NCBI GenBank assembly: GCA_015494715.1
Contig: WGAT01000097.1
Location: 1-46,939 of the forward strand
Length of the DNA stretch: 46,939 nucleotides
DNA from: Campylobacterota bacterium
GTDB lineage: Bacteria; Campylobacterota; Campylobacteria; Campylobacterales; Nitratiruptoraceae
Direction of reading: 5' to 3'
Positions 1 to 46,939 of this stretch are shown here, in pieces. The position numbers were made by a program, and so were the translations under genes. Numbering within the stretch: the first letter of the stretch is position 1; each line of letters starts with the position of its first letter. The notes under the pieces were generated by a model. It saw only the letters and a program-made list of their open reading frames with translations, made no database searches and was not told where the DNA came from.

Positions 1-2
1 GA

Positions 3-158
3 TGCGGATATGTGGATAAAGCGAACAGAATCTCTCAATCGAGGTTTGTATGTAGATCCTGTGGCTTTACTATCAATGCCGACGTGAACGCCGCAAAAAA
101 CATACTTGCCCGTGGGATACACGGCAACAATGCCCGCCAGCAACCTAAGGTCGCTTAG
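3..158 (+). CDS. tnpB: TnpB C-terminal end (partial, runs off window start)
   Basis: Only the last 51 codons are in the window, read in frame 3 up to a TAG at 156-158. The peptide begins CGYVDKANRI and continues with a second CxxC (VCRSCGF) and then INADVNAAKNILARG. This is the zinc ribbon (CxxC...CxxC) followed by the last RuvC motif (A-D-V-N-A-A, with the catalytic Asp) that ends TnpB/OrfB proteins of IS200/IS605 and IS607 elements. TnpB is an RNA-guided DNA nuclease carried by such elements. The first zinc ribbon Cys pair is cut by the window edge, so I cannot tell whether the gene is intact upstream or whether a tnpA lies beside it. The stop codon sits inside a nested hairpin described separately. 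Confidence 0.9.
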   Translation, partial: CGYVDKANRISQSRFVCRSCGFTINADVNAAKNILARGIHGNNARQQPKVA

Positions 159-198
159 GGGAGCGGGAATCTACCTCGTTTACGGGGTGGAGTGTCAA
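133..198 (+). ncRNA. Probable omega-RNA scaffold / right end of IS200/IS605-type element
   Basis: The end of tnpB and the following 40 bases fold into two clear hairpins. The first is nested: CCCGC (133-137) pairs with GCGGG (163-167), and inside it CCTAA (144-148) pairs with TTAGG (155-159), with the tnpB stop in the inner stem. The second is a 9-bp stem with G-U pairs, 170-178 with 183-191, and a TTTA loop. It is followed by TCAA (195-198), a tetranucleotide seen at right-end cleavage sites of several IS605-family elements. TnpB guide RNAs are known to come from exactly this position, with the guide being the flanking DNA after the element end. The structure is seen; the RNA and the exact end at 198 are inferred. 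Confidence 0.6.
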
Positions 199-238
199 TG
201 TAGAGGACTTGGTGAAAATAGAATGTATAGACACTGAT

Positions 239-259
239 ATCGAGGTGGTTCGATTTTTT
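239..259 (+). terminator. Short hairpin plus T-run before mqnC (weak terminator candidate)
   Basis: ATCGA (239-243) and TCGAT (250-254) form a 5-bp stem with a 6-base loop, followed by TTTTT. It would separate tnpB transcription from mqnC. The stem is short and the T-run ends 13 bases before the mqnC start, so it could equally be part of an mqnC leader. Confidence 0.3.
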
Positions 260-272
260 AAGGGGGTGGAGA

Positions 273-1316
273 GTGCGACTAAATGAGAGTGCAGCGCTGC
301 GGCTGATACGAGAGGGAGATCTAAGGGAGCTTGGGCGGATGGCTTTGGCCAAAAAGCGAGAGCTCCATCCCAAGCGTATCACCACATTTATTGTCGATCG
401 CAACATCAACTATACCAATATCTGTTGGGTGGACTGCGATTTTTGTGCGTTTTATCGCAAGCCAAAGGACGAGGATGCCTATATCCTAAGTTATGAGGAG
501 ATCGACCAAAAGATCGAGGAGCTCTTGGAGATTGGTGGGACGCAGATCCTCTTTCAAGGAGGAGTCCATCCAAAGCTCAAGATCGACTACTATGAAGATT
601 TGGTAGAGCACATCCACCAAAAGTACCCTCAAATCACGATCCACGGCTTTAGCGCCGTAGAGATCGCCTATATCGCCAAAGTAAGCAAGCTCAGCTTCAA
701 AGAGGTCCTAAGTCGCCTTCAAGCCAAAGGACTTGGATCCATACCCGGAGCCGGAGCCGAGATACTTAGCGACAGGGTCAGAGAGATCATCAGCCCCAAA
801 AAACTCACCAGCCAAGAGTGGCTCGATATCCACCGCTCGGCCCACGAGATCGGGATGAAGACCACGGCTACGATGATGTACGGCACGGTGGAGAGCGACG
901 AGGAGATAGTGGAGCACTGGCGAAAGATCAGAGAGTTGCAAGATCAGACGGGCGGTTTTCGAGCCTTTATCATGTGGAGTTTTCAGCCCTACAACACAAA
1001 GCTGCAAAAACAAGGCATCGTCACCCACAAAACCAGCTCCAATCGCTACTTGCGCCTTTTGGCGGTGAGCCGGCTCTATCTGGATAATTTCAAAAACATC
1101 CAAAGCTCTTGGGTGACGCAGGGCAGCTATATTGGTCAGCTAGCCCTCTTGTATGGGGCCAATGATCTAGGATCAACTATGATGGAGGAAAACGTGGTCA
1201 AAGCCGCCGGAGCTCAAAATCGGATGAACCAAGAGGAGATGATACGCCTCATCAAGGATGTGGGCGAGATACCGGCCAAACGCAATACGGCCTACGAGAT
1301 ACTGGAGACGTTTTGA
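273..1316 (+). CDS. mqnC: Cyclic dehypoxanthinylfutalosine synthase (radical SAM)
   Basis: MqnC cyclises dehypoxanthine futalosine in the futalosine route to menaquinone; it is a cytoplasmic radical-SAM enzyme. The radical-SAM cluster motif CxxxCxxC is seen as CWVDCDFC around residue 51, after the family-typical TFIVDRNINYTNIC stretch. The length (347 residues) fits the family. The start is a GTG at 273, preceded by a strong AGGGGGTGGA ribosome site; the coding frame has no better ATG nearby. The stop overlaps the start of the next gene by one base (TGATG), so this begins a mqnC-M16-recG unit. MqnC rather than the sister enzyme MqnE is favoured by the motif wording and length. It links to the hydrogenase at the other end of the window, whose electron acceptor is menaquinone. 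Confidence 0.9.
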   Translation: MRLNESAALRLIREGDLRELGRMALAKKRELHPKRITTFIVDRNINYTNICWVDCDFCAFYRKPKDEDAYILSYEEIDQKIEELLEIGGTQILFQGGVHPKLKIDYYEDLVEHIHQKYPQITIHGFSAVEIAYIAKVSKLSFKEVLSRLQAKGLGSIPGAGAEILSDRVREIISPKKLTSQEWLDIHRSAHEIGMKTTATMMYGTVESDEEIVEHWRKIRELQDQTGGFRAFIMWSFQPYNTKLQKQGIVTHKTSSNRYLRLLAVSRLYLDNFKNIQSSWVTQGSYIGQLALLYGANDLGSTMMEENVVKAAGAQNRMNQEEMIRLIKDVGEIPAKRNTAYEILETF

Positions 1317-2602
1317 TGCGATATATTCTTGCTCTATTACTACTGATACAAGGGGTGTTGATGAGTGCTGAGTTACATTTTCTAGATCTAAATGGTACGA
1401 AAGTGCCGATGATTTACGAAGAGGATACCACGCTGCCAATCGTTTCGATGCAGGTGGTCTTCCAAAAAAGCGGCAGTATCGAAGATGGGAAACTGCCCGG
1501 ACTTGCGAAAATGAGCGCTAGGATGCTCAGTCAAGGTACCAAAAGCCTTGGCAATGTGGGATTTGCCCAAAAGCTTGAAGACAAAGCCATACGCTTTGGG
1601 GTGCATACGGGTACCGAGACGATGGTGATGGAGCTTAGCAGCCTCAAAGATCAATTTAGATACGGCGTAGAGCTGGTGAGCAAGCTCTTCGTCGAGCCAA
1701 ATCTTACCCCCGAGACGCTGCAAAAAGTCAAGACCAATACTTTGGGCTACTTGGCAAGAAAAAAGGATGATTACGACTATATTGCCAGCGTCAATCTCAA
1801 AAAGCTGCTCTTTGCCGGTACTCCGCTGCAAAACCCAAGCGACGGGACCAAGGAGAGTATCGAAAAAATTACGCTCAAAGATATTGAGGATTTTTTGGCC
1901 AAGCATCTGGTGCGCGCAAGAGCCGTGGTGGTGATCGGTGGGGACCTGAGTCTTGATGAAGCCAAAAAGATCGCCAAAAAGATGCTCGAGCCTTTGCAAA
2001 AAGGGGAGCTAGAGCCTCTGCCGTTTTACGAAGCGAGTGACAAGCAGCAGACCAAGATCCAAAAAGAGGAGCAGACCCAGCAGGCCTACATCTATTTTGG
2101 TGCCCCCTATCATGAGCGAGTGCATAGCGATGATCTCTATCTTGGCAAAGTGGCGATGTTTATCCTAGGGAGTGGCGGCTTTGGCAGTAGACTTATGGAG
2201 GAGATCAGAGTCAAACGAGGGCTTGCCTACTCCGCTTACGCTTTTTCTAGGGTCAATAAAAGCCACAGCTACTTTACCGGCTATTTGCAGACCAAGATCG
2301 AAAGCCAAGAGGAGGCCAAAAAGCTGGTAGCCAAAGTGATCGACGAGTTTGTCAAAAAAGGAGCCACCCAAAAAGAGCTAGAGAGCGCCAAGAAATTTAT
2401 CCTAGGCAGTGAGCCGCTGCGAAACGAGACGCTGCCTCAGCGTTTGAGCCGGGCTTTTCATGAATTTTATGCTGGCAGACCCCTAGGATATAGCAAAAAG
2501 GAGCTTGAACTGATCTCCAAAGTGACACTAGAGCAGCTCAACCACTTTATCAAATCCCACCCAGAGATTACGAAGCTAAGCTACTCCATCGTCACCAAAT
2601 GA
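1316..2602 (+). CDS. M16 family peptidase homologue lacking the HxxEH zinc site, exported
   Basis: The protein has a signal peptide (MRYILALLLLIQGVLMSA) and the two-domain M16B layout of about 430 residues. The first domain, which in active members holds HxxEH after a Gly-rich turn, reads GKLPGLAKMSARML here, so the zinc ligands are absent. The second domain keeps the GSGGFGSRLMEEIR...GLAYSAYAF stretch with the Arg/Tyr pair that helps bind substrate. This suggests a non-catalytic partner subunit of a periplasmic M16 heterodimer, not an active protease; a catalytic partner is not in the window. The ATG at 1316 is preferred over the in-frame TTG at 1313; a GGAG lies about 8 bases upstream. It overlaps mqnC by one base and recG by four. 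Confidence 0.82.
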   Translation: MRYILALLLLIQGVLMSAELHFLDLNGTKVPMIYEEDTTLPIVSMQVVFQKSGSIEDGKLPGLAKMSARMLSQGTKSLGNVGFAQKLEDKAIRFGVHTGTETMVMELSSLKDQFRYGVELVSKLFVEPNLTPETLQKVKTNTLGYLARKKDDYDYIASVNLKKLLFAGTPLQNPSDGTKESIEKITLKDIEDFLAKHLVRARAVVVIGGDLSLDEAKKIAKKMLEPLQKGELEPLPFYEASDKQQTKIQKEEQTQQAYIYFGAPYHERVHSDDLYLGKVAMFILGSGGFGSRLMEEIRVKRGLAYSAYAFSRVNKSHSYFTGYLQTKIESQEEAKKLVAKVIDEFVKKGATQKELESAKKFILGSEPLRNETLPQRLSRAFHEFYAGRPLGYSKKELELISKVTLEQLNHFIKSHPEITKLSYSIVTK

Positions 2603-4404
2603 TCGCTCATGAAGATCTCACCACTTTGAAGCGAGCCGGTATCAGCGATGAGCTGGACTTGGCTCTTTGCGTCCCATCTTCGTATCACGATTACCGGGTA
2701 AAACCCTATCTTGATCTCAAAGAGCCTGTCTTAGAGGTACAAATCGGCGCGTCGTACCAACTGCCAAAATTTTTAAAAATCAAAGCCTACGCCAAAAATA
2801 TCGACAAAGAGATTGAGCTTATCTTTTTTCATACTTCGGCATACCATTATCGAGTCTTTACAAAGGGGGCGTTGCTCTATCTTAGCGGTAAAATACAAAA
2901 AAATTTTGGCAATATTCGGCTCATCCAGCCCAAAAAAATTGCCGAGTATAAAGTGGGACGGATATTTGCCGAGCATAAAGTGCCTATCCGCGGCGACATT
3001 TTTGAGAGGTTGAAAAGGAAATATTTGACCAAAGAGAGCCTTACGGGTTGCGGTCTGCCGATGGATGTGGTAAAGAGTCTGCTAGAGATCCATTTCCCCA
3101 CGGAGGAATTTTTTCGCTCCTATCGCAAAAGAGGAGAGTTTTGGGGTAAATATCTTCATGCCTTGAAATTTATCGAAGCTTTTGTCTATGTAAAAAGTCT
3201 CAAACGAAAAAGGGTCTATCACAAAGCTTTGTGCCAAGGGGCAAAGTGGCCCCAAAAGTGGCTTGCATCTTTGCCCTTTGAGCCTACATTGGATCAATTA
3301 AAAGCGATGCGGGATATCTATGAGGATATGCACCGATCTATCGCCGCGAGACGAGTCGTGGTGGGGGATGTGGGTAGCGGGAAGAGTCTTGTGATGTTTG
3401 GGGCGGCCATGATGAATTATCCAAAGCGCACCATTTTGATGGCTCCCACGACGATTTTGGCCGATCAGCTGTACAACGAAGCAAAAAAACTACTGCCTCC
3501 ATCGATCAAAATCGCTCTAGTGAGCTCCCAAAGCGGCGAGAAAAATCTAAAAGAGTACGATTTTTTGATAGGCACCCACGCGCTTTTATACAAAAATTTG
3601 CCACAAGCGTGCGTAGTAATGGTAGATGAACAGCACCGCTTTGGTACCGAGCAGCGCAATCGTCTCAAAAAATTGGTAGAAAACGAAGAAGGTTCTCCCC
3701 ACTTTTTCCAGTTTAGTGCCACGCCAATCCCAAGAACAAAGGCGATGATGCAAAGCGCACTGGTCGATTTTAGCTTTATCGAGCAGACCCCTTTTAAAAA
3801 GGAGATTACTACCAAAGTCATCGCTCAACAAGATTTTAAAGAGCTTTTGGCCCATATCACACAAGAGATCAAAGAGGGCAGACAGGTATTGGTGGTCTAT
3901 CCATTGGTAGAAAAAAGCGAGCGGGTTGGGTACAAATCTTTGGATGAGGCGCAAAGTTTTTGGCAAGAGCGTTTTACGGGGGTCTTTGTCACCCACGGCA
4001 AAGATAAAGAAAAAGAGGAGATTGTACGCCGCTTCAAGGAGGAGGGTGCCATACTGCTGGCTACGACGGTGGTAGAGGTGGGAATTTCGCTTCCTAGGCT
4101 CTCTACCGTGGTCATAGTGGGAGCGGAGCGTTTGGGACTTGCCACTTTGCATCAGCTGCGAGGCAGACTCTCTCGTACCGGGCTTAAGGGTTACTGCTTT
4201 TTGTATACCAACGATAAAAACAATCAAAGGCTGCAAGAGTTTGCAAAAATTCATAGCGGTTTTGAGATAGCGGAGCTGGATCTACGATATCGAAAAGGTG
4301 GAGATATCCTCAGCGGCAAAGAGCAAAGCGGCAAAAGCTTTCGCTGGCTCTCCTTGGCTGAGGATAAAGAGATTATACAAAAGGTGCGAATGTTACTTGA
4401 TTGA
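2599..4404 (+). CDS. recG: ATP-dependent DNA helicase RecG (short form)
   Basis: RecG remodels stalled replication forks and Holliday junctions. The helicase motifs are all visible: Walker A GDVGSGKS at about 256-263, motif II DEQH at 343-346 followed by RFG as in RecG/PriA, FSATPIPRT (motif III), VVEVGISLP (motif V) and QLRGRLSRTG (motif VI). At 601 residues it is about 90 shorter than E. coli RecG; the N-terminal wedge region is compact, as is usual in Campylobacterota. The start ATG overlaps the M16 stop (ATGA). It runs convergently toward hpf with about 50 bases between them and no obvious strong terminator. Confidence 0.95.
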   Translation: MIAHEDLTTLKRAGISDELDLALCVPSSYHDYRVKPYLDLKEPVLEVQIGASYQLPKFLKIKAYAKNIDKEIELIFFHTSAYHYRVFTKGALLYLSGKIQKNFGNIRLIQPKKIAEYKVGRIFAEHKVPIRGDIFERLKRKYLTKESLTGCGLPMDVVKSLLEIHFPTEEFFRSYRKRGEFWGKYLHALKFIEAFVYVKSLKRKRVYHKALCQGAKWPQKWLASLPFEPTLDQLKAMRDIYEDMHRSIAARRVVVGDVGSGKSLVMFGAAMMNYPKRTILMAPTTILADQLYNEAKKLLPPSIKIALVSSQSGEKNLKEYDFLIGTHALLYKNLPQACVVMVDEQHRFGTEQRNRLKKLVENEEGSPHFFQFSATPIPRTKAMMQSALVDFSFIEQTPFKKEITTKVIAQQDFKELLAHITQEIKEGRQVLVVYPLVEKSERVGYKSLDEAQSFWQERFTGVFVTHGKDKEKEEIVRRFKEEGAILLATTVVEVGISLPRLSTVVIVGAERLGLATLHQLRGRLSRTGLKGYCFLYTNDKNNQRLQEFAKIHSGFEIAELDLRYRKGGDILSGKEQSGKSFRWLSLAEDKEIIQKVRMLLD

Positions 4405-4455
4405 CATACTCTTGCACCATCCAAGGAGGTTCGTCCGACAATCCCGCACGGCGTT

Positions 4456-4998
4456 TTAGTAAAGTCCGAGCTTTCCGTCGCTTCGTTTATAAAGAACTCT
4501 CGTCTTACCCGATTTATCCTCAAAGACGATAAAGTAGCGATCGGAGCTTTTAAGGAGCTGGGCCGCCTCTTCGATGCTAATGGGTTTATCCACGTCAAAA
4601 GGAGTAGGCACGATTTCATCGGTATAGTTGAGAGCCTCTTGGATCTCCTCTTCAAGCATAGGAGCGGCCATAATTTCTTCTAAAGAGACATTTTTGTGAT
4701 TTTTGATTTTATCCGCATAGCGGCGTAGTACCTTTTTCGCGCGAGCCAAAGCCAAATCTATAGCAGCGTAGACGTCTTTATCCTTTTGGGTGATGACTAC
4801 ATTACCTTTTTTGGCCACGTGGATGTCAAACTCGAATATAAAGCCTTTCTTGCCATTTCTCTCATCCGCGGAAACGGTAGCGTTGATGCCCGTGATGTCA
4901 AGACCCAGTTTCATCAATGACTGCGCCGCATCTTCGATATAGGCTTTAATGGGCTCGGTCAGATCAAAATTTTTGCCATAGATATGTAGATAATCCAT
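4456..4998 (-). CDS. hpf: Ribosome hibernation promoting factor, long form
   Basis: HPF binds the 30S decoding centre in stationary or starved cells and dimerises 70S ribosomes. The N-terminal ribosome-binding domain covers about residues 1-100 (starting MDYLHIYGKNFDLTEPIKAY), and the C-terminal dimerisation domain is recognisable as DKPISIEEAAQLLKSSDRYF near the end, so this is the long form (180 residues). The ATG at 4998 is chosen over the one at 5004, because AAAGG lies directly against the upstream ATG but six bases before the second. A TACAAT at 5030-5035 gives it its own promoter with a leader of about 25 bases, although it also lies just downstream of the pilin-like genes. Confidence 0.92.
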   Translation of the reverse strand: MDYLHIYGKNFDLTEPIKAYIEDAAQSLMKLGLDITGINATVSADERNGKKGFIFEFDIHVAKKGNVVITQKDKDVYAAIDLALARAKKVLRRYADKIKNHKNVSLEEIMAAPMLEEEIQEALNYTDEIVPTPFDVDKPISIEEAAQLLKSSDRYFIVFEDKSGKTRVLYKRSDGKLGLY

Positions 4999-5029
4999 AG
5001 GCATCCTTTCTTAGCTAAGATATATCACT

Positions 5030-5035
5030 ATTGTA
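5030..5035 (-). promoter_or_regulatory. -10 box (TACAAT) for hpf
   Basis: On the minus strand TACAAT lies 31 bases before the hpf ATG. No -35 box is apparent, which is usual for housekeeping promoters in this phylum. It separates hpf transcription from the pilin-like cluster ending at 5052. Confidence 0.55.
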
Positions 5036-5051
5036 ACAATTCTTCGTTGAA

Positions 5052-5477
5052 TTAGAGCTTTTGTAACGTTCTTCTAAAATACGAGATCGGATTTTCCTCT
5101 TGTGCGATATTTGGCTTGAGATGCACCCATACGTCTATAAGTACGCTACTATTGCTCTCTTTATGTCCCACATCGTTGGCCAAAGTGGGACAGCTTGTGG
5201 GCAAGCCGTTGCCAAAGTAGTGCAAGGAGATGTTGATATCATAGATATTTTGATACTGCATATCTATCCTTTTGAGACAATGGCTAAGATTTTGGGCTTG
5301 AGCGGCCATGACCGCATATTCTGTGGCGCTTCTGGCCAAGAGCTGGGCTTGTTCATAGAGGTAGCGATTGGTGGTTTTTTGGGTAGTATCGCGCATCAAA
5401 GAGAGGCTCAAAGCCAAAATAAGGCTAATGACAAGAATGAAAATAATAGCTGTTAGCATAGAAAAGCTTCTTTTCAA
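5052..5477 (-). CDS. Pilus-assembly-like membrane protein (PilX/minor pilin-like)
   Basis: A 141-residue protein with one N-terminal hydrophobic helix (about residues 6-28, SMLTAIIFILVISLILALSL) and a polar remainder. The helix resembles a type IV pilin N-terminus, and the position at the end of a pseudopilin series fits a minor component such as PilX/PulK. The canonical G/A-FTLxE processing site is not clearly present: the sequence reads KRSFSMLTAII and lacks Glu5. The start is a TTG at 5477 that overlaps the stop of the upstream gene (TTGA) with AAGGTGA just before it. Function is inferred from context only. Confidence 0.6.
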   Translation of the reverse strand: MKRSFSMLTAIIFILVISLILALSLSLMRDTTQKTTNRYLYEQAQLLARSATEYAVMAAQAQNLSHCLKRIDMQYQNIYDINISLHYFGNGLPTSCPTLANDVGHKESNSSVLIDVWVHLKPNIAQEENPISYFRRTLQKL

Positions 5478-6367
5478 AAGATCACCTTTTTACCACAGAT
5501 CGTAACGTTGATATCAGAGGATACGGCCGAATTGGTACAGAGTTTGAGTTCTATCGTGTGGGCTACCCGTCTAAAGTTGAATTTTGTGACGTTTTGTACC
5601 AAAAGCTGAGATTTTCCGTCACTAAAGCGCTCCCCTTTCCAAGGTCTAAAATTGTAGTAAAGATACAGATCGTAGTTGCCTTGGCCGTTTTGTTTTGGGA
5701 CGATGGCATAGGCGCTACATCCTATCGTAAAGTGCTCGTAAATTTTTTTTGGTTTGATATCGTCGTAGACTAAAGTGGTGCTATCTTGTGCGTGGACGGC
5801 AAAAATATCGGTAGGGTCGGTGCCTGTGGGTTTTTTCCATCCATAGGCTTTGAGGATGTCCACATTTTCGGGATAGGCGTTGAAAGTGAGGGCACATCCG
5901 TTGTTGGCTTGGGAGAGATTGGCGGAGTAGACTGATTGGATAATTCGCGCGGCGATAGTAAGATCGTCTCCTTTGGTTTTAAGTTGGCTTTTGTCGCTTT
6001 GGTTCAGATCCGCAAAGCCGCTCCAGCCCGGATAGTTGATAGAGCCGTTGAACTCTCCTCGTTTGGCTTCATAGGCTTGGCCGATCCAAGCGATGATTTT
6101 GTGGTCTGGATTGATCTGGCTTAGCGGCGCCATCGTATCGGGGTCGGAGATATCGTGGATGGAGATGGCACTATAGGGGATGCGGTACTCTAGCCGTCTG
6201 GCCATTTGCTCCAAAGCCACCTCCGTTTTGTAGTTGGTCGTTGAGAATTGGAAAGATACAAGATAATTTTCATAAGCTTGAAAGAGCAGATCGCTGCCAA
6301 TAGAGGCTACTATTCCCATAATAATAAGTACGAAAATAATCTCTATAAGAGTAAAGGCGTATCTCAC
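5474..6367 (-). CDS. Type IV pseudopilin / prepilin-type protein
   Basis: The N-terminus MRYAFTLIEIIFVLIIMGIV contains the prepilin peptidase site (cleavage before Phe, Glu at +5) and the hydrophobic assembly helix. The remaining 270 residues form a large globular domain with a C-terminal Cys pair (LCTNSAV...ITICGKKV). The size is that of minor pilins or GspJ/PilW-type pseudopilins. The GTG start at 6367 overlaps the preceding stop (GTGA) and has AAGGAG five bases upstream, so translation is coupled to the gene before. It would be inserted in the inner membrane and assembled into a pilus or pseudopilus tip. No assembly ATPase is in the window. Confidence 0.8.
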   Translation of the reverse strand: MRYAFTLIEIIFVLIIMGIVASIGSDLLFQAYENYLVSFQFSTTNYKTEVALEQMARRLEYRIPYSAISIHDISDPDTMAPLSQINPDHKIIAWIGQAYEAKRGEFNGSINYPGWSGFADLNQSDKSQLKTKGDDLTIAARIIQSVYSANLSQANNGCALTFNAYPENVDILKAYGWKKPTGTDPTDIFAVHAQDSTTLVYDDIKPKKIYEHFTIGCSAYAIVPKQNGQGNYDLYLYYNFRPWKGERFSDGKSQLLVQNVTKFNFRRVAHTIELKLCTNSAVSSDINVTICGKKVIF

Positions 6368-7017
6368 TCTAGCTCCTTGGACTCTAAGCGCGCTTCGCCC
6401 ACGTTACAGCTAAAAGCTCGCAAAATGACAAGATCGCCGTTTGGGGAAGTAGCGTTGACCTCGATGAGTTTAATATTGGTCGAAGCAAGAACCGGAGTGG
6501 TCGCAATGGTAAAATTGATGGCTGGAGAGGAGTAGTTGGCTTTATCCGAAATATAAAAGAGTTTGGTGGTAAGATTCATATCCAAAAGAATATCCCCGGC
6601 CTCTTTGGTGATATGCTCCACCTTGCCGTTAAAATCGTCCATATCGTCCTCGTCTCCGCCCTCAGAGCCTAAAATATCGGAGGCGTACGTGGGGTTTTCA
6701 AAAAATTTTCTAGAGACTTTTTGACCAAAATCGGCTCTACGAAATCGAGAGCCCCCTTTTCTATCAAGCTCGTCATCGCCATTGGTTACGTCCAAAATAT
6801 AAGAGACGTTGGTATCGGCACTTGTGGAGTTTTCGTCCCACGCATAGGTCAGTACGCTCAAAATGGTCCGATATGATTGCAAAATAGCCTCACTTTTGAG
6901 ACTCTCTTGTGTTTGGGAAGCGAGCATTTGAAAAATGGGAGGGATCGCCATCATGGCGATGGAGATCACGATGATGGCGAAAATAAGCTCTATGAGCGTA
7001 AACGAATGTCTCACCAC
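6364..7017 (-). CDS. Type IV pseudopilin / prepilin-type protein
   Basis: The N-terminus MVRHSFTLIELIFAIIVISI has a clear class III prepilin signal (cleavage before Phe, Glu5 present) and assembly helix. The 217-residue protein then has an acidic loop (EGGDEDDMDDF) and a single Cys near the end. Start: two adjacent GTG codons, 7017 and 7014, overlap the upstream stop; GAGG lies five and eight bases before them, and I use 7017. It sits between the giant MshQ-like gene and another pseudopilin with overlapping stop/start codons, so the three are one translationally coupled unit. Confidence 0.8.
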   Translation of the reverse strand: MVRHSFTLIELIFAIIVISIAMMAIPPIFQMLASQTQESLKSEAILQSYRTILSVLTYAWDENSTSADTNVSYILDVTNGDDELDRKGGSRFRRADFGQKVSRKFFENPTYASDILGSEGGDEDDMDDFNGKVEHITKEAGDILLDMNLTTKLFYISDKANYSSPAINFTIATTPVLASTNIKLIEVNATSPNGDLVILRAFSCNVGEARLESKELE

Positions 7018-10000
7018 TCTATCCTCGTGTGCGGAACTTTGCTTTGGTTGATCTCGTCTTGCGTTTTAAAAGTGCCGATCCCTTTCCAGTTGCCCTTACC
7101 CTCAAAGATAACTTCCAAAGGATTGGTGGTGGCGTTTGGATTGTATTTGTTAAAGATAAGCCATCCCGAGGCGTCAAGATCTATCTTTGCGGCATAGGGG
7201 TATTTATTCTTTTTGTATTGTAGGCGTAAGAGCCGAACCCCTTTATGCAAAGGTCCCAAAGTGGCTTTGAGATAGCTGTCTTCTCCTATTAAAAGATCGT
7301 GGCCCTCATGGAGCAGGTGAAATATTTGCCCGTATTGGGTGGTATTGTGCTCTAGGTTGCGATACCAATCGATATCTTCTTCACTCATACTCCCCTCAAT
7401 GGCGGCGGGATCGTTTTTGTTAGGATCGTACACTTCAAAAAAGAGTTTGGTAGTAATAGTGTTCTCTTTTGTTTTAAAAAGAGGGGCATGGAGTCTGCCG
7501 TAATAAAAGTGCAGTGTGCCTGCGGCTACCCCAGAGCCGTTGGTATCGTCTTTGTCTTTGGTAAGGAGTTTGGGCGTTTGTAGAGTAAAGGGGGCGGCGG
7601 GCAAGGAGACGTTGCGATCAAAATTGATTAAAAATCTCAGATGTGCCGAGCCGTTGCGATCTGGTGTAAAGATGGAGTTGTTCAACTCTATCGTAAAGTT
7701 GCCATCGGCTATCGGGGCTTCGCCGTAGCTGTTGGTTGAGATCTCTTTGTACAGGATTTTATGCAGCGGTATGCCGCGATCGGTCGGGGTTATGGGCAGA
7801 GTACCGAATATAAAAGAGGTGTTGGTCTCTTTTGCGAAGCAGCTGTTCATATAATTTTCTACCACTCCGTTTTGGGCGTCTTTGGCCGTGATGTTCAGAT
7901 CCAAGAGGGCCCCCATCGAGAGATCTTTGGAGATATAGGTAAAGTTGGAAGGGGATCGGTCTTGAATCTGGGCGCTGATATCAAAATGGTCGGGTATAAC
8001 GGTGATATAAGTATGGGTTGGCGTGATGAAGCGTTGGCTGTCGGGTGTATCGTTGGCGTCTATGCGGGCGTATTCACTCCCGTTAATCTCGTGGATTATC
8101 ATTTTAAATTTTCCCACATCGATAAATTTATGCTTTTTGGTATCTTTGCCGTCGGCAAAATCGATCGGATCGATGGATATGATGGGATGAGGACATTTTT
8201 TGCTAGGATCGATTATGGAGATATTGACATCAAAACTATCACCTTGGGATTCGTTGTAGTCCAAGGCGGCCACATTGTCGCCCGCTTGAGCGTAGACGGA
8301 GATATTGGCCTCTTTTTTGGCGATAAAGCGGGTGGTGGGCATAGCAAGGGCAAAGTGGTCTGGGCGTACGGCAAAAGCGTCCGAGTTGGAGACCCGGCAC
8401 CACTCTATTGCCGGTAGATTGGGCGGTTTTGGTTTGCATTTGCCGTTGATCCCCGGATTCCAGCAATCGTTCCAGATCATATCGTTGCGTCCGCAATATT
8501 TAAAGGTAAAAAAGAGTTTTCTTTTGGCTCTTGGCCATTTGTTGACCCCTTTTGGCCACTTGTTTGCAGGCAAAAAGAAGCGTCCCGTGGAGAGATCGTA
8601 GTCTTGAATATTGCCAAAAGACCAAAGATCGACCCTGTGCTCTTGGTTGCCTTGAATCTGGACGGTAGAGAGAAAAATTTGAGCCGATACGTTGCGATCT
8701 GGGGCGAGCTGGGTGCGCGCGTCGTTCATCACGATCACGTCAAGATTGATAGGTTTTTCCACTACTTTTGTCGTGATAACATCTTTGTTGGCGATAGGAT
8801 TGGATACGTCATGATCTATGACCGAAAAGGGCCCTTTGATAAGATCGTATCGCTTGACTAGATCGTAGTTGTCCTCGGCCATACACATATAGTCGTAGTA
8901 GGGATAGTTACAACCCCAATCGTCCGTGTGGCGCACTCTGCCCTCATCGTCATACAAGAAATTGAGCCAACACCCCTCTTCGTAGTTGCCGTTTGGTTCA
9001 AAGTAGGGCCATAGCGGATCGTCATGGTCAAAATTGAGACCGGCTCCGGTACGGCTGACAAACCAGCTATCCGTTTTGTTCAGATCATCTTTACCAAGTA
9101 TCGTTTTCCATCCCTTGGCTCCCATCGTATCGGCGTAGGTATAGCTGTCGTCGCTGGGCGCGGGATCTGTTTTGGAGTATTGTCTTTGGTAGTCGCTAAG
9201 ATTTGGATAATTGGACTTGGTCCAAGAGTAGTTGCCTTTGTAGTGGGGGTAGTCTTTTCTGATGGATGGAATGTTGTGCATAGGGGACCCCGACATATAG
9301 CCCGGCTCGTCGCCTATGTCGCCTCGTCCCTCATCGTCGGCTCCCCAAGCGAAGTTATCCTCGTGTATTCCATTTTCATTATCGAAGTAGAGCCCAAAGG
9401 AGCCGTAGGGCCAAATAGGTGCGTTTTGTTCGTGTGGTAAGTAGTAGTGCAAGCCGTACAAGGCGTTGACTTTCTCTTCGATGGTACCGGTGTAGTGGAT
9501 CCACTCCTCTTTGTTCTCTTTTAAAAATTTTCTTACTCTCTCAAAAGTCTTTTCCGTATTGGGTACAAAAGGCCAAAGCCCTAGTTGGGAGCAGGTGTCT
9601 CTTTTGTTGACGAGATCGTTTTTGGTGATGGTCCTTTTGCCATCTAGGGCCAAGAAAAAAGTCCAAGCGTTATGGAGGTCTTGCTGGTACCAGCAGTAGA
9701 CCACAAAGGGTCTTTGTTTGGAGCGGATATTGTTTGATGTACTATTGCGTGAGGCTAGGGCATTGGAGGCTCGAGGATAGATCCAAAAGTGTCCTTTAAT
9801 CTGGCTGCTTGGGAGGATGCTTTGGGGGATATGTTCGCTCAGCGCTTTACAGCTCTTTCCAAGAATCTCTTGGGTTGTGTCTGGTTGGGCGGTTTTGGGC
9901 GGTTTTGGGTATTCTAAATAGCGGTAATCGTCCAAAAGTTTAAGATGCATCGATTCGATAGAGCATATGGCGTCGTTTTGGGCTACGAGGGTGTTGACCT

Positions 10001-12161
10001 TGATTGCTTGGCCATGGTAGCCTTTTCTAAGATGATCCACATCGCAATCTTCGATAGTCGTGGAAGAAAAATCGATGGCAAAAGGGGTACCGATGAGGTT
10101 GATATTGCTAAAAGTATTGCCTAAAAGGTTGATGTTGGCTACTCTGCGGGGTGTGGGCTGATCCTCGGTGACTACTTTGATGGTATGTTTTTTTTGATTG
10201 ATCGCTATTTCAAGAGCCACGAAACCTCTTGAGTTCTCTTTGGCCTCTTTATAGTAGTCGGTAGAGTTTAAAGTATCGTGGTTATAGACGAAGTTGTTGA
10301 ATTTATTTTTAATGGGCAAAGCGATAAGGGTATGTTTTGGGAAGGAGTCGGTACAAAATATCTCAAAACTTTTGTCTATATCGCCAAAAGGGTTGATCAT
10401 ATGAAATCCGGGTGCGAGGTTGTACTTTTGGCAGTAGCTGCACTCTCCAAGAGCCCCCGTATAGTGGATAGTTATATTATTGCCCTTGAGGTCTATGTTT
10501 TTTTCGCTAGAGATTGCTCCGTACCACTGCATATTGTTTACATCGAAAGTGACAGCTTTTTTTGCGTAGAGGTATCCTTTGATATTGGCGTTTGTGGCTT
10601 TGAGCTTAGAGGGCCCTTTGGTATAGATAAAAAGATTGGCGCTTTGGGCGTTGGTATTGATATTGACATTATTGGCTTGGATTTCAAACTTGTCTTGAAC
10701 AAATATCCGTACATTGCCCTCAATGTTTATCGTCAGATCGTTGGCGTCTATGAGCAAGTTGTCAAAGTAGTAGTCGCCGGCTTTGAAATTAAGAGTAAAG
10801 TTTTTTTGAGTCGTGTTCGTTTTGATCTCGTCGTATGAGGAGCTGCTACCGCCTCCAAAAAAGAAGCTAAACATATTTGCAAAAAAATCGGCGAAGCTGG
10901 AGTTGCTTATATCCTCTTCTTTGGTGAGGATGAGATTGCTCAAAGTCATATAGTAGATATTTTTGTTGTTGTAGACCCACGAGGGATGAAAGTTGATGGT
11001 AGCTCCCGGGTGGATCACACTTTTTTTATAGTCGGTTTGCGTGGCGTTGATAGTATCGCCGTTGACTTGGAGTTTAGCCGTCTCTTTGCTAGCGATAAGG
11101 GGAATGGTTAGGGCCAAGAAATTAGGAGCGGCGGTTGAACAAGAGCGCTCCTGATCGCTGTCGCTGGATTTACATTTGATATCGCCGTTTTGTTGCACAA
11201 GAGAGGGGGTATAGAGTGCCAGCGAGCCTATATGATAGATGGAGCGTCCGTCGATGTCGATGGATGCGAGGCTGTTGAGACCGCTTTGAAACTGGGAACA
11301 AAGAGAAAAAGTTGGGGCTTGATCCTCTCCTCGTTTGAGATCATCGTCGATGATGAGCCCAATGGCAGTGTCTCTTTTGAATGTGGCGTTCCCTTGAATA
11401 TTGGAGAGTTTGACAGAAAACTTTTCGTCCTCTTCATATTTTTTATCCCCGATGATTGGTATTTTGAGCATGAGGCTCTCTTGACAGGGTAAGAGTGTGA
11501 GCGTGCCAGATTGTGCCTTGTAATCTTCGCCGGCCGTAGCTGTGAGATTGTGGGTTTGGTAGTGGAAAGTGATTTTTTGCGTAGGCGAAGGATTGGCGGT
11601 GATGTTAAACTCCATAAACCGCTGTCCGCTATTGCCCTCCACTATTTGGGCGTTATTGATGGAGATGGCGGCCGATCTGTTTGCTCCTTGGACGTTTATC
11701 TCTGCTACCGAGCTGTCTTGCCATTCCCAGTCATTATAGTATCCGTGGGCCGTGTTGTGGACGTTGCCGCTTTTGATGGCCTTTGCTTTGAGCCGTACGA
11801 TAAAAATGAAATTGTTTGGTCTTTTAGAAACGGTGTCGCATTGGAGATATTTGGCTCCGTCCTCATCGTCAACGAGTCCGCATCGGATTTTTTTGAGGTT
11901 ATTGTTTTGGACTCGCACACTTGTGAATTTAAAGGCGTTTTTTGTTGTATGCCAATCGTCTGCGGCTTTATCCGTGTATGTTTCGATCCCGTCTCTCATA
12001 ACGATGCGCTGTTTTTGGCCGCTCGTATTTTTTACGGTGATTTCGAATGTGACGTTCTCACAAATTTTGGGTTGGCTAGATTGTTTTAACTCCTTTTTTA
12101 TCAAGATAGGGGCCGCCCCTATCGATAGAGCAAAAAGTATAGGGATAAAAATCCATCGCAT
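7011..12161 (-). CDS. Giant MshQ-like surface protein (Calx-beta and DUF6701-like regions)
   Basis: A 1716-residue exported protein with signal peptide MRWIFIPILFALSIGAA. Regions seen: a DUF11-like beta domain (about 26-158); a Calx-beta domain (about 162-274, with VEGNSGQ and ending GLIIDDD); an Asn-rich beta-helical-looking stretch (NVNINTNAQSANLFIYTKG); a Cys- and Trp-rich central region (PFVVYCWYQQ, EEGCWLNF); and, after SDAFAVRPDHFAL, a C-terminal part like the DUF6701 region of MshQ, a protein of MSHA-type pilus loci. It is likely a pilus-tip or surface adhesin displayed by the pseudopilins encoded just downstream. The ATG at 12161 (AAAGGA six bases before) is preferred to an upstream TTG inside proC. 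The middle third matches no family I can name with confidence. Confidence 0.75.
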   Translation of the reverse strand: MRWIFIPILFALSIGAAPILIKKELKQSSQPKICENVTFEITVKNTSGQKQRIVMRDGIETYTDKAADDWHTTKNAFKFTSVRVQNNNLKKIRCGLVDDEDGAKYLQCDTVSKRPNNFIFIVRLKAKAIKSGNVHNTAHGYYNDWEWQDSSVAEINVQGANRSAAISINNAQIVEGNSGQRFMEFNITANPSPTQKITFHYQTHNLTATAGEDYKAQSGTLTLLPCQESLMLKIPIIGDKKYEEDEKFSVKLSNIQGNATFKRDTAIGLIIDDDLKRGEDQAPTFSLCSQFQSGLNSLASIDIDGRSIYHIGSLALYTPSLVQQNGDIKCKSSDSDQERSCSTAAPNFLALTIPLIASKETAKLQVNGDTINATQTDYKKSVIHPGATINFHPSWVYNNKNIYYMTLSNLILTKEEDISNSSFADFFANMFSFFFGGGSSSSYDEIKTNTTQKNFTLNFKAGDYYFDNLLIDANDLTINIEGNVRIFVQDKFEIQANNVNINTNAQSANLFIYTKGPSKLKATNANIKGYLYAKKAVTFDVNNMQWYGAISSEKNIDLKGNNITIHYTGALGECSYCQKYNLAPGFHMINPFGDIDKSFEIFCTDSFPKHTLIALPIKNKFNNFVYNHDTLNSTDYYKEAKENSRGFVALEIAINQKKHTIKVVTEDQPTPRRVANINLLGNTFSNINLIGTPFAIDFSSTTIEDCDVDHLRKGYHGQAIKVNTLVAQNDAICSIESMHLKLLDDYRYLEYPKPPKTAQPDTTQEILGKSCKALSEHIPQSILPSSQIKGHFWIYPRASNALASRNSTSNNIRSKQRPFVVYCWYQQDLHNAWTFFLALDGKRTITKNDLVNKRDTCSQLGLWPFVPNTEKTFERVRKFLKENKEEWIHYTGTIEEKVNALYGLHYYLPHEQNAPIWPYGSFGLYFDNENGIHEDNFAWGADDEGRGDIGDEPGYMSGSPMHNIPSIRKDYPHYKGNYSWTKSNYPNLSDYQRQYSKTDPAPSDDSYTYADTMGAKGWKTILGKDDLNKTDSWFVSRTGAGLNFDHDDPLWPYFEPNGNYEEGCWLNFLYDDEGRVRHTDDWGCNYPYYDYMCMAEDNYDLVKRYDLIKGPFSVIDHDVSNPIANKDVITTKVVEKPINLDVIVMNDARTQLAPDRNVSAQIFLSTVQIQGNQEHRVDLWSFGNIQDYDLSTGRFFLPANKWPKGVNKWPRAKRKLFFTFKYCGRNDMIWNDCWNPGINGKCKPKPPNLPAIEWCRVSNSDAFAVRPDHFALAMPTTRFIAKKEANISVYAQAGDNVAALDYNESQGDSFDVNISIIDPSKKCPHPIISIDPIDFADGKDTKKHKFIDVGKFKMIIHEINGSEYARIDANDTPDSQRFITPTHTYITVIPDHFDISAQIQDRSPSNFTYISKDLSMGALLDLNITAKDAQNGVVENYMNSCFAKETNTSFIFGTLPITPTDRGIPLHKILYKEISTNSYGEAPIADGNFTIELNNSIFTPDRNGSAHLRFLINFDRNVSLPAAPFTLQTPKLLTKDKDDTNGSGVAAGTLHFYYGRLHAPLFKTKENTITTKLFFEVYDPNKNDPAAIEGSMSEEDIDWYRNLEHNTTQYGQIFHLLHEGHDLLIGEDSYLKATLGPLHKGVRLLRLQYKKNKYPYAAKIDLDASGWLIFNKYNPNATTNPLEVIFEGKGNWKGIGTFKTQDEINQSKVPHTRIEW

Positions 12162-12171
12162 TATTGTTCCT

Positions 12172-12927
12172 TTAGTGTTGTGTCCTTTCAAAAGCTTTTG
12201 TGACGGCTTCTATAAAGGCGGCTCGCACCCCTTTATCTTCTAAAGCTTTGTATCCGGCGGCAGTGGTGCCAGCCGGACTCATCACCTTGTCTTTAATCAA
12301 AGCAGGGTGCTCATCGGCAATGGAAGAGAAGCTAAAAAAGAGTCCTTCTACCAGCCTTTTTGCATCTTCTCTTTTTAGGCCGCAAGCTACCCCTCCATCC
12401 ATTAAGGCTTCTGCAACCTGAGCTAAAAAAGCCGGACCGCTGCCTGCAATCGCCGTAGCTATGTCGAGCTCTTTTTCACTATTGAGCCATATCGTACGGC
12501 CGATAGCTTGAAAAAGCTTTATTGCAACCTCTTTTGCCTCCAAATCGCCTGTTAAAGAGGTAGTGGAGGCTCTTCTGGTCGCCGCGATATTTGGCATCGC
12601 TCTGACATAGCTCTTGGCCCATATGGCTTGGCGAAGCGTAGCAAGAGGCGTACCGGCGAGTATCGAGATCAAAATCTTGGCAGTACCCCGAAGATGGCTG
12701 GCAACCTCTTCCAAGGCGTTTGGTTTGACGGCAAGAATCACTTTTTTGCCTTCGATATAAAGATTTTCTTGGAGCAAACTCGTTTGAACGGAGTATAAGG
12801 ATGCGATCCTTTTTAATTTCTTTTCATTTCTCCCGGCCACTTCTACAAAGATCATTTCCATATTAGCTTTTTTTAAACCACTCAAGATGGCTTCAGCCAT
12901 CTCTCCATATCCTATTATCGTCAACAT
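12172..12927 (-). CDS. proC: Pyrroline-5-carboxylate reductase
   Basis: ProC performs the last step of proline synthesis, reducing 1-pyrroline-5-carboxylate with NAD(P)H. The N-terminal Rossmann motif is IGYGEMAEAIL. Family motifs follow: AVKPNALEEV, SILAGTPL, RAMPNIAA and the C-terminal signature SPAGTTAAGYKALEDKGVR. At 251 residues it is a little shorter than the usual 265-275. AAGGAT lies just before the ATG. It stands first in a minus-strand series whose next member, ten bases downstream, is the giant MshQ-like gene, so a housekeeping gene drives or shares the surface-protein transcript. Confidence 0.95.
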   Translation of the reverse strand: MLTIIGYGEMAEAILSGLKKANMEMIFVEVAGRNEKKLKRIASLYSVQTSLLQENLYIEGKKVILAVKPNALEEVASHLRGTAKILISILAGTPLATLRQAIWAKSYVRAMPNIAATRRASTTSLTGDLEAKEVAIKLFQAIGRTIWLNSEKELDIATAIAGSGPAFLAQVAEALMDGGVACGLKREDAKRLVEGLFFSFSSIADEHPALIKDKVMSPAGTTAAGYKALEDKGVRAAFIEAVTKAFERTQH

Positions 12928-12961
12928 GGCAATCCTTTTTTAGATTTGAATTTGCGATGTA

Positions 12962-12967
12962 ATTGTA
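12962..12967 (-). promoter_or_regulatory. -10 box (TACAAT) for the proC operon
   Basis: TACAAT on the minus strand, about 35 bases before the proC ATG in the 86-base divergent region shared with bamD. No -35 box is clear. Confidence 0.5.
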
Positions 12968-12987
12968 TCAGAGCGGATAAAATTTGT

Positions 12988-12993
12988 TATAAT
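12988..12993 (+). promoter_or_regulatory. -10 box (TATAAT) for bamD-lon
   Basis: A perfect TATAAT 20 bases before the bamD ATG predicts transcription starting near 13000 and a leader of about 14 bases containing the AGAGGT ribosome site. Confidence 0.6.
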
Positions 12994-13013
12994 TGATTGA
13001 AAAAAGAGGTAGT

Positions 13014-13655
13014 ATGAAAAGAGTCCAGATTGCGGGGATTTTGGCGCTACTGCTTTGGATGGGCGGTTGCTCTTCCAAAAACGGCCCCGAATATAATAAA
13101 AGCGATATTTATTGGTACCAAAAGATGGTTCATTATGTAAGCACGGGGGAGCTTGATAAAGCCGATGACTATTTTACCTCGTTGCAAAGCGAACATTTTG
13201 CCTCGCCTCTGCTCAAAGAGGCGATGTTGATTTTAGCTCAGGCTCATATGGACGAGGAGGAGTATCTTTTGGCCAAATACTATTTGGATGAGTATATCAA
13301 GCGCTTTGGCGATCCAAAAAGCATCCAGTTCGCCAAGTTTTTAAAGATTAAAGCCTCTTTTTTGGCTTTTAAAAATATCAACAGAGACCAAAAACTTTTG
13401 CAAGAAACTATCCAAGAGGCCAAGAAGTATAAACAAGAGTATCCATCCAGTGAATTTTTGCCGATGGTCGATACGATTTTGACTAAACTAACGATGGCTC
13501 AATATGTGCTGGACGAAGAGATCGCTGCGCTTTATGAGCGACGGGATAAGCCAAAAGCCGCAAAATTTTATCGTGACCGCTTGAAAAACTCATGGGTTAA
13601 AAAATCGCAAATCGAAGTACCTAAAAAATGGTACGACTATCTTATTAATTGGTAG
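13014..13655 (+). CDS. bamD: Outer-membrane assembly lipoprotein BamD
   Basis: BamD is the TPR lipoprotein partner of BamA that inserts beta-barrel proteins into the outer membrane. The lipoprotein signal ends in LLLWMGGC, with the lipidated Cys at residue 19. After [18 protein letters not shown] the rest is alpha-helical with TPR-like repeats ([20 protein letters not shown]). The length of 213 residues is near the family norm. The ATG at 13014 has AGAGGT just upstream; an in-frame TTG at 12993 overlaps the -10 box and is rejected. lon follows after 11 bases, a common arrangement in this phylum. Confidence 0.88.
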
Positions 13656-13666
13656 GGGGAGAATAT

Positions 13667-16084
13667 ATGAATTTGAGTGATTATAGCGCTTTTCCAACGA
13701 CGCTGCCCATAATCGTCGAGGACGATATGTTTTTATATCCTTTTATGATTTCACCCATATTTATCAGTGAGGAGGCCAATATCGCAGCGGCCGAAAAAGC
13801 GATTAAAGACAATAGCCTCATCCTCGTAGCACCCTCTAAGGAGGGGCGTGAGGGGGAGCGTAGTTTTGATGCCATCTATCCGGCTGGAGTGATCGGCTCG
13901 ATCATGCGAAAGGTCAATTTGCCAGATGGGCGGGTGAAGCTGCTCTTCCAAGGGCTCGCACGGGGTAAGATCATTGAAAAGGTGAGCCAAAAACCTATGA
14001 CGGCGGTGGTGGATGTGATTGAGTCCAAGCCCTATAACGAGATTAGGATAGAAGCGCTTTTGGAGGTGCTCAGAGAAAAGATCCGAACACTTGCCAGCGT
14101 CAATAGCTCCTTTCCGCAAGATCTAATTAAGACTATCGAAGAAAATCACGAACCAAACCGCATCGCCGATCTGGTGAGCTCCGTGCTCAAGCTCAAAAAA
14201 GATCGGGCCTACGAGATGTTCGTGGAAGAGGATGTGGAGAAGCGCCTCATGCTGCTTATCGATGCGGTGAGTGAGGAGATTGAGCAGAGCAAGCTCCAGC
14301 GTGAGATCAAATCCAAGGTAAGCTCCAAGATGGAGCAGGCCAACAGGGAGTATTTCCTCAAAGAGCAGCTCAAGCAGATCCAAAAAGAGCTGGGCGTTGA
14401 TACCCAAAAAGAGGAGGAGGTAGAGGAGTACCGCAAAAAGCTCGAAAAGATCAAGCCCTATCTTACCGAAGAGGCCTACAAAGAGATCAAGAAGCAGATC
14501 GACCGGTATGCCAGGATGCATCCAGACAGCGCCGAAGCGGTGGTAATCCAGACCTATTTAGACTGGGTACTAGAGATCCCTTTTGGCAAATACTCCAAAA
14601 AAAAGCTGGACATCCAAGATGTGAAACGAGAGCTGGACAAAGACCATTATGGTCTGGAAAAGGCAAAAGAGCGGATCGTGGAGTACTTCGCCGTCAAGGA
14701 GCTAATGGAGCTTCGAGGCATCAAAAAAGAAAAAGGCAGCGGGGCGATCCTATGTTTTGCGGGGCCTCCGGGGATAGGAAAGACCTCTTTGGCTAACTCC
14801 ATCGCCAAAGCCCTCAAGCGTCCGCTCGTGCGTATCGCCTTGGGTGGGCTCGAGGATGTAAGCGAGCTACGAGGCCATAGGCGCACCTACATCGGAGCTA
14901 TGCCAGGACGTATCGTCCAAGGACTCATCGACGCCAAAGAGATGGATCCGGTGATGGTGCTAGACGAGATCGACAAAGTGGGTCGCAGTATGCGAGGCGA
15001 TCCCACATCCGTACTGCTGGAGATCCTCGATCCTGAGCAAAATACGCATTTTAGGGACTACTATCTCAATTTCAGCATCGATCTTAGCAACGTGATATTC
15101 ATCGCTACGGCCAACGATATCGGCTATATTCCAGCACCATTACGGGATAGGATGGAGTTTATATTCCTCAGCTCCTACACCCCAAGCGAGAAGCTTGAGA
15201 TAGCCAGACGCTATCTGATCCCACAAGAGATCAAAAAGCATGGGCTCAAAAAGAGCGAGATATCCATCTCTAAAACAGCTTTGGAGACCATCATCGAAAA
15301 ATATACCAGAGAAGCGGGTGTGCGAAACCTGCGCCGTCGCATTGCCGATATCGTGCGAAAGGTGGCCAAAGAGCTGCTCGAGCACCCTGAGATCAAAAAG
15401 GTCTCCATCACCGTCAAGAATCTCAGTAAATATCTGGACAAGCCGGTTTTCGAGATCGAGGAGGCTGAAAAAGAGCCCCAAGTTGGCGTGGTCAACGGTC
15501 TGGCTTGGACGGCGGTGGGAGGAGATGTACTCAAGATTGAGTCGATCAAACTCAAAGGCAAAGGAGCCTTACAACTAACGGGAAGTTTGGGTGAGGTGAT
15601 GAAAGAGTCGGCTAGAATTGCGTACAGCGTAGTCAAATACCTCATCGATCAAGGCAAGATCACGATCGAGCAAGAGGTGATCCCAAAAACCATCAAAGAA
15701 AAAGAGGAAAATATCAAAGTGGATCCTAGCGAGGTCTACAGACGCTACGATATCCATCTCCATATCCCAGAGGGTGCCACGCCAAAAGATGGCCCAAGTG
15801 CCGGAATCACGATGGCTACCTCCATCGCTTCACTCCTAAGTGAGCGTAAAGTGCGTCCCGATGTGGCGATGACGGGAGAGTTGACGCTAACGGGTAAAGT
15901 GCTTCCAATCGGAGGGCTTAAGGAAAAATTGATCGCCGCCTACAAAGCAAAGATCAAGAAAGTCCTGATCCCTAAGAAAAATTATGATAGAGACCTAGAG
16001 GATATCCCGACTGAGGTAGTGGAGAATATGCAAATCGTACCGGTCACCCATATTGACGAGGTAATCAAAGAAGCTCTTCTTTGA
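13667..16084 (+). CDS. lon: ATP-dependent protease Lon
   Basis: Lon degrades misfolded and regulatory proteins in the cytoplasm. Domains in order (805 residues): N-terminal LON substrate domain, a charged coiled coil (about 200-290), the AAA+ module with Walker A GPPGIGKT (about 366-373) and Walker [12 protein letters not shown], then the S16 protease domain with catalytic Ser in PKDGPSAG (about 711) and catalytic Lys 43 residues later in GGLKEK (about 754), the same spacing as in E. coli. The ATG at 13667 follows GGGGGAG; an upstream TTG inside bamD is unlikely. It ends six bases from the convergent receiver gene, with an imperfect inverted repeat at the junction (16080-16101). Confidence 0.97.
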
Positions 16085-16089
16085 GCGCC

Positions 16090-16464
16090 TCAAAGCGTCA
16101 AAAACCGGTCGATTTTTTGATTGAGTTCTTGTTCTTTGATAGGTTTGTTAATAAAGTCGTTGGCGCCCGCATCGATCGCCTTGCCTTTTTGTGTTTCGTC
16201 GGTACTAAGGGCGATGACGGGAATTTTGCTAAATCTTGGATCTTTTTTCATATACTTCAGCGTTTCGATACCATCAAGACGAGGCATAAGAATATCGAGT
16301 AGTACAAAATCCACATCGGGATTTTTATTTAAAATTTCTAGAGCCTCTTGACCATCTTTCGCCTCTAGCGTTTCGTACACCTTGGGGTTTTTCCTCAAAA
16401 TGGTCTCTAAAAGCTTCCTGTTGATGATATCGTCATCCACATAGAGAATTTTTAACTGGTTCAT
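16090..16464 (-). CDS. Stand-alone CheY-like response regulator receiver
   Basis: A single receiver domain of 124 residues without an output domain. The acidic pocket is D10-D11-D12, the phosphorylation site D57 (FVLLDILMPRLDG), the switch residue T88 (ALSTDE) and the conserved K107-P108 (INKPI). It overlaps the stop of the hybrid kinase gene (ATGA), so the two are made together. It probably takes phosphate from the kinase or the HPt protein and acts by protein contact, for example on a motor, another kinase or an enzyme. The target cannot be told from the sequence. Confidence 0.9.
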   Translation of the reverse strand: MNQLKILYVDDDIINRKLLETILRKNPKVYETLEAKDGQEALEILNKNPDVDFVLLDILMPRLDGIETLKYMKKDPRFSKIPVIALSTDETQKGKAIDAGANDFINKPIKEQELNQKIDRFLTL

Positions 16465-19400
16465 GCCGTCTCACTCACTTTCATCAATCTTTCTAATTCT
16501 TCTTTAAAAAACTCTTTTTGAATGATATTTTTGACAATATCGTTATAAAATTCTCGCTCGATACTGGGCAGTCGTTTGACATCAAAACTAGGCTCGACGA
16601 GAAGGACAAAGCTTGTATTTGGGTACTGCTGTTTGAGTTTTTGGATCTTATGAAAATTATAGTGGTCTGATTCTTTGTCGATAAAGACAACTTTATACTT
16701 TCGCTCTTGCATTCTTTTTTCTAAGTCCTCCAGATCCATCGCGATGTCGACTCTATAGCCCAAAGATTTAAGAACATTGGCGAAAAGTTTTGATTCCAAG
16801 GGACTTTTTTTCAATAAAAGTATATCATAATCGGTATCGTTTTGTTGCTCTTGTGTTTTGGATTGGTCGCCTTGCTCAGGTTGAGCGGCTAGCTCTTGAG
16901 TGGCGACATATTTTTTGTCCGGTAAAAAGGCTTTGAGAATCGTTTCTATATCTTTACGATTGATAGGTTTGGTGATATATTCGTCAAATCCCTTTTTCAT
17001 AAAGCGCTCCCTATCACCTTTGAGGGCGTGGGCGGTCAGGGCGATAATGGGCGTGGGGATAAGATGCATCTCTTTTTCATACAGATGAATCTCTTGTAGC
17101 GCTTCAATTCCGTCTTTGACGGGCATTTGGATGTCCATAAAAATGATATCGTACTGGTTCTTTTTGAATTTTTCAATCGCCTCAAGCCCGTTGTCGGCCA
17201 AGTCTACCTCCAGTCCAAAGTCTTCGAGCGTTTTTTTAATCAATTTTTGGTTGATGATATTGTCTTCGGCCACCAAGGCTTTGGCTTTAAACTTGATATT
17301 TTCGGAGCCGGCGAGTATGGTGGCTTTTTGATTGAGTTTTTGGGTGTTTTGAATATAAAACTCAAGGAGCTGTTTGAGTTTTGTATAGTTGACGGGTTCG
17401 TAGATATTTCGGATGATTTTCCCCATAAGCTCTTCAATGCGTTTTTTAAAGGTCACTTTGGAGATGAGAGCTACGGGGATTTGTTGCATATGCAGCGTTT
17501 TTACGCGATTTTCGTCCACAAAATCAAAATCAAGTAGGGCGAAATTGCACTCTTTAGCCTTTTGTAAAGCGTTTTGCAGCTCTTGGCTCTCCTCTAGTTT
17601 GACCCCAAAAAAGTCGCAGTACTCCTCGATATATCTGGTTTGGATTTTTGCGTACTTTTTGGGTTCGTAATAAAAGAGCTTAAGACCCTCAAAGCGGCCC
17701 TGGTAGGTTTCGTTTAGGACGGGAATCTCTTCGAGCTCCAGTGTGAAAAAGAAGCGGCTCCCTTTACCCTCTTCACTCTCTATTTTGAGTTTGCCGCCCA
17801 TAAGTTTGACAAATTCACTAGAGATCGTTAGACCCAAACCGGTGCCTCCATATTTTCTTGTTACTGATATATCGGCTTGGGAGAAAGCTTCGAATATTTT
17901 TTCTTTTTTGTCTTTGGGGATGCCAATACCCGTATCGCGTACCTCAAAATGGATAATGGCTTTGGAGTCTTTTTGGCCTATCTTTTTTATCTCTACGGCG
18001 ATTTCCCCCCCTTTGGGAGTGAATTTTACGGCGTTGCTGATGAGGTTTATGAGTACCTCTTTGATTTTTGTAGGGTCTCCTTTGAGAGGCTTTTCAAGAT
18101 GGGGGTCTATGAAAAAAGCCAGATTTATCCCCTTTTCCGCCGCTTTTGGGGCATAGACTTCCACTGCGTTTTCAAACTCTTGAATCGGCTCGAATACAAC
18201 GCTTTCTATTTCGATTTTGTTGCTTTCGATTTTGGCGATGTCAAGGATGTTGTTGATAATTTCTAGCAGGTTTTCGGAGCTTTTTTCAATGATGGAGACA
18301 AACTCTTTTTGTTCTTCGCTCAAAGGGGTGTTTTTGAGCAGGTCGGTAAAGCCCATAATGCCGTTGAGGGGAGTGCGGATTTCATGGCTCATATTGGCCA
18401 AAAACATACTTTTGGCTTTGTTGGCCTCTTGGGCCGCTTCTTTTGCGTCTTCGGTCTTTTTGAGAGCCAGCTCAAGGAGTTCGTAGGCTTTGTTGATACC
18501 CTCGATCGATTCGAGATTGATCTTTTGGGCAAAATCGCTTTGTTGTTCTAGATCTTCGCTCAGCGCTACTTTTTTTATGATCTCTTCGAGCTTTTTGATG
18601 TTCCAAGTGATATCTTTGGTAAACAAATAGCTAAAGATGAGCAATATAAAAGAGAGAATCCAAAAAGCAAGGCTCAAAAGCAAAGCGACGAGATTGAAAT
18701 GGATCTCTTTTTGATCCAATGTCAAGAGCATATCCCGCAACTGAAGGGCGAAGCCGTTGAGTTCGTCGATCTTTCTTTCTTGGACGCTTAGCCACATCTT
18801 CCAAGGTAAAAGCCCCTTTTCGTAGAGTCCAAGACGAAATTTTTGGAGGGCCTTGAAATTTTTTTGGAAGTTTGGTTGTTGTAAAAGCGTGGAGAAGAGC
18901 TGCTTGAGGGTGGTGTTGCTCAGTGTTGCGCCGCTAAAAGCGTCGGCTTTGGTGGCAAAAGTTAAAAGTTGCTTTTTTTTCTCTTCGTTAAGCAGATGAG
19001 CAAGGATATAGTAGGCCGCCGCTCCTTCTTCTATAGAGCTGTAGTCCATACTATAGCTTAGGATGGAGTAGGCCGTGCTGAGGCGAGAGAGCTGGGGGGA
19101 TATCTGTGTTTTGGCCAGATTTTGGATCTGTTGCAAGAGGCTTTGGGTAATGGCGTTGGTATAGAGGGCAAAAAATATCTTTTGAAAATCGTCGCTTCTT
19201 TGTGCTACTTTCTCCCGTACTATCTTTAAAATGGCCAAGTTATTCAGCAGCGTGCCATACTCCTCTTTTGGTAGGACCTTTTTTAATCGCCAGATATTTT
19301 GATCCGTAAGATCGTAGGTAGATTTGAGCTGTTTTTGGGTTATTTCGGGCGTTTTGGCTAAATAGAGGGCCGAGAGGGTACGCTCTTTGCCCAAACTTTT

Positions 19401-19565
19401 TAGGGTCTGTAAAATCTGTTGGGATATGACAAGTTCTTGTTTATACTTTTTAGCCGTAATATATTTGATGGTAAAGTAGTAAAGAAAAAATGCCGACAGG
19501 ATAAAAAGGATCAATATAGGAAACAAAGAGATAATCCTGAGTCGACTTTTCATATTCAATTCCAT
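16461..19565 (-). CDS. Hybrid histidine kinase with NIT-type sensor and three receiver-like domains
   Basis: A 1034-residue membrane kinase. TM1 is at about 10-33 and TM2 at 290-315; between them is an all-helical periplasmic domain with KERTLSALYLA and LTDQNIWRLKK, matching the NIT (nitrate/nitrite sensing) pattern. The kinase core has H394 (MSHEIRTPLNG), N box NLISNAVKF, DTGIGIP and GGTGLGL. A degenerate receiver at about 625-740 lacks the acidic pair; a complete receiver at about 762-880 has D811 (FMDIQMP) and TKP; a third at about 912-1030 keeps D963 but has LLLKKSPL where the acidic pair belongs. It overlaps the downstream receiver gene and follows the HPt-repeat gene by nine bases. Sensing of an N-oxide is a family-based inference. 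Confidence 0.88.
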   Translation of the reverse strand: MELNMKSRLRIISLFPILILFILSAFFLYYFTIKYITAKKYKQELVISQQILQTLKSLGKERTLSALYLAKTPEITQKQLKSTYDLTDQNIWRLKKVLPKEEYGTLLNNLAILKIVREKVAQRSDDFQKIFFALYTNAITQSLLQQIQNLAKTQISPQLSRLSTAYSILSYSMDYSSIEEGAAAYYILAHLLNEEKKKQLLTFATKADAFSGATLSNTTLKQLFSTLLQQPNFQKNFKALQKFRLGLYEKGLLPWKMWLSVQERKIDELNGFALQLRDMLLTLDQKEIHFNLVALLLSLAFWILSFILLIFSYLFTKDITWNIKKLEEIIKKVALSEDLEQQSDFAQKINLESIEGINKAYELLELALKKTEDAKEAAQEANKAKSMFLANMSHEIRTPLNGIMGFTDLLKNTPLSEEQKEFVSIIEKSSENLLEIINNILDIAKIESNKIEIESVVFEPIQEFENAVEVYAPKAAEKGINLAFFIDPHLEKPLKGDPTKIKEVLINLISNAVKFTPKGGEIAVEIKKIGQKDSKAIIHFEVRDTGIGIPKDKKEKIFEAFSQADISVTRKYGGTGLGLTISSEFVKLMGGKLKIESEEGKGSRFFFTLELEEIPVLNETYQGRFEGLKLFYYEPKKYAKIQTRYIEEYCDFFGVKLEESQELQNALQKAKECNFALLDFDFVDENRVKTLHMQQIPVALISKVTFKKRIEELMGKIIRNIYEPVNYTKLKQLLEFYIQNTQKLNQKATILAGSENIKFKAKALVAEDNIINQKLIKKTLEDFGLEVDLADNGLEAIEKFKKNQYDIIFMDIQMPVKDGIEALQEIHLYEKEMHLIPTPIIALTAHALKGDRERFMKKGFDEYITKPINRKDIETILKAFLPDKKYVATQELAAQPEQGDQSKTQEQQNDTDYDILLLKKSPLESKLFANVLKSLGYRVDIAMDLEDLEKRMQERKYKVVFIDKESDHYNFHKIQKLKQQYPNTSFVLLVEPSFDVKRLPSIEREFYNDIVKNIIQKEFFKEELERLMKVSETA

Positions 19566-19574
19566 TTTTCTTCT

Positions 19575-21092
19575 TTATAGTTGCTTGACGTTGGTTTCAA
19601 GAGCCTCTATCGCTTCTTCGAGCTGTTTGGCGCTGTAATCGTCTAGCGGATAATTTGAGATGATGTTACTAAGTAAAAGGACGAGGTTGCTCAGGCGTAG
19701 GCTCTCGGCGACGCTTTTGAGCTGTTTGGCTTTTTTGAGAAACTTCTCTTTTTTCATTTTGATGGAGCGTAAGGTTTTGAGCTCGACGATGAGGTCTTCG
19801 ATAATGTCGATAAAATCCTCTTTGTCGATCTGGACGAGATTTAAGGCGTCTTGCAGGTCTTCAAAAGTGACGATAAAAGGATTTGGGGCTTTTTTGAGCT
19901 CTTCTAAATCGCGGATACATTTTTTGACCAGTTCGGGATTTTGGTGGACGTTGACCTGATCGAGATATTTTGCGCACTCTTGAAGATAGAGATTTCTCGC
20001 AAAAGAGGCGAGTTTATGTAGCTCGCTAAAATTGTTATAGGCTAAGTTGAGTTTGATTTCGTTGATGAGTTCTTTGAGATACTCTTGATACTCGTATAGG
20101 GAGAGTCCTAGCTCTTTGGCTTTTTGGGCAAGAGGGATAGGGTTAGAAGAGCACTCTTGTACGGGATCGGGTGTCTCTTTCGTAGGTGGCTTTGGGGAAT
20201 TTTGCGGGGGGGGAGCGTTATTGGGCTGCGTGTTTTGGGGCTGCTGATCGGCAGGTTGAGGCGCTGTGGCCGGAAGCTGTAAATAGAGCTCTTTTGGCAA
20301 CTCGATACCATAGTGTTTGGCTAAAAAAAGGATATAGGAGTAAAACTCCTCAATAATCCCTATCGCCTCTTGTATAGGGGTGGTTTTTTTCATTTTAGAC
20401 AGGATTTCAAATGCCGGTTTGAGTCTAAGATTTGCGGCTACACCTTTGAGAGTATGGATGGTTTCATAAAGCTCTTTTTGATTGCCATCTCTTATAGCCT
20501 GATTGATTTGGGGCAGTTTGTCTATGGCGTGTTTGACATACTCTTTAATAAAATCCTCCACGATATCTGGCCCTAGATTGAGCTCTTCGCCAATTTGGTC
20601 CAGATTTGGTTCTTGGAAATCTCCGGGCTCTAAAGGTAGTTTATCCGTAGCGTCGTTGTTTTGCTTCTCTTTTTGGGTATGGCCGTTTTTATTGGGTTTG
20701 GCTTTTTCTTGTACGGGGGGCGTTTGGGTATGCTCTTGGATAGGAGAGATATGGTTAAAATCGCAGTCGCTACAGGTGTTAAACTCAAATGTGACAAGAT
20801 AGTACGAGAGCATATCTTTTATGGAGCTTAGTTGATTGACATTGACAAAGGTCTCTATCTCCTTACCCGTTTTGGTACGCAAGATGGTGCGATGGGTGAC
20901 GGTGGCGTTGGTCAGTACGTAGTCGATCCAGTGAAAGCTGCGAAATTCGTGGAGATATCCGGGGCGTTTGACAAAAAGCTGAGCGATATCATAAACCTCT
21001 TGTCGAAATTTCTCAACGGATTGGTACCCTAGCATCTCCAGAGTTTGGTCACTGATCGCCAAGATTCTTTTATGATGATCGTACAATACCAC
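19575..21092 (-). CDS. PAS-like and triple HPt-repeat phosphotransfer protein
   Basis: A 505-residue soluble protein. The first 105 residues resemble a PAS domain that lacks its usual first strand. A Pro/Gln/Asn-rich linker follows, then an intact HPt domain with H213 in IHTLKGVAANLRL. Two further segments align to it: around 359, LHKLASFARNLYL, with the His but not the Lys; and around 456, AKQLKSVAESLRL, with the Lys but Lys in place of the His. A second low-complexity linker (about 275-310, NAPPPQNSPK) separates repeats 1 and 2. The start is a GTG at 21092 directly after an in-frame TAG; a TATAAT 28 bases upstream supports it. It is the first gene of the phosphorelay cassette and should shuttle phosphate between the kinase receivers and the stand-alone receiver. 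Confidence 0.78.
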   Translation of the reverse strand: MVLYDHHKRILAISDQTLEMLGYQSVEKFRQEVYDIAQLFVKRPGYLHEFRSFHWIDYVLTNATVTHRTILRTKTGKEIETFVNVNQLSSIKDMLSYYLVTFEFNTCSDCDFNHISPIQEHTQTPPVQEKAKPNKNGHTQKEKQNNDATDKLPLEPGDFQEPNLDQIGEELNLGPDIVEDFIKEYVKHAIDKLPQINQAIRDGNQKELYETIHTLKGVAANLRLKPAFEILSKMKKTTPIQEAIGIIEEFYSYILFLAKHYGIELPKELYLQLPATAPQPADQQPQNTQPNNAPPPQNSPKPPTKETPDPVQECSSNPIPLAQKAKELGLSLYEYQEYLKELINEIKLNLAYNNFSELHKLASFARNLYLQECAKYLDQVNVHQNPELVKKCIRDLEELKKAPNPFIVTFEDLQDALNLVQIDKEDFIDIIEDLIVELKTLRSIKMKKEKFLKKAKQLKSVAESLRLSNLVLLLSNIISNYPLDDYSAKQLEEAIEALETNVKQL

Positions 21093-21119
21093 CTAATTGA
21101 CCTTTTGCCACAAGAATTT

Positions 21120-21125
21120 ATTATA
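21120..21125 (-). promoter_or_regulatory. -10 box (TATAAT) for the phosphorelay cassette
   Basis: TATAAT on the minus strand predicts a transcript start near 21113, about 20 bases before the GTG start of the HPt-repeat gene. The site lies in the 50-base gap after uvrC. Confidence 0.5.
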
Positions 21126-21142
21126 TTATGGCATAAAAAGAA

Positions 21143-22942
21143 TTAATTATAGATTTTTCTAAGGTTTTTTGCATCTTTTTCGCTTAAAACCGCACGGAGT
21201 TCTTCTATGGAAGCCTCTTTTATCCTTTCAAAAGAGCCAAAGAAATTCAAAAGTTTTTGTACTTTTGCCTCCCCGATTCCTGTGATTTTGAGTAGCTCTA
21301 GCTCTTTAGCCTTTTTGGTACGCTGTTTGCGATGAAAGGTGATGGCAAATTTATGGGCTTCATCTCGCAGGCGTTGTAAAAATTGTAGCCTCTTATCACT
21401 TGGCAAAAGGTGCAAAATCCCATTTTTGGTATAGACCAAATCGTGAGCTTTGCCTTTGACCCTGCGGGCTTTGGCCTCTTTCTTCTCTTTGGCGATGGCT
21501 ACTATGTCGATATCTACGCCAAAGCTTTTGGCGATATCCTCGGCCAAAGAGCGCAAAGTCTCGCCTCCGTCTATAAGCCACATATCGGGTGGGGGATTTT
21601 TGGCAAAACTCTCACAGCGTCTGGTGAGGATTTCTTTCATCTGAGTGTACTCGTCCCGACTTTCAAGATTGTAGTGGCGATAACTCCTTTTATCGAAACG
21701 ATCGCCCTCATAGACCACCATCGCGCCAACGGGAGTTGAGCCAAAAGTGTGGGAATTGTCGAAGATTTCGATGCGGTGAGGTTCGCTTGCAAGCTTCAAA
21801 AGCTCTTTGAGTTGGGCTAAGATCGGCTCTTGGGGCTTTTGTTTGGCCAAAATCTCTTTGGCGTTGAGGAGAGCGAGCTGTATGAGCTTGGCTTTTTCTC
21901 CTCTTTTAGGATGTATAATCTTTATCTTTTTACCAAACTTTTGACTCAATAACTTTTCTATCTCCTCTTTTTCTTGTATTGCATGAGCAAGGAGTATGGT
22001 AGATGCGCTCAAAGGTCTATCGTGGCCGTAAAATTCCAAGAGTACTCGTTTGTAGGCTTCATCGATGTCAAATCCTTTGTGATCGTCAAAATCAAACGTA
22101 TTATAACTACTGGCTACAAGTTTGCCCTCTCGCATAAACATCCGTACAAGTACGGCTCTGTTTTTTTCTTTTTCTATGGCGTAGATATCGAGGTTTTCTA
22201 TTTTGGCCAAATCGATTTGGCTTGTCAGCTCAATGGATCGTATGCGCTCTATTCTATCTCGCAGTTTTGCCGCTTCTTCAAATCGCAGTTGTTGAGCTAG
22301 CTCTTCCATTTTTTTCTCAAGTTTTTGTATTAAAAGTTTTTTATTATGGATATTATCGAGCGCTTCGTCCAAAATTTTTCGATACGACTTTTGATCGATT
22401 TTGCCCTCGCAGGGAGCTAGGCATCTTTGCATCTGATAAAAAAGGCAGGCTTTGTGGCCTTGGACGCAGCTCTTTTTTTGCACAAGAGGGAAGAGCTCGT
22501 AGATTGAATCGAGAATATCTTTGGCTGCGCTTGGCAAGGGGCCGTAGTATTTGACCTTTTTGCCTTTTAGCACTTTTCTAGTAATCTGGGGCCTAGGAAA
22601 TGGCTCGTCAAAATCCACATAGATATACGGGTAGGTTTTGTCGTCTCGAAGCAAGATGTTGTATTTTGGTTTGAGCTGTTTGATTAAAGAATTTTCTAAG
22701 ATGAGTGCGTCGCTTTCGTTTTGGACCACGATATATTCGAGATTGGCCACTTGGGCGACCATTTGAAAAATTCTTGGACTAAGATTGGGTGCTGGGGAGA
22801 GGGTGTTGTGAAAGCGAAAATAGCTTTTGACCCGCTTTTTGAGATTTTTGGCTTTGCCGATGTATAAAAGCCGTCCTTTTTTGTCGAAAAACTGGTACAC
22901 CCCGGGATGATTGGGCAGGGATTGGATACTACTTTTGAGCAT
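21143..22942 (-). CDS. uvrC: Excinuclease ABC subunit C
   Basis: UvrC makes the two incisions in nucleotide excision repair. Seen in order: the GIY-YIG nuclease domain (GVYQFF...LLYIGKAKNLKKRV), a Cys-rich segment (KKSCVQGHKACLFYQMQRCLAPC), the UVR motif that binds UvrB (QLRFEEAAKLRDRI), the RNase H-like endonuclease domain (IEIFDNSHTFG, DMWLIDGGE) and the C-terminal helix-hairpin-helix (LKITGIGEAKVQKLL). The 599-residue length is normal. The ATG at 22942 begins the standard MLKSSIQSLPNHPGVY and follows AAAGGA; the upstream TTG in the same frame is inside the preceding gene. It overlaps the DUF721-like gene by 14 bases. Confidence 0.96.
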   Translation of the reverse strand: MLKSSIQSLPNHPGVYQFFDKKGRLLYIGKAKNLKKRVKSYFRFHNTLSPAPNLSPRIFQMVAQVANLEYIVVQNESDALILENSLIKQLKPKYNILLRDDKTYPYIYVDFDEPFPRPQITRKVLKGKKVKYYGPLPSAAKDILDSIYELFPLVQKKSCVQGHKACLFYQMQRCLAPCEGKIDQKSYRKILDEALDNIHNKKLLIQKLEKKMEELAQQLRFEEAAKLRDRIERIRSIELTSQIDLAKIENLDIYAIEKEKNRAVLVRMFMREGKLVASSYNTFDFDDHKGFDIDEAYKRVLLEFYGHDRPLSASTILLAHAIQEKEEIEKLLSQKFGKKIKIIHPKRGEKAKLIQLALLNAKEILAKQKPQEPILAQLKELLKLASEPHRIEIFDNSHTFGSTPVGAMVVYEGDRFDKRSYRHYNLESRDEYTQMKEILTRRCESFAKNPPPDMWLIDGGETLRSLAEDIAKSFGVDIDIVAIAKEKKEAKARRVKGKAHDLVYTKNGILHLLPSDKRLQFLQRLRDEAHKFAITFHRKQRTKKAKELELLKITGIGEAKVQKLLNFFGSFERIKEASIEELRAVLSEKDAKNLRKIYN

Positions 22943-23369
22943 TGTCTTGTATCCTTTGGCGTATCTGCTCAAAAATTTTTTGTAACTCTTCGTTTTTGGT
23001 AGCTATCTCAAACTCTCCCAAGGCCCGCTCTTTGTAGCGTTGGATAGGTTTTGGTTTTTTGGGAGGAGTGGGAGGTATATATTTGTGATAGGCTTTAACG
23101 TGGGAAATTTTGATATCTGCACACGCTTGAAAGCGTGTGCTCAAAAGATTTAATACCTTATTTATATGTTTTTTATTATAATTGAACTCCATCAAAAATC
23201 CCGGATGGGCGAGGACGAAATAGAGGGTCTCTCCTTTTTTGTAGACATAAAGAATCCGCTTTTGCATCGATGGCGGCAAAAGTGAGAGAAGCTTTTGAAA
23301 GCATTTTTGCTCACGGAATTTTTGGATATTGGAAAAAATATGGGAAAAAATATGAGATGGTTGTTTCAT
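22929..23369 (-). CDS. DUF721-like (possible DciA-type) protein
   Basis: A 146-residue basic protein starting MKQPSHIFSHIFSNIQKF. It has a KH-like stretch (MQKRILYVYKKGETLYFVLAHPGFLMEF, then LLSTRF) reminiscent of DUF721/DciA proteins, which load the replicative helicase in bacteria without DnaC, followed by a Pro/Lys-rich linker and a helical C-terminus. The match is by pattern only. A TATAAT ends seven bases before this ATG, so the mRNA could begin at the A of the start codon (leaderless). An upstream in-frame start at 23459 would lie beyond the promoter and is rejected. It overlaps the divergent lptM-like gene by 18 bases and uvrC by 14. Confidence 0.55.
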   Translation of the reverse strand: MKQPSHIFSHIFSNIQKFREQKCFQKLLSLLPPSMQKRILYVYKKGETLYFVLAHPGFLMEFNYNKKHINKVLNLLSTRFQACADIKISHVKAYHKYIPPTPPKKPKPIQRYKERALGEFEIATKNEELQKIFEQIRQRIQDNAQK

Positions 23370-23465
23370 ATCGTAATTATAACACTTTTGCTCGGCTTTA
23401 GTGGGTGTGGGTACAAGGCCGATCCTTATTACAAGCCGCAAAAAACCCAAAAGGTTCATCGTTGA
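23352..23465 (+). CDS. lptM: Small LptM/YifL-like outer-membrane lipoprotein (37 aa)
   Basis: A 37-codon reading frame below the usual length cut-off. It starts MRWLFHIVIITLLLGFSGCG: a basic start, a hydrophobic helix and a lipobox ending FSGC with Cys19, followed by GYKADPYYKPQKTQK. The Cys-Gly-x-Lys...Tyr-x-Pro pattern just after the lipidated Cys is that of LptM (YifL), a tiny lipoprotein that helps LptD mature. The stop TGA overlaps the nadB ATG (TGATG), so nadB translation is probably coupled to it, which supports the frame being real. lptD itself is in the window (29960). Family assignment rests on a short motif. Confidence 0.62.
   Translation: MRWLFHIVIITLLLGFSGCGYKADPYYKPQKTQKVHR
23376..23381 (-). 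promoter_or_regulatory. -10 box (TATAAT) for the DUF721-uvrC unit, possibly leaderless
   Basis: TATAAT on the minus strand is followed by six bases and then the ATG at 23369. The usual -10 to +1 distance places the first transcribed base on or next to the start codon. The box itself lies inside the divergent small lipoprotein gene. Confidence 0.5.
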
Positions 23466-24901
23466 TGTATGATTATATTATCGTAGGGGCGGGTATTGCG
23501 GGGTTGTACGCCTCTTTAAATATCCCTGCGGACAAAAAAGTCTTGATACTCTCTAAAGAGCCGGTATGGGAGTGCAATACCTTTTACGCCCAAGGGGGCG
23601 TGGCTACGGCGGTGGACGAGGAGGATATTCCAAGCCATATCCAAGACACTCTGGCCGCGGGCGCTGGACTTTGCGATCCAAAAGCGGTGGAGATTCTTAG
23701 CCGCAACTCTTTGCTGGTAGTAGAGGATCTAATCGCAAGAGGATTTGAATTTGACAAGGATGAAGAGGGTCATTTGCTCTTTACCAAAGAGGCGGCCCAC
23801 AGCAGAGCGAGAATTTTACATGCCGGAGGCGATGCTACGGGTAGGGAGCTGCATAGGTTTTTACTCAGAAATTCTCCGGCCAAACTTGTAGAGGGCGTTG
23901 AAGTGATCGATCTTTTGATCGAGGATGGGGTGTGTCACGGGGTGCGGGTGCGAAAAGGGGGCGAACAAAGCGATATCTATGCCAAATATGTCCTTCTTGC
24001 CAGCGGAGGTATCGGCTCGCTGTATGCGTACCACACCAATGCCACTACTATTAGCGCCGATTTGCAAGGTTTGGCCGCTTTACGAGGCATTGAGCTCAAA
24101 GATATGGAGTTTACCCAATTTCATCCCACGGTTTTTGTCCATAGCAAGCGAGCGCAAAAGCTCTTGCTCACCGAGGCTTTGCGAGGAGAAGGAGCGACGG
24201 TGGTGGATGAAGAGAATCGTCGCTTTTTGTTTGATTATGATCCAAGGGGAGAGCTTGCCCCTAGGGATATCGTCTCACGAGCCATCTATCGCCACCAAAA
24301 AGAGGGGCACTCGGTCTATCTTGACTTTTCCAACTTTAGCGAAGAGTTTTTTAAAAAGCGATTTCCGACCATTTACCATAAATTTAGAAATTTAGGTTTT
24401 TATGTACCTTACGATAAAGTCCCCATATCGCCGGCATTCCATTTTATGATGGGTGGGATAAAAACGGATGTGTGGGGCAGAGTGCCAAAGGTTCGGTATC
24501 TCTACGCCATAGGGGAGGTGGCTTGTACGGGGGTACACGGAGCCAATAGGCTTGCTTCTAACTCTTTGCTCGAAGGGCTTGTCTTCTCAAGGCGAGCGAT
24601 AGAGGATACTCTCCTACAAAAAAGGGAGGTGCCAATAAAAAGTTTTCAAAAGTCTCCGATAACTTTGATGTTGCCAAAGGATAGTGATTTTAAGCACCGC
24701 TTGCGTTCTATTATGTGGCAAAAGGTGGGAATCATCAGAAAAAAAAGCGAGCTCAAAGAGGCTTTGGAAGAGATAGAGCAGATGCAAAAAGAACCCATAG
24801 GGTATCTTTTGAAGCTTCGACTCTCTTGTGCTAAGCAGATCGTACAAAGCGCTTTGAGACGGGACAAAAGTATTGGCGCACACTACATTGAAGGAGAGTA
24901 A
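23465..24901 (+). CDS. nadB: L-aspartate oxidase
   Basis: NadB oxidises L-aspartate to iminoaspartate, the first step of de novo NAD synthesis, and can use fumarate as acceptor under anoxia. The FAD-binding motif is YIIVGAGIAGLYASL at the N-terminus. Other family marks are FYAQGGVATA, HAGGDATGRELHRFL, MEFTQFHPT, LLTEALRGEG, MMGGIKTD and GVHGANRLASNSLLEG. The 478-residue length is slightly shorter than average, with a short helical C-terminus. The ATG at 23465 overlaps the stop of the small lipoprotein gene; the longer frame from 23405 has no typical start region. nhaD begins at the base after the nadB stop. Confidence 0.95.
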   Translation: MYDYIIVGAGIAGLYASLNIPADKKVLILSKEPVWECNTFYAQGGVATAVDEEDIPSHIQDTLAAGAGLCDPKAVEILSRNSLLVVEDLIARGFEFDKDEEGHLLFTKEAAHSRARILHAGGDATGRELHRFLLRNSPAKLVEGVEVIDLLIEDGVCHGVRVRKGGEQSDIYAKYVLLASGGIGSLYAYHTNATTISADLQGLAALRGIELKDMEFTQFHPTVFVHSKRAQKLLLTEALRGEGATVVDEENRRFLFDYDPRGELAPRDIVSRAIYRHQKEGHSVYLDFSNFSEEFFKKRFPTIYHKFRNLGFYVPYDKVPISPAFHFMMGGIKTDVWGRVPKVRYLYAIGEVACTGVHGANRLASNSLLEGLVFSRRAIEDTLLQKREVPIKSFQKSPITLMLPKDSDFKHRLRSIMWQKVGIIRKKSELKEALEEIEQMQKEPIGYLLKLRLSCAKQIVQSALRRDKSIGAHYIEGE

Positions 24902-26203
24902 ATGCATAGTCTGGATTTGACCAACACTTGGGTGGGGTATCTTAACCTCATAATCTTCGTGTTGGGGTACTATTTTATCGCGGCTGAGGAGAAGTTTCGG
25001 ATCAACAAGGCAAAACCGGCACTTTTGATCGGTACACTGATGTTTATGCTTCTTGGCATCTATTTTACCCTCAACCATCTTGATCCTACGCCCCTCCATC
25101 ATGAGATGGAGAAACTCATTTTAGAGATTGCGGAGATATTCTTCTTTCTTTTTGTGGCGATGACCTATATTGAGACTTTGATCGAAAGAAAGGTTTTTGA
25201 CGTACTTAAGTATCGTCTTGTCTCCAAAGGCTACAGCTACAAAAAGCTCTTTTGGATTACCGGGGCATTAGCTTTTTGGATATCTCCGGTAGCGGACAAC
25301 CTCACTACTGCTTTGATCCTCTCCACCGTACTTTTTACCATCGATAAAACCAAGACCCAGTTTTTGGTCCCCGGCGCCATCAACATCGTCGTCGCCGCCA
25401 ATGCGGGGGGAGCTTGGAGCCCCTTTGGAGATATCACCACTTTGATGGCGTGGACTGCTGGTAAGGGGCATTTTGTAGACTTTTTGTATCTGTTTGTACC
25501 TGCCTTTGCCGGATGGGTGCTTACGGCGTGGCTGCTCTCTTTCTTCGTGCCCAAAGGCGAGCCCCATTTTGACGCGAGTCTACCCAAAGAGGAGCTCAAA
25601 CCAGGAGCCAAAGTAGTGATCTGGCTGGGAGTTTTTACCATCTTTATCGCCGTTGTGGGTCATCAGCTCTTCCACTTTCCGGCGATGTGGGGTATGATGT
25701 TTGGCTTGGCACTGCTTAAGATGTACTCCTTTTTACACAAACGCAAAAACAAACACGACCATTTTGATGTGTATGTGAATATGAAAAATGTCGAAAACGA
25801 TACATTGCTTTTCTTCTTTGGGATTTTGAGTGCGGTAGGAGCGCTCCATTTTATGGGGTACTTGGAGTATATCGTCAAGTTTTATGATGTCATTGGAGCG
25901 ACGGCGGGTAATGTTGGTGTCGGTTTTGTTTCGGCCATCATCGATAATGTACCTGTGATGAGTGCGATTTTAAAAGCTAATCCCCCTATGGGTACGGATC
26001 AGTGGATGCTTGTGACTTTGACTGCGGGGATTGGCGGAAGTCTGATTAGCTTTGGTAGTGCGGCTGGCGTTGGCGTGATGGGGCGTCTTCGAGGTATCTA
26101 TACCTTTGGATCCCATATGAAATATGCTTGGACGGTACTGGCTGGATATATACTCTCCATTGTTTTGTGGTATATTCAGTTTGAAATCTTAGGTCTATAC
26201 TAA
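24902..26203 (+). CDS. nhaD: NhaD-type Na+/H+ antiporter
   Basis: A 433-residue inner-membrane protein with about 11-12 hydrophobic segments. Family signatures include [36 protein letters not shown] and, in the second half, [14 protein letters not shown] and [16 protein letters not shown], the two inverted halves of the ion transporter superfamily with paired Asp-Asn motifs. NhaD exports Na+ (or Li+) in exchange for H+, and is common in marine bacteria. ATG directly follows the nadB TAA with GGAGAG just before it, so the pair is co-translated. ArsB-type transporters are related, but the SPFGDITT wording fits NhaD. Confidence 0.88.
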
Positions 26204-26214
26204 AAAGGAACTCT

Positions 26215-27765
26215 ATGCAACATGTGCCAATCGTCATTTTGGACTTTGGAAGCCAATATACGCAACTCATTGCCAGACGCCTCAGAGAGGTGGGTGTTTA
26301 TTGCGAGATCTATCCCTATTTTGAGGATATTGACAAGATCAAAGCCAAACAACCCCAAGGCATCATCTTTAGCGGCGGGCCTGCGAGCGTCTACGATCCC
26401 GATGCGCCACGAGTGGACAAAGCTATCTATGCGTTAGGTCTTCCCATTCTTGGAATATGCTACGGTATGCAGCTTATCACCGTAGATTTTGGCGGACAAG
26501 TCATTCGGGCTTTACAGCACGAATATGGTAAGGCAAAACTCTATCTAGATCCCGTCCACGGCCATATATCGCCTCTTTTTGAGGGGACAAAGGATGGACA
26601 GATTGTCTGGATGAGCCATAGCGACAAGGTGGAAAAACTTCCCGATGGATTTGTGCGTATCGCCCATACCGACAACTCCCCTTATGCGGCCATCGCCAAT
26701 GAAGAGCGCCAAATATACGCGTTGCAGTTTCATCCGGAGGTGAGCCACTCCGAGGAGGGGAGCAAGATTTTAGAAAACTTCGCTAGAAAAATTTGTGGAA
26801 TTAAAAGCAAATGGGATATGGGGCATTTTGCCAAAGAGCAGATCGAAAAGATCCGCAAAAAAGTGGGCAGCGATAAAGTGTTGTGTGCTCTTAGCGGTGG
26901 AGTGGATAGCTCGGTAGTGACGGCCCTTTTGTATGAGGCCATAGGTGATCAGCTTATCCCGGTCTTTGTGGATAACGGACTTTTGCGCGAGGGGGAGCGA
27001 GAAAAAGTGGAGCATGTATTTAAAAATATGCTCCAAGTCCCTCTTGTCGTCATTGATGGGAAAGAGAAATTTTTGGAAGCTCTTAAAGGGGTGAGGGATC
27101 CTGAACAAAAGAGAAAAATCATCGGCCACACCTTTATCGAGCTTTTTGACGAAGAGGCCAAAAAACATAAAGATGTTAAGTATCTGGCGCAAGGGACTCT
27201 CTATCCTGATGTAATTGAGTCGGTGAGCGTTAAAGGGCCAAGCGAGACGATTAAGTCCCATCATAATGTGGGGGGACTGCCCGAATGGATGGAGTTTGAG
27301 CTCATTGAGCCTTTGCGGGAGCTTTTTAAAGATGAGGTGCGAAAATTGGGGCTTGAGCTCGGACTTCCTCGTGAGATGGTCTATCGCCACCCCTTTCCGG
27401 GGCCCGGGCTTGCCATTAGAATTTTGGGTGAGGTGACGCCTGAAGCGCTAGGGTTGGTACGAAAAGCCGATACGATTCTTTTAGAAGAGATTAAGGCCCA
27501 CGGGCTGTATGAGAAGCTGTGGCAAAGCTTTGCCGTATTGCTCAATGTACGAAGCGTGGGCGTGATGGGGGATAAACGAACATATGAAAATACGGTGGCT
27601 TTGCGTATCGTAGAGAGTAGCGATGGGATGACGGCTACTTTTGCTCATATTCCTCATGATCTACTAGAGCATATCTCCAATCGTATTATTAATGAAGTGG
27701 ATGGTATCAATAGAGTGGTGTACGATATCACTTCCAAGCCGCCGGGGACTATCGAGTGGGAGTGA
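26215..27765 (+). CDS. guaA: GMP synthase (glutamine-hydrolysing)
   Basis: GuaA converts XMP to GMP using glutamine and ATP. The class I amidotransferase triad is visible as C82 (GICYGMQ), H173 and E175 (QFHPEV). The ATP-pyrophosphatase P-loop is SGGVDSS at 226-232, and the C-terminal dimerisation domain ends with the family-typical [13 protein letters not shown]. The length of 516 residues is standard. AAAGGAA precedes the ATG. The stop overlaps hemD by ten bases. Confidence 0.98.
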
Positions 27766-28391
27766 GAGAGATTTTTATTCTCTCCGAGGCTCAAGTGGAG
27801 GGGGCCAAAAGCCTCCCCCTTATTACCCAACGCTTTTTTACTCTCTCTTTTGATCTTGCGTCCTACGATTATCTTCTTTTTACCTCCAAACGGGGGGTAG
27901 AGGCGATTGAACGCATAACGCACGACTGGAAAAAAGTACCCGCTTTTGCCATAGGGGAGGCTACGGCAAAACATATCCAAGAGCTTGGGGGGGAGGTAGC
28001 GGGGATCGCTAATGGATATGGTGAGAATTTGGTCAAAATGGTGGCACAAATTGCTCCAAAAGGGCGCTATCTCGTAATACGTCCCAAAAAAGTAGCCACT
28101 CCCATAGCCACATTGCTTCGCAAAAAAGGGATAAGAGCCGATGAGGCGGTGCTGTATGAGACGATCTGTCAGGAGTGTCATAAGCTCGAAAAACCGCCTA
28201 AAGGTTCGGTGATTATATTCTCTTCGCCTTCGATTGTAGAGTGTTTCTTGGATTGTTTTGGATGGGATGAGAGCTATAAAGCTGTTGCCATAGGGCAAAG
28301 AACGGCTCAGGTTTTACCCTCTTGCATACGACCCTATATCCCTTTGACTCCGAGTCTAAAAGCGTGTGTGGAATTGGCCAAAAAATTGTAA
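27756..28391 (+). CDS. hemD: Uroporphyrinogen-III synthase
   Basis: HemD cyclises hydroxymethylbilane to uroporphyrinogen III for haem. HemD is poorly conserved, but the two-domain pattern is clear: [61 protein letters not shown] and [11 protein letters not shown]. At 211 residues it is slightly short, as in relatives. The start is uncertain: GTG at 27756 or GTG at 27762, both overlapping the guaA stop, and 27756 is used. A further haem gene is not seen here, but cytochrome b HydC needs haem. Confidence 0.85.
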
Positions 28392-28408
28392 TTTTGGTTA
28401 AAATGAGT

Positions 28409-28414
28409 TATAAT
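28409..28414 (+). promoter_or_regulatory. -10 box (TATAAT) for the ncRNA before purD
   Basis: A perfect TATAAT ends seven bases before 28421, exactly where the 5' arm of the ncRNA closing stem begins. It lies just after hemD. No -35 element is evident. Confidence 0.65.
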
Positions 28415-28420
28415 TGCACT

Positions 28421-28622
28421 TAGGCCTGAGCGGTGCGCTACCCGCAGTATGGGGGTCCGACAATCGCACTATTGAAGGAGGCCTGTAGCTCTTGGTGTGT
28501 GTCGGCGACTTCGTTTGAGTCGGGGACGCCTGACGAGAAGCCGCCGCCTAATCCAAGACTCGCTCTTTCTTATTTTGGTCTTAGGGACCATGGCATTGCG
28601 TGAACGCCCGCTCGGGCCCTAT
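28421..28622 (+). ncRNA. ssrS: Structured ncRNA, probable 6S RNA
   Basis: About 200 bases without a plausible gene. The ends pair in a long closing stem: 28421-28437 with 28605-28621, 16 pairs with one bulge on each side. The middle holds a terminal hairpin whose loop (28511-28517) is at the centre of the RNA: CGACT (28506-28510) with AGTCG (28518-28522), then GTGTC with GACGC, and further out AGGC with GCCT. Between lie two less paired strands with small hairpins (for example CAAT/ATTG around 28461-28474). This rod with closing stem, central bubble and terminal stem is the 6S architecture, which mimics an open promoter and binds RNA polymerase. Its own promoter, terminator and position next to a purine gene agree. 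I found no sequence match to SRP RNA, tmRNA or RNase P. Confidence 0.6.
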
Positions 28623-28623
28623 A

Positions 28624-28670
28624 AAAAGCAGAGGGGAGAGGAGAGACTCTTTTTCCCTCTGCTTTTGTAC
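28624..28670 (+). terminator. Strong intrinsic terminator after the ncRNA
   Basis: A perfect 12-bp stem, AAAAGCAGAGGG (28624-28635) with CCCTCTGCTTTT (28655-28666), encloses a partly paired 19-base interior. T-rich sequence follows on the plus strand and, because of the A-run, also on the minus strand, so it could act both ways. It ends about 20 bases before purD. Confidence 0.8.
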
Positions 28671-28689
28671 TTTTGGACGAAGGAAATTT

Positions 28690-29970
28690 ATGGATGTTTT
28701 GGTAGTAGGCGGCGGCGGTAGGGAGTATGCGATAGGTTTGGCGCTTGCAAAAGACCCGGTGGTCAAAAATCTCTACTTTGCTCCCGGAAATGGAGCCACT
28801 CTCCAGCTTGGCCAAAATGTGGAGGCCGACGATTTTGACGCCTTGGCCGATTTCGTTCAAGAAAAGGGGATAGATCTGACTATCGTGGGGCCCGAAGCTC
28901 CACTGGTCGAAGGGATTGTGGACACTTTTCGCAATAGAGGTTTGACTATCTTTGGACCCACCCAAAAGGCCGCTTTGTTGGAAGGTTCCAAGATTTATAT
29001 GAAAAATTTCCTCAAAAAATACAATATCCCAACAGCCCGATATATCGAGACTTCCATCATGGACGAGGCGGCCGAGTTCATCGATGAGCTGGAGCCTCCC
29101 ATCGTGGTCAAAGCCGATGGATTGTGTGCTGGTAAAGGCGTCATTATCGCCCAAACGAAAGAGGAGGCCAAAGAGGCGGCGGCTAGGATGCTAAGCGGCG
29201 AGGCTTTTGGGCCGGCGGGTCAGCGAGTCATTATAGAAGAGTATTTGGACGGATATGAGCTAAGCCTTTTTGCCATTAGTGATGGCAAAGAGTATGTCAT
29301 ACTTCCGGCGGCTCAAGATCATAAAAGGCTTTTGGACGGGGATAAAGGGCCAAATACCGGAGGAATGGGAGCTTATGCGCCAACACCTCTGATCGACGAG
29401 AAACTCTATCGAAAAATAGAGGAGCGTATCATCGCCCCTACCATTGCGGGGATGGGAAAAGATGGGGTCCCTTTTGAGGGCGTTTTGTTCGCCGGGCTCA
29501 TGATCGTAGATGGCGAGCCGTATGTTTTGGAGTACAATGTACGCTTTGGCGATCCAGAATGCGAGGTATTGATGCCTTTGCTCAAAACTCCGGCTTCGGA
29601 GCTTTTTTATAAAGCTGCGACGAAAGATTTGAAAAACTTAAAAGTAGAATTTAAGGAGATGTACGCCGTAGGCGTGGTACTTGCGAGTGCAAACTATCCC
29701 TATGGCAAAAGTAAGCCCAGCGAAATTATCATCGACGATATCGTCCATGAAGATTTGGCCAAACACGCGCATATCTGTTTTGCCGGAGTTCGTTTGATAG
29801 AGGGTAAACTTTTTGCTACGGGTGGTCGAGTCCTCGTTTGCGTGGGAGTGGGGGAGACGATTAAAGAGGCGAGGGATTATGCTTACTTTTTGGCCGGTCA
29901 GATCCATTTTGCCGGTAAAAAATTTCGATCCGATATCGCTTATCAAGCGCTTGAAGTAAATGAATCGTAA
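28690..29970 (+). CDS. purD: Phosphoribosylamine-glycine ligase
   Basis: PurD joins glycine to phosphoribosylamine in purine synthesis. The N-terminal motif is [19 protein letters not shown], with Tyr where His is usual. The ATP-grasp domain shows [35 protein letters not shown], the signature [13 protein letters not shown] and [12 protein letters not shown]. The length of 426 residues is standard. The ATG at 28690 has AAGGAA before it; extending the frame upstream to 28600 would run into the ncRNA and terminator. It overlaps lptD by 11 bases and so begins a purD-lptD-MCE-dnaJ-pnp-spherulin unit. Confidence 0.95.
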
Positions 29971-32023
29971 AATATGGCTTGGAGCCTTTCTCCTCTCCTC
30001 CCATCTAGCGGCGGCTTCCTTGCCTTTGCATATCTACACCCTCCAAGCACAAGCAACTCCTGATAAAATCACGGCCCGCAAAAGGGTGGTTGTCGAATAC
30101 AAAGACTACTATATTCAAGCCGATCGTGTCCAGTATGATCAAAAAAAAGGGATTATTCGCCTTTTTGGTCATATCTTCATAGTGGCGGGCAAGAAATACT
30201 CCTCTTGGAGTCAATCGGCTCTTTTGGATCTGCGTACCGAGAAGCTGTTAAGTAGTCCTTTTTTTTTCAATGAAAGCTCTTCTAAACTCTGGGTAGCCGG
30301 TACCAAGTTAGAAGCGAAGAAGAAAAAGGTGGAGTTGCAGCACTCCTTTATATCAAGCTGTAGCGTAGAGTGTCCCGATTGGCGATTTTTCTTTGATAGA
30401 GCCGTATTGGATCAGCAAAAGCACTGGATTGATCTGTATCATATGAGAGTCTATATCAAAGATACGCCGTTGTTTTACTTTCCTTATATCGGTTTTTCCA
30501 CTTTCAAAGAGCGCCAAACGGGTCTTTTGCGTCCAAAAATAGGAATTTCGGACAACGAGGGTCTTATCTACATTCAGCCATTTTTCTACGCACCTACCAA
30601 CTGGTGGGATTTGGAGCTTGATCCCCAAATTAGAACCCAGCGGGGCTACGGACTTTTTGGAACTTTTCGTTTTGTGGATTCGCCCAACTCTTCAGGCTCT
30701 TTGACTACGGGATTTTTCAAGGAGCGTAAGAGCTATTTGGCCAATAAAAAACTCAAAAACGACAAGCATTACGGCTTGGAGCTCTTTTACAAAAGGCGTG
30801 GGCTCTTTTTTGATCGAGACGGCATTTATGTGGATTCTAAAAATTATAATGATGTAGATTATTTCAATCTTCAAAAAAGCGAGGATGTAGAGGGGTTAGA
30901 GAGTATCGTCACTTCTAGGTACAACTATTTTGCCACTTTTGGAGGAGACTATTTTGGTCTGTACGCTCGATATTTCAAGGATAACCGAAAAGAGGATAAC
31001 AGCGATACTTTACAGCTTTTGCCATCACTGCACTACCACCGCTATACCCGCTCTTTTTTAAACAATCATTTTTCCTACGATATAGATGTGCGGGTGAACC
31101 ATTTTTACAGAAAAAGAGGGCTAAACGCTTTGGAGTATCAGCTCTCTTTGCCCATACGCTTCCACACTATGCTTTTGGATGACTTTTTAGGCTTTTGCGT
31201 CAGCGAAAAGCTTTTTGCCAATTACGCAGATTATAATTTTGTCAATAAGCATCTAAACAAACATTGGGATAATGAGTATCTTTATAAAAACACGCACGAG
31301 CTTTCGTTGTATACCGATCTTGTCAAAGGGTACCAAAACTTTTTTCATACTCTCCATCTTGACGCGACTCTTAATATCCCAAGCTTTGAGAAAAAAGGAG
31401 GAGATAAAGCTCCTTTTATCAATATCGAAGATAACTCCAAAAAACTTACTCTTACGCTCAAAGAGTATTTTTATAACGACGAGGGTCAAGAGGTCTTGTA
31501 TCATAGACTCACGCAGCCTATTTTTTATGAGGCCGATCAAAAATGGCAAGATCTCGAAAATGAGCTAGGGTTTCGTATAGATCCTCATTGGCTTTTTAAT
31601 TCCGATATTTTTTACTCCCATCAGCGAGGCGAGATCACCTCCGTGGTTACCACCGCCGCGTATAAAAACCAAAGGTATAATCTTTTTCTCTCCCATTTTT
31701 ACAAAAACAGAGTCCAAGGAGAGCAAGACTCGAACTTTTTGCGCTTGCATCTCAGTGAAAATTTATCCAAAACCTATAAACTATTTGCTACAATAGATTA
31801 TGATTTTTTACGGGATAGAACCAGAAACTGGAGTATAGGGTGGCAGATGAGAAAGTCTTGTTGGTCTTATGAGATCTCTTTTAAAAAAGAGACGATCCCG
31901 TTGCTTACGAGCAAGGGGAGCAATTCGTATCAAGACAATACCTTATATTTCCGTATAGAGCTCTATCCTTTGGGCGGGATATCTCAGTCCATTCGCAAGA
32001 CACAAGAACGAAGGATATTTTAA
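29960..32023 (+). CDS. lptD: LPS-assembly outer-membrane protein LptD
   Basis: LptD is the barrel that places lipopolysaccharide in the outer leaflet. A signal peptide ([19 protein letters not shown]) is followed by an OstA-like N-terminal beta-jellyroll (YIQADRVQYDQKKGIIRLFGH), a Cys pair region (SCSVECPDWRFFFD), the LptD signature PLFYFPYIGFSTFKERQTGLLRPKIG, and a barrel of alternating strands to the end. The 687 residues match the shorter epsilon form (E. coli has 784). The start ATG overlaps the purD stop. An LptM-like lipoprotein, known to assist LptD maturation in E. coli, is encoded 6.6 kb upstream. Confidence 0.9.
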   Translation: MNRKIWLGAFLLSSHLAAASLPLHIYTLQAQATPDKITARKRVVVEYKDYYIQADRVQYDQKKGIIRLFGHIFIVAGKKYSSWSQSALLDLRTEKLLSSPFFFNESSSKLWVAGTKLEAKKKKVELQHSFISSCSVECPDWRFFFDRAVLDQQKHWIDLYHMRVYIKDTPLFYFPYIGFSTFKERQTGLLRPKIGISDNEGLIYIQPFFYAPTNWWDLELDPQIRTQRGYGLFGTFRFVDSPNSSGSLTTGFFKERKSYLANKKLKNDKHYGLELFYKRRGLFFDRDGIYVDSKNYNDVDYFNLQKSEDVEGLESIVTSRYNYFATFGGDYFGLYARYFKDNRKEDNSDTLQLLPSLHYHRYTRSFLNNHFSYDIDVRVNHFYRKRGLNALEYQLSLPIRFHTMLLDDFLGFCVSEKLFANYADYNFVNKHLNKHWDNEYLYKNTHELSLYTDLVKGYQNFFHTLHLDATLNIPSFEKKGGDKAPFINIEDNSKKLTLTLKEYFYNDEGQEVLYHRLTQPIFYEADQKWQDLENELGFRIDPHWLFNSDIFYSHQRGEITSVVTTAAYKNQRYNLFLSHFYKNRVQGEQDSNFLRLHLSENLSKTYKLFATIDYDFLRDRTRNWSIGWQMRKSCWSYEISFKKETIPLLTSKGSNSYQDNTLYFRIELYPLGGISQSIRKTQERRIF

Positions 32024-32026
32024 CCG

Positions 32027-33493
32027 ATGAAAACAGAAGCCAAGGTCGGTCTATTTGTAGCGATAGCTTTAACTTTACTCTTTTTACTCAGTACCCAAGT
32101 CAACAAATTCTCCAATATCGGCAAAAAAGGGTATGAGATTTATGCCCTTTTGGATGATGCTAGCGGATTGGAAAAAAACGCCAAAGTACGCATTAAGGGG
32201 GTGGATGTCGGTTTTGTTAAAGATAAGGGGTTGCAAGGGGACAAAGTCAAAGTAAAACTCTTTATCTACCAAGGGGTCAAAATTCCACAAGATTCCATCG
32301 TGGAGCTTAAACAAGAGAGTCTACTTGGCAGCCGATATCTTGACATCATTCCGGGCCACTCGCCGCACTATGTACAAGCCGGCGGTATTTTGACCAAACA
32401 GCGCCGTTTTGTCTCTTTTGATCAGACGAGTACCACCATCGCCGAGGCGGCCGAGGAGTTTAAAGGCTTTATCAAAGAGCTTCGCAAATCGATTGCGGGT
32501 AGCAGTGGAGAGGATCTTAAAAAGAGCATAGAGAACTTGCAAGCTATTACCGCCAATATCAAAGAGCTATTAAAAGAAAATAGTAAAAATATCGAGCAAA
32601 GCATTCTTAACATCAAAAAGATGGGAGAAAAATTGAGCGAAGCGGGGGAAAAATTTGGCAAAATGAGCGAAAAATTCGCTCATACCGCCGATACGCTCAA
32701 CCAAAGACTCCCCGCCATTCTTAAGCGAGTGGACGAGATCTCTTTGTATCTGCGCGATAGCTCCAAAGATATCAAGCGAAAGCTTCCTGTCTTAATGGAT
32801 AAATTCGCCTCATTGGAAAAGGATTTGCAAGATCTGTTGAAAAAGAACAAGCAGCCCCTCAGCCATGCCATCAAATCGGCGGATAAATTTTTTAGCAGCG
32901 GGGGAGATTCGTTTAAAAAGCTGGATAAATATCTCTCCTCTATCGGTAAGAGTCAAATCGGCGTACATTTTAAAAGTTATTATATGAGTGACGATGCCTA
33001 CAATAAGAGCGGTTTTGGCATCAATTATATGCCTGTGCCCGATAAAGCCTATATCCTAGAGGTAGTATCGGCTGATGATTACAGCAAAAAAGACGCCAAT
33101 GGCCGTTTCATACCTCCTAAAAAACATCAAAAAAGCAAGTACTATGTCAGCGCCGAATACGCCAAGCGGTATGGTGATTTTCGCTATCGCTTGGGACTGA
33201 TAGAAAATACCGGAGGATTGGGGCTAGATTACTATCTTTTCAACGATCAAGGCAAAGTGAGTATGGATCTGTATGATTTTAACGCCGTTAACGATGTACG
33301 GGGGGATGAGCCCCATCTTACTCTTTTGTATCGGCACCGCTTTTTAAAACATCTTGATGCGTATGTGGGAGCGGACAATGTCCTCAACTCCAAAGCGAGG
33401 AATTTTATTTTTGGTCTTGGGCTGAATTTTGTAGATCAAGATATGAAATATCTCTTAGGAACCGTTAGCGGAGCGGGATCGTTTATCAAATGA
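32027..33493 (+). CDS. mlaD: MCE (MlaD-like) protein with long helical stalk and C-terminal beta-rich domain
   Basis: The first 112 residues are an N-terminal membrane anchor (VGLFVAIALTLLFLLSTQV) and one MCE domain (DDASGLEKNAKVRIKGVDVG...ESLLGSRYLDIIPG), the lipid-carrying fold of MlaD. A long helical region follows (about 125-305, with repeated Lys/Glu heptads such as IKELLKENSKNIEQSI). The last 175 residues are rich in alternating beta strands ending in aromatic residues (YYVSAEYAKRYGDFRYRLG, GLGLDYYLF, LDAYVGADNV) and resemble barrel strands. Typical MlaD has about 150-180 residues; this has 488. Position right after lptD suggests a role in lipid movement to or from the outer membrane. 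No ABC-transporter partner is next to it. Confidence 0.85.
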   Translation: MKTEAKVGLFVAIALTLLFLLSTQVNKFSNIGKKGYEIYALLDDASGLEKNAKVRIKGVDVGFVKDKGLQGDKVKVKLFIYQGVKIPQDSIVELKQESLLGSRYLDIIPGHSPHYVQAGGILTKQRRFVSFDQTSTTIAEAAEEFKGFIKELRKSIAGSSGEDLKKSIENLQAITANIKELLKENSKNIEQSILNIKKMGEKLSEAGEKFGKMSEKFAHTADTLNQRLPAILKRVDEISLYLRDSSKDIKRKLPVLMDKFASLEKDLQDLLKKNKQPLSHAIKSADKFFSSGGDSFKKLDKYLSSIGKSQIGVHFKSYYMSDDAYNKSGFGINYMPVPDKAYILEVVSADDYSKKDANGRFIPPKKHQKSKYYVSAEYAKRYGDFRYRLGLIENTGGLGLDYYLFNDQGKVSMDLYDFNAVNDVRGDEPHLTLLYRHRFLKHLDAYVGADNVLNSKARNFIFGLGLNFVDQDMKYLLGTVSGAGSFIK

Positions 33494-33765
33494 TCCAACA
33501 AAACCCTGTGGATTTAATCCAAGGGGCCCTTGAAGTTATGGGGCTTCCTCGTATGGTCTCGTGGAAAGAGATCAAGGAGCGTTATCGGCTGCTCTCTAAA
33601 AAATATCATCCAGATAGGGGTGGCGAGAGCCAAAAGATGGCCGAACTTAACAGAGCCTACCACATCTTAAAAACTTATATAGAAAATTATCGCTTCAGTT
33701 TTAGTGAAGAGGAGATTTTAAAGCAGTTTCCCTACAATGAATATATACATAAATTTAGATTTTAA
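33490..33765 (+). CDS. Small J-domain (DnaJ-like) protein
   Basis: A 91-residue protein with a J domain at about 20-65: SWKEIKERYRLLSKKYHPDRGGESQKMAELNRAY includes the HPD tripeptide needed to stimulate a DnaK ATPase. It has no Gly/Phe or zinc-finger regions, so it is a stand-alone J protein that would direct Hsp70 to a particular client. It overlaps the MCE gene stop by four bases (ATGA) and precedes pnp by ten. The client is unknown; the co-translation suggests the envelope or RNA-turnover neighbours. Confidence 0.85.
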   Translation: MIQQNPVDLIQGALEVMGLPRMVSWKEIKERYRLLSKKYHPDRGGESQKMAELNRAYHILKTYIENYRFSFSEEEILKQFPYNEYIHKFRF

Positions 33766-33775
33766 AAGGAAGAGT

Positions 33776-35980
33776 ATGAAATGTCGATTTGAATTTGAGA
33801 TGAATAATTTAGATGAGATATACGAAATAGGAGAGGTGGCAAGACAAGCTAACGGCTCGGTATGGCTTAAAAGCGGGAAAACGGTGATGCTTGCGGCTGT
33901 TGTGATGGATGACGAGCCAGTGGAAGAGGATTTTTTGCCCTTGACGGTTCAGTATATCGAAAAGAGTTATGCGGCGGGGAAAATTCCGGGAGGTTTTGTC
34001 AAGCGCGAGCAAAAGCCCGGGGATTTTGAGACTTTGACGGCTAGAGTAATCGATAGGGCTTTACGACCCCTTTTCCCCAAAGGGTTTATGTATCCCGTAG
34101 TCATCACCGTGATGGTGCTCAGCGCCGATCCATCCAGTGATTTGCAGGTTTTAGCCCTTGATGCGGCAAGTGCGGCTCTTTTTATTAGCGACATTCCCGT
34201 ACGAAAAGCCGTGGCGGGTCTAAGAGTGGCCAAGATCGATGGAGAAGTAGTCTTTAATCCCTCATACGAGGAGCTTGCCCAAAGTACGCTCGATCTGTAT
34301 TTAGCGGGTACGAAAGATGAGCTGCTGATGATTGAGATGGCGGCGATTGGCAGCTACAAAACGGAGGTCATCCCCACGACGGTAGACCCTTTTATGGATC
34401 CCACACTTGCCGAAGAGGTAATTATGATCAAAGAACCCAATGCGATGCAAGAGGAGGAGCTAGCCAATATCATCGCCAAAGGCAAGGAGCAGATCCAAGT
34501 AGCCGCGAGGGAGTATGAGAAATATTTCATCGAAGTGGCCAAGCCCCACAAAGAGGTAGAACTGCGCTCCGAGCAGATCGATGAAGATTTGTGGACATAT
34601 ATCGATGAGTTGTATAAAGAGGAGATAGAACAAGCAATTCAAGCGTTGGCCAAGAGTGAACGCAACGAGCTGCTCAAAAAGATAGCCAAAAAGATAGCCC
34701 AAGACGAAGTGGCCATAGAACAAGGATGGGATATCGACTTGATCTATAAAGTGGTGGATCAATATAAGCGTATGCTTGTGCGTAGGATGATTGTAGAAAA
34801 AGGACGCAGAGCCGATGGTAGAGGGCTCAAAGATGTGCGTCCCATTACGATCAAAACCAATCTACTCCCCTCGGCCCACGGGTCGTGTCTTTTTACCAGA
34901 GGCGAGACGCAAGCCCTTGTGGTCTGCACCATTGGCGAAAAGACTGACGCTCAAATGTTTGAGCTGCTCACGGGTAAAGGTCCGCAGTATGAGCATTTTA
35001 TGGTCCATTACAATTTTCCACCCTTTAGCGTAGGGGAGGCTAAACCTATTGGAGCGCCGGGCAGACGGGAGCTTGGCCACGGCAATTTGGCCAGACGGGC
35101 ATTAGAGCCGGTAGTGGATGTGCCAGAGGAGAAGACCTATCGTTTAGTCTCTGAGATATTGGAGTCCAACGGCTCTTCTTCCATGGCTACGGTGTGCGGG
35201 GGAGCTTTGGCCATGCGAGCGGCCGATATCGAGCTAGCCGATTTGGTAGCCGGCGTGGCTATGGGATTGGTACTGGAAGAGGAGAAGTATGCCATTTTGA
35301 CCGATATCATCGGTCTTGAAGACCATGACGGGGATATGGATTTTAAAGTGGCGGGGACGCATGATGGCGTAACCGCTATGCAGATGGATATCAAGCTAGG
35401 AGGTTTGCCCCATGAGATTCTTAAAGAAGCTTTGATACAAGCAAGAGAGGCGAGACTCCATATTCTCTCCATTATGGAAGAGGCGGAAAAAGAGATCGAA
35501 ATCAACGAAGAAAATCTCCCTACTACCCATACTATCACCGTTAATCCTAGCAAAATTGCCGAAATCATCGGACAAGCGGGCAAGACTATCAAAGAGATTA
35601 TCGAGAAGTTTGAGGTTTCCATCGATATCGACAGAGAAAAAGGTAAAGTACGGGTCACTGGTAAATCCAAACCCAAAGTAACGGCCGCTTGCGATTTTAT
35701 CCAAGAGATTGCCAACAAGCCAGAGCCAAAACCTGTGCAGTTTCAAGAAAGGGAGATCCTCAAAGGCAAAGTAAAGCGTACCACCAATTTTGGGGCATTT
35801 GTAGAATTGCCGGGCGGTGTGGATGGATTGCTGCATATCTCCAAACTCTCCCGTGGACGAGTGGAGCGAGTCGAGGATGTGGTGCAAGAGGGTGATGAGG
35901 TAGAAGTAGAAGTACTTAGTCAAAGAGGGCATAAGATCGAGTTGGCCTTGCGTCAAGTACTCAAAAAGAAGAATGGCTAA
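33776..35980 (+). CDS. pnp: Polyribonucleotide nucleotidyltransferase (PNPase)
   Basis: PNPase degrades RNA 3' to 5' using phosphate. Two RNase PH domains flank a helical domain: the first has SGKTVMLAAVVMDDEP and GGFVKREQKPGDFETLTARVIDRALRPLFP, the second RADGRGLKDVRPI, RGETQALVVCTIGE and the active-site stretch GVTAMQMDIKLGG. A KH domain (KIAEIIGQAGKTIKEIIE) and an S1 domain (KGKVKRTTNFGAFVELPGGVDGLLHIS) complete the 734 residues. The ATG at 33776 follows AAAAGGAAG; the in-frame ATG at 33737 lies inside the J-protein gene. The stop overlaps the next gene by eight bases. Confidence 0.97.
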   Translation: MKCRFEFEMNNLDEIYEIGEVARQANGSVWLKSGKTVMLAAVVMDDEPVEEDFLPLTVQYIEKSYAAGKIPGGFVKREQKPGDFETLTARVIDRALRPLFPKGFMYPVVITVMVLSADPSSDLQVLALDAASAALFISDIPVRKAVAGLRVAKIDGEVVFNPSYEELAQSTLDLYLAGTKDELLMIEMAAIGSYKTEVIPTTVDPFMDPTLAEEVIMIKEPNAMQEEELANIIAKGKEQIQVAAREYEKYFIEVAKPHKEVELRSEQIDEDLWTYIDELYKEEIEQAIQALAKSERNELLKKIAKKIAQDEVAIEQGWDIDLIYKVVDQYKRMLVRRMIVEKGRRADGRGLKDVRPITIKTNLLPSAHGSCLFTRGETQALVVCTIGEKTDAQMFELLTGKGPQYEHFMVHYNFPPFSVGEAKPIGAPGRRELGHGNLARRALEPVVDVPEEKTYRLVSEILESNGSSSMATVCGGALAMRAADIELADLVAGVAMGLVLEEEKYAILTDIIGLEDHDGDMDFKVAGTHDGVTAMQMDIKLGGLPHEILKEALIQAREARLHILSIMEEAEKEIEINEENLPTTHTITVNPSKIAEIIGQAGKTIKEIIEKFEVSIDIDREKGKVRVTGKSKPKVTAACDFIQEIANKPEPKPVQFQEREILKGKVKRTTNFGAFVELPGGVDGLLHISKLSRGRVERVEDVVQEGDEVEVEVLSQRGHKIELALRQVLKKKNG

Positions 35981-36707
35981 ATTTCTCCTTTTTGTGTGTT
36001 GTATGACTACGCTTTTTGCGCAAAAAGGGATTTTGATCCCTTTTTATCACTATCCCCAAAAAGAGGATGAGCAGGTGCGACGGCTCATTGCATATAAAAA
36101 ACGATTTGCCGATGTGCCCGTCATCGTCATTATCAATCCCAATAACGGAAATTTTCAAAAAAAACAGGACAATTTCGCTGCTATGATTAGGCGTTTGCAC
36201 GAAGCTAACATCTCGGTCGTGGGATATGTCTATACAAGCTATGCCAAACGCCCCCTACAAGAGGTACAAGAGCGTATTCAAGCTTGGGTGCGGTATTATA
36301 AACCTTTTGGAGTGGAGGGAATTTTTGTGGATGAAGTGAATGCGAGTAAGCAAAATCTGAAATACTATCGCACCATTGCGCAAACGGTAGCCCGTAATTT
36401 TTCTTTGAGCGTTTTTAATCCCGGAGTAGAAGCCCCTTTTTTATATGATGTGGCCGATATCGTGGTCACTTGCGAAAACTCCTCTATCTCCTCTCCTCCT
36501 CTTACTGGCAAAAAAAACGCTTTATTGCTTCATAGCGTACAAGAGTTTGGAAAATATCGGCCCCTTTTGCAGTATTACGACTATGTCTATCTCACGCCCT
36601 TAAGACTTCCTAATCCTTGGAGTGCGCTCTCTTCGTATTTGCCCGATCTTTTTAAAACTCTTCAGCAAACTCATAAGTTTTCTAAAAGAATCGAGTACAT
36701 TCAATAA
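35973..36707 (+). CDS. Secreted spherulin-4-like (family 4) protein
   Basis: A 244-residue exported protein with signal peptide MAKFLLFVCCMTTLFA. Motifs of the spherulation-specific family 4 are clear: ILIPFYHYP, VIIINPNNG-type (about 52-59), GYVYTSYAKRP (84-94) and GIFVDEVN (116-123), the last holding the acidic pair expected at the end of a TIM-barrel strand. The family is distantly related to alpha-1,4-polygalactosaminidase-like glycosidases; substrates are mostly unknown. The ATG overlaps the pnp stop and is the last gene of the run; a 93-base gap to atpE follows. A role in envelope or matrix polysaccharide turnover is only a guess. Confidence 0.75.
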   Translation: MAKFLLFVCCMTTLFAQKGILIPFYHYPQKEDEQVRRLIAYKKRFADVPVIVIINPNNGNFQKKQDNFAAMIRRLHEANISVVGYVYTSYAKRPLQEVQERIQAWVRYYKPFGVEGIFVDEVNASKQNLKYYRTIAQTVARNFSLSVFNPGVEAPFLYDVADIVVTCENSSISSPPLTGKKNALLLHSVQEFGKYRPLLQYYDYVYLTPLRLPNPWSALSSYLPDLFKTLQQTHKFSKRIEYIQ

Positions 36708-36726
36708 TTTTTAATCTCCTTTTTTG

Positions 36727-36732
36727 TACAAT
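36727..36732 (+). promoter_or_regulatory. -10 box (TACAAT) for atpE
   Basis: TACAAT after a T-run, placing the transcript start near 36739, which is the first base of the leader hairpin. No -35 box seen. Confidence 0.55.
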
Positions 36733-36738
36733 TTCATC

Positions 36739-36780
36739 GCAAAGTGACAAGTAGGGACACGCAAGCCGAACGGACTTTGC
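36739..36780 (+). promoter_or_regulatory. 5' leader hairpin of atpE
   Basis: GCAAAGT (36739-36745) pairs with ACTTTGC (36774-36780), a perfect 7-bp stem with a 28-base loop, at the predicted 5' end of the atpE message. The AGGAGG ribosome site starts ten bases later. A stem at the very 5' end would protect the mRNA from decay, useful for a subunit needed in about ten copies per enzyme. It does not match a riboswitch I know. Confidence 0.45.
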
Positions 36781-36800
36781 AAAATTATTAGGAGGTTTTT

Positions 36801-37106
36801 ATGAAGAAGTTGATGCTTTTGTTGGTGGCATTCGCAGGGTTTGCCTTTGCAGGTGATGGAGAGAGTATGATTCAAGCGTACAGCGTACTGGCTGCTGGCG
36901 TTGGTCTTGGTATTGCTGCTGCTGGTGGCGGTATTGGTATGGGACATACCGCTGCGGCTACTATTGCTGGGACCGCACGAAATCCCGGACTTGGCGGAAA
37001 ATTGATGACTACGATGTTTATCGCTCTTGCGATGATCGAAGCACAAGTTATCTATACTCTTGTTATTGCTTTGATCGCACTCTACGCCAATCCCTTTTTA
37101 GGATAA
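36801..37106 (+). CDS. atpE: F0F1 ATP synthase subunit c, with signal peptide
   Basis: Subunit c forms the rotating proton ring in the membrane. After a signal peptide (MKKLMLLLVAFAGFAFA) two hydrophobic helices flank the polar loop TARNPGLGGKL. The ion-binding carboxylate is E80 in ALAMIEAQVIYTL. The Ser/Thr next to this Glu and the helix-1 Gln found in sodium-binding rings are absent, so protons are the likely ion. The gene stands apart from other atp genes, as is usual in Campylobacterota, with its own promoter, leader hairpin, strong AGGAGG and terminator. The 101-residue length reflects the signal peptide. Confidence 0.95.
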   Translation: MKKLMLLLVAFAGFAFAGDGESMIQAYSVLAAGVGLGIAAAGGGIGMGHTAAATIAGTARNPGLGGKLMTTMFIALAMIEAQVIYTLVIALIALYANPFLG

Positions 37107-37112
37107 TGTACA

Positions 37113-37144
37113 GCTCGGAGGTCTTGCCTTCGAGCAACTTTTTT
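37113..37144 (+). terminator. Intrinsic terminator after atpE
   Basis: GCTCG (37113-37117) pairs with CGAGC (37131-37135), with an inner AGG/CCT pairing, followed shortly by six T (37139-37144). It closes the single-gene atpE transcript just before the tRNA gene. Confidence 0.7.
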
Positions 37145-37168
37145 GGTATACTTTCACCACTTCAAAAC

Positions 37169-37256
<88 letters not shown>

Positions 37257-37370
37257 CGATCTCTTCATCTATTGAAGATTGTACTTCTTCTTCTTGGGAA
37301 AAGATTTCCTTACTGCGCATTTTTTGTCCAATTCCTCTTTTTTTCTTTTTCAGTGTTTTTGAACTGGTGC

Positions 37371-37376
37371 TATAAT
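37371..37376 (+). promoter_or_regulatory. -10 box (TATAAT) for the tetR-hydrogenase unit
   Basis: TATAAT about 50 bases before the tetR start. The predicted start region (37382-37395) has a direct repeat ACTCTA-gt-ACTCTA containing the palindrome AGTACT, which could be an autoregulatory operator. The rest of the 169-base gap from the tRNA is A/T-rich with no gene. Confidence 0.5.
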
Positions 37377-37425
37377 AAAACACTCTAGTACTCTATTGTG
37401 TCTTGATACTTGATAAGGAGATGTG

Positions 37426-38022
37426 GTGGCAAAAGAGGTAAAAGAGAGGAGAAAACATCAGATTATGGAAGCTGCTTTAAAGCTCTTTAGCAAAGAGGGC
37501 TTTTTTGAGGTGACCATGGCGGATTTGGCAAAAGAGCTTGGTATGAGTGTAGGAAATTTATACAACTACTTTACCTCCAAAGAGGCTTTGGCCAAAGAGC
37601 TCATACTCTACATTTCCAAAATATTGGGCGAAGAGATTCGCCGTATCAATCTTTTATCCATTAGTGCTAAAGAAAAAATTTATAAAATCGTTGATTTTTA
37701 TTTTCATACCGCCAAGGAGCGCCCAGAACTCATTGAATACTTTTTACGGATATATCTGGCGCATCGTGAAGTTTTCAAACATGGCTGCGAGGGAATGATC
37801 TGCGTGGGACCTTTTGTGACGGAGATAATGATCTTTTTTGAAGAAGGGGTTCGCAGCGGAGAGCTGAGGGACCAAGATTTTTTCAGTGCCTTTGGACTTT
37901 TTATGGGCTATCTTGGCGGTATGGTCTTTTTGATGGGAGAGCGGATGCTGCCAAACGAGATAGAGTACTATATCGAGGATATAGCCCAAAATATCTACAG
38001 GGCTTTAAAGAGTGAAGCCTAA
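37426..38022 (+). CDS. TetR-family transcriptional regulator
   Basis: A 198-residue TetR protein. The N-terminal helix-turn-helix is seen as ERRKHQIMEAALKLFSKEGFFEVTMADLAKELGMSVGNLYNYFTSKEAL in outline, with the family-typical Y-N-Y-F turn. The C-terminal ligand domain is all helical and carries two Cys (HGCEGMICVG) that could sense metal or redox state. Of two adjacent GTG codons, 37426 sits five bases after AAGGAG and is preferred to 37423. Its stop overlaps the next gene, a hydrogenase small subunit, by 11 bases, so regulator and hydrogenase are made together. Likely targets are its own unit and the hydABC operon 2 kb downstream; this is inferred from position only. Confidence 0.85.
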   Translation: MAKEVKERRKHQIMEAALKLFSKEGFFEVTMADLAKELGMSVGNLYNYFTSKEALAKELILYISKILGEEIRRINLLSISAKEKIYKIVDFYFHTAKERPELIEYFLRIYLAHREVFKHGCEGMICVGPFVTEIMIFFEEGVRSGELRDQDFFSAFGLFMGYLGGMVFLMGERMLPNEIEYYIEDIAQNIYRALKSEA

Positions 38023-38869
38023 AATCCTCTGGCTCCAAGGAGTCACGTGCAATGGTAACAGCCACTCCTTTTTCAATCTGCCAAATTTCAAGACTTTATA
38101 TGACCAATTCGAGTGGCTCTATCACCCTATCTTACCCTCCAAGCTCTCTTTGGATGAGCTCTTTGATGCCAAGCCTGAGATTTTGGTATTGGAGGGTGGA
38201 CTCAAAAATGGATGGCAAAAAGGCCAAGAAGAGGTTGTTGCGCTCTTTTTAAAGTTGGCCTCAAGAGCAAAAAGAGTGGTGGCTGTTGGCAGCTGCGCCG
38301 TGTATGGGGGAGTCTTTAGAGAGTATGAGAAAAGTATAAGCGGCGTGCTTTTTCAAGGGGAGCAAAAGAGTAGATGGTATGAAGCTCTCAAAGCCAAGAC
38401 AATCAACATCCCTGGATGTCCGGCGCATCCAGAGTGGATAGCTTTTGGTCTGAGCGCTGCACAACCTCATCTTGACTCCTATCATCGTCCCAAAGAGATC
38501 TTTGCCTACACCGTACACAGCGGATGCAGTAGAAACGAATATTTCGAGTGGAAAGTGGACGCCGAGGGTTTTGGCACGAAAGAGGGGTGTTTGTACTACA
38601 AACAAGGGTGTCAGGCTCCCTATACCCACGGCAGCTGCAATAAAATTCTTTGGAACGAGATAAACTCCAAAACAAGAGCGGGGACTCCTTGTTTTGGCTG
38701 TACCGAACCACAATTTCCTAAAAAAGAGCTTTTCAAAACCAAAACATATATGGGCATACCGGCCACTATGCCCCTTGGCGTGCCTAAAAGAGCCTATTTG
38801 ACTCTCACTGGCGTGGCGAAAAGTTTTCGTATCGAGAGACTGACCCAAAGGCTGATCGATGAGAGTTGA
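38012..38869 (+). CDS. Cytosolic group-2-like [NiFe]-hydrogenase small subunit
   Basis: A 285-residue small subunit without a Tat signal, so cytoplasmic. It starts KILWLQGVTCNGN: the proximal-cluster motif has C13 but Asn at 16, where Cys is usual; the other two proximal ligands are C95 (GSCAVYGG) and C136 (GCPAHP). Medial and distal ligands are visible as H169/C172, C193, C200, C209, C227 and C230 (GTPCFGCTEPQFP). The end resembles group 2 uptake and sensor subunits (SCNKILWNEINSKTRAG), unlike HydA downstream. The GTG start overlaps the tetR stop by 11 bases, and the stop overlaps the large-subunit ATG by 11 bases. A hydrogen sensor (HupU-like) or a cytosolic uptake enzyme are the two options. 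Confidence 0.85.
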   Translation: MKPKILWLQGVTCNGNSHSFFNLPNFKTLYDQFEWLYHPILPSKLSLDELFDAKPEILVLEGGLKNGWQKGQEEVVALFLKLASRAKRVVAVGSCAVYGGVFREYEKSISGVLFQGEQKSRWYEALKAKTINIPGCPAHPEWIAFGLSAAQPHLDSYHRPKEIFAYTVHSGCSRNEYFEWKVDAEGFGTKEGCLYYKQGCQAPYTHGSCNKILWNEINSKTRAGTPCFGCTEPQFPKKELFKTKTYMGIPATMPLGVPKRAYLTLTGVAKSFRIERLTQRLIDES

Positions 38870-40064
38870 GCTGTTAGAAAAGATCGAGGGGGAAGCCTTT
38901 TTGGACATGGAGTGCGAGCGTGGCAGGATACAAAATATATATGTGCGTTTTCCTCATTATAGAGGGATTGAGGAGATTTTGCGTAGCCGTCCGGCGCTGG
39001 ACGCTTTGGTGATCAATCCTCGAATATGCGGCATCTGCGGCCATGCCCACCTTATAGCTACCGCTATGGTTTTGGAGAAAGTATCTGGCATCGTGCCTAC
39101 CCAAAAAGCCAAAAAGATTCGAGAGATCACCAGATTTTGTGAAATTGTCCAGAACCATCTCAAATGGTTCTATTTAGTGATTTTCGTACAATTGGGTCTT
39201 CCATTCGATATGGATAGAGTACAGCGAATCATACGAGAGATCAACAAGCTGTTAGCCATATTTGGCGGTCAGTGGCCACACTCCTCTTATGCCTTGCCCG
39301 GTGGCGTCACCTGCGATCCTACACAGCTAGAGATCCTCCAAGCTTCTCATATAGCCCAGAGTCTACAAAGGGAGTTTGGGCTTTTATTTGGCGACTTTGA
39401 TATCAAAAATTTGCAAAAGGATCTTAAAAAGCTTTTTGATAAGTTAAATAGACTGGATGTTTTGCATCTTGGGAAAGGGTATGATAGATTTATCGTTTTT
39501 GGGAGCGATGGCTATGTGCAAAACGCCAAGTTGCTCCATGGTAAAATCCGTCCGGCGAGGCTTGAGTATGTCAAGGAGCAAGAGCAGCCAAAAAGTTTTG
39601 CAAAGCGTGTTACCTATAAGGGAAAGTTTTACGAAACCGGCCCCTTGGCTAGGACGATGATCCGTGGCGGCACTTTTGTCAAGCGGCTGCACAGACGCTA
39701 CAAGGATAGCCTCACTACAAGGATTTTCGCTCGGATTTACGAAGCTGCCCAGCTTTTGCAAAATATAAAAAACAATCTTTCTACCTTGGACTTGAGCCAA
39801 GAGAGTGCGATAGAAGCCAGCCTTCAAGATGGCAAAGCGAGTATTGCGATAGAGGCTGCCCGCGGCTCGTTGATCCATACCGTCGAGATAGAGAATCAAA
39901 GAATCAAAAACTACTCTATCGTCACTCCTACCCAGTGGAATCTCTCCAACGGCTCAAAGGACAATCTTTCTCTCATACAAAAGGCGCTTGTAGGAGCTCC
40001 TTGTACGCATACCGATCTTATATTTCGCACATTCGATATCTGCAGTGTTTGCACCACCCACTGA
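38859..40064 (+). CDS. Group-2-like [NiFe]-hydrogenase large subunit without C-terminal extension
   Basis: A 401-residue catalytic subunit. The L0 motif is HYRGIEE, the N-terminal Ni ligands are C57 and C60 (RICGICGHAH), and the C-terminal ligands are C395 and C398 in DICSVCTTH. The protein ends at that His (H401). Normal large subunits carry a tail of about 15-30 residues here, cut off after Ni insertion; its absence is a mark of regulatory hydrogenases (HupV/HoxC). DPCxxC is changed to DICxxC. It is also about 80 residues shorter than typical HupV. It follows the small subunit with an 11-base overlap, and 110 bases separate it from hydA. Confidence 0.85.
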   Translation: MRVELLEKIEGEAFLDMECERGRIQNIYVRFPHYRGIEEILRSRPALDALVINPRICGICGHAHLIATAMVLEKVSGIVPTQKAKKIREITRFCEIVQNHLKWFYLVIFVQLGLPFDMDRVQRIIREINKLLAIFGGQWPHSSYALPGGVTCDPTQLEILQASHIAQSLQREFGLLFGDFDIKNLQKDLKKLFDKLNRLDVLHLGKGYDRFIVFGSDGYVQNAKLLHGKIRPARLEYVKEQEQPKSFAKRVTYKGKFYETGPLARTMIRGGTFVKRLHRRYKDSLTTRIFARIYEAAQLLQNIKNNLSTLDLSQESAIEASLQDGKASIAIEAARGSLIHTVEIENQRIKNYSIVTPTQWNLSNGSKDNLSLIQKALVGAPCTHTDLIFRTFDICSVCTTH

Positions 40065-40070
40065 TTTGGT

Positions 40071-40125
40071 CCCAAAAATATAGAAGATGTATTACCCTGC
40101 ATAAGTTGGCTTAATATTTGGGTAA
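40071..40125 (+). promoter_or_regulatory. Competing inverted repeats upstream of hydA
   Basis: Two inverted repeats share one arm. CCCAAA (40071-40076) can pair with TTTGGG (40117-40122), and TTACCC (40092-40097) can pair with GGGTAA (40120-40125), so only one can form at a time. They lie between the sensor-like hydrogenase stop and the hydA promoter. They may be operator sites or, if transcripts run through, an attenuator-like switch. Confidence 0.35.
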
Positions 40126-40136
40126 GCTCGAATCGG

Positions 40137-40158
40137 TACAATAGTGAATGAGTATTCA
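40137..40158 (+). promoter_or_regulatory. hydA promoter (-10 TACAAT) with overlapping palindrome
   Basis: TACAAT (40137-40142) predicts a start near 40149. The palindrome TGAAT-gagt-ATTCA (40145-40158) covers this start point, where a repressor would block transcription. The TetR protein encoded 2.1 kb upstream is a candidate binder. The AAGGAG ribosome site follows at 40163-40168. Confidence 0.45.
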
Positions 40159-40174
40159 ATCATAAGGAGCCGAT

Positions 40175-41401
40175 ATGAATAGAGAACATCTGCGCTCGCT
40201 CTTTACTACTAAAAGTGCCAGAGTGGACACCAACAAGGGTGAAGAGTACTACAACAGCTTGTATAAGCGGTGTCGAGCGAGACTCGATGAGCTAAAAAAA
40301 ATAACTCCCATGCGCAATATCGATATCGCACAGGTCCTCGAAGATGAGGGGATCTCTCGCAGGGACTTTTTGAAGTGGGCGAGTGCGACGACGGCGATGT
40401 TGATGCTGCCAGCTTCCTTTACGCCTCTTGTAGCAGAAGCTGCGGAGCTTATGAACAGAATCCCGGTCATTTGGATAGAGCTCCAAGATTGTGCCGGCAA
40501 CTCCGAGGCCTTTATCAGAGCCGACGGGCCCAAAGTGGACGAGATCATTTTAGAGATCATCTCATTGGAATTTCACGAGACTCTCATGGCCCCGGCCGGT
40601 CATCAAGCCGAAGCCCAGCTACACGATGCGGTGGAGCATTTTAGAGGTAAATATCTGCTCTTTGTAGAAGGCGCTATTCCCGTGGGGCGTGGGCGAGAGT
40701 GGTGCACGATAGGAGCCAGCGGAGAGACTTTTGAGGAGCATCTGACGAAACTGGCCAACGACGCCGCGGCTATCGTGGCGGTAGGGACATGCGCCACCTT
40801 TGGTGGGGTACCAGCCGCCGCTCCAAATCCTACTGGAGCCGTTGGGGTGATGGATGTGGTAAATAACAAGCCCATCATCAATATCCCCGCATGTCCAGCC
40901 AATCCGGCAAATATGGTAGGGGTGATTTTGCATTATGTGCTCACCGGCCAGATTCCAGAGCTCGATTCGCTGCTTCGGCCCAAATTTGCCTTTGGCTATC
41001 GTATTCACGACAACTGCGAGCGCCGTGCCCATTTCGATGCGGGCGAGTTTGTAGAGGAGTGGGGCGACGAGGGTGCCAAAAACAACTTTTGTCTCTATAA
41101 AATGGGCTGTAAAGGTCCAATGACTTTCAACAACTGCTCCATCGTACGCTACAACGAGAGCGTCAACTGGCCAATCGGTGCGGGGCACGGCTGTATCGGA
41201 TGTAGCGAGCCCGGATTTTGGGACAAGTACGCCTATGAGCGTCCTATGGCCGACGCCAATATCAAGATGGCTCCAAACGGCGGCGTGGAAAAGAGTGTGG
41301 ATCAGTTTGGTTTGGCTCTGTTGACGGCTGCTGGTGTGGGCATAGCGATCCATGCGGCTGCCAGTGCTATTGGAGGGAAGAAAGAAGGAGAGGAAAAATG
41401 A
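40175..41401 (+). CDS. hydA: Membrane-bound [NiFe]-hydrogenase small subunit HydA
   Basis: The electron-transfer subunit of the periplasmic uptake hydrogenase (408 residues). A twin-arginine signal SRRDFLKW is at 61-68, preceded by an unusually long 60-residue n-region; AAGGAG seven bases before the ATG supports this long start. The hydrophobic stretch ends in LVAEAA. The proximal cluster has C106 in LQDCAGNSEAF, with Asn109 in place of the second Cys; C206 (GTCATFGG) and C240 (PACPANP) are present. Medial and distal ligands lie in HDNCERR, FCLYKMGCKGP, NNCSIV and HGCIGCSEPGF. A C-terminal helix (GLALLTAAGVGIAIHAAASA) anchors it near HydC. It overlaps hydB by four bases. Confidence 0.95.
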   Translation: MNREHLRSLFTTKSARVDTNKGEEYYNSLYKRCRARLDELKKITPMRNIDIAQVLEDEGISRRDFLKWASATTAMLMLPASFTPLVAEAAELMNRIPVIWIELQDCAGNSEAFIRADGPKVDEIILEIISLEFHETLMAPAGHQAEAQLHDAVEHFRGKYLLFVEGAIPVGRGREWCTIGASGETFEEHLTKLANDAAAIVAVGTCATFGGVPAAAPNPTGAVGVMDVVNNKPIINIPACPANPANMVGVILHYVLTGQIPELDSLLRPKFAFGYRIHDNCERRAHFDAGEFVEEWGDEGAKNNFCLYKMGCKGPMTFNNCSIVRYNESVNWPIGAGHGCIGCSEPGFWDKYAYERPMADANIKMAPNGGVEKSVDQFGLALLTAAGVGIAIHAAASAIGGKKEGEEK

Positions 41402-43122
41402 GCAATAAGCATATCGTCGTAGACCCGATTACCCGTATCGAGGGACATTTGCGTATCGAAGCGATCATAGATGAGAACAACACCATCGTCGACGCATACA
41501 GCTCCTCGACGATGTTTCGGGGTATCGAAGAGATTTTAAAAGGAAGGGATCCAAGGGATTGCGGACTTTTGGCTATGCGTATTTGTGGGGTGTGTACCGG
41601 TACGCACTATCAGCGAAGTATCGAGGCCGTGGAGCACGCTTTTGGCGTGACCATCCCTAAAAATGCACGGCTTGTGCGAAATCTCATCCAAGGCTCGCTC
41701 TATTTACACGATCATGTAGTGCATTTTTATCATCTGCACGCACTCGATTGGGTCGATATCACAAAAGCCCTCGAAGCCGATCCCCAAAAGACGGTGGAGG
41801 AGGCCAAAAAATGGGCGAAAATCGCGGGGACGACCCCTTGGGTAGCCGATAGCGCCAAGTTTGGCGAAGTGCAAGATCGCCTCAAGAAGTTTGTCAAACA
41901 GGGTCGGCTTGGGATTTTCGCCAAAGGCTACTGGGGCAATCCCCACTACAAACTGACACCAGAGCAAAACCTCTTAGCCGTCACCCACTATCTGCAGGCT
42001 TTGGATCTGCAAAGGGACGCGGCGAAGATGATGGCTATTTTTGGCGGAAAAAATCCCCATCCCCAAAGTATCGTCGTAGGCGGGGTAACATGTGTGCAAG
42101 ATCTGAAAAACCCCGCTCGTATCGGGCTGTTTAAAGAGCTGCTCAAAGGTTTTCGAGCCTTTATCAAAGGGGCGTATCTGCCAGATATCTACATGGCCGG
42201 TACGATGTACGCCGACGAGGCGCTCGATGGTACGGGAGGGGGCCTCAAAAACTATCTGATCTATGGAGGTTTTAGACTCCAAGACAACGGATTTTACAAA
42301 TCCGAGCTACTCTTTCCAAGCGGCGTAGTGGTCGGCGGCAAATATCAAGAGTTCGATCAAGAAAAGGTGGCCGAGGATGTGACCCACGCATGGTACCAAG
42401 GAGAGAAGCCTCTGCATCCTTTCGAGGGTCAAACCATTCCAAACTACACCGGATTTGGCAAAAAAGAGGGCGGCATAGCCTATCTGGATACCAAAGGCAA
42501 GTACAGCTGGATCAAATCGCCCATCTACGACGATACCCGTGTCGAGGTAGGGCCATTGGCTCGGATGGTGGTGGGCTATGTCAAAGGGGACAAGCGTATT
42601 GGGGAGTATGTGGGAAAATTTCTCAAAAACGGCAATTTGCCGGCAAAAGTGCTCTACTCTACCGTCGGACGTACGGCGGCTCGCGCCATCGAGACAGAGC
42701 TTATGGCTGACGTGATGATGGAGTGGGTGGATGAGTTGGCCAAAAATACGGCTGCGGGCGATCTCTCCACATGGACGGAGTTTGATTTTGATTATGTAAG
42801 CAAAGATGCCAAAGGGTATGGGCTCGAAGAGGCACCTCGTGGCTCTTTGGGGCACTGGGTCAAGATCAAAGATGGCAAAGTTGAAAATTACCAAGCGGTG
42901 GTGCCCTCTACTTGGAACGCGGCGCCAAGGGATTATAAAAACAGAATGGGCGCGTATGAAGCGAGCCTCATAGGCACCAAAGTGGCCAAAGCCGAAGAGC
43001 CATTAGAGATTTTACGAACGATCCACAGCTTTGACCCATGTATCGCCTGTGCCGTGCATATCGTCGATACAAGAGGCAAAAGCTTGGGCGAGTTCAAAGT
43101 CAATACCTCTTGCTCTATCTAA
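41398..43122 (+). CDS. hydB: Membrane-bound [NiFe]-hydrogenase large subunit HydB
   Basis: The catalytic subunit that splits hydrogen (574 residues). The N-terminal ligands are C63 and C66 in RICGVCTGTHY, preceded by the L0 motif FRGIEEIL. The C-terminal motif DPCIACAVH ends at H554 with ligands C548 and C551, and a 20-residue tail (IVDTRGKSLGEFKVNTSCSI) follows, which the protease encoded by hydD should remove after nickel insertion. It has no signal of its own and is exported bound to HydA. The ATG overlaps the hydA stop (ATGA). The type is group 1 respiratory hydrogenase, which feeds menaquinone through HydC. Confidence 0.96.
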   Translation: MSNKHIVVDPITRIEGHLRIEAIIDENNTIVDAYSSSTMFRGIEEILKGRDPRDCGLLAMRICGVCTGTHYQRSIEAVEHAFGVTIPKNARLVRNLIQGSLYLHDHVVHFYHLHALDWVDITKALEADPQKTVEEAKKWAKIAGTTPWVADSAKFGEVQDRLKKFVKQGRLGIFAKGYWGNPHYKLTPEQNLLAVTHYLQALDLQRDAAKMMAIFGGKNPHPQSIVVGGVTCVQDLKNPARIGLFKELLKGFRAFIKGAYLPDIYMAGTMYADEALDGTGGGLKNYLIYGGFRLQDNGFYKSELLFPSGVVVGGKYQEFDQEKVAEDVTHAWYQGEKPLHPFEGQTIPNYTGFGKKEGGIAYLDTKGKYSWIKSPIYDDTRVEVGPLARMVVGYVKGDKRIGEYVGKFLKNGNLPAKVLYSTVGRTAARAIETELMADVMMEWVDELAKNTAAGDLSTWTEFDFDYVSKDAKGYGLEEAPRGSLGHWVKIKDGKVENYQAVVPSTWNAAPRDYKNRMGAYEASLIGTKVAKAEEPLEILRTIHSFDPCIACAVHIVDTRGKSLGEFKVNTSCSI

Positions 43123-43132
43123 GGGGGCGATT

Positions 43133-43837
43133 ATGAGCGCAAATTATCAACCTATAAAGCGAATGACGCTTTTTATGCGGCTCAATCACTGGGTGGTCTT
43201 TTTTAGTATGATAGCCGCGGTGATTACTGGCTTGTATATCGGCCATCCATACTATCAGACCCTTATTAGCGAGCCGGCTGCATACAAATTTGTGATGGCT
43301 TGGAATAGAGCCATCCACTTCTATGCGGCGATCATTTTTGATGTGAGCTCCATCGTGATAGCCTATCTTTACTTTTTTAGCAGATTCGACAAACCCATCA
43401 AAAAGCTCATCCCAACCAAGCAAAACCTCGTAGAATTTTGGGAAGTGTTTGTCAACCTCGTCACGCTCAATCGCGTCAAGCGATTTGACAGCTCCCATGA
43501 GGATAGTTTTCATGTGGTATACTTTACCATCTTTCATCTACTGCTGGCATGGATGCTGCTTACGGGTCTGCAGCTCTATGTGCTCGGACTCGAATCCGGC
43601 ATGAGCAGTATTGGCAAATGGTGGCCCACGCTTTTGCATCTAGCGACAGATTGGACGGTACCGGTATGCGGCGGGACGAAGATGGATGTGCGCTATGTGC
43701 ACCATATGACGATGTACTTTATTTTGGTGTGGATCATGTTTCATATCTATTATGTGGTATGGCGTACCATCTTTTGGCGCGAGGGCGATATCGCCATCGT
43801 TTTTGGCGGATACAAATTCAAAAGAGTCAAAAAGTGA
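43133..43837 (+). CDS. hydC: Hydrogenase cytochrome b subunit HydC
   Basis: The di-haem membrane anchor that passes electrons from HydA to menaquinone (234 residues). Four hydrophobic segments are visible. Candidate haem ligands are H19 (RLNHWVV), H62 (RAIHFYA), the His in FTIFHLLLAWML and those in VHHMTMYFILVWIMFHIYYVVW. The ATG at 43133 follows AAGGGGGCG and is preferred to the long frame from 43031, which would lie inside hydB. The stop overlaps the hydD start (GTGA). Confidence 0.94.
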   Translation: MSANYQPIKRMTLFMRLNHWVVFFSMIAAVITGLYIGHPYYQTLISEPAAYKFVMAWNRAIHFYAAIIFDVSSIVIAYLYFFSRFDKPIKKLIPTKQNLVEFWEVFVNLVTLNRVKRFDSSHEDSFHVVYFTIFHLLLAWMLLTGLQLYVLGLESGMSSIGKWWPTLLHLATDWTVPVCGGTKMDVRYVHHMTMYFILVWIMFHIYYVVWRTIFWREGDIAIVFGGYKFKRVKK

Positions 43838-44379
43838 AAACGGCGATTATCGGTATAGGCAACATCCTTTTCAAAGACGAAGGGCTTGGCGTCTATGCCG
43901 CCAAATATCTGGCGGCAAACTATCGATTTGATGAGAGTGTGGAGATAATTGACGGGGGGACGCTGGGCTTCAAGCTTATGCGCTACTATCAAGAGTTTGA
44001 CAAAGTGCTTATCTTTGATACCGTCTCCATAGAGGACGCTCCGGGAAGCGTGTACAATATTCCCAGCGATGTACTTTTGGGCCTTGGGGCCTATCGCAAG
44101 ACCGCTCACGAAGTGGAAGTGGTGGAGATGCTAGAGATCTGCTCCCTTTTAGAAAAGATAGCCAAGACCAATATAGTCGGGATGGTGCCAGAAGATATCG
44201 AAAGTGTGGAGATAGATTTGAGCCAAAGCGTGCGAGAAAATTTCCCCACGCTTATCAAAAGCGCTCTAGAGGAGTTGCAAAAAGATGGAATAGAGTACCA
44301 AAGCACTCCCACCCAAAGCCTCGAAGAGATAATTTTTCAATACCAAAATCCTACGATGGCCGATGCTGCTACGCTTTAA
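43834..44379 (+). CDS. hydD: Hydrogenase maturation protease HydD
   Basis: HydD removes the C-terminal tail of HydB once nickel is inserted. The fold starts MKTAIIGIGNILFKDEGLGV; the nickel-sensing residues known from E. coli HycI correspond to E16, D62 (VLIFDTVS) and H92 (TAHEVEVVEML). The 181-residue length is slightly longer than average because of a polar C-terminal tail. The start is GTG at 43834, overlapping the hydC stop; the ORF can be read much further upstream but only inside hydC. It overlaps hydE by 17 bases. The sensor-like hydrogenase upstream has no tail and would not need it. Confidence 0.93.
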   Translation: MKTAIIGIGNILFKDEGLGVYAAKYLAANYRFDESVEIIDGGTLGFKLMRYYQEFDKVLIFDTVSIEDAPGSVYNIPSDVLLGLGAYRKTAHEVEVVEMLEICSLLEKIAKTNIVGMVPEDIESVEIDLSQSVRENFPTLIKSALEELQKDGIEYQSTPTQSLEEIIFQYQNPTMADAATL

Positions 44380-46111
44380 ATACCCCTCCCACACCACCTA
44401 TTTTATCGCCACTATCGAGGCGGTGGCGAAGAGCTGCGGCGTAGATGTGGATATAGGCTACTCCTATCCTTTCGTCTATCTTCGGGCTAACGAGGAGGAT
44501 GCTTTTGTACAGGCTTTGGAAAAGGAGCTGCCAAACTCCTTGTTTTTGGAAAAAGTAGAAGCGGCCAAGGAGTTTATGGGCCAAAAGCCTCCCTATCTTC
44601 CAAACGGCGTGGGGCCGTGCCATCGATGTATCGGTGAGATGCTAGACCCCTCCTCTCGACGCTACTACTATCCTTTTACGATGTGTAAAGCCTGCGGGAG
44701 TCACGCCTCCTTTTTGGAGCGCTATCCATTGAAGCGGCAAAATACGCTGCTTTGTGTCTTCCAGCCCTGCGGCGGTTGCAAAGAGGAGCTATTATCCAAT
44801 CCATGGCGTGCAGATTTTGCCCTTATAAGCTGCTTGCGGTGCAACATCCCTCTTCGCCTTTCCAACGCTTCGGGTACGCGTATGCTCTACGCCAACGAAA
44901 AGGAGGAGTATAAAGAGCTTTTTGGCTATGCCGCCGCTGCCTTGCGCGATGGCAAGAGTTTGGGTATGAAGACTTTGCGTGGGCATTTTCGCTTCTATTT
45001 GACTCCCCAAGCCAATGCAAAAGTCTTGCTTCTTCGGCCAAGCGAGGAGTTTTTGATGCTAGCAAGCGAAAAGCGCGCACTCTTTAGCATCGAGCGCCCT
45101 TGGCTTCATCTGACACACAGCGGCGGCAGAGTCTACGAAGCCGCCGCCGTTTGGGATGGCTTTACGACATTGTTGGCCAATGAATTGCAAGACTACGATG
45201 TGCTCTATTTTGACGAAGAGCCACAAAGCGACTTTATGCTCGATTTTGACCTACCTATCACCCCATACAAAGCCCCTCGTCTTTTTATCAACAAACACAA
45301 GCGCTGTTTCAAATCGGGTTCCCAAGGGCTCTTCCCAAAATTTACTCCATCACAAAGGGTGGCAATTTACGATGAGTGGGTAAGCTACGAAGGCATAGTG
45401 GACAGGGTCGAACATTTCGATGAAATTCGTGCCCAAAGTGTCCTTACTTTCAAAAACGAAGAGATCGAACATTCTCAAATCGTTCGTCAAGATTTTGCCG
45501 CTACCTTGCTTGGAGGCGTTCTTCGTCAAAACTCCTTTATGGGCACGGCTATTGGTGTCTATTTTGGCGATGAGCCCGCGTTTTACTATCTTGACAAAAA
45601 TCGAGCGACCAAAATCTTCGATTTTAACAAACCTCATTGCGGCTCGACACGGAAAGTGGTGGAAAGATTTGTCAGGCTTGAGCCAAAGCGCTATGCTCGT
45701 TTTATGCAAACCGAGGGCTTTTTGGAAAAAGCGGCGGCGCTTGCGGGGTTGGAACTTGAAGAGTTTGAGCGGTTGGCACTGGAGTTTGGCGGCAAAGGGG
45801 GCTTGAGCATCGATTGCAAAATAGCCGATGATGGCTTTGATTACGGCAGTTTCTACGCTTCTATGATGAGCTTTTTGTTAGCCGGCACCGACGCTAAACT
45901 TTTGGCCTATTCCGTTTATGAGAGCTTGGGCGAGTTTATGAGCCAGCAGGCGGTGGAGGCGATGCGAAAATCCAAAGCCACCGGCATCGCTTTGGCGGGC
46001 AGACACTGCACAAACAGCGCTTTTATGAGCAGGTTTGTGCGTAACTACCCAGGCGTGCTCTTGCCAATAGAGTATCCAGTAGACGACGAGGGCGTTTTTG
46101 CAGGCATTTAA
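44363..46111 (+). CDS. hydE: HydE, HypF-like hydrogenase accessory protein
   Basis: A 582-residue protein with the layout of HypF but eroded active sites. The N-terminal 75 residues could be an acylphosphatase-like domain but lack the VxGRVQGVGFR motif. Two C4 zinc fingers are intact: C86, C89, C108, C111 and C136, C139, C157, C160, with the HypF-like SSRRYYYPFTMC. A YrdC-like region (AAAALRDGKSLGMKTLRGHF) and a Kae1-like C-terminus (GIALAGRHCTNSAFM...YPVDDEGVFAG) follow, the latter without the HHxAH metal motif. HydE in Wolinella and Helicobacter hyd operons is needed for active hydrogenase, though its exact role is unclear. True hypF begins 14 bases before its stop. Confidence 0.75.
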   Translation: MLLRFKYPSHTTYFIATIEAVAKSCGVDVDIGYSYPFVYLRANEEDAFVQALEKELPNSLFLEKVEAAKEFMGQKPPYLPNGVGPCHRCIGEMLDPSSRRYYYPFTMCKACGSHASFLERYPLKRQNTLLCVFQPCGGCKEELLSNPWRADFALISCLRCNIPLRLSNASGTRMLYANEKEEYKELFGYAAAALRDGKSLGMKTLRGHFRFYLTPQANAKVLLLRPSEEFLMLASEKRALFSIERPWLHLTHSGGRVYEAAAVWDGFTTLLANELQDYDVLYFDEEPQSDFMLDFDLPITPYKAPRLFINKHKRCFKSGSQGLFPKFTPSQRVAIYDEWVSYEGIVDRVEHFDEIRAQSVLTFKNEEIEHSQIVRQDFAATLLGGVLRQNSFMGTAIGVYFGDEPAFYYLDKNRATKIFDFNKPHCGSTRKVVERFVRLEPKRYARFMQTEGFLEKAAALAGLELEEFERLALEFGGKGGLSIDCKIADDGFDYGSFYASMMSFLLAGTDAKLLAYSVYESLGEFMSQQAVEAMRKSKATGIALAGRHCTNSAFMSRFVRNYPGVLLPIEYPVDDEGVFAGI

Positions 46112-46939
46112 GATTCTTGTGAGCGGCCGTGTCCAAGGGGTGGGCTTTCGCCCCTTTATCTACAATCTTGCCACCTCTTTGGGGCTAAAAGGGTATGTGC
46201 GCAATGACGCTAGAGGAGTTGAGATCGTAGTGGAGGGGGAAAGGGCACGGGAGTTTGTAGAGCGTTTTGCCAATGAACTACCCCCTCTTGCCACAATCGA
46301 GAGAGTGGAAGTTACAAAGATACCCCCTCAAGGTTCGCGTCGCTTCGAGATAAAAAAGAGTCAAAATGGGCTGAAGCGAACTTTCATCTCTCCTGATATG
46401 AGTATTTGCAAAGCGTGTCTAGCCGATATTTTTGATTCCAACAACCGCCGCTACCGCTATCCTTTTATCAACTGCACCCATTGCGGCCCAAGATATACCA
46501 TTATCACCGATTTGCCCTATGATCGTAAGAACACGACGATGGCTCCATTTGTGATGTGCAAGGCGTGCCAAGAGGAGTATGAAGACCCTGCAAGCCGCTT
46601 TTTTCACGCCCAGCCCATCAGCTGTCCTGATTGCGGGCCGAGGCTCTATCTGGGTGAATATGAAAGGTATGAAGCTATTAGGCAAGCTGCGAAGCTTTTG
46701 GGTGAAGAAAAGATTCTTGCCATCAAAGGGGTTGGGGGGTATCATCTGGTCTGTAAAGCCAAAAGCTTGGCGGTAGAGGAGCTGCGTAGGCGTAAACGGC
46801 GGGGCAAAAAGCCCTTTGCCGTGATGTTTAAAGATATAGAGGCCATCAAAGAGGCCTGTGCGGTGAGTGAGGCCGAGGAGCGTCTCATCACATCCAAGGA
46901 GAACCCAATCGTCATCCTCAAAAAAAAGGAGCCTTTCGA
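46098..46939 (+). CDS. hypF: Carbamoyltransferase HypF (N-terminal part, runs off window end)
   Basis: HypF makes the carbamoyl donor for the CN ligands of the [NiFe] centre. The 280 residues in the window hold the acylphosphatase domain (KILVSGRVQGVGFRPF), two C4 zinc fingers (CKACLAD...INCTHCGPRY and CKACQEE...ISCPDCGPRL) with NNRRYRYPF and SRRFFHAQP, and the start of the YrdC-like domain (EEKILAIKGVGGYHLVC, RRGKKPFAVMFKD). The start is probably TTG at 46098, with GAGG nearby and overlapping hydE by 14 bases; GTG at 46119 would cut into the acylphosphatase strand. The Kae1-like domain lies beyond the window. Confidence 0.93.
   Translation, partial: MQAFKILVSGRVQGVGFRPFIYNLATSLGLKGYVRNDARGVEIVVEGERAREFVERFANELPPLATIERVEVTKIPPQGSRRFEIKKSQNGLKRTFISPDMSICKACLADIFDSNNRRYRYPFINCTHCGPRYTIITDLPYDRKNTTMAPFVMCKACQEEYEDPASRFFHAQPISCPDCGPRLYLGEYERYEAIRQAAKLLGEEKILAIKGVGGYHLVCKAKSLAVEELRRRKRRGKKPFAVMFKDIEAIKEACAVSEAEERLITSKENPIVILKKKEPF

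Follow-up and report, generated by a model that had tools for sequence, protein, structure and literature searches.

The RNA gene upstream of purD in a Campylobacterota genome very probably encodes 6S RNA, represented in Rfam by a partial 'purD RNA motif'

Binding of the housekeeping RNA polymerase holoenzyme is established for 6S RNA elsewhere. In Campylobacter jejuni, a 185-nt transcript encoded directly upstream of purD (cj1250), which has the architecture of 6S and an antisense pRNA of 13 nt, was reported to be 6S RNA and to be the most abundant non-coding RNA after rRNA and tRNA (Porcelli et al., 2013; PMC3847290). The same authors observed no growth-phase regulation of C. jejuni 6S, given which its physiological role may differ from that in E. 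coli. According to PMC3847290, H. pylori 6S RNA, with two pRNAs, lies at the same position upstream of purD (Sharma et al., 2010; H. pylori 6S is listed in PMC8322730 too), although the genes of the two species differ significantly in sequence and have different upstream genes. The 'purD riboswitch', a purine-riboswitch proposal of Weinberg et al. (2007), is described there as a shorter version of the C. jejuni 6S RNA.

We analysed the orthologous locus in a Campylobacterota genome of 1.69 Mb, using a 46,939-nucleotide stretch of contig WGAT01000097.1 (the window; all features below lie on the + strand). As judged by NCBIfam and Pfam matches, the gene order is guaA (GMP synthase, 26215-27765; NF000848, 821 bits), hemD (uroporphyrinogen-III synthase, 27756-28391; PF02602), the RNA, purD (phosphoribosylamine–glycine ligase, 28690-29970; TIGR00877, 500 bits), an LptD-like protein and an MCE-family protein; the RNA gene with its promoter and terminator hairpin sits between hemD and purD. 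Nitratiruptor metagenome-assembled genomes are among the nearest named relatives by PurD comparison, the closest one at 95%. With a probability of roughly 94%, we regard the RNA as the 6S RNA gene (ssrS) of this genome; it is also the 6S RNA of the phylum. The first-pass annotation had named it a candidate 6S RNA, a proposal now supported by the published C. jejuni and H. pylori 6S RNAs at the purD locus, by the architecture and by covariation. As a separate observation on the neighbourhood, the guaA and hemD reading frames (26215-28391) overlap by 10 bases, which suggests that their expression may be coupled, and the guaA-hemD order is maintained in several families.

The gene has the anatomy of an independent transcription unit. 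A promoter scan returned a -10 box, TATAAT, at 28409-28414, as the first-pass annotation had noted, separated by a 17-nt spacer from a -35-like hexamer, TTGTAA, at 28386-28391 (two promoter-like sites found versus 0.2 expected); the exact TATAAT was present at the same position in 39 of 41 orthologues. The -35-like hexamer overlaps the end of hemD, whose stop codon falls within it. Downstream of the RNA, an intrinsic terminator hairpin (28624-28666) has the perfect 12-bp base that had been claimed for it and reaches 20 pairs when G-U pairs are counted; its predicted folding energy of -30.6 kcal/mol (z -5.7) was equalled by none of 200 shuffled sequences. This hairpin is preserved in the two closest relatives (L072 and L073), in one of which, L073, a G-C pair is replaced by A-U in a compensatory change, and it is weaker or absent in the distant relatives examined. 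A T-run directly 3' of the closing stem was found in 20 of the 41 loci and may end transcription at those loci. We ruled out that the hairpin stems from a repeat or mobile element, as it is single-copy in the genome.

The full-length covariance model described below (R1) matched the RNA at 28422-28618 with 160 bits, and we infer the exact 5' end to be at about 28421-28422. The resulting length of ∼197 nt bears out the earlier estimate of a rod-like RNA of about 200 bases and, with a promoter and an end of its own read from the sequence, agrees with 6S RNAs of about 160-200 nt. The copy is thus longer than the 185-nt C. jejuni transcript, from which it also differs by its separate 20-bp terminator hairpin. 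From its ends inwards, the predicted rod has a closing stem, then an internal loop and a short second helix; beyond the central bubble comes the terminal arm, which is long and interrupted. In P1, the closing stem (5' arm 28424-28437, 3' arm 28605-28617), 13 pairs form and one U (28434) is bulged; the 16-bp stem described previously was therefore roughly right, the remainder of the closing arm being a separate 6-bp helix (CGCAGU at 28443-28448 with AUUGCG at 28595-28600) that prolongs the rod beyond the internal loop. The terminal arm, an interrupted stem with an apical loop, occupies 28474-28569. As a whole the RNA folds at -85.8 kcal/mol, compared with -72.8 ± 4.6 kcal/mol in shuffled sequences (z -2.8; 1 of 200 shuffles folded as well).

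To evaluate this structure comparatively, we aligned 41 full-length loci from eight of the 12 families of our phylum sample (alignment A1), and scored the pairs of the consensus structure together with a cross-bubble helix discussed below. Standard pairs filled 94.0% of cells, compared with 77.1% after shuffling, a control that leaves relatedness in, and with 35-48% when partners were slid along the alignment, a control that keeps relatedness and under which the slid structures still fell far short. Two-sided changes were seen in 27 of the 37 pairs, and the covariation score was 0.593 versus 0.279 in shuffles. The closing stem alone was 97% paired, with 8 of its 13 pairs changed on both sides; the compensatory changes that the first-pass annotation had proposed to look for in relatives are thus abundant, and their absence, which would have spoken against 6S RNA, was not observed. 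Likewise, the terminal arm contains three covarying helices (86-97% paired), and the second helix of the closing arm reached a mean score of 10.3, whereas permuting its partners 300 times gave 8.8, and at most 9.7. Consensus pairing within the large central bubble is limited to the cross-bubble helix and a hairpin on the 3' side.

Database searches gave a different label. Searching the window at the threshold set by Rfam gave no RNA matches beyond one tRNA and RF01069, the 'purD RNA motif' (28485-28617; 85.7 bits, gathering threshold 41; full model, 1-125); a permissive scan added only chance-level matches. RF01069 begins 63 nt inside the RNA and spans just its 3' two-thirds. Neither the closing stem nor the bubble has its 5' strand in the model, and the 3' end, including the 3' arm of the closing stem, is shown as unpaired for want of the opposite strand. 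A single match to the motif was obtained in each of 191 genomes out of 200 from Campylobacterota; the 14 controls gave none. A significant match to another RNA family had been considered grounds for abandoning the 6S assignment, and such a match exists; yet the family in question corresponds to a shortened epsilonproteobacterial 6S RNA (PMC3847290). The option of a new RNA class lapses.

The generic 6S model, RF00013, by which the first-pass annotation had suggested checking its proposal, had no match in the source genome or in any of 101 Campylobacterota genomes sampled, whereas the controls (E. coli, B. subtilis and three others) were positive. We attribute this failure to the model and not to a defining biological feature, since the C. 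jejuni 6S RNA was identified experimentally. Being negative across the whole phylum sample, RF00013 is uninformative as a test of identity, and a search relying on it alone would have misled. The missing match, together with the fact that a rod shape is not unique to 6S, could be taken to favour a different structured RNA that acts independently of polymerase and resembles 6S in outline only. We consider this highly improbable: the C. jejuni and H. pylori orthologues are reported as 6S, with matching locus, size, pRNA and structure (PMC3847290; H. pylori 6S is listed in PMC8322730 as well), and the RF01069-type RNA was the only 6S candidate seen in the phylum sample, with no second one found.

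Model R1, built from the 41 loci of alignment A1, recovered eight of the nine genomes that RF01069 had missed, so that most of the gaps lie in the Rfam model and not in biology. The exception was a nearly complete genome (G174), in which R1 had no match. A short, low-scoring R1 match (30.5 bits) was also noted upstream of purD at 278-432 of record HM_EPSSYM (L106); this locus and the G174 genome possibly represent reduced, diverged or unassembled 6S genes. Applied to the E. coli ssrS locus, R1 found its best match there from 2 nt past the annotated start to 4 nt short of the annotated end, but with a weak score (8.8 bits, E 0.0037 for 784 bases). The place is correct, and the score is too weak for stand-alone proof. 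The RNA shares with RF00013 and E. coli ssrS the closing stem, the central bubble, the terminal arm and pairing potential in the 3' bubble strand; as a counterpoint, a sequence-model link to RF00013 is absent, and E. coli 6S is tied to this RNA by a weak model score.

Rfam types RF01069 as cis-regulatory ('Cis-reg'), which would make the RNA a leader of purD, i.e. a purine-sensing riboswitch or attenuator whose terminator hairpin is switched by purine levels. The RNA does immediately precede purD at nearly all loci examined, as in C. jejuni and H. pylori; PurD begins no more than about 150 nt away at the majority of the 41 (for the four others, longer flanks gave confirmation), and neighbouring guaA is a purine gene too. 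However, in all five genomes tested of one Nautiliaceae-like family (f5: G004, G006, G028, G039 and G040), the RNA is found behind guaA-hemD while purD is elsewhere, 194, 135, 122 and 153 kb away in G004, G028, G039 and G040, respectively, and on a different contig in G006. In G006 the next sizeable downstream gene is on the opposite strand and belongs to the ACPS family; in G040 and G028 the next genes after the RNA encode HD-domain and PAS-domain proteins. R1 had no match at the purD loci of these five genomes, which align to Nautiliaceae records over about 1,300-2,500 bases at 72-81%, nor upstream of purD in any retrieved record labelled Nautiliaceae. An RNA that persists although purD lies on a different contig or at a distance of > 120 kb is no leader of that gene, and we rejected this explanation, now very remote, on these unlinked loci. 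Further points against it are that the covarying closing stem starts upstream of the Rfam motif, that the published C. jejuni transcript is discrete and very abundant (PMC3847290) and that the strong terminator hairpin is not common to the more distant relatives examined. As to individual records, the Nautiliaceae-like 6S RNA in L123, L124, L126, L135 and L136 (at about 1501-1673 in each) still lies behind guaA-hemD, purD having moved away, and a Nautiliales record (L118) retains an RNA match upstream of purD.

The RNA itself is not new, but an ordinary, well-conserved 6S gene; what our analysis adds is that its database label misleads, that some loci lack purD and that a helix spans the bubble. 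Just one database model detects the 6S RNA of this phylum, and as it spans two-thirds of the molecule and names it a purD cis-regulator, automated pipelines will probably give the wrong name to a global transcription regulator when such genomes are annotated. The Nautiliaceae-like loci, which have no purD beside the RNA, speak cleanly against calling it cis-regulatory, and a model to replace RF01069 is supplied by the full-length alignment.

As its anatomy shows, the RNA has a sigma-70-type promoter and a terminator of its own. By analogy with established 6S biology, its rod would imitate an open promoter and bind the housekeeping RNA polymerase holoenzyme, keeping it off DNA promoters. When nucleotides return, the polymerase would copy a short pRNA from the bubble, whereupon the bubble would rearrange and the polymerase be released. 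Pairing potential across the bubble may bear on the rearrangement step. Folding and covariation predict a cross-bubble helix between GGUCC at 28454-28458 on the 5' side and GGACC at 28585-28589 on the 3' side; all five pairs can form in 39 of the 41 orthologues when a small shift is allowed, whereas permuted partners, in a permutation that ignores relatedness, did so in 25 on average and in 32 at most. The pairing types include GGUCC, GGUUC, AGUCU, AGUUC and others. The Rfam alignment and sequence inspection point to an alternative local hairpin on the 3' bubble side, UGGUC-UUAGG-GACCA (28576-28590), and since the 3' strand is common to both, the two structures would compete. It is plausible that this competition is part of the bubble rearrangement.

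In B. subtilis 6S-1, pRNA synthesis leads to a 'central bubble collapse helix', in which the distal 5' bubble pairs with the 3' strand of P2 (PMC8876501). The Campylobacterota RNA is similar in that pairing shuts the central bubble and in that a 3' bubble hairpin is also present. It differs in that the 5' and 3' sides of the bubble pair with each other, and do so already in the predicted ground-state fold. A stronger reading, that binding and release of the polymerase are switched in a lineage-specific way by the conserved cross-bubble helix in competition with the 3' hairpin, unlike in the E. coli and B. subtilis schemes, appears rather unlikely to us.

Finally, the internal loop between the two helices of the closing arm (28438-28448/28595-28604) reads GCGCUACCC / GCGUGAACGC. 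This loop is near-identical in very distant loci, e.g. L045, L123, L124, L129 and L130, though not in most genomes of families f2 and f3; it may act as a defined tertiary motif or touch the polymerase.

Follow-up and report, generated by a model that had tools for sequence, protein, structure and literature searches.

A TetR-family regulator co-encoded with an Aquifex-type group 2d [NiFe] hydrogenase in Campylobacterota, and its likely place in a hydrogen-responsive circuit

The stretch of DNA analysed here, hereafter the window, comprises 46,939 nucleotides of contig WGAT01000097.1 from a deep-sea, hydrogen-consuming Campylobacterota bacterium whose genome (1.69 Mb in 102 contigs) has close relatives named as Nitratiruptor sp. 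and Campylobacterales. On the forward strand lies a three-gene unit in which a TetR-family regulator of 199 aa (37423..38022; PF00440, TetR_N, 3.6e-16) is followed by the small subunit (38012..38869; PF14720, NiFe_hyd_SSU_C, 2e-24; PF01058, 4e-20; HucS, 2.1e-47) and the 401-aa large subunit (38859..40064; PF00374, NiFeSe_Hases, 8.7e-40) of a group 2d [NiFe] hydrogenase. The regulator may start at either of two tandem GTG codons, 37423 or 37426, and the small subunit also starts at a GTG (38012). A preliminary description of the locus had reported 11-base overlaps at both joints, and the open reading frames bear this out exactly, for tetR with the small-subunit gene and for the small- with the large-subunit gene.

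Downstream of this unit and on the same strand are hydABC and a maturation protease gene: hydA, encoding a group 1 uptake hydrogenase small subunit with a TAT signal (40175..41401; TIGR00391, 8.8e-138), hydB, encoding the uptake hydrogenase large subunit (41398..43122; PF00374, 9.2e-213), hydC, encoding a b-type cytochrome subunit (43133..43837; PF01292, 1.7e-21), and hydD, encoding the protease (43837..44379; TIGR00140, 1.4e-40), the starts of the latter two having been picked by eye. HydB and the 2d large subunit are the only two [NiFe] large subunits in the genome. Positions 44363-46111 encode a HypF-like protein (582 aa) that has the HypF zinc finger but otherwise matches HypF only weakly; Sulfurimonas paralvinellae has a "hypothetical protein" in the same place ahead of the true hypF (L238 11245-13170), and the window contig (C97) may run on into contig C30, whose start lies inside hypF. 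As had been claimed, no HupT/HoxJ-type kinase adjoins the unit. Nor was one found elsewhere in the genome, where its presence would have counted as a refutation, with HupT and HoxJ queries returning generic kinase ATPase domains only and no ortholog. The reverse strand encodes, at 16461-19565, a hybrid histidine kinase that combines a receiver domain with a NIT domain (nitrate/nitrite sensing); it is no HupT relative outside its kinase domain.

For both hydrogenase subunits the best match among solved structures is Huc of Mycobacterium, a group 2a enzyme. In a maximum-likelihood tree the large subunit falls within an Aquificota/Campylobacterota clade that includes Aquifex (20 rows, support 100/100), while HoxC/HupV of group 2b form a separate clade, also at 100/100, and 2a likewise stands apart from 2d. 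By this tree the window hydrogenase is an Aquifex-type group 2d enzyme, and identity with HupUV/HoxBC (group 2b) is rejected because the large subunit lies outside the 2b clade. The gas-channel positions typical of 2b (counted by hand) do not help to classify the enzyme: one, I59, is invariant, but the second is variable. Campylobacterota members (PMC12286921, PMC6702916) and Aquifex Hase III (PMC10052474) have previously been assigned to 2d, a group whose function is unresolved between a regulatory role and electron supply for carbon fixation (PMC10052474, PMC6702916); the Campylobacterota 2d-type enzymes have been termed H2-sensing, with no mechanism given (PMC2628731).

Large-subunit residues E10, C57, C60, R335, C395 and C398 are conserved at 99-100% across 143 sequences, as are small-subunit residues C13, C95, C136, H169, C172, C193, C200, C209, C227 and C230 across 138, the latter comprising all Fe-S ligand positions. 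Because active-site and Fe-S residues are thus conserved, the H2 binding and electron transfer of a 2d hydrogenase are to be expected. The small subunit has no TAT_signal match, whereas HydA has one, and the large subunit terminates in CSVCTTH without a C-terminal extension. All complete 2d members stop at the C-terminal motif, as do the 2b references; in 2a, by contrast, the large subunit is extended and a protease gene lies next to it. We infer from the missing signal and extension that the 2d hydrogenase is cytoplasmic and unprocessed. At 39 of 143 loci (e.g. L077, L088, and L103) the large subunit ends in Gln or Lys instead of His, which is unusual for a [NiFe] hydrogenase.

Several known systems resemble the unit in part. 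Huc differs in the 2a extension and protease neighbour and in that 2a neighbourhoods contain no TetR. HupUV/HoxBC are likewise two-subunit [NiFe] enzymes without an extension, and their genes too have uptake hydrogenase or maturation genes close by, but in addition to their separate clade they have longer large subunits (479-487 aa) and work with the PAS-histidine kinase HupT/HoxJ and an NtrC-type regulator, HupR/HoxA, where the window unit has a TetR protein. The preliminary term "sensor-like" therefore remains plausible as a class of function, though the enzyme is 2d rather than 2b. Other Aquifex-type 2d enzymes (hydrogenase III, huaSL of Aliarcobacter butzleri hDNRA1, and hupSL of Sulfurospirillum multivorans) share the clade, the ending and a similar length; the Aquificota differ in that TetR sits elsewhere in three genomes with a lone pair.

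The order of regulator, small subunit and large subunit is kept on a single strand in 153 homologous loci, and likewise in named loci from 80 genome contigs. Overlap occurs at the tetR-small joint in 104 of the 153 and at the small-large joint in 132, with a median spacing of -11 at both. We do not regard this arrangement as chance, given that the same order and strand recur phylum-wide at that spacing. Among 397 Campylobacterota genomes searched for orthologs (E<=1e-20 for TetR, E<=1e-40 for the large subunit), TetR was present in 115 and the large subunit in 113: 112 had both, three TetR only, one the large subunit only, and 281 neither (Fisher p ~ 1e-94, without correction for relatedness). 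Two of the TetR-only genomes (G176 and G375) have lost the hydrogenase pair and carry TetR upstream of hydA; in the third (G236) TetR is degraded. Both proteins are missing from G029, G059, and G074, members of genera (g11, g6, and g19, respectively) that otherwise carry them, and we therefore infer repeated joint loss of TetR and the hydrogenase. On plasmids of Sulfurovum mangrovi and Sulfurimonas paralvinellae the unit is present and is followed in each by uptake hydrogenase genes.

Relatives with the pair and no TetR would have refuted the proposed partnership, and in Campylobacterota they essentially never occur. The apparent counter-examples dissolved, either at a contig end, which in the single large-subunit-only genome (G323) falls inside the small subunit, or through a TetR gene at another genome position. 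The latter applies to G008, L151, L175, and the three Aquificota genomes, each with an unlinked TetR ortholog of 51-86% identity. In an Aquifex MAG this TetR gene precedes a 2Fe-2S ferredoxin gene and hydABC; its neighbour is hypB in another Aquificota genome and a HypX-like gene in G008. The ferredoxin encoded directly after TetR in the Aquifex sp. MAG (L271 1477-2375, L276) could carry electrons to TetR.

The regulator consists of an N-terminal TetR HTH and an all-helical ligand domain, as indicated by PF00440, an AlphaFold model and Foldseek matches. The Cys pair previously noted in this ligand domain is confirmed as Cys122 and Cys127 (CX4C), which all 136 hydrogenase-linked orthologs examined possess (a set that includes one paralog, from G043 at L128, with slightly longer Cys spacing) and missing from all six loci holding only unlinked TetR paralogs (40-49% identity). 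Aquificota orthologs retain the pair though unlinked. In the model (mean pLDDT 91.4) both residues lie in a non-helical stretch, 114-128, between helices a6 (101-113) and a7 (129-144); this stretch is its least certain part. Bacillus FadR and similar TetR regulators have the same type of fold (TM 0.7-0.8), but identity is only ~16-20%, and the window TetR family alone has the invariant Cys pair and the linkage to a hydrogenase. A second TetR family (L129-L134 and L272), at 40-49% identity and without the Cys pair, occurs in several Campylobacterota, and two of its loci, L132 and L134, have in their own promoters the same palindrome as that described below for hydA.

In front of hydA, at window positions 40145-40158, lies the palindrome TGAATGAnTATTCA, which we propose as a candidate, unstranded TetR operator (TGAATGAGTATTCA, 30 bases before the hydA start) in the absence of binding data. 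The FadR operator is TGAATGANTANTCATTCA, which the hydA palindrome resembles. The consensus across aligned hydA promoters is AATGAATGAnTATTCATT, ~34 bases ahead of the start codon, and the palindrome recurs at hydA promoters of genomes carrying the TetR-hydrogenase module, Aquificota included, with one mismatch in the Aquifex MAG. A site with <=1 mismatch occurs <=200 bases from hydA in 82 of 118 TetR/module genomes, as compared to 1 of 590 shuffles, which preserved bases in pairs and not full dinucleotide counts. By comparison, the hydA promoters of 12 genomes without the module, meaning that no large-subunit ortholog was found, each showed >=3 mismatches. No clear operator was found at hydA in Nautiliaceae-type genomes. 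In G256 (L252 2884-3040), hydA is separated by two exact operators from a divergent operon resembling a group 4 (Ech/Coo-type) hydrogenase, which suggests that TetR can also regulate other hydrogenases.

The exact pattern appears twice in the window genome: once at hydA, and once at a distance of 14 bases upstream of a membrane-protein gene that is followed by hypB, hypC, and hypD. This membrane protein had no Pfam or NCBIfam match; it is possibly a nickel transporter, judging only by its motif HAFGPDH and its position. A further 24 exact sites were found in 20 other genomes, 19 of them with the module (0 for a reversed-pattern control): 13 at hydA-type promoters, six at the same hyp operon, one unclear, and four unrelated. 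Conversely, 11 module-free Campylobacterota genomes held one exact site in total, within an unrelated gene. Taken together, we regard it as a strong inference from sequence, still without binding data, that TetR binds the palindrome and controls hydABC and the hyp genes. The preliminary claim of control over hydABC is supported to that extent, and of the two footprint sites it suggested, 40140-40160 contains the strong conserved palindrome and 37380-37400 contains none.

Two rival explanations bear on this operator. According to the first, TetR acts locally, repressing the operon that it forms with the hydrogenase pair, and plays no part at hydABC. TetR genes often act on their neighbours as repressors, repression of hupSL has been suggested for the TetR gene noted beside it in S. 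multivorans (PMC5357620), and 12 of 140 tetR promoters contain a site with <=1 mismatch, although some of these (L060, L074, L086, L187) resemble the start of a divergent hypA gene. Against this, the palindrome is conserved at hydA and the hyp operon and was not found at the window tetR promoter, and in G014, where TetR and hydA are on separate contigs, hydA still has a perfect site, which suggests control in trans. According to the second, some other regulator uses the palindrome, and the surrounding genes are merely a co-inherited hydrogenase island. Binding data for TetR are indeed lacking, and some genomes have TetR paralogs with a similar DNA-binding domain. However, gains and losses of the palindrome track those of TetR, even inside genera (G029 versus its g11 relatives; G059 versus G024 in g6), the palindrome stays with TetR after loss of the pair, and the window genome holds no second close TetR (one match). 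We consider both rivals very unlikely.

The reading that best accommodates these observations overall, and which we consider likely, is that TetR controls hydABC and hyp while the 2d hydrogenase provides the hydrogen input. The genes, their co-occurrence, the presence of the operator and the Cys pair are established at the level of sequence; the steps connecting them are inferred, with differing strength. The cytoplasmic 2d hydrogenase, with its small and large subunits, would detect H2 and signal to the co-translated TetR by direct contact or by electrons passed through the Fe-S chain, and TetR would bind AATGAAT-GAnT-ATTCATT ahead of hydABC and the hypBCD maturation operon. We speculate that TetR most likely represses both in the absence of H2 and releases them in its presence, and, equally speculatively, that a redox signal would most plausibly enter through the CX4C pair of the a6-a7 loop.

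A metabolic rival holds instead that the 2d pair is a cytoplasmic enzyme feeding low-potential electrons (ferredoxin) to the reductive TCA cycle, while another signal, be it redox state, oxygen or a metabolite, acts through TetR on all hydrogenase genes. Such a role has been proposed for Aquifex hydrogenase III (PMC2628731, PMC5357620), and full conservation of the Fe-S chain and active site, which counts against the circuit, fits a metabolic enzyme as well. Moreover, G176 and G375 keep TetR, both Cys residues and the operator without the pair, so TetR may have another input. Conversely, the operator is absent ahead of the pair in most genomes, which indicates that the pair is co-produced with the regulator and not with the enzymes; the large subunit is poorly conserved, with a mean identity to the window protein of 43% versus 63% for TetR; and the hupL transcript is low (PMC5357620), A. 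aeolicus Hase III is hard to detect (PMC10052474), and huaSL shows no H2 induction (PMC12286921). We consider the metabolic rival unlikely, though not ruled out.

Our preferred reading, the 2d hydrogenase as hydrogen input, draws on the same production with the regulator and on this poor expression and lack of H2 induction, as well as on the near absence of the pair without TetR and its resemblance to 2b sensors in having no processed tail. It is a likely but only moderately firm inference, without data on an H2 response or a TetR-subunit complex. The preliminary observation is thus confirmed overall and its interpretation supported, with no operator at the window tetR promoter and with direct contact and a hydrogen response remaining inferred. 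Published transcriptomes are merely consistent with a sensor: in A. butzleri hDNRA1, H2 raises hynAB 2.3-6.2-fold and lowers huaSL (PMC12286921). Counting against the circuit, hydB of S. multivorans is constitutive and hupL barely transcribed (PMC5357620), and Nautiliaceae-type loci lack the clear hydA site. In a bolder version, 2d hydrogenases of Campylobacterota and Aquificota would sense H2 and act directly on a TetR repressor through a CX4C redox change, forming a one-component switch that needs neither kinase nor second messenger; on present evidence we lean slightly against it.

We found no description of a TetR-coupled hydrogen sensor in the open literature searched, subscription literature being outside its scope. 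The near-obligate partnership with TetR and the conserved operator at hydABC and the maturation genes make the question of the 2d role simply testable. If the proposal is true, a compact H2 biosensor would be possible. More generally, H2 oxidisers among the Campylobacterota and Aquificota, including dominant vent bacteria, would detect H2 by means distinct from the sensors already known, which are linked to a kinase (2b) or to a diguanylate cyclase (2c).
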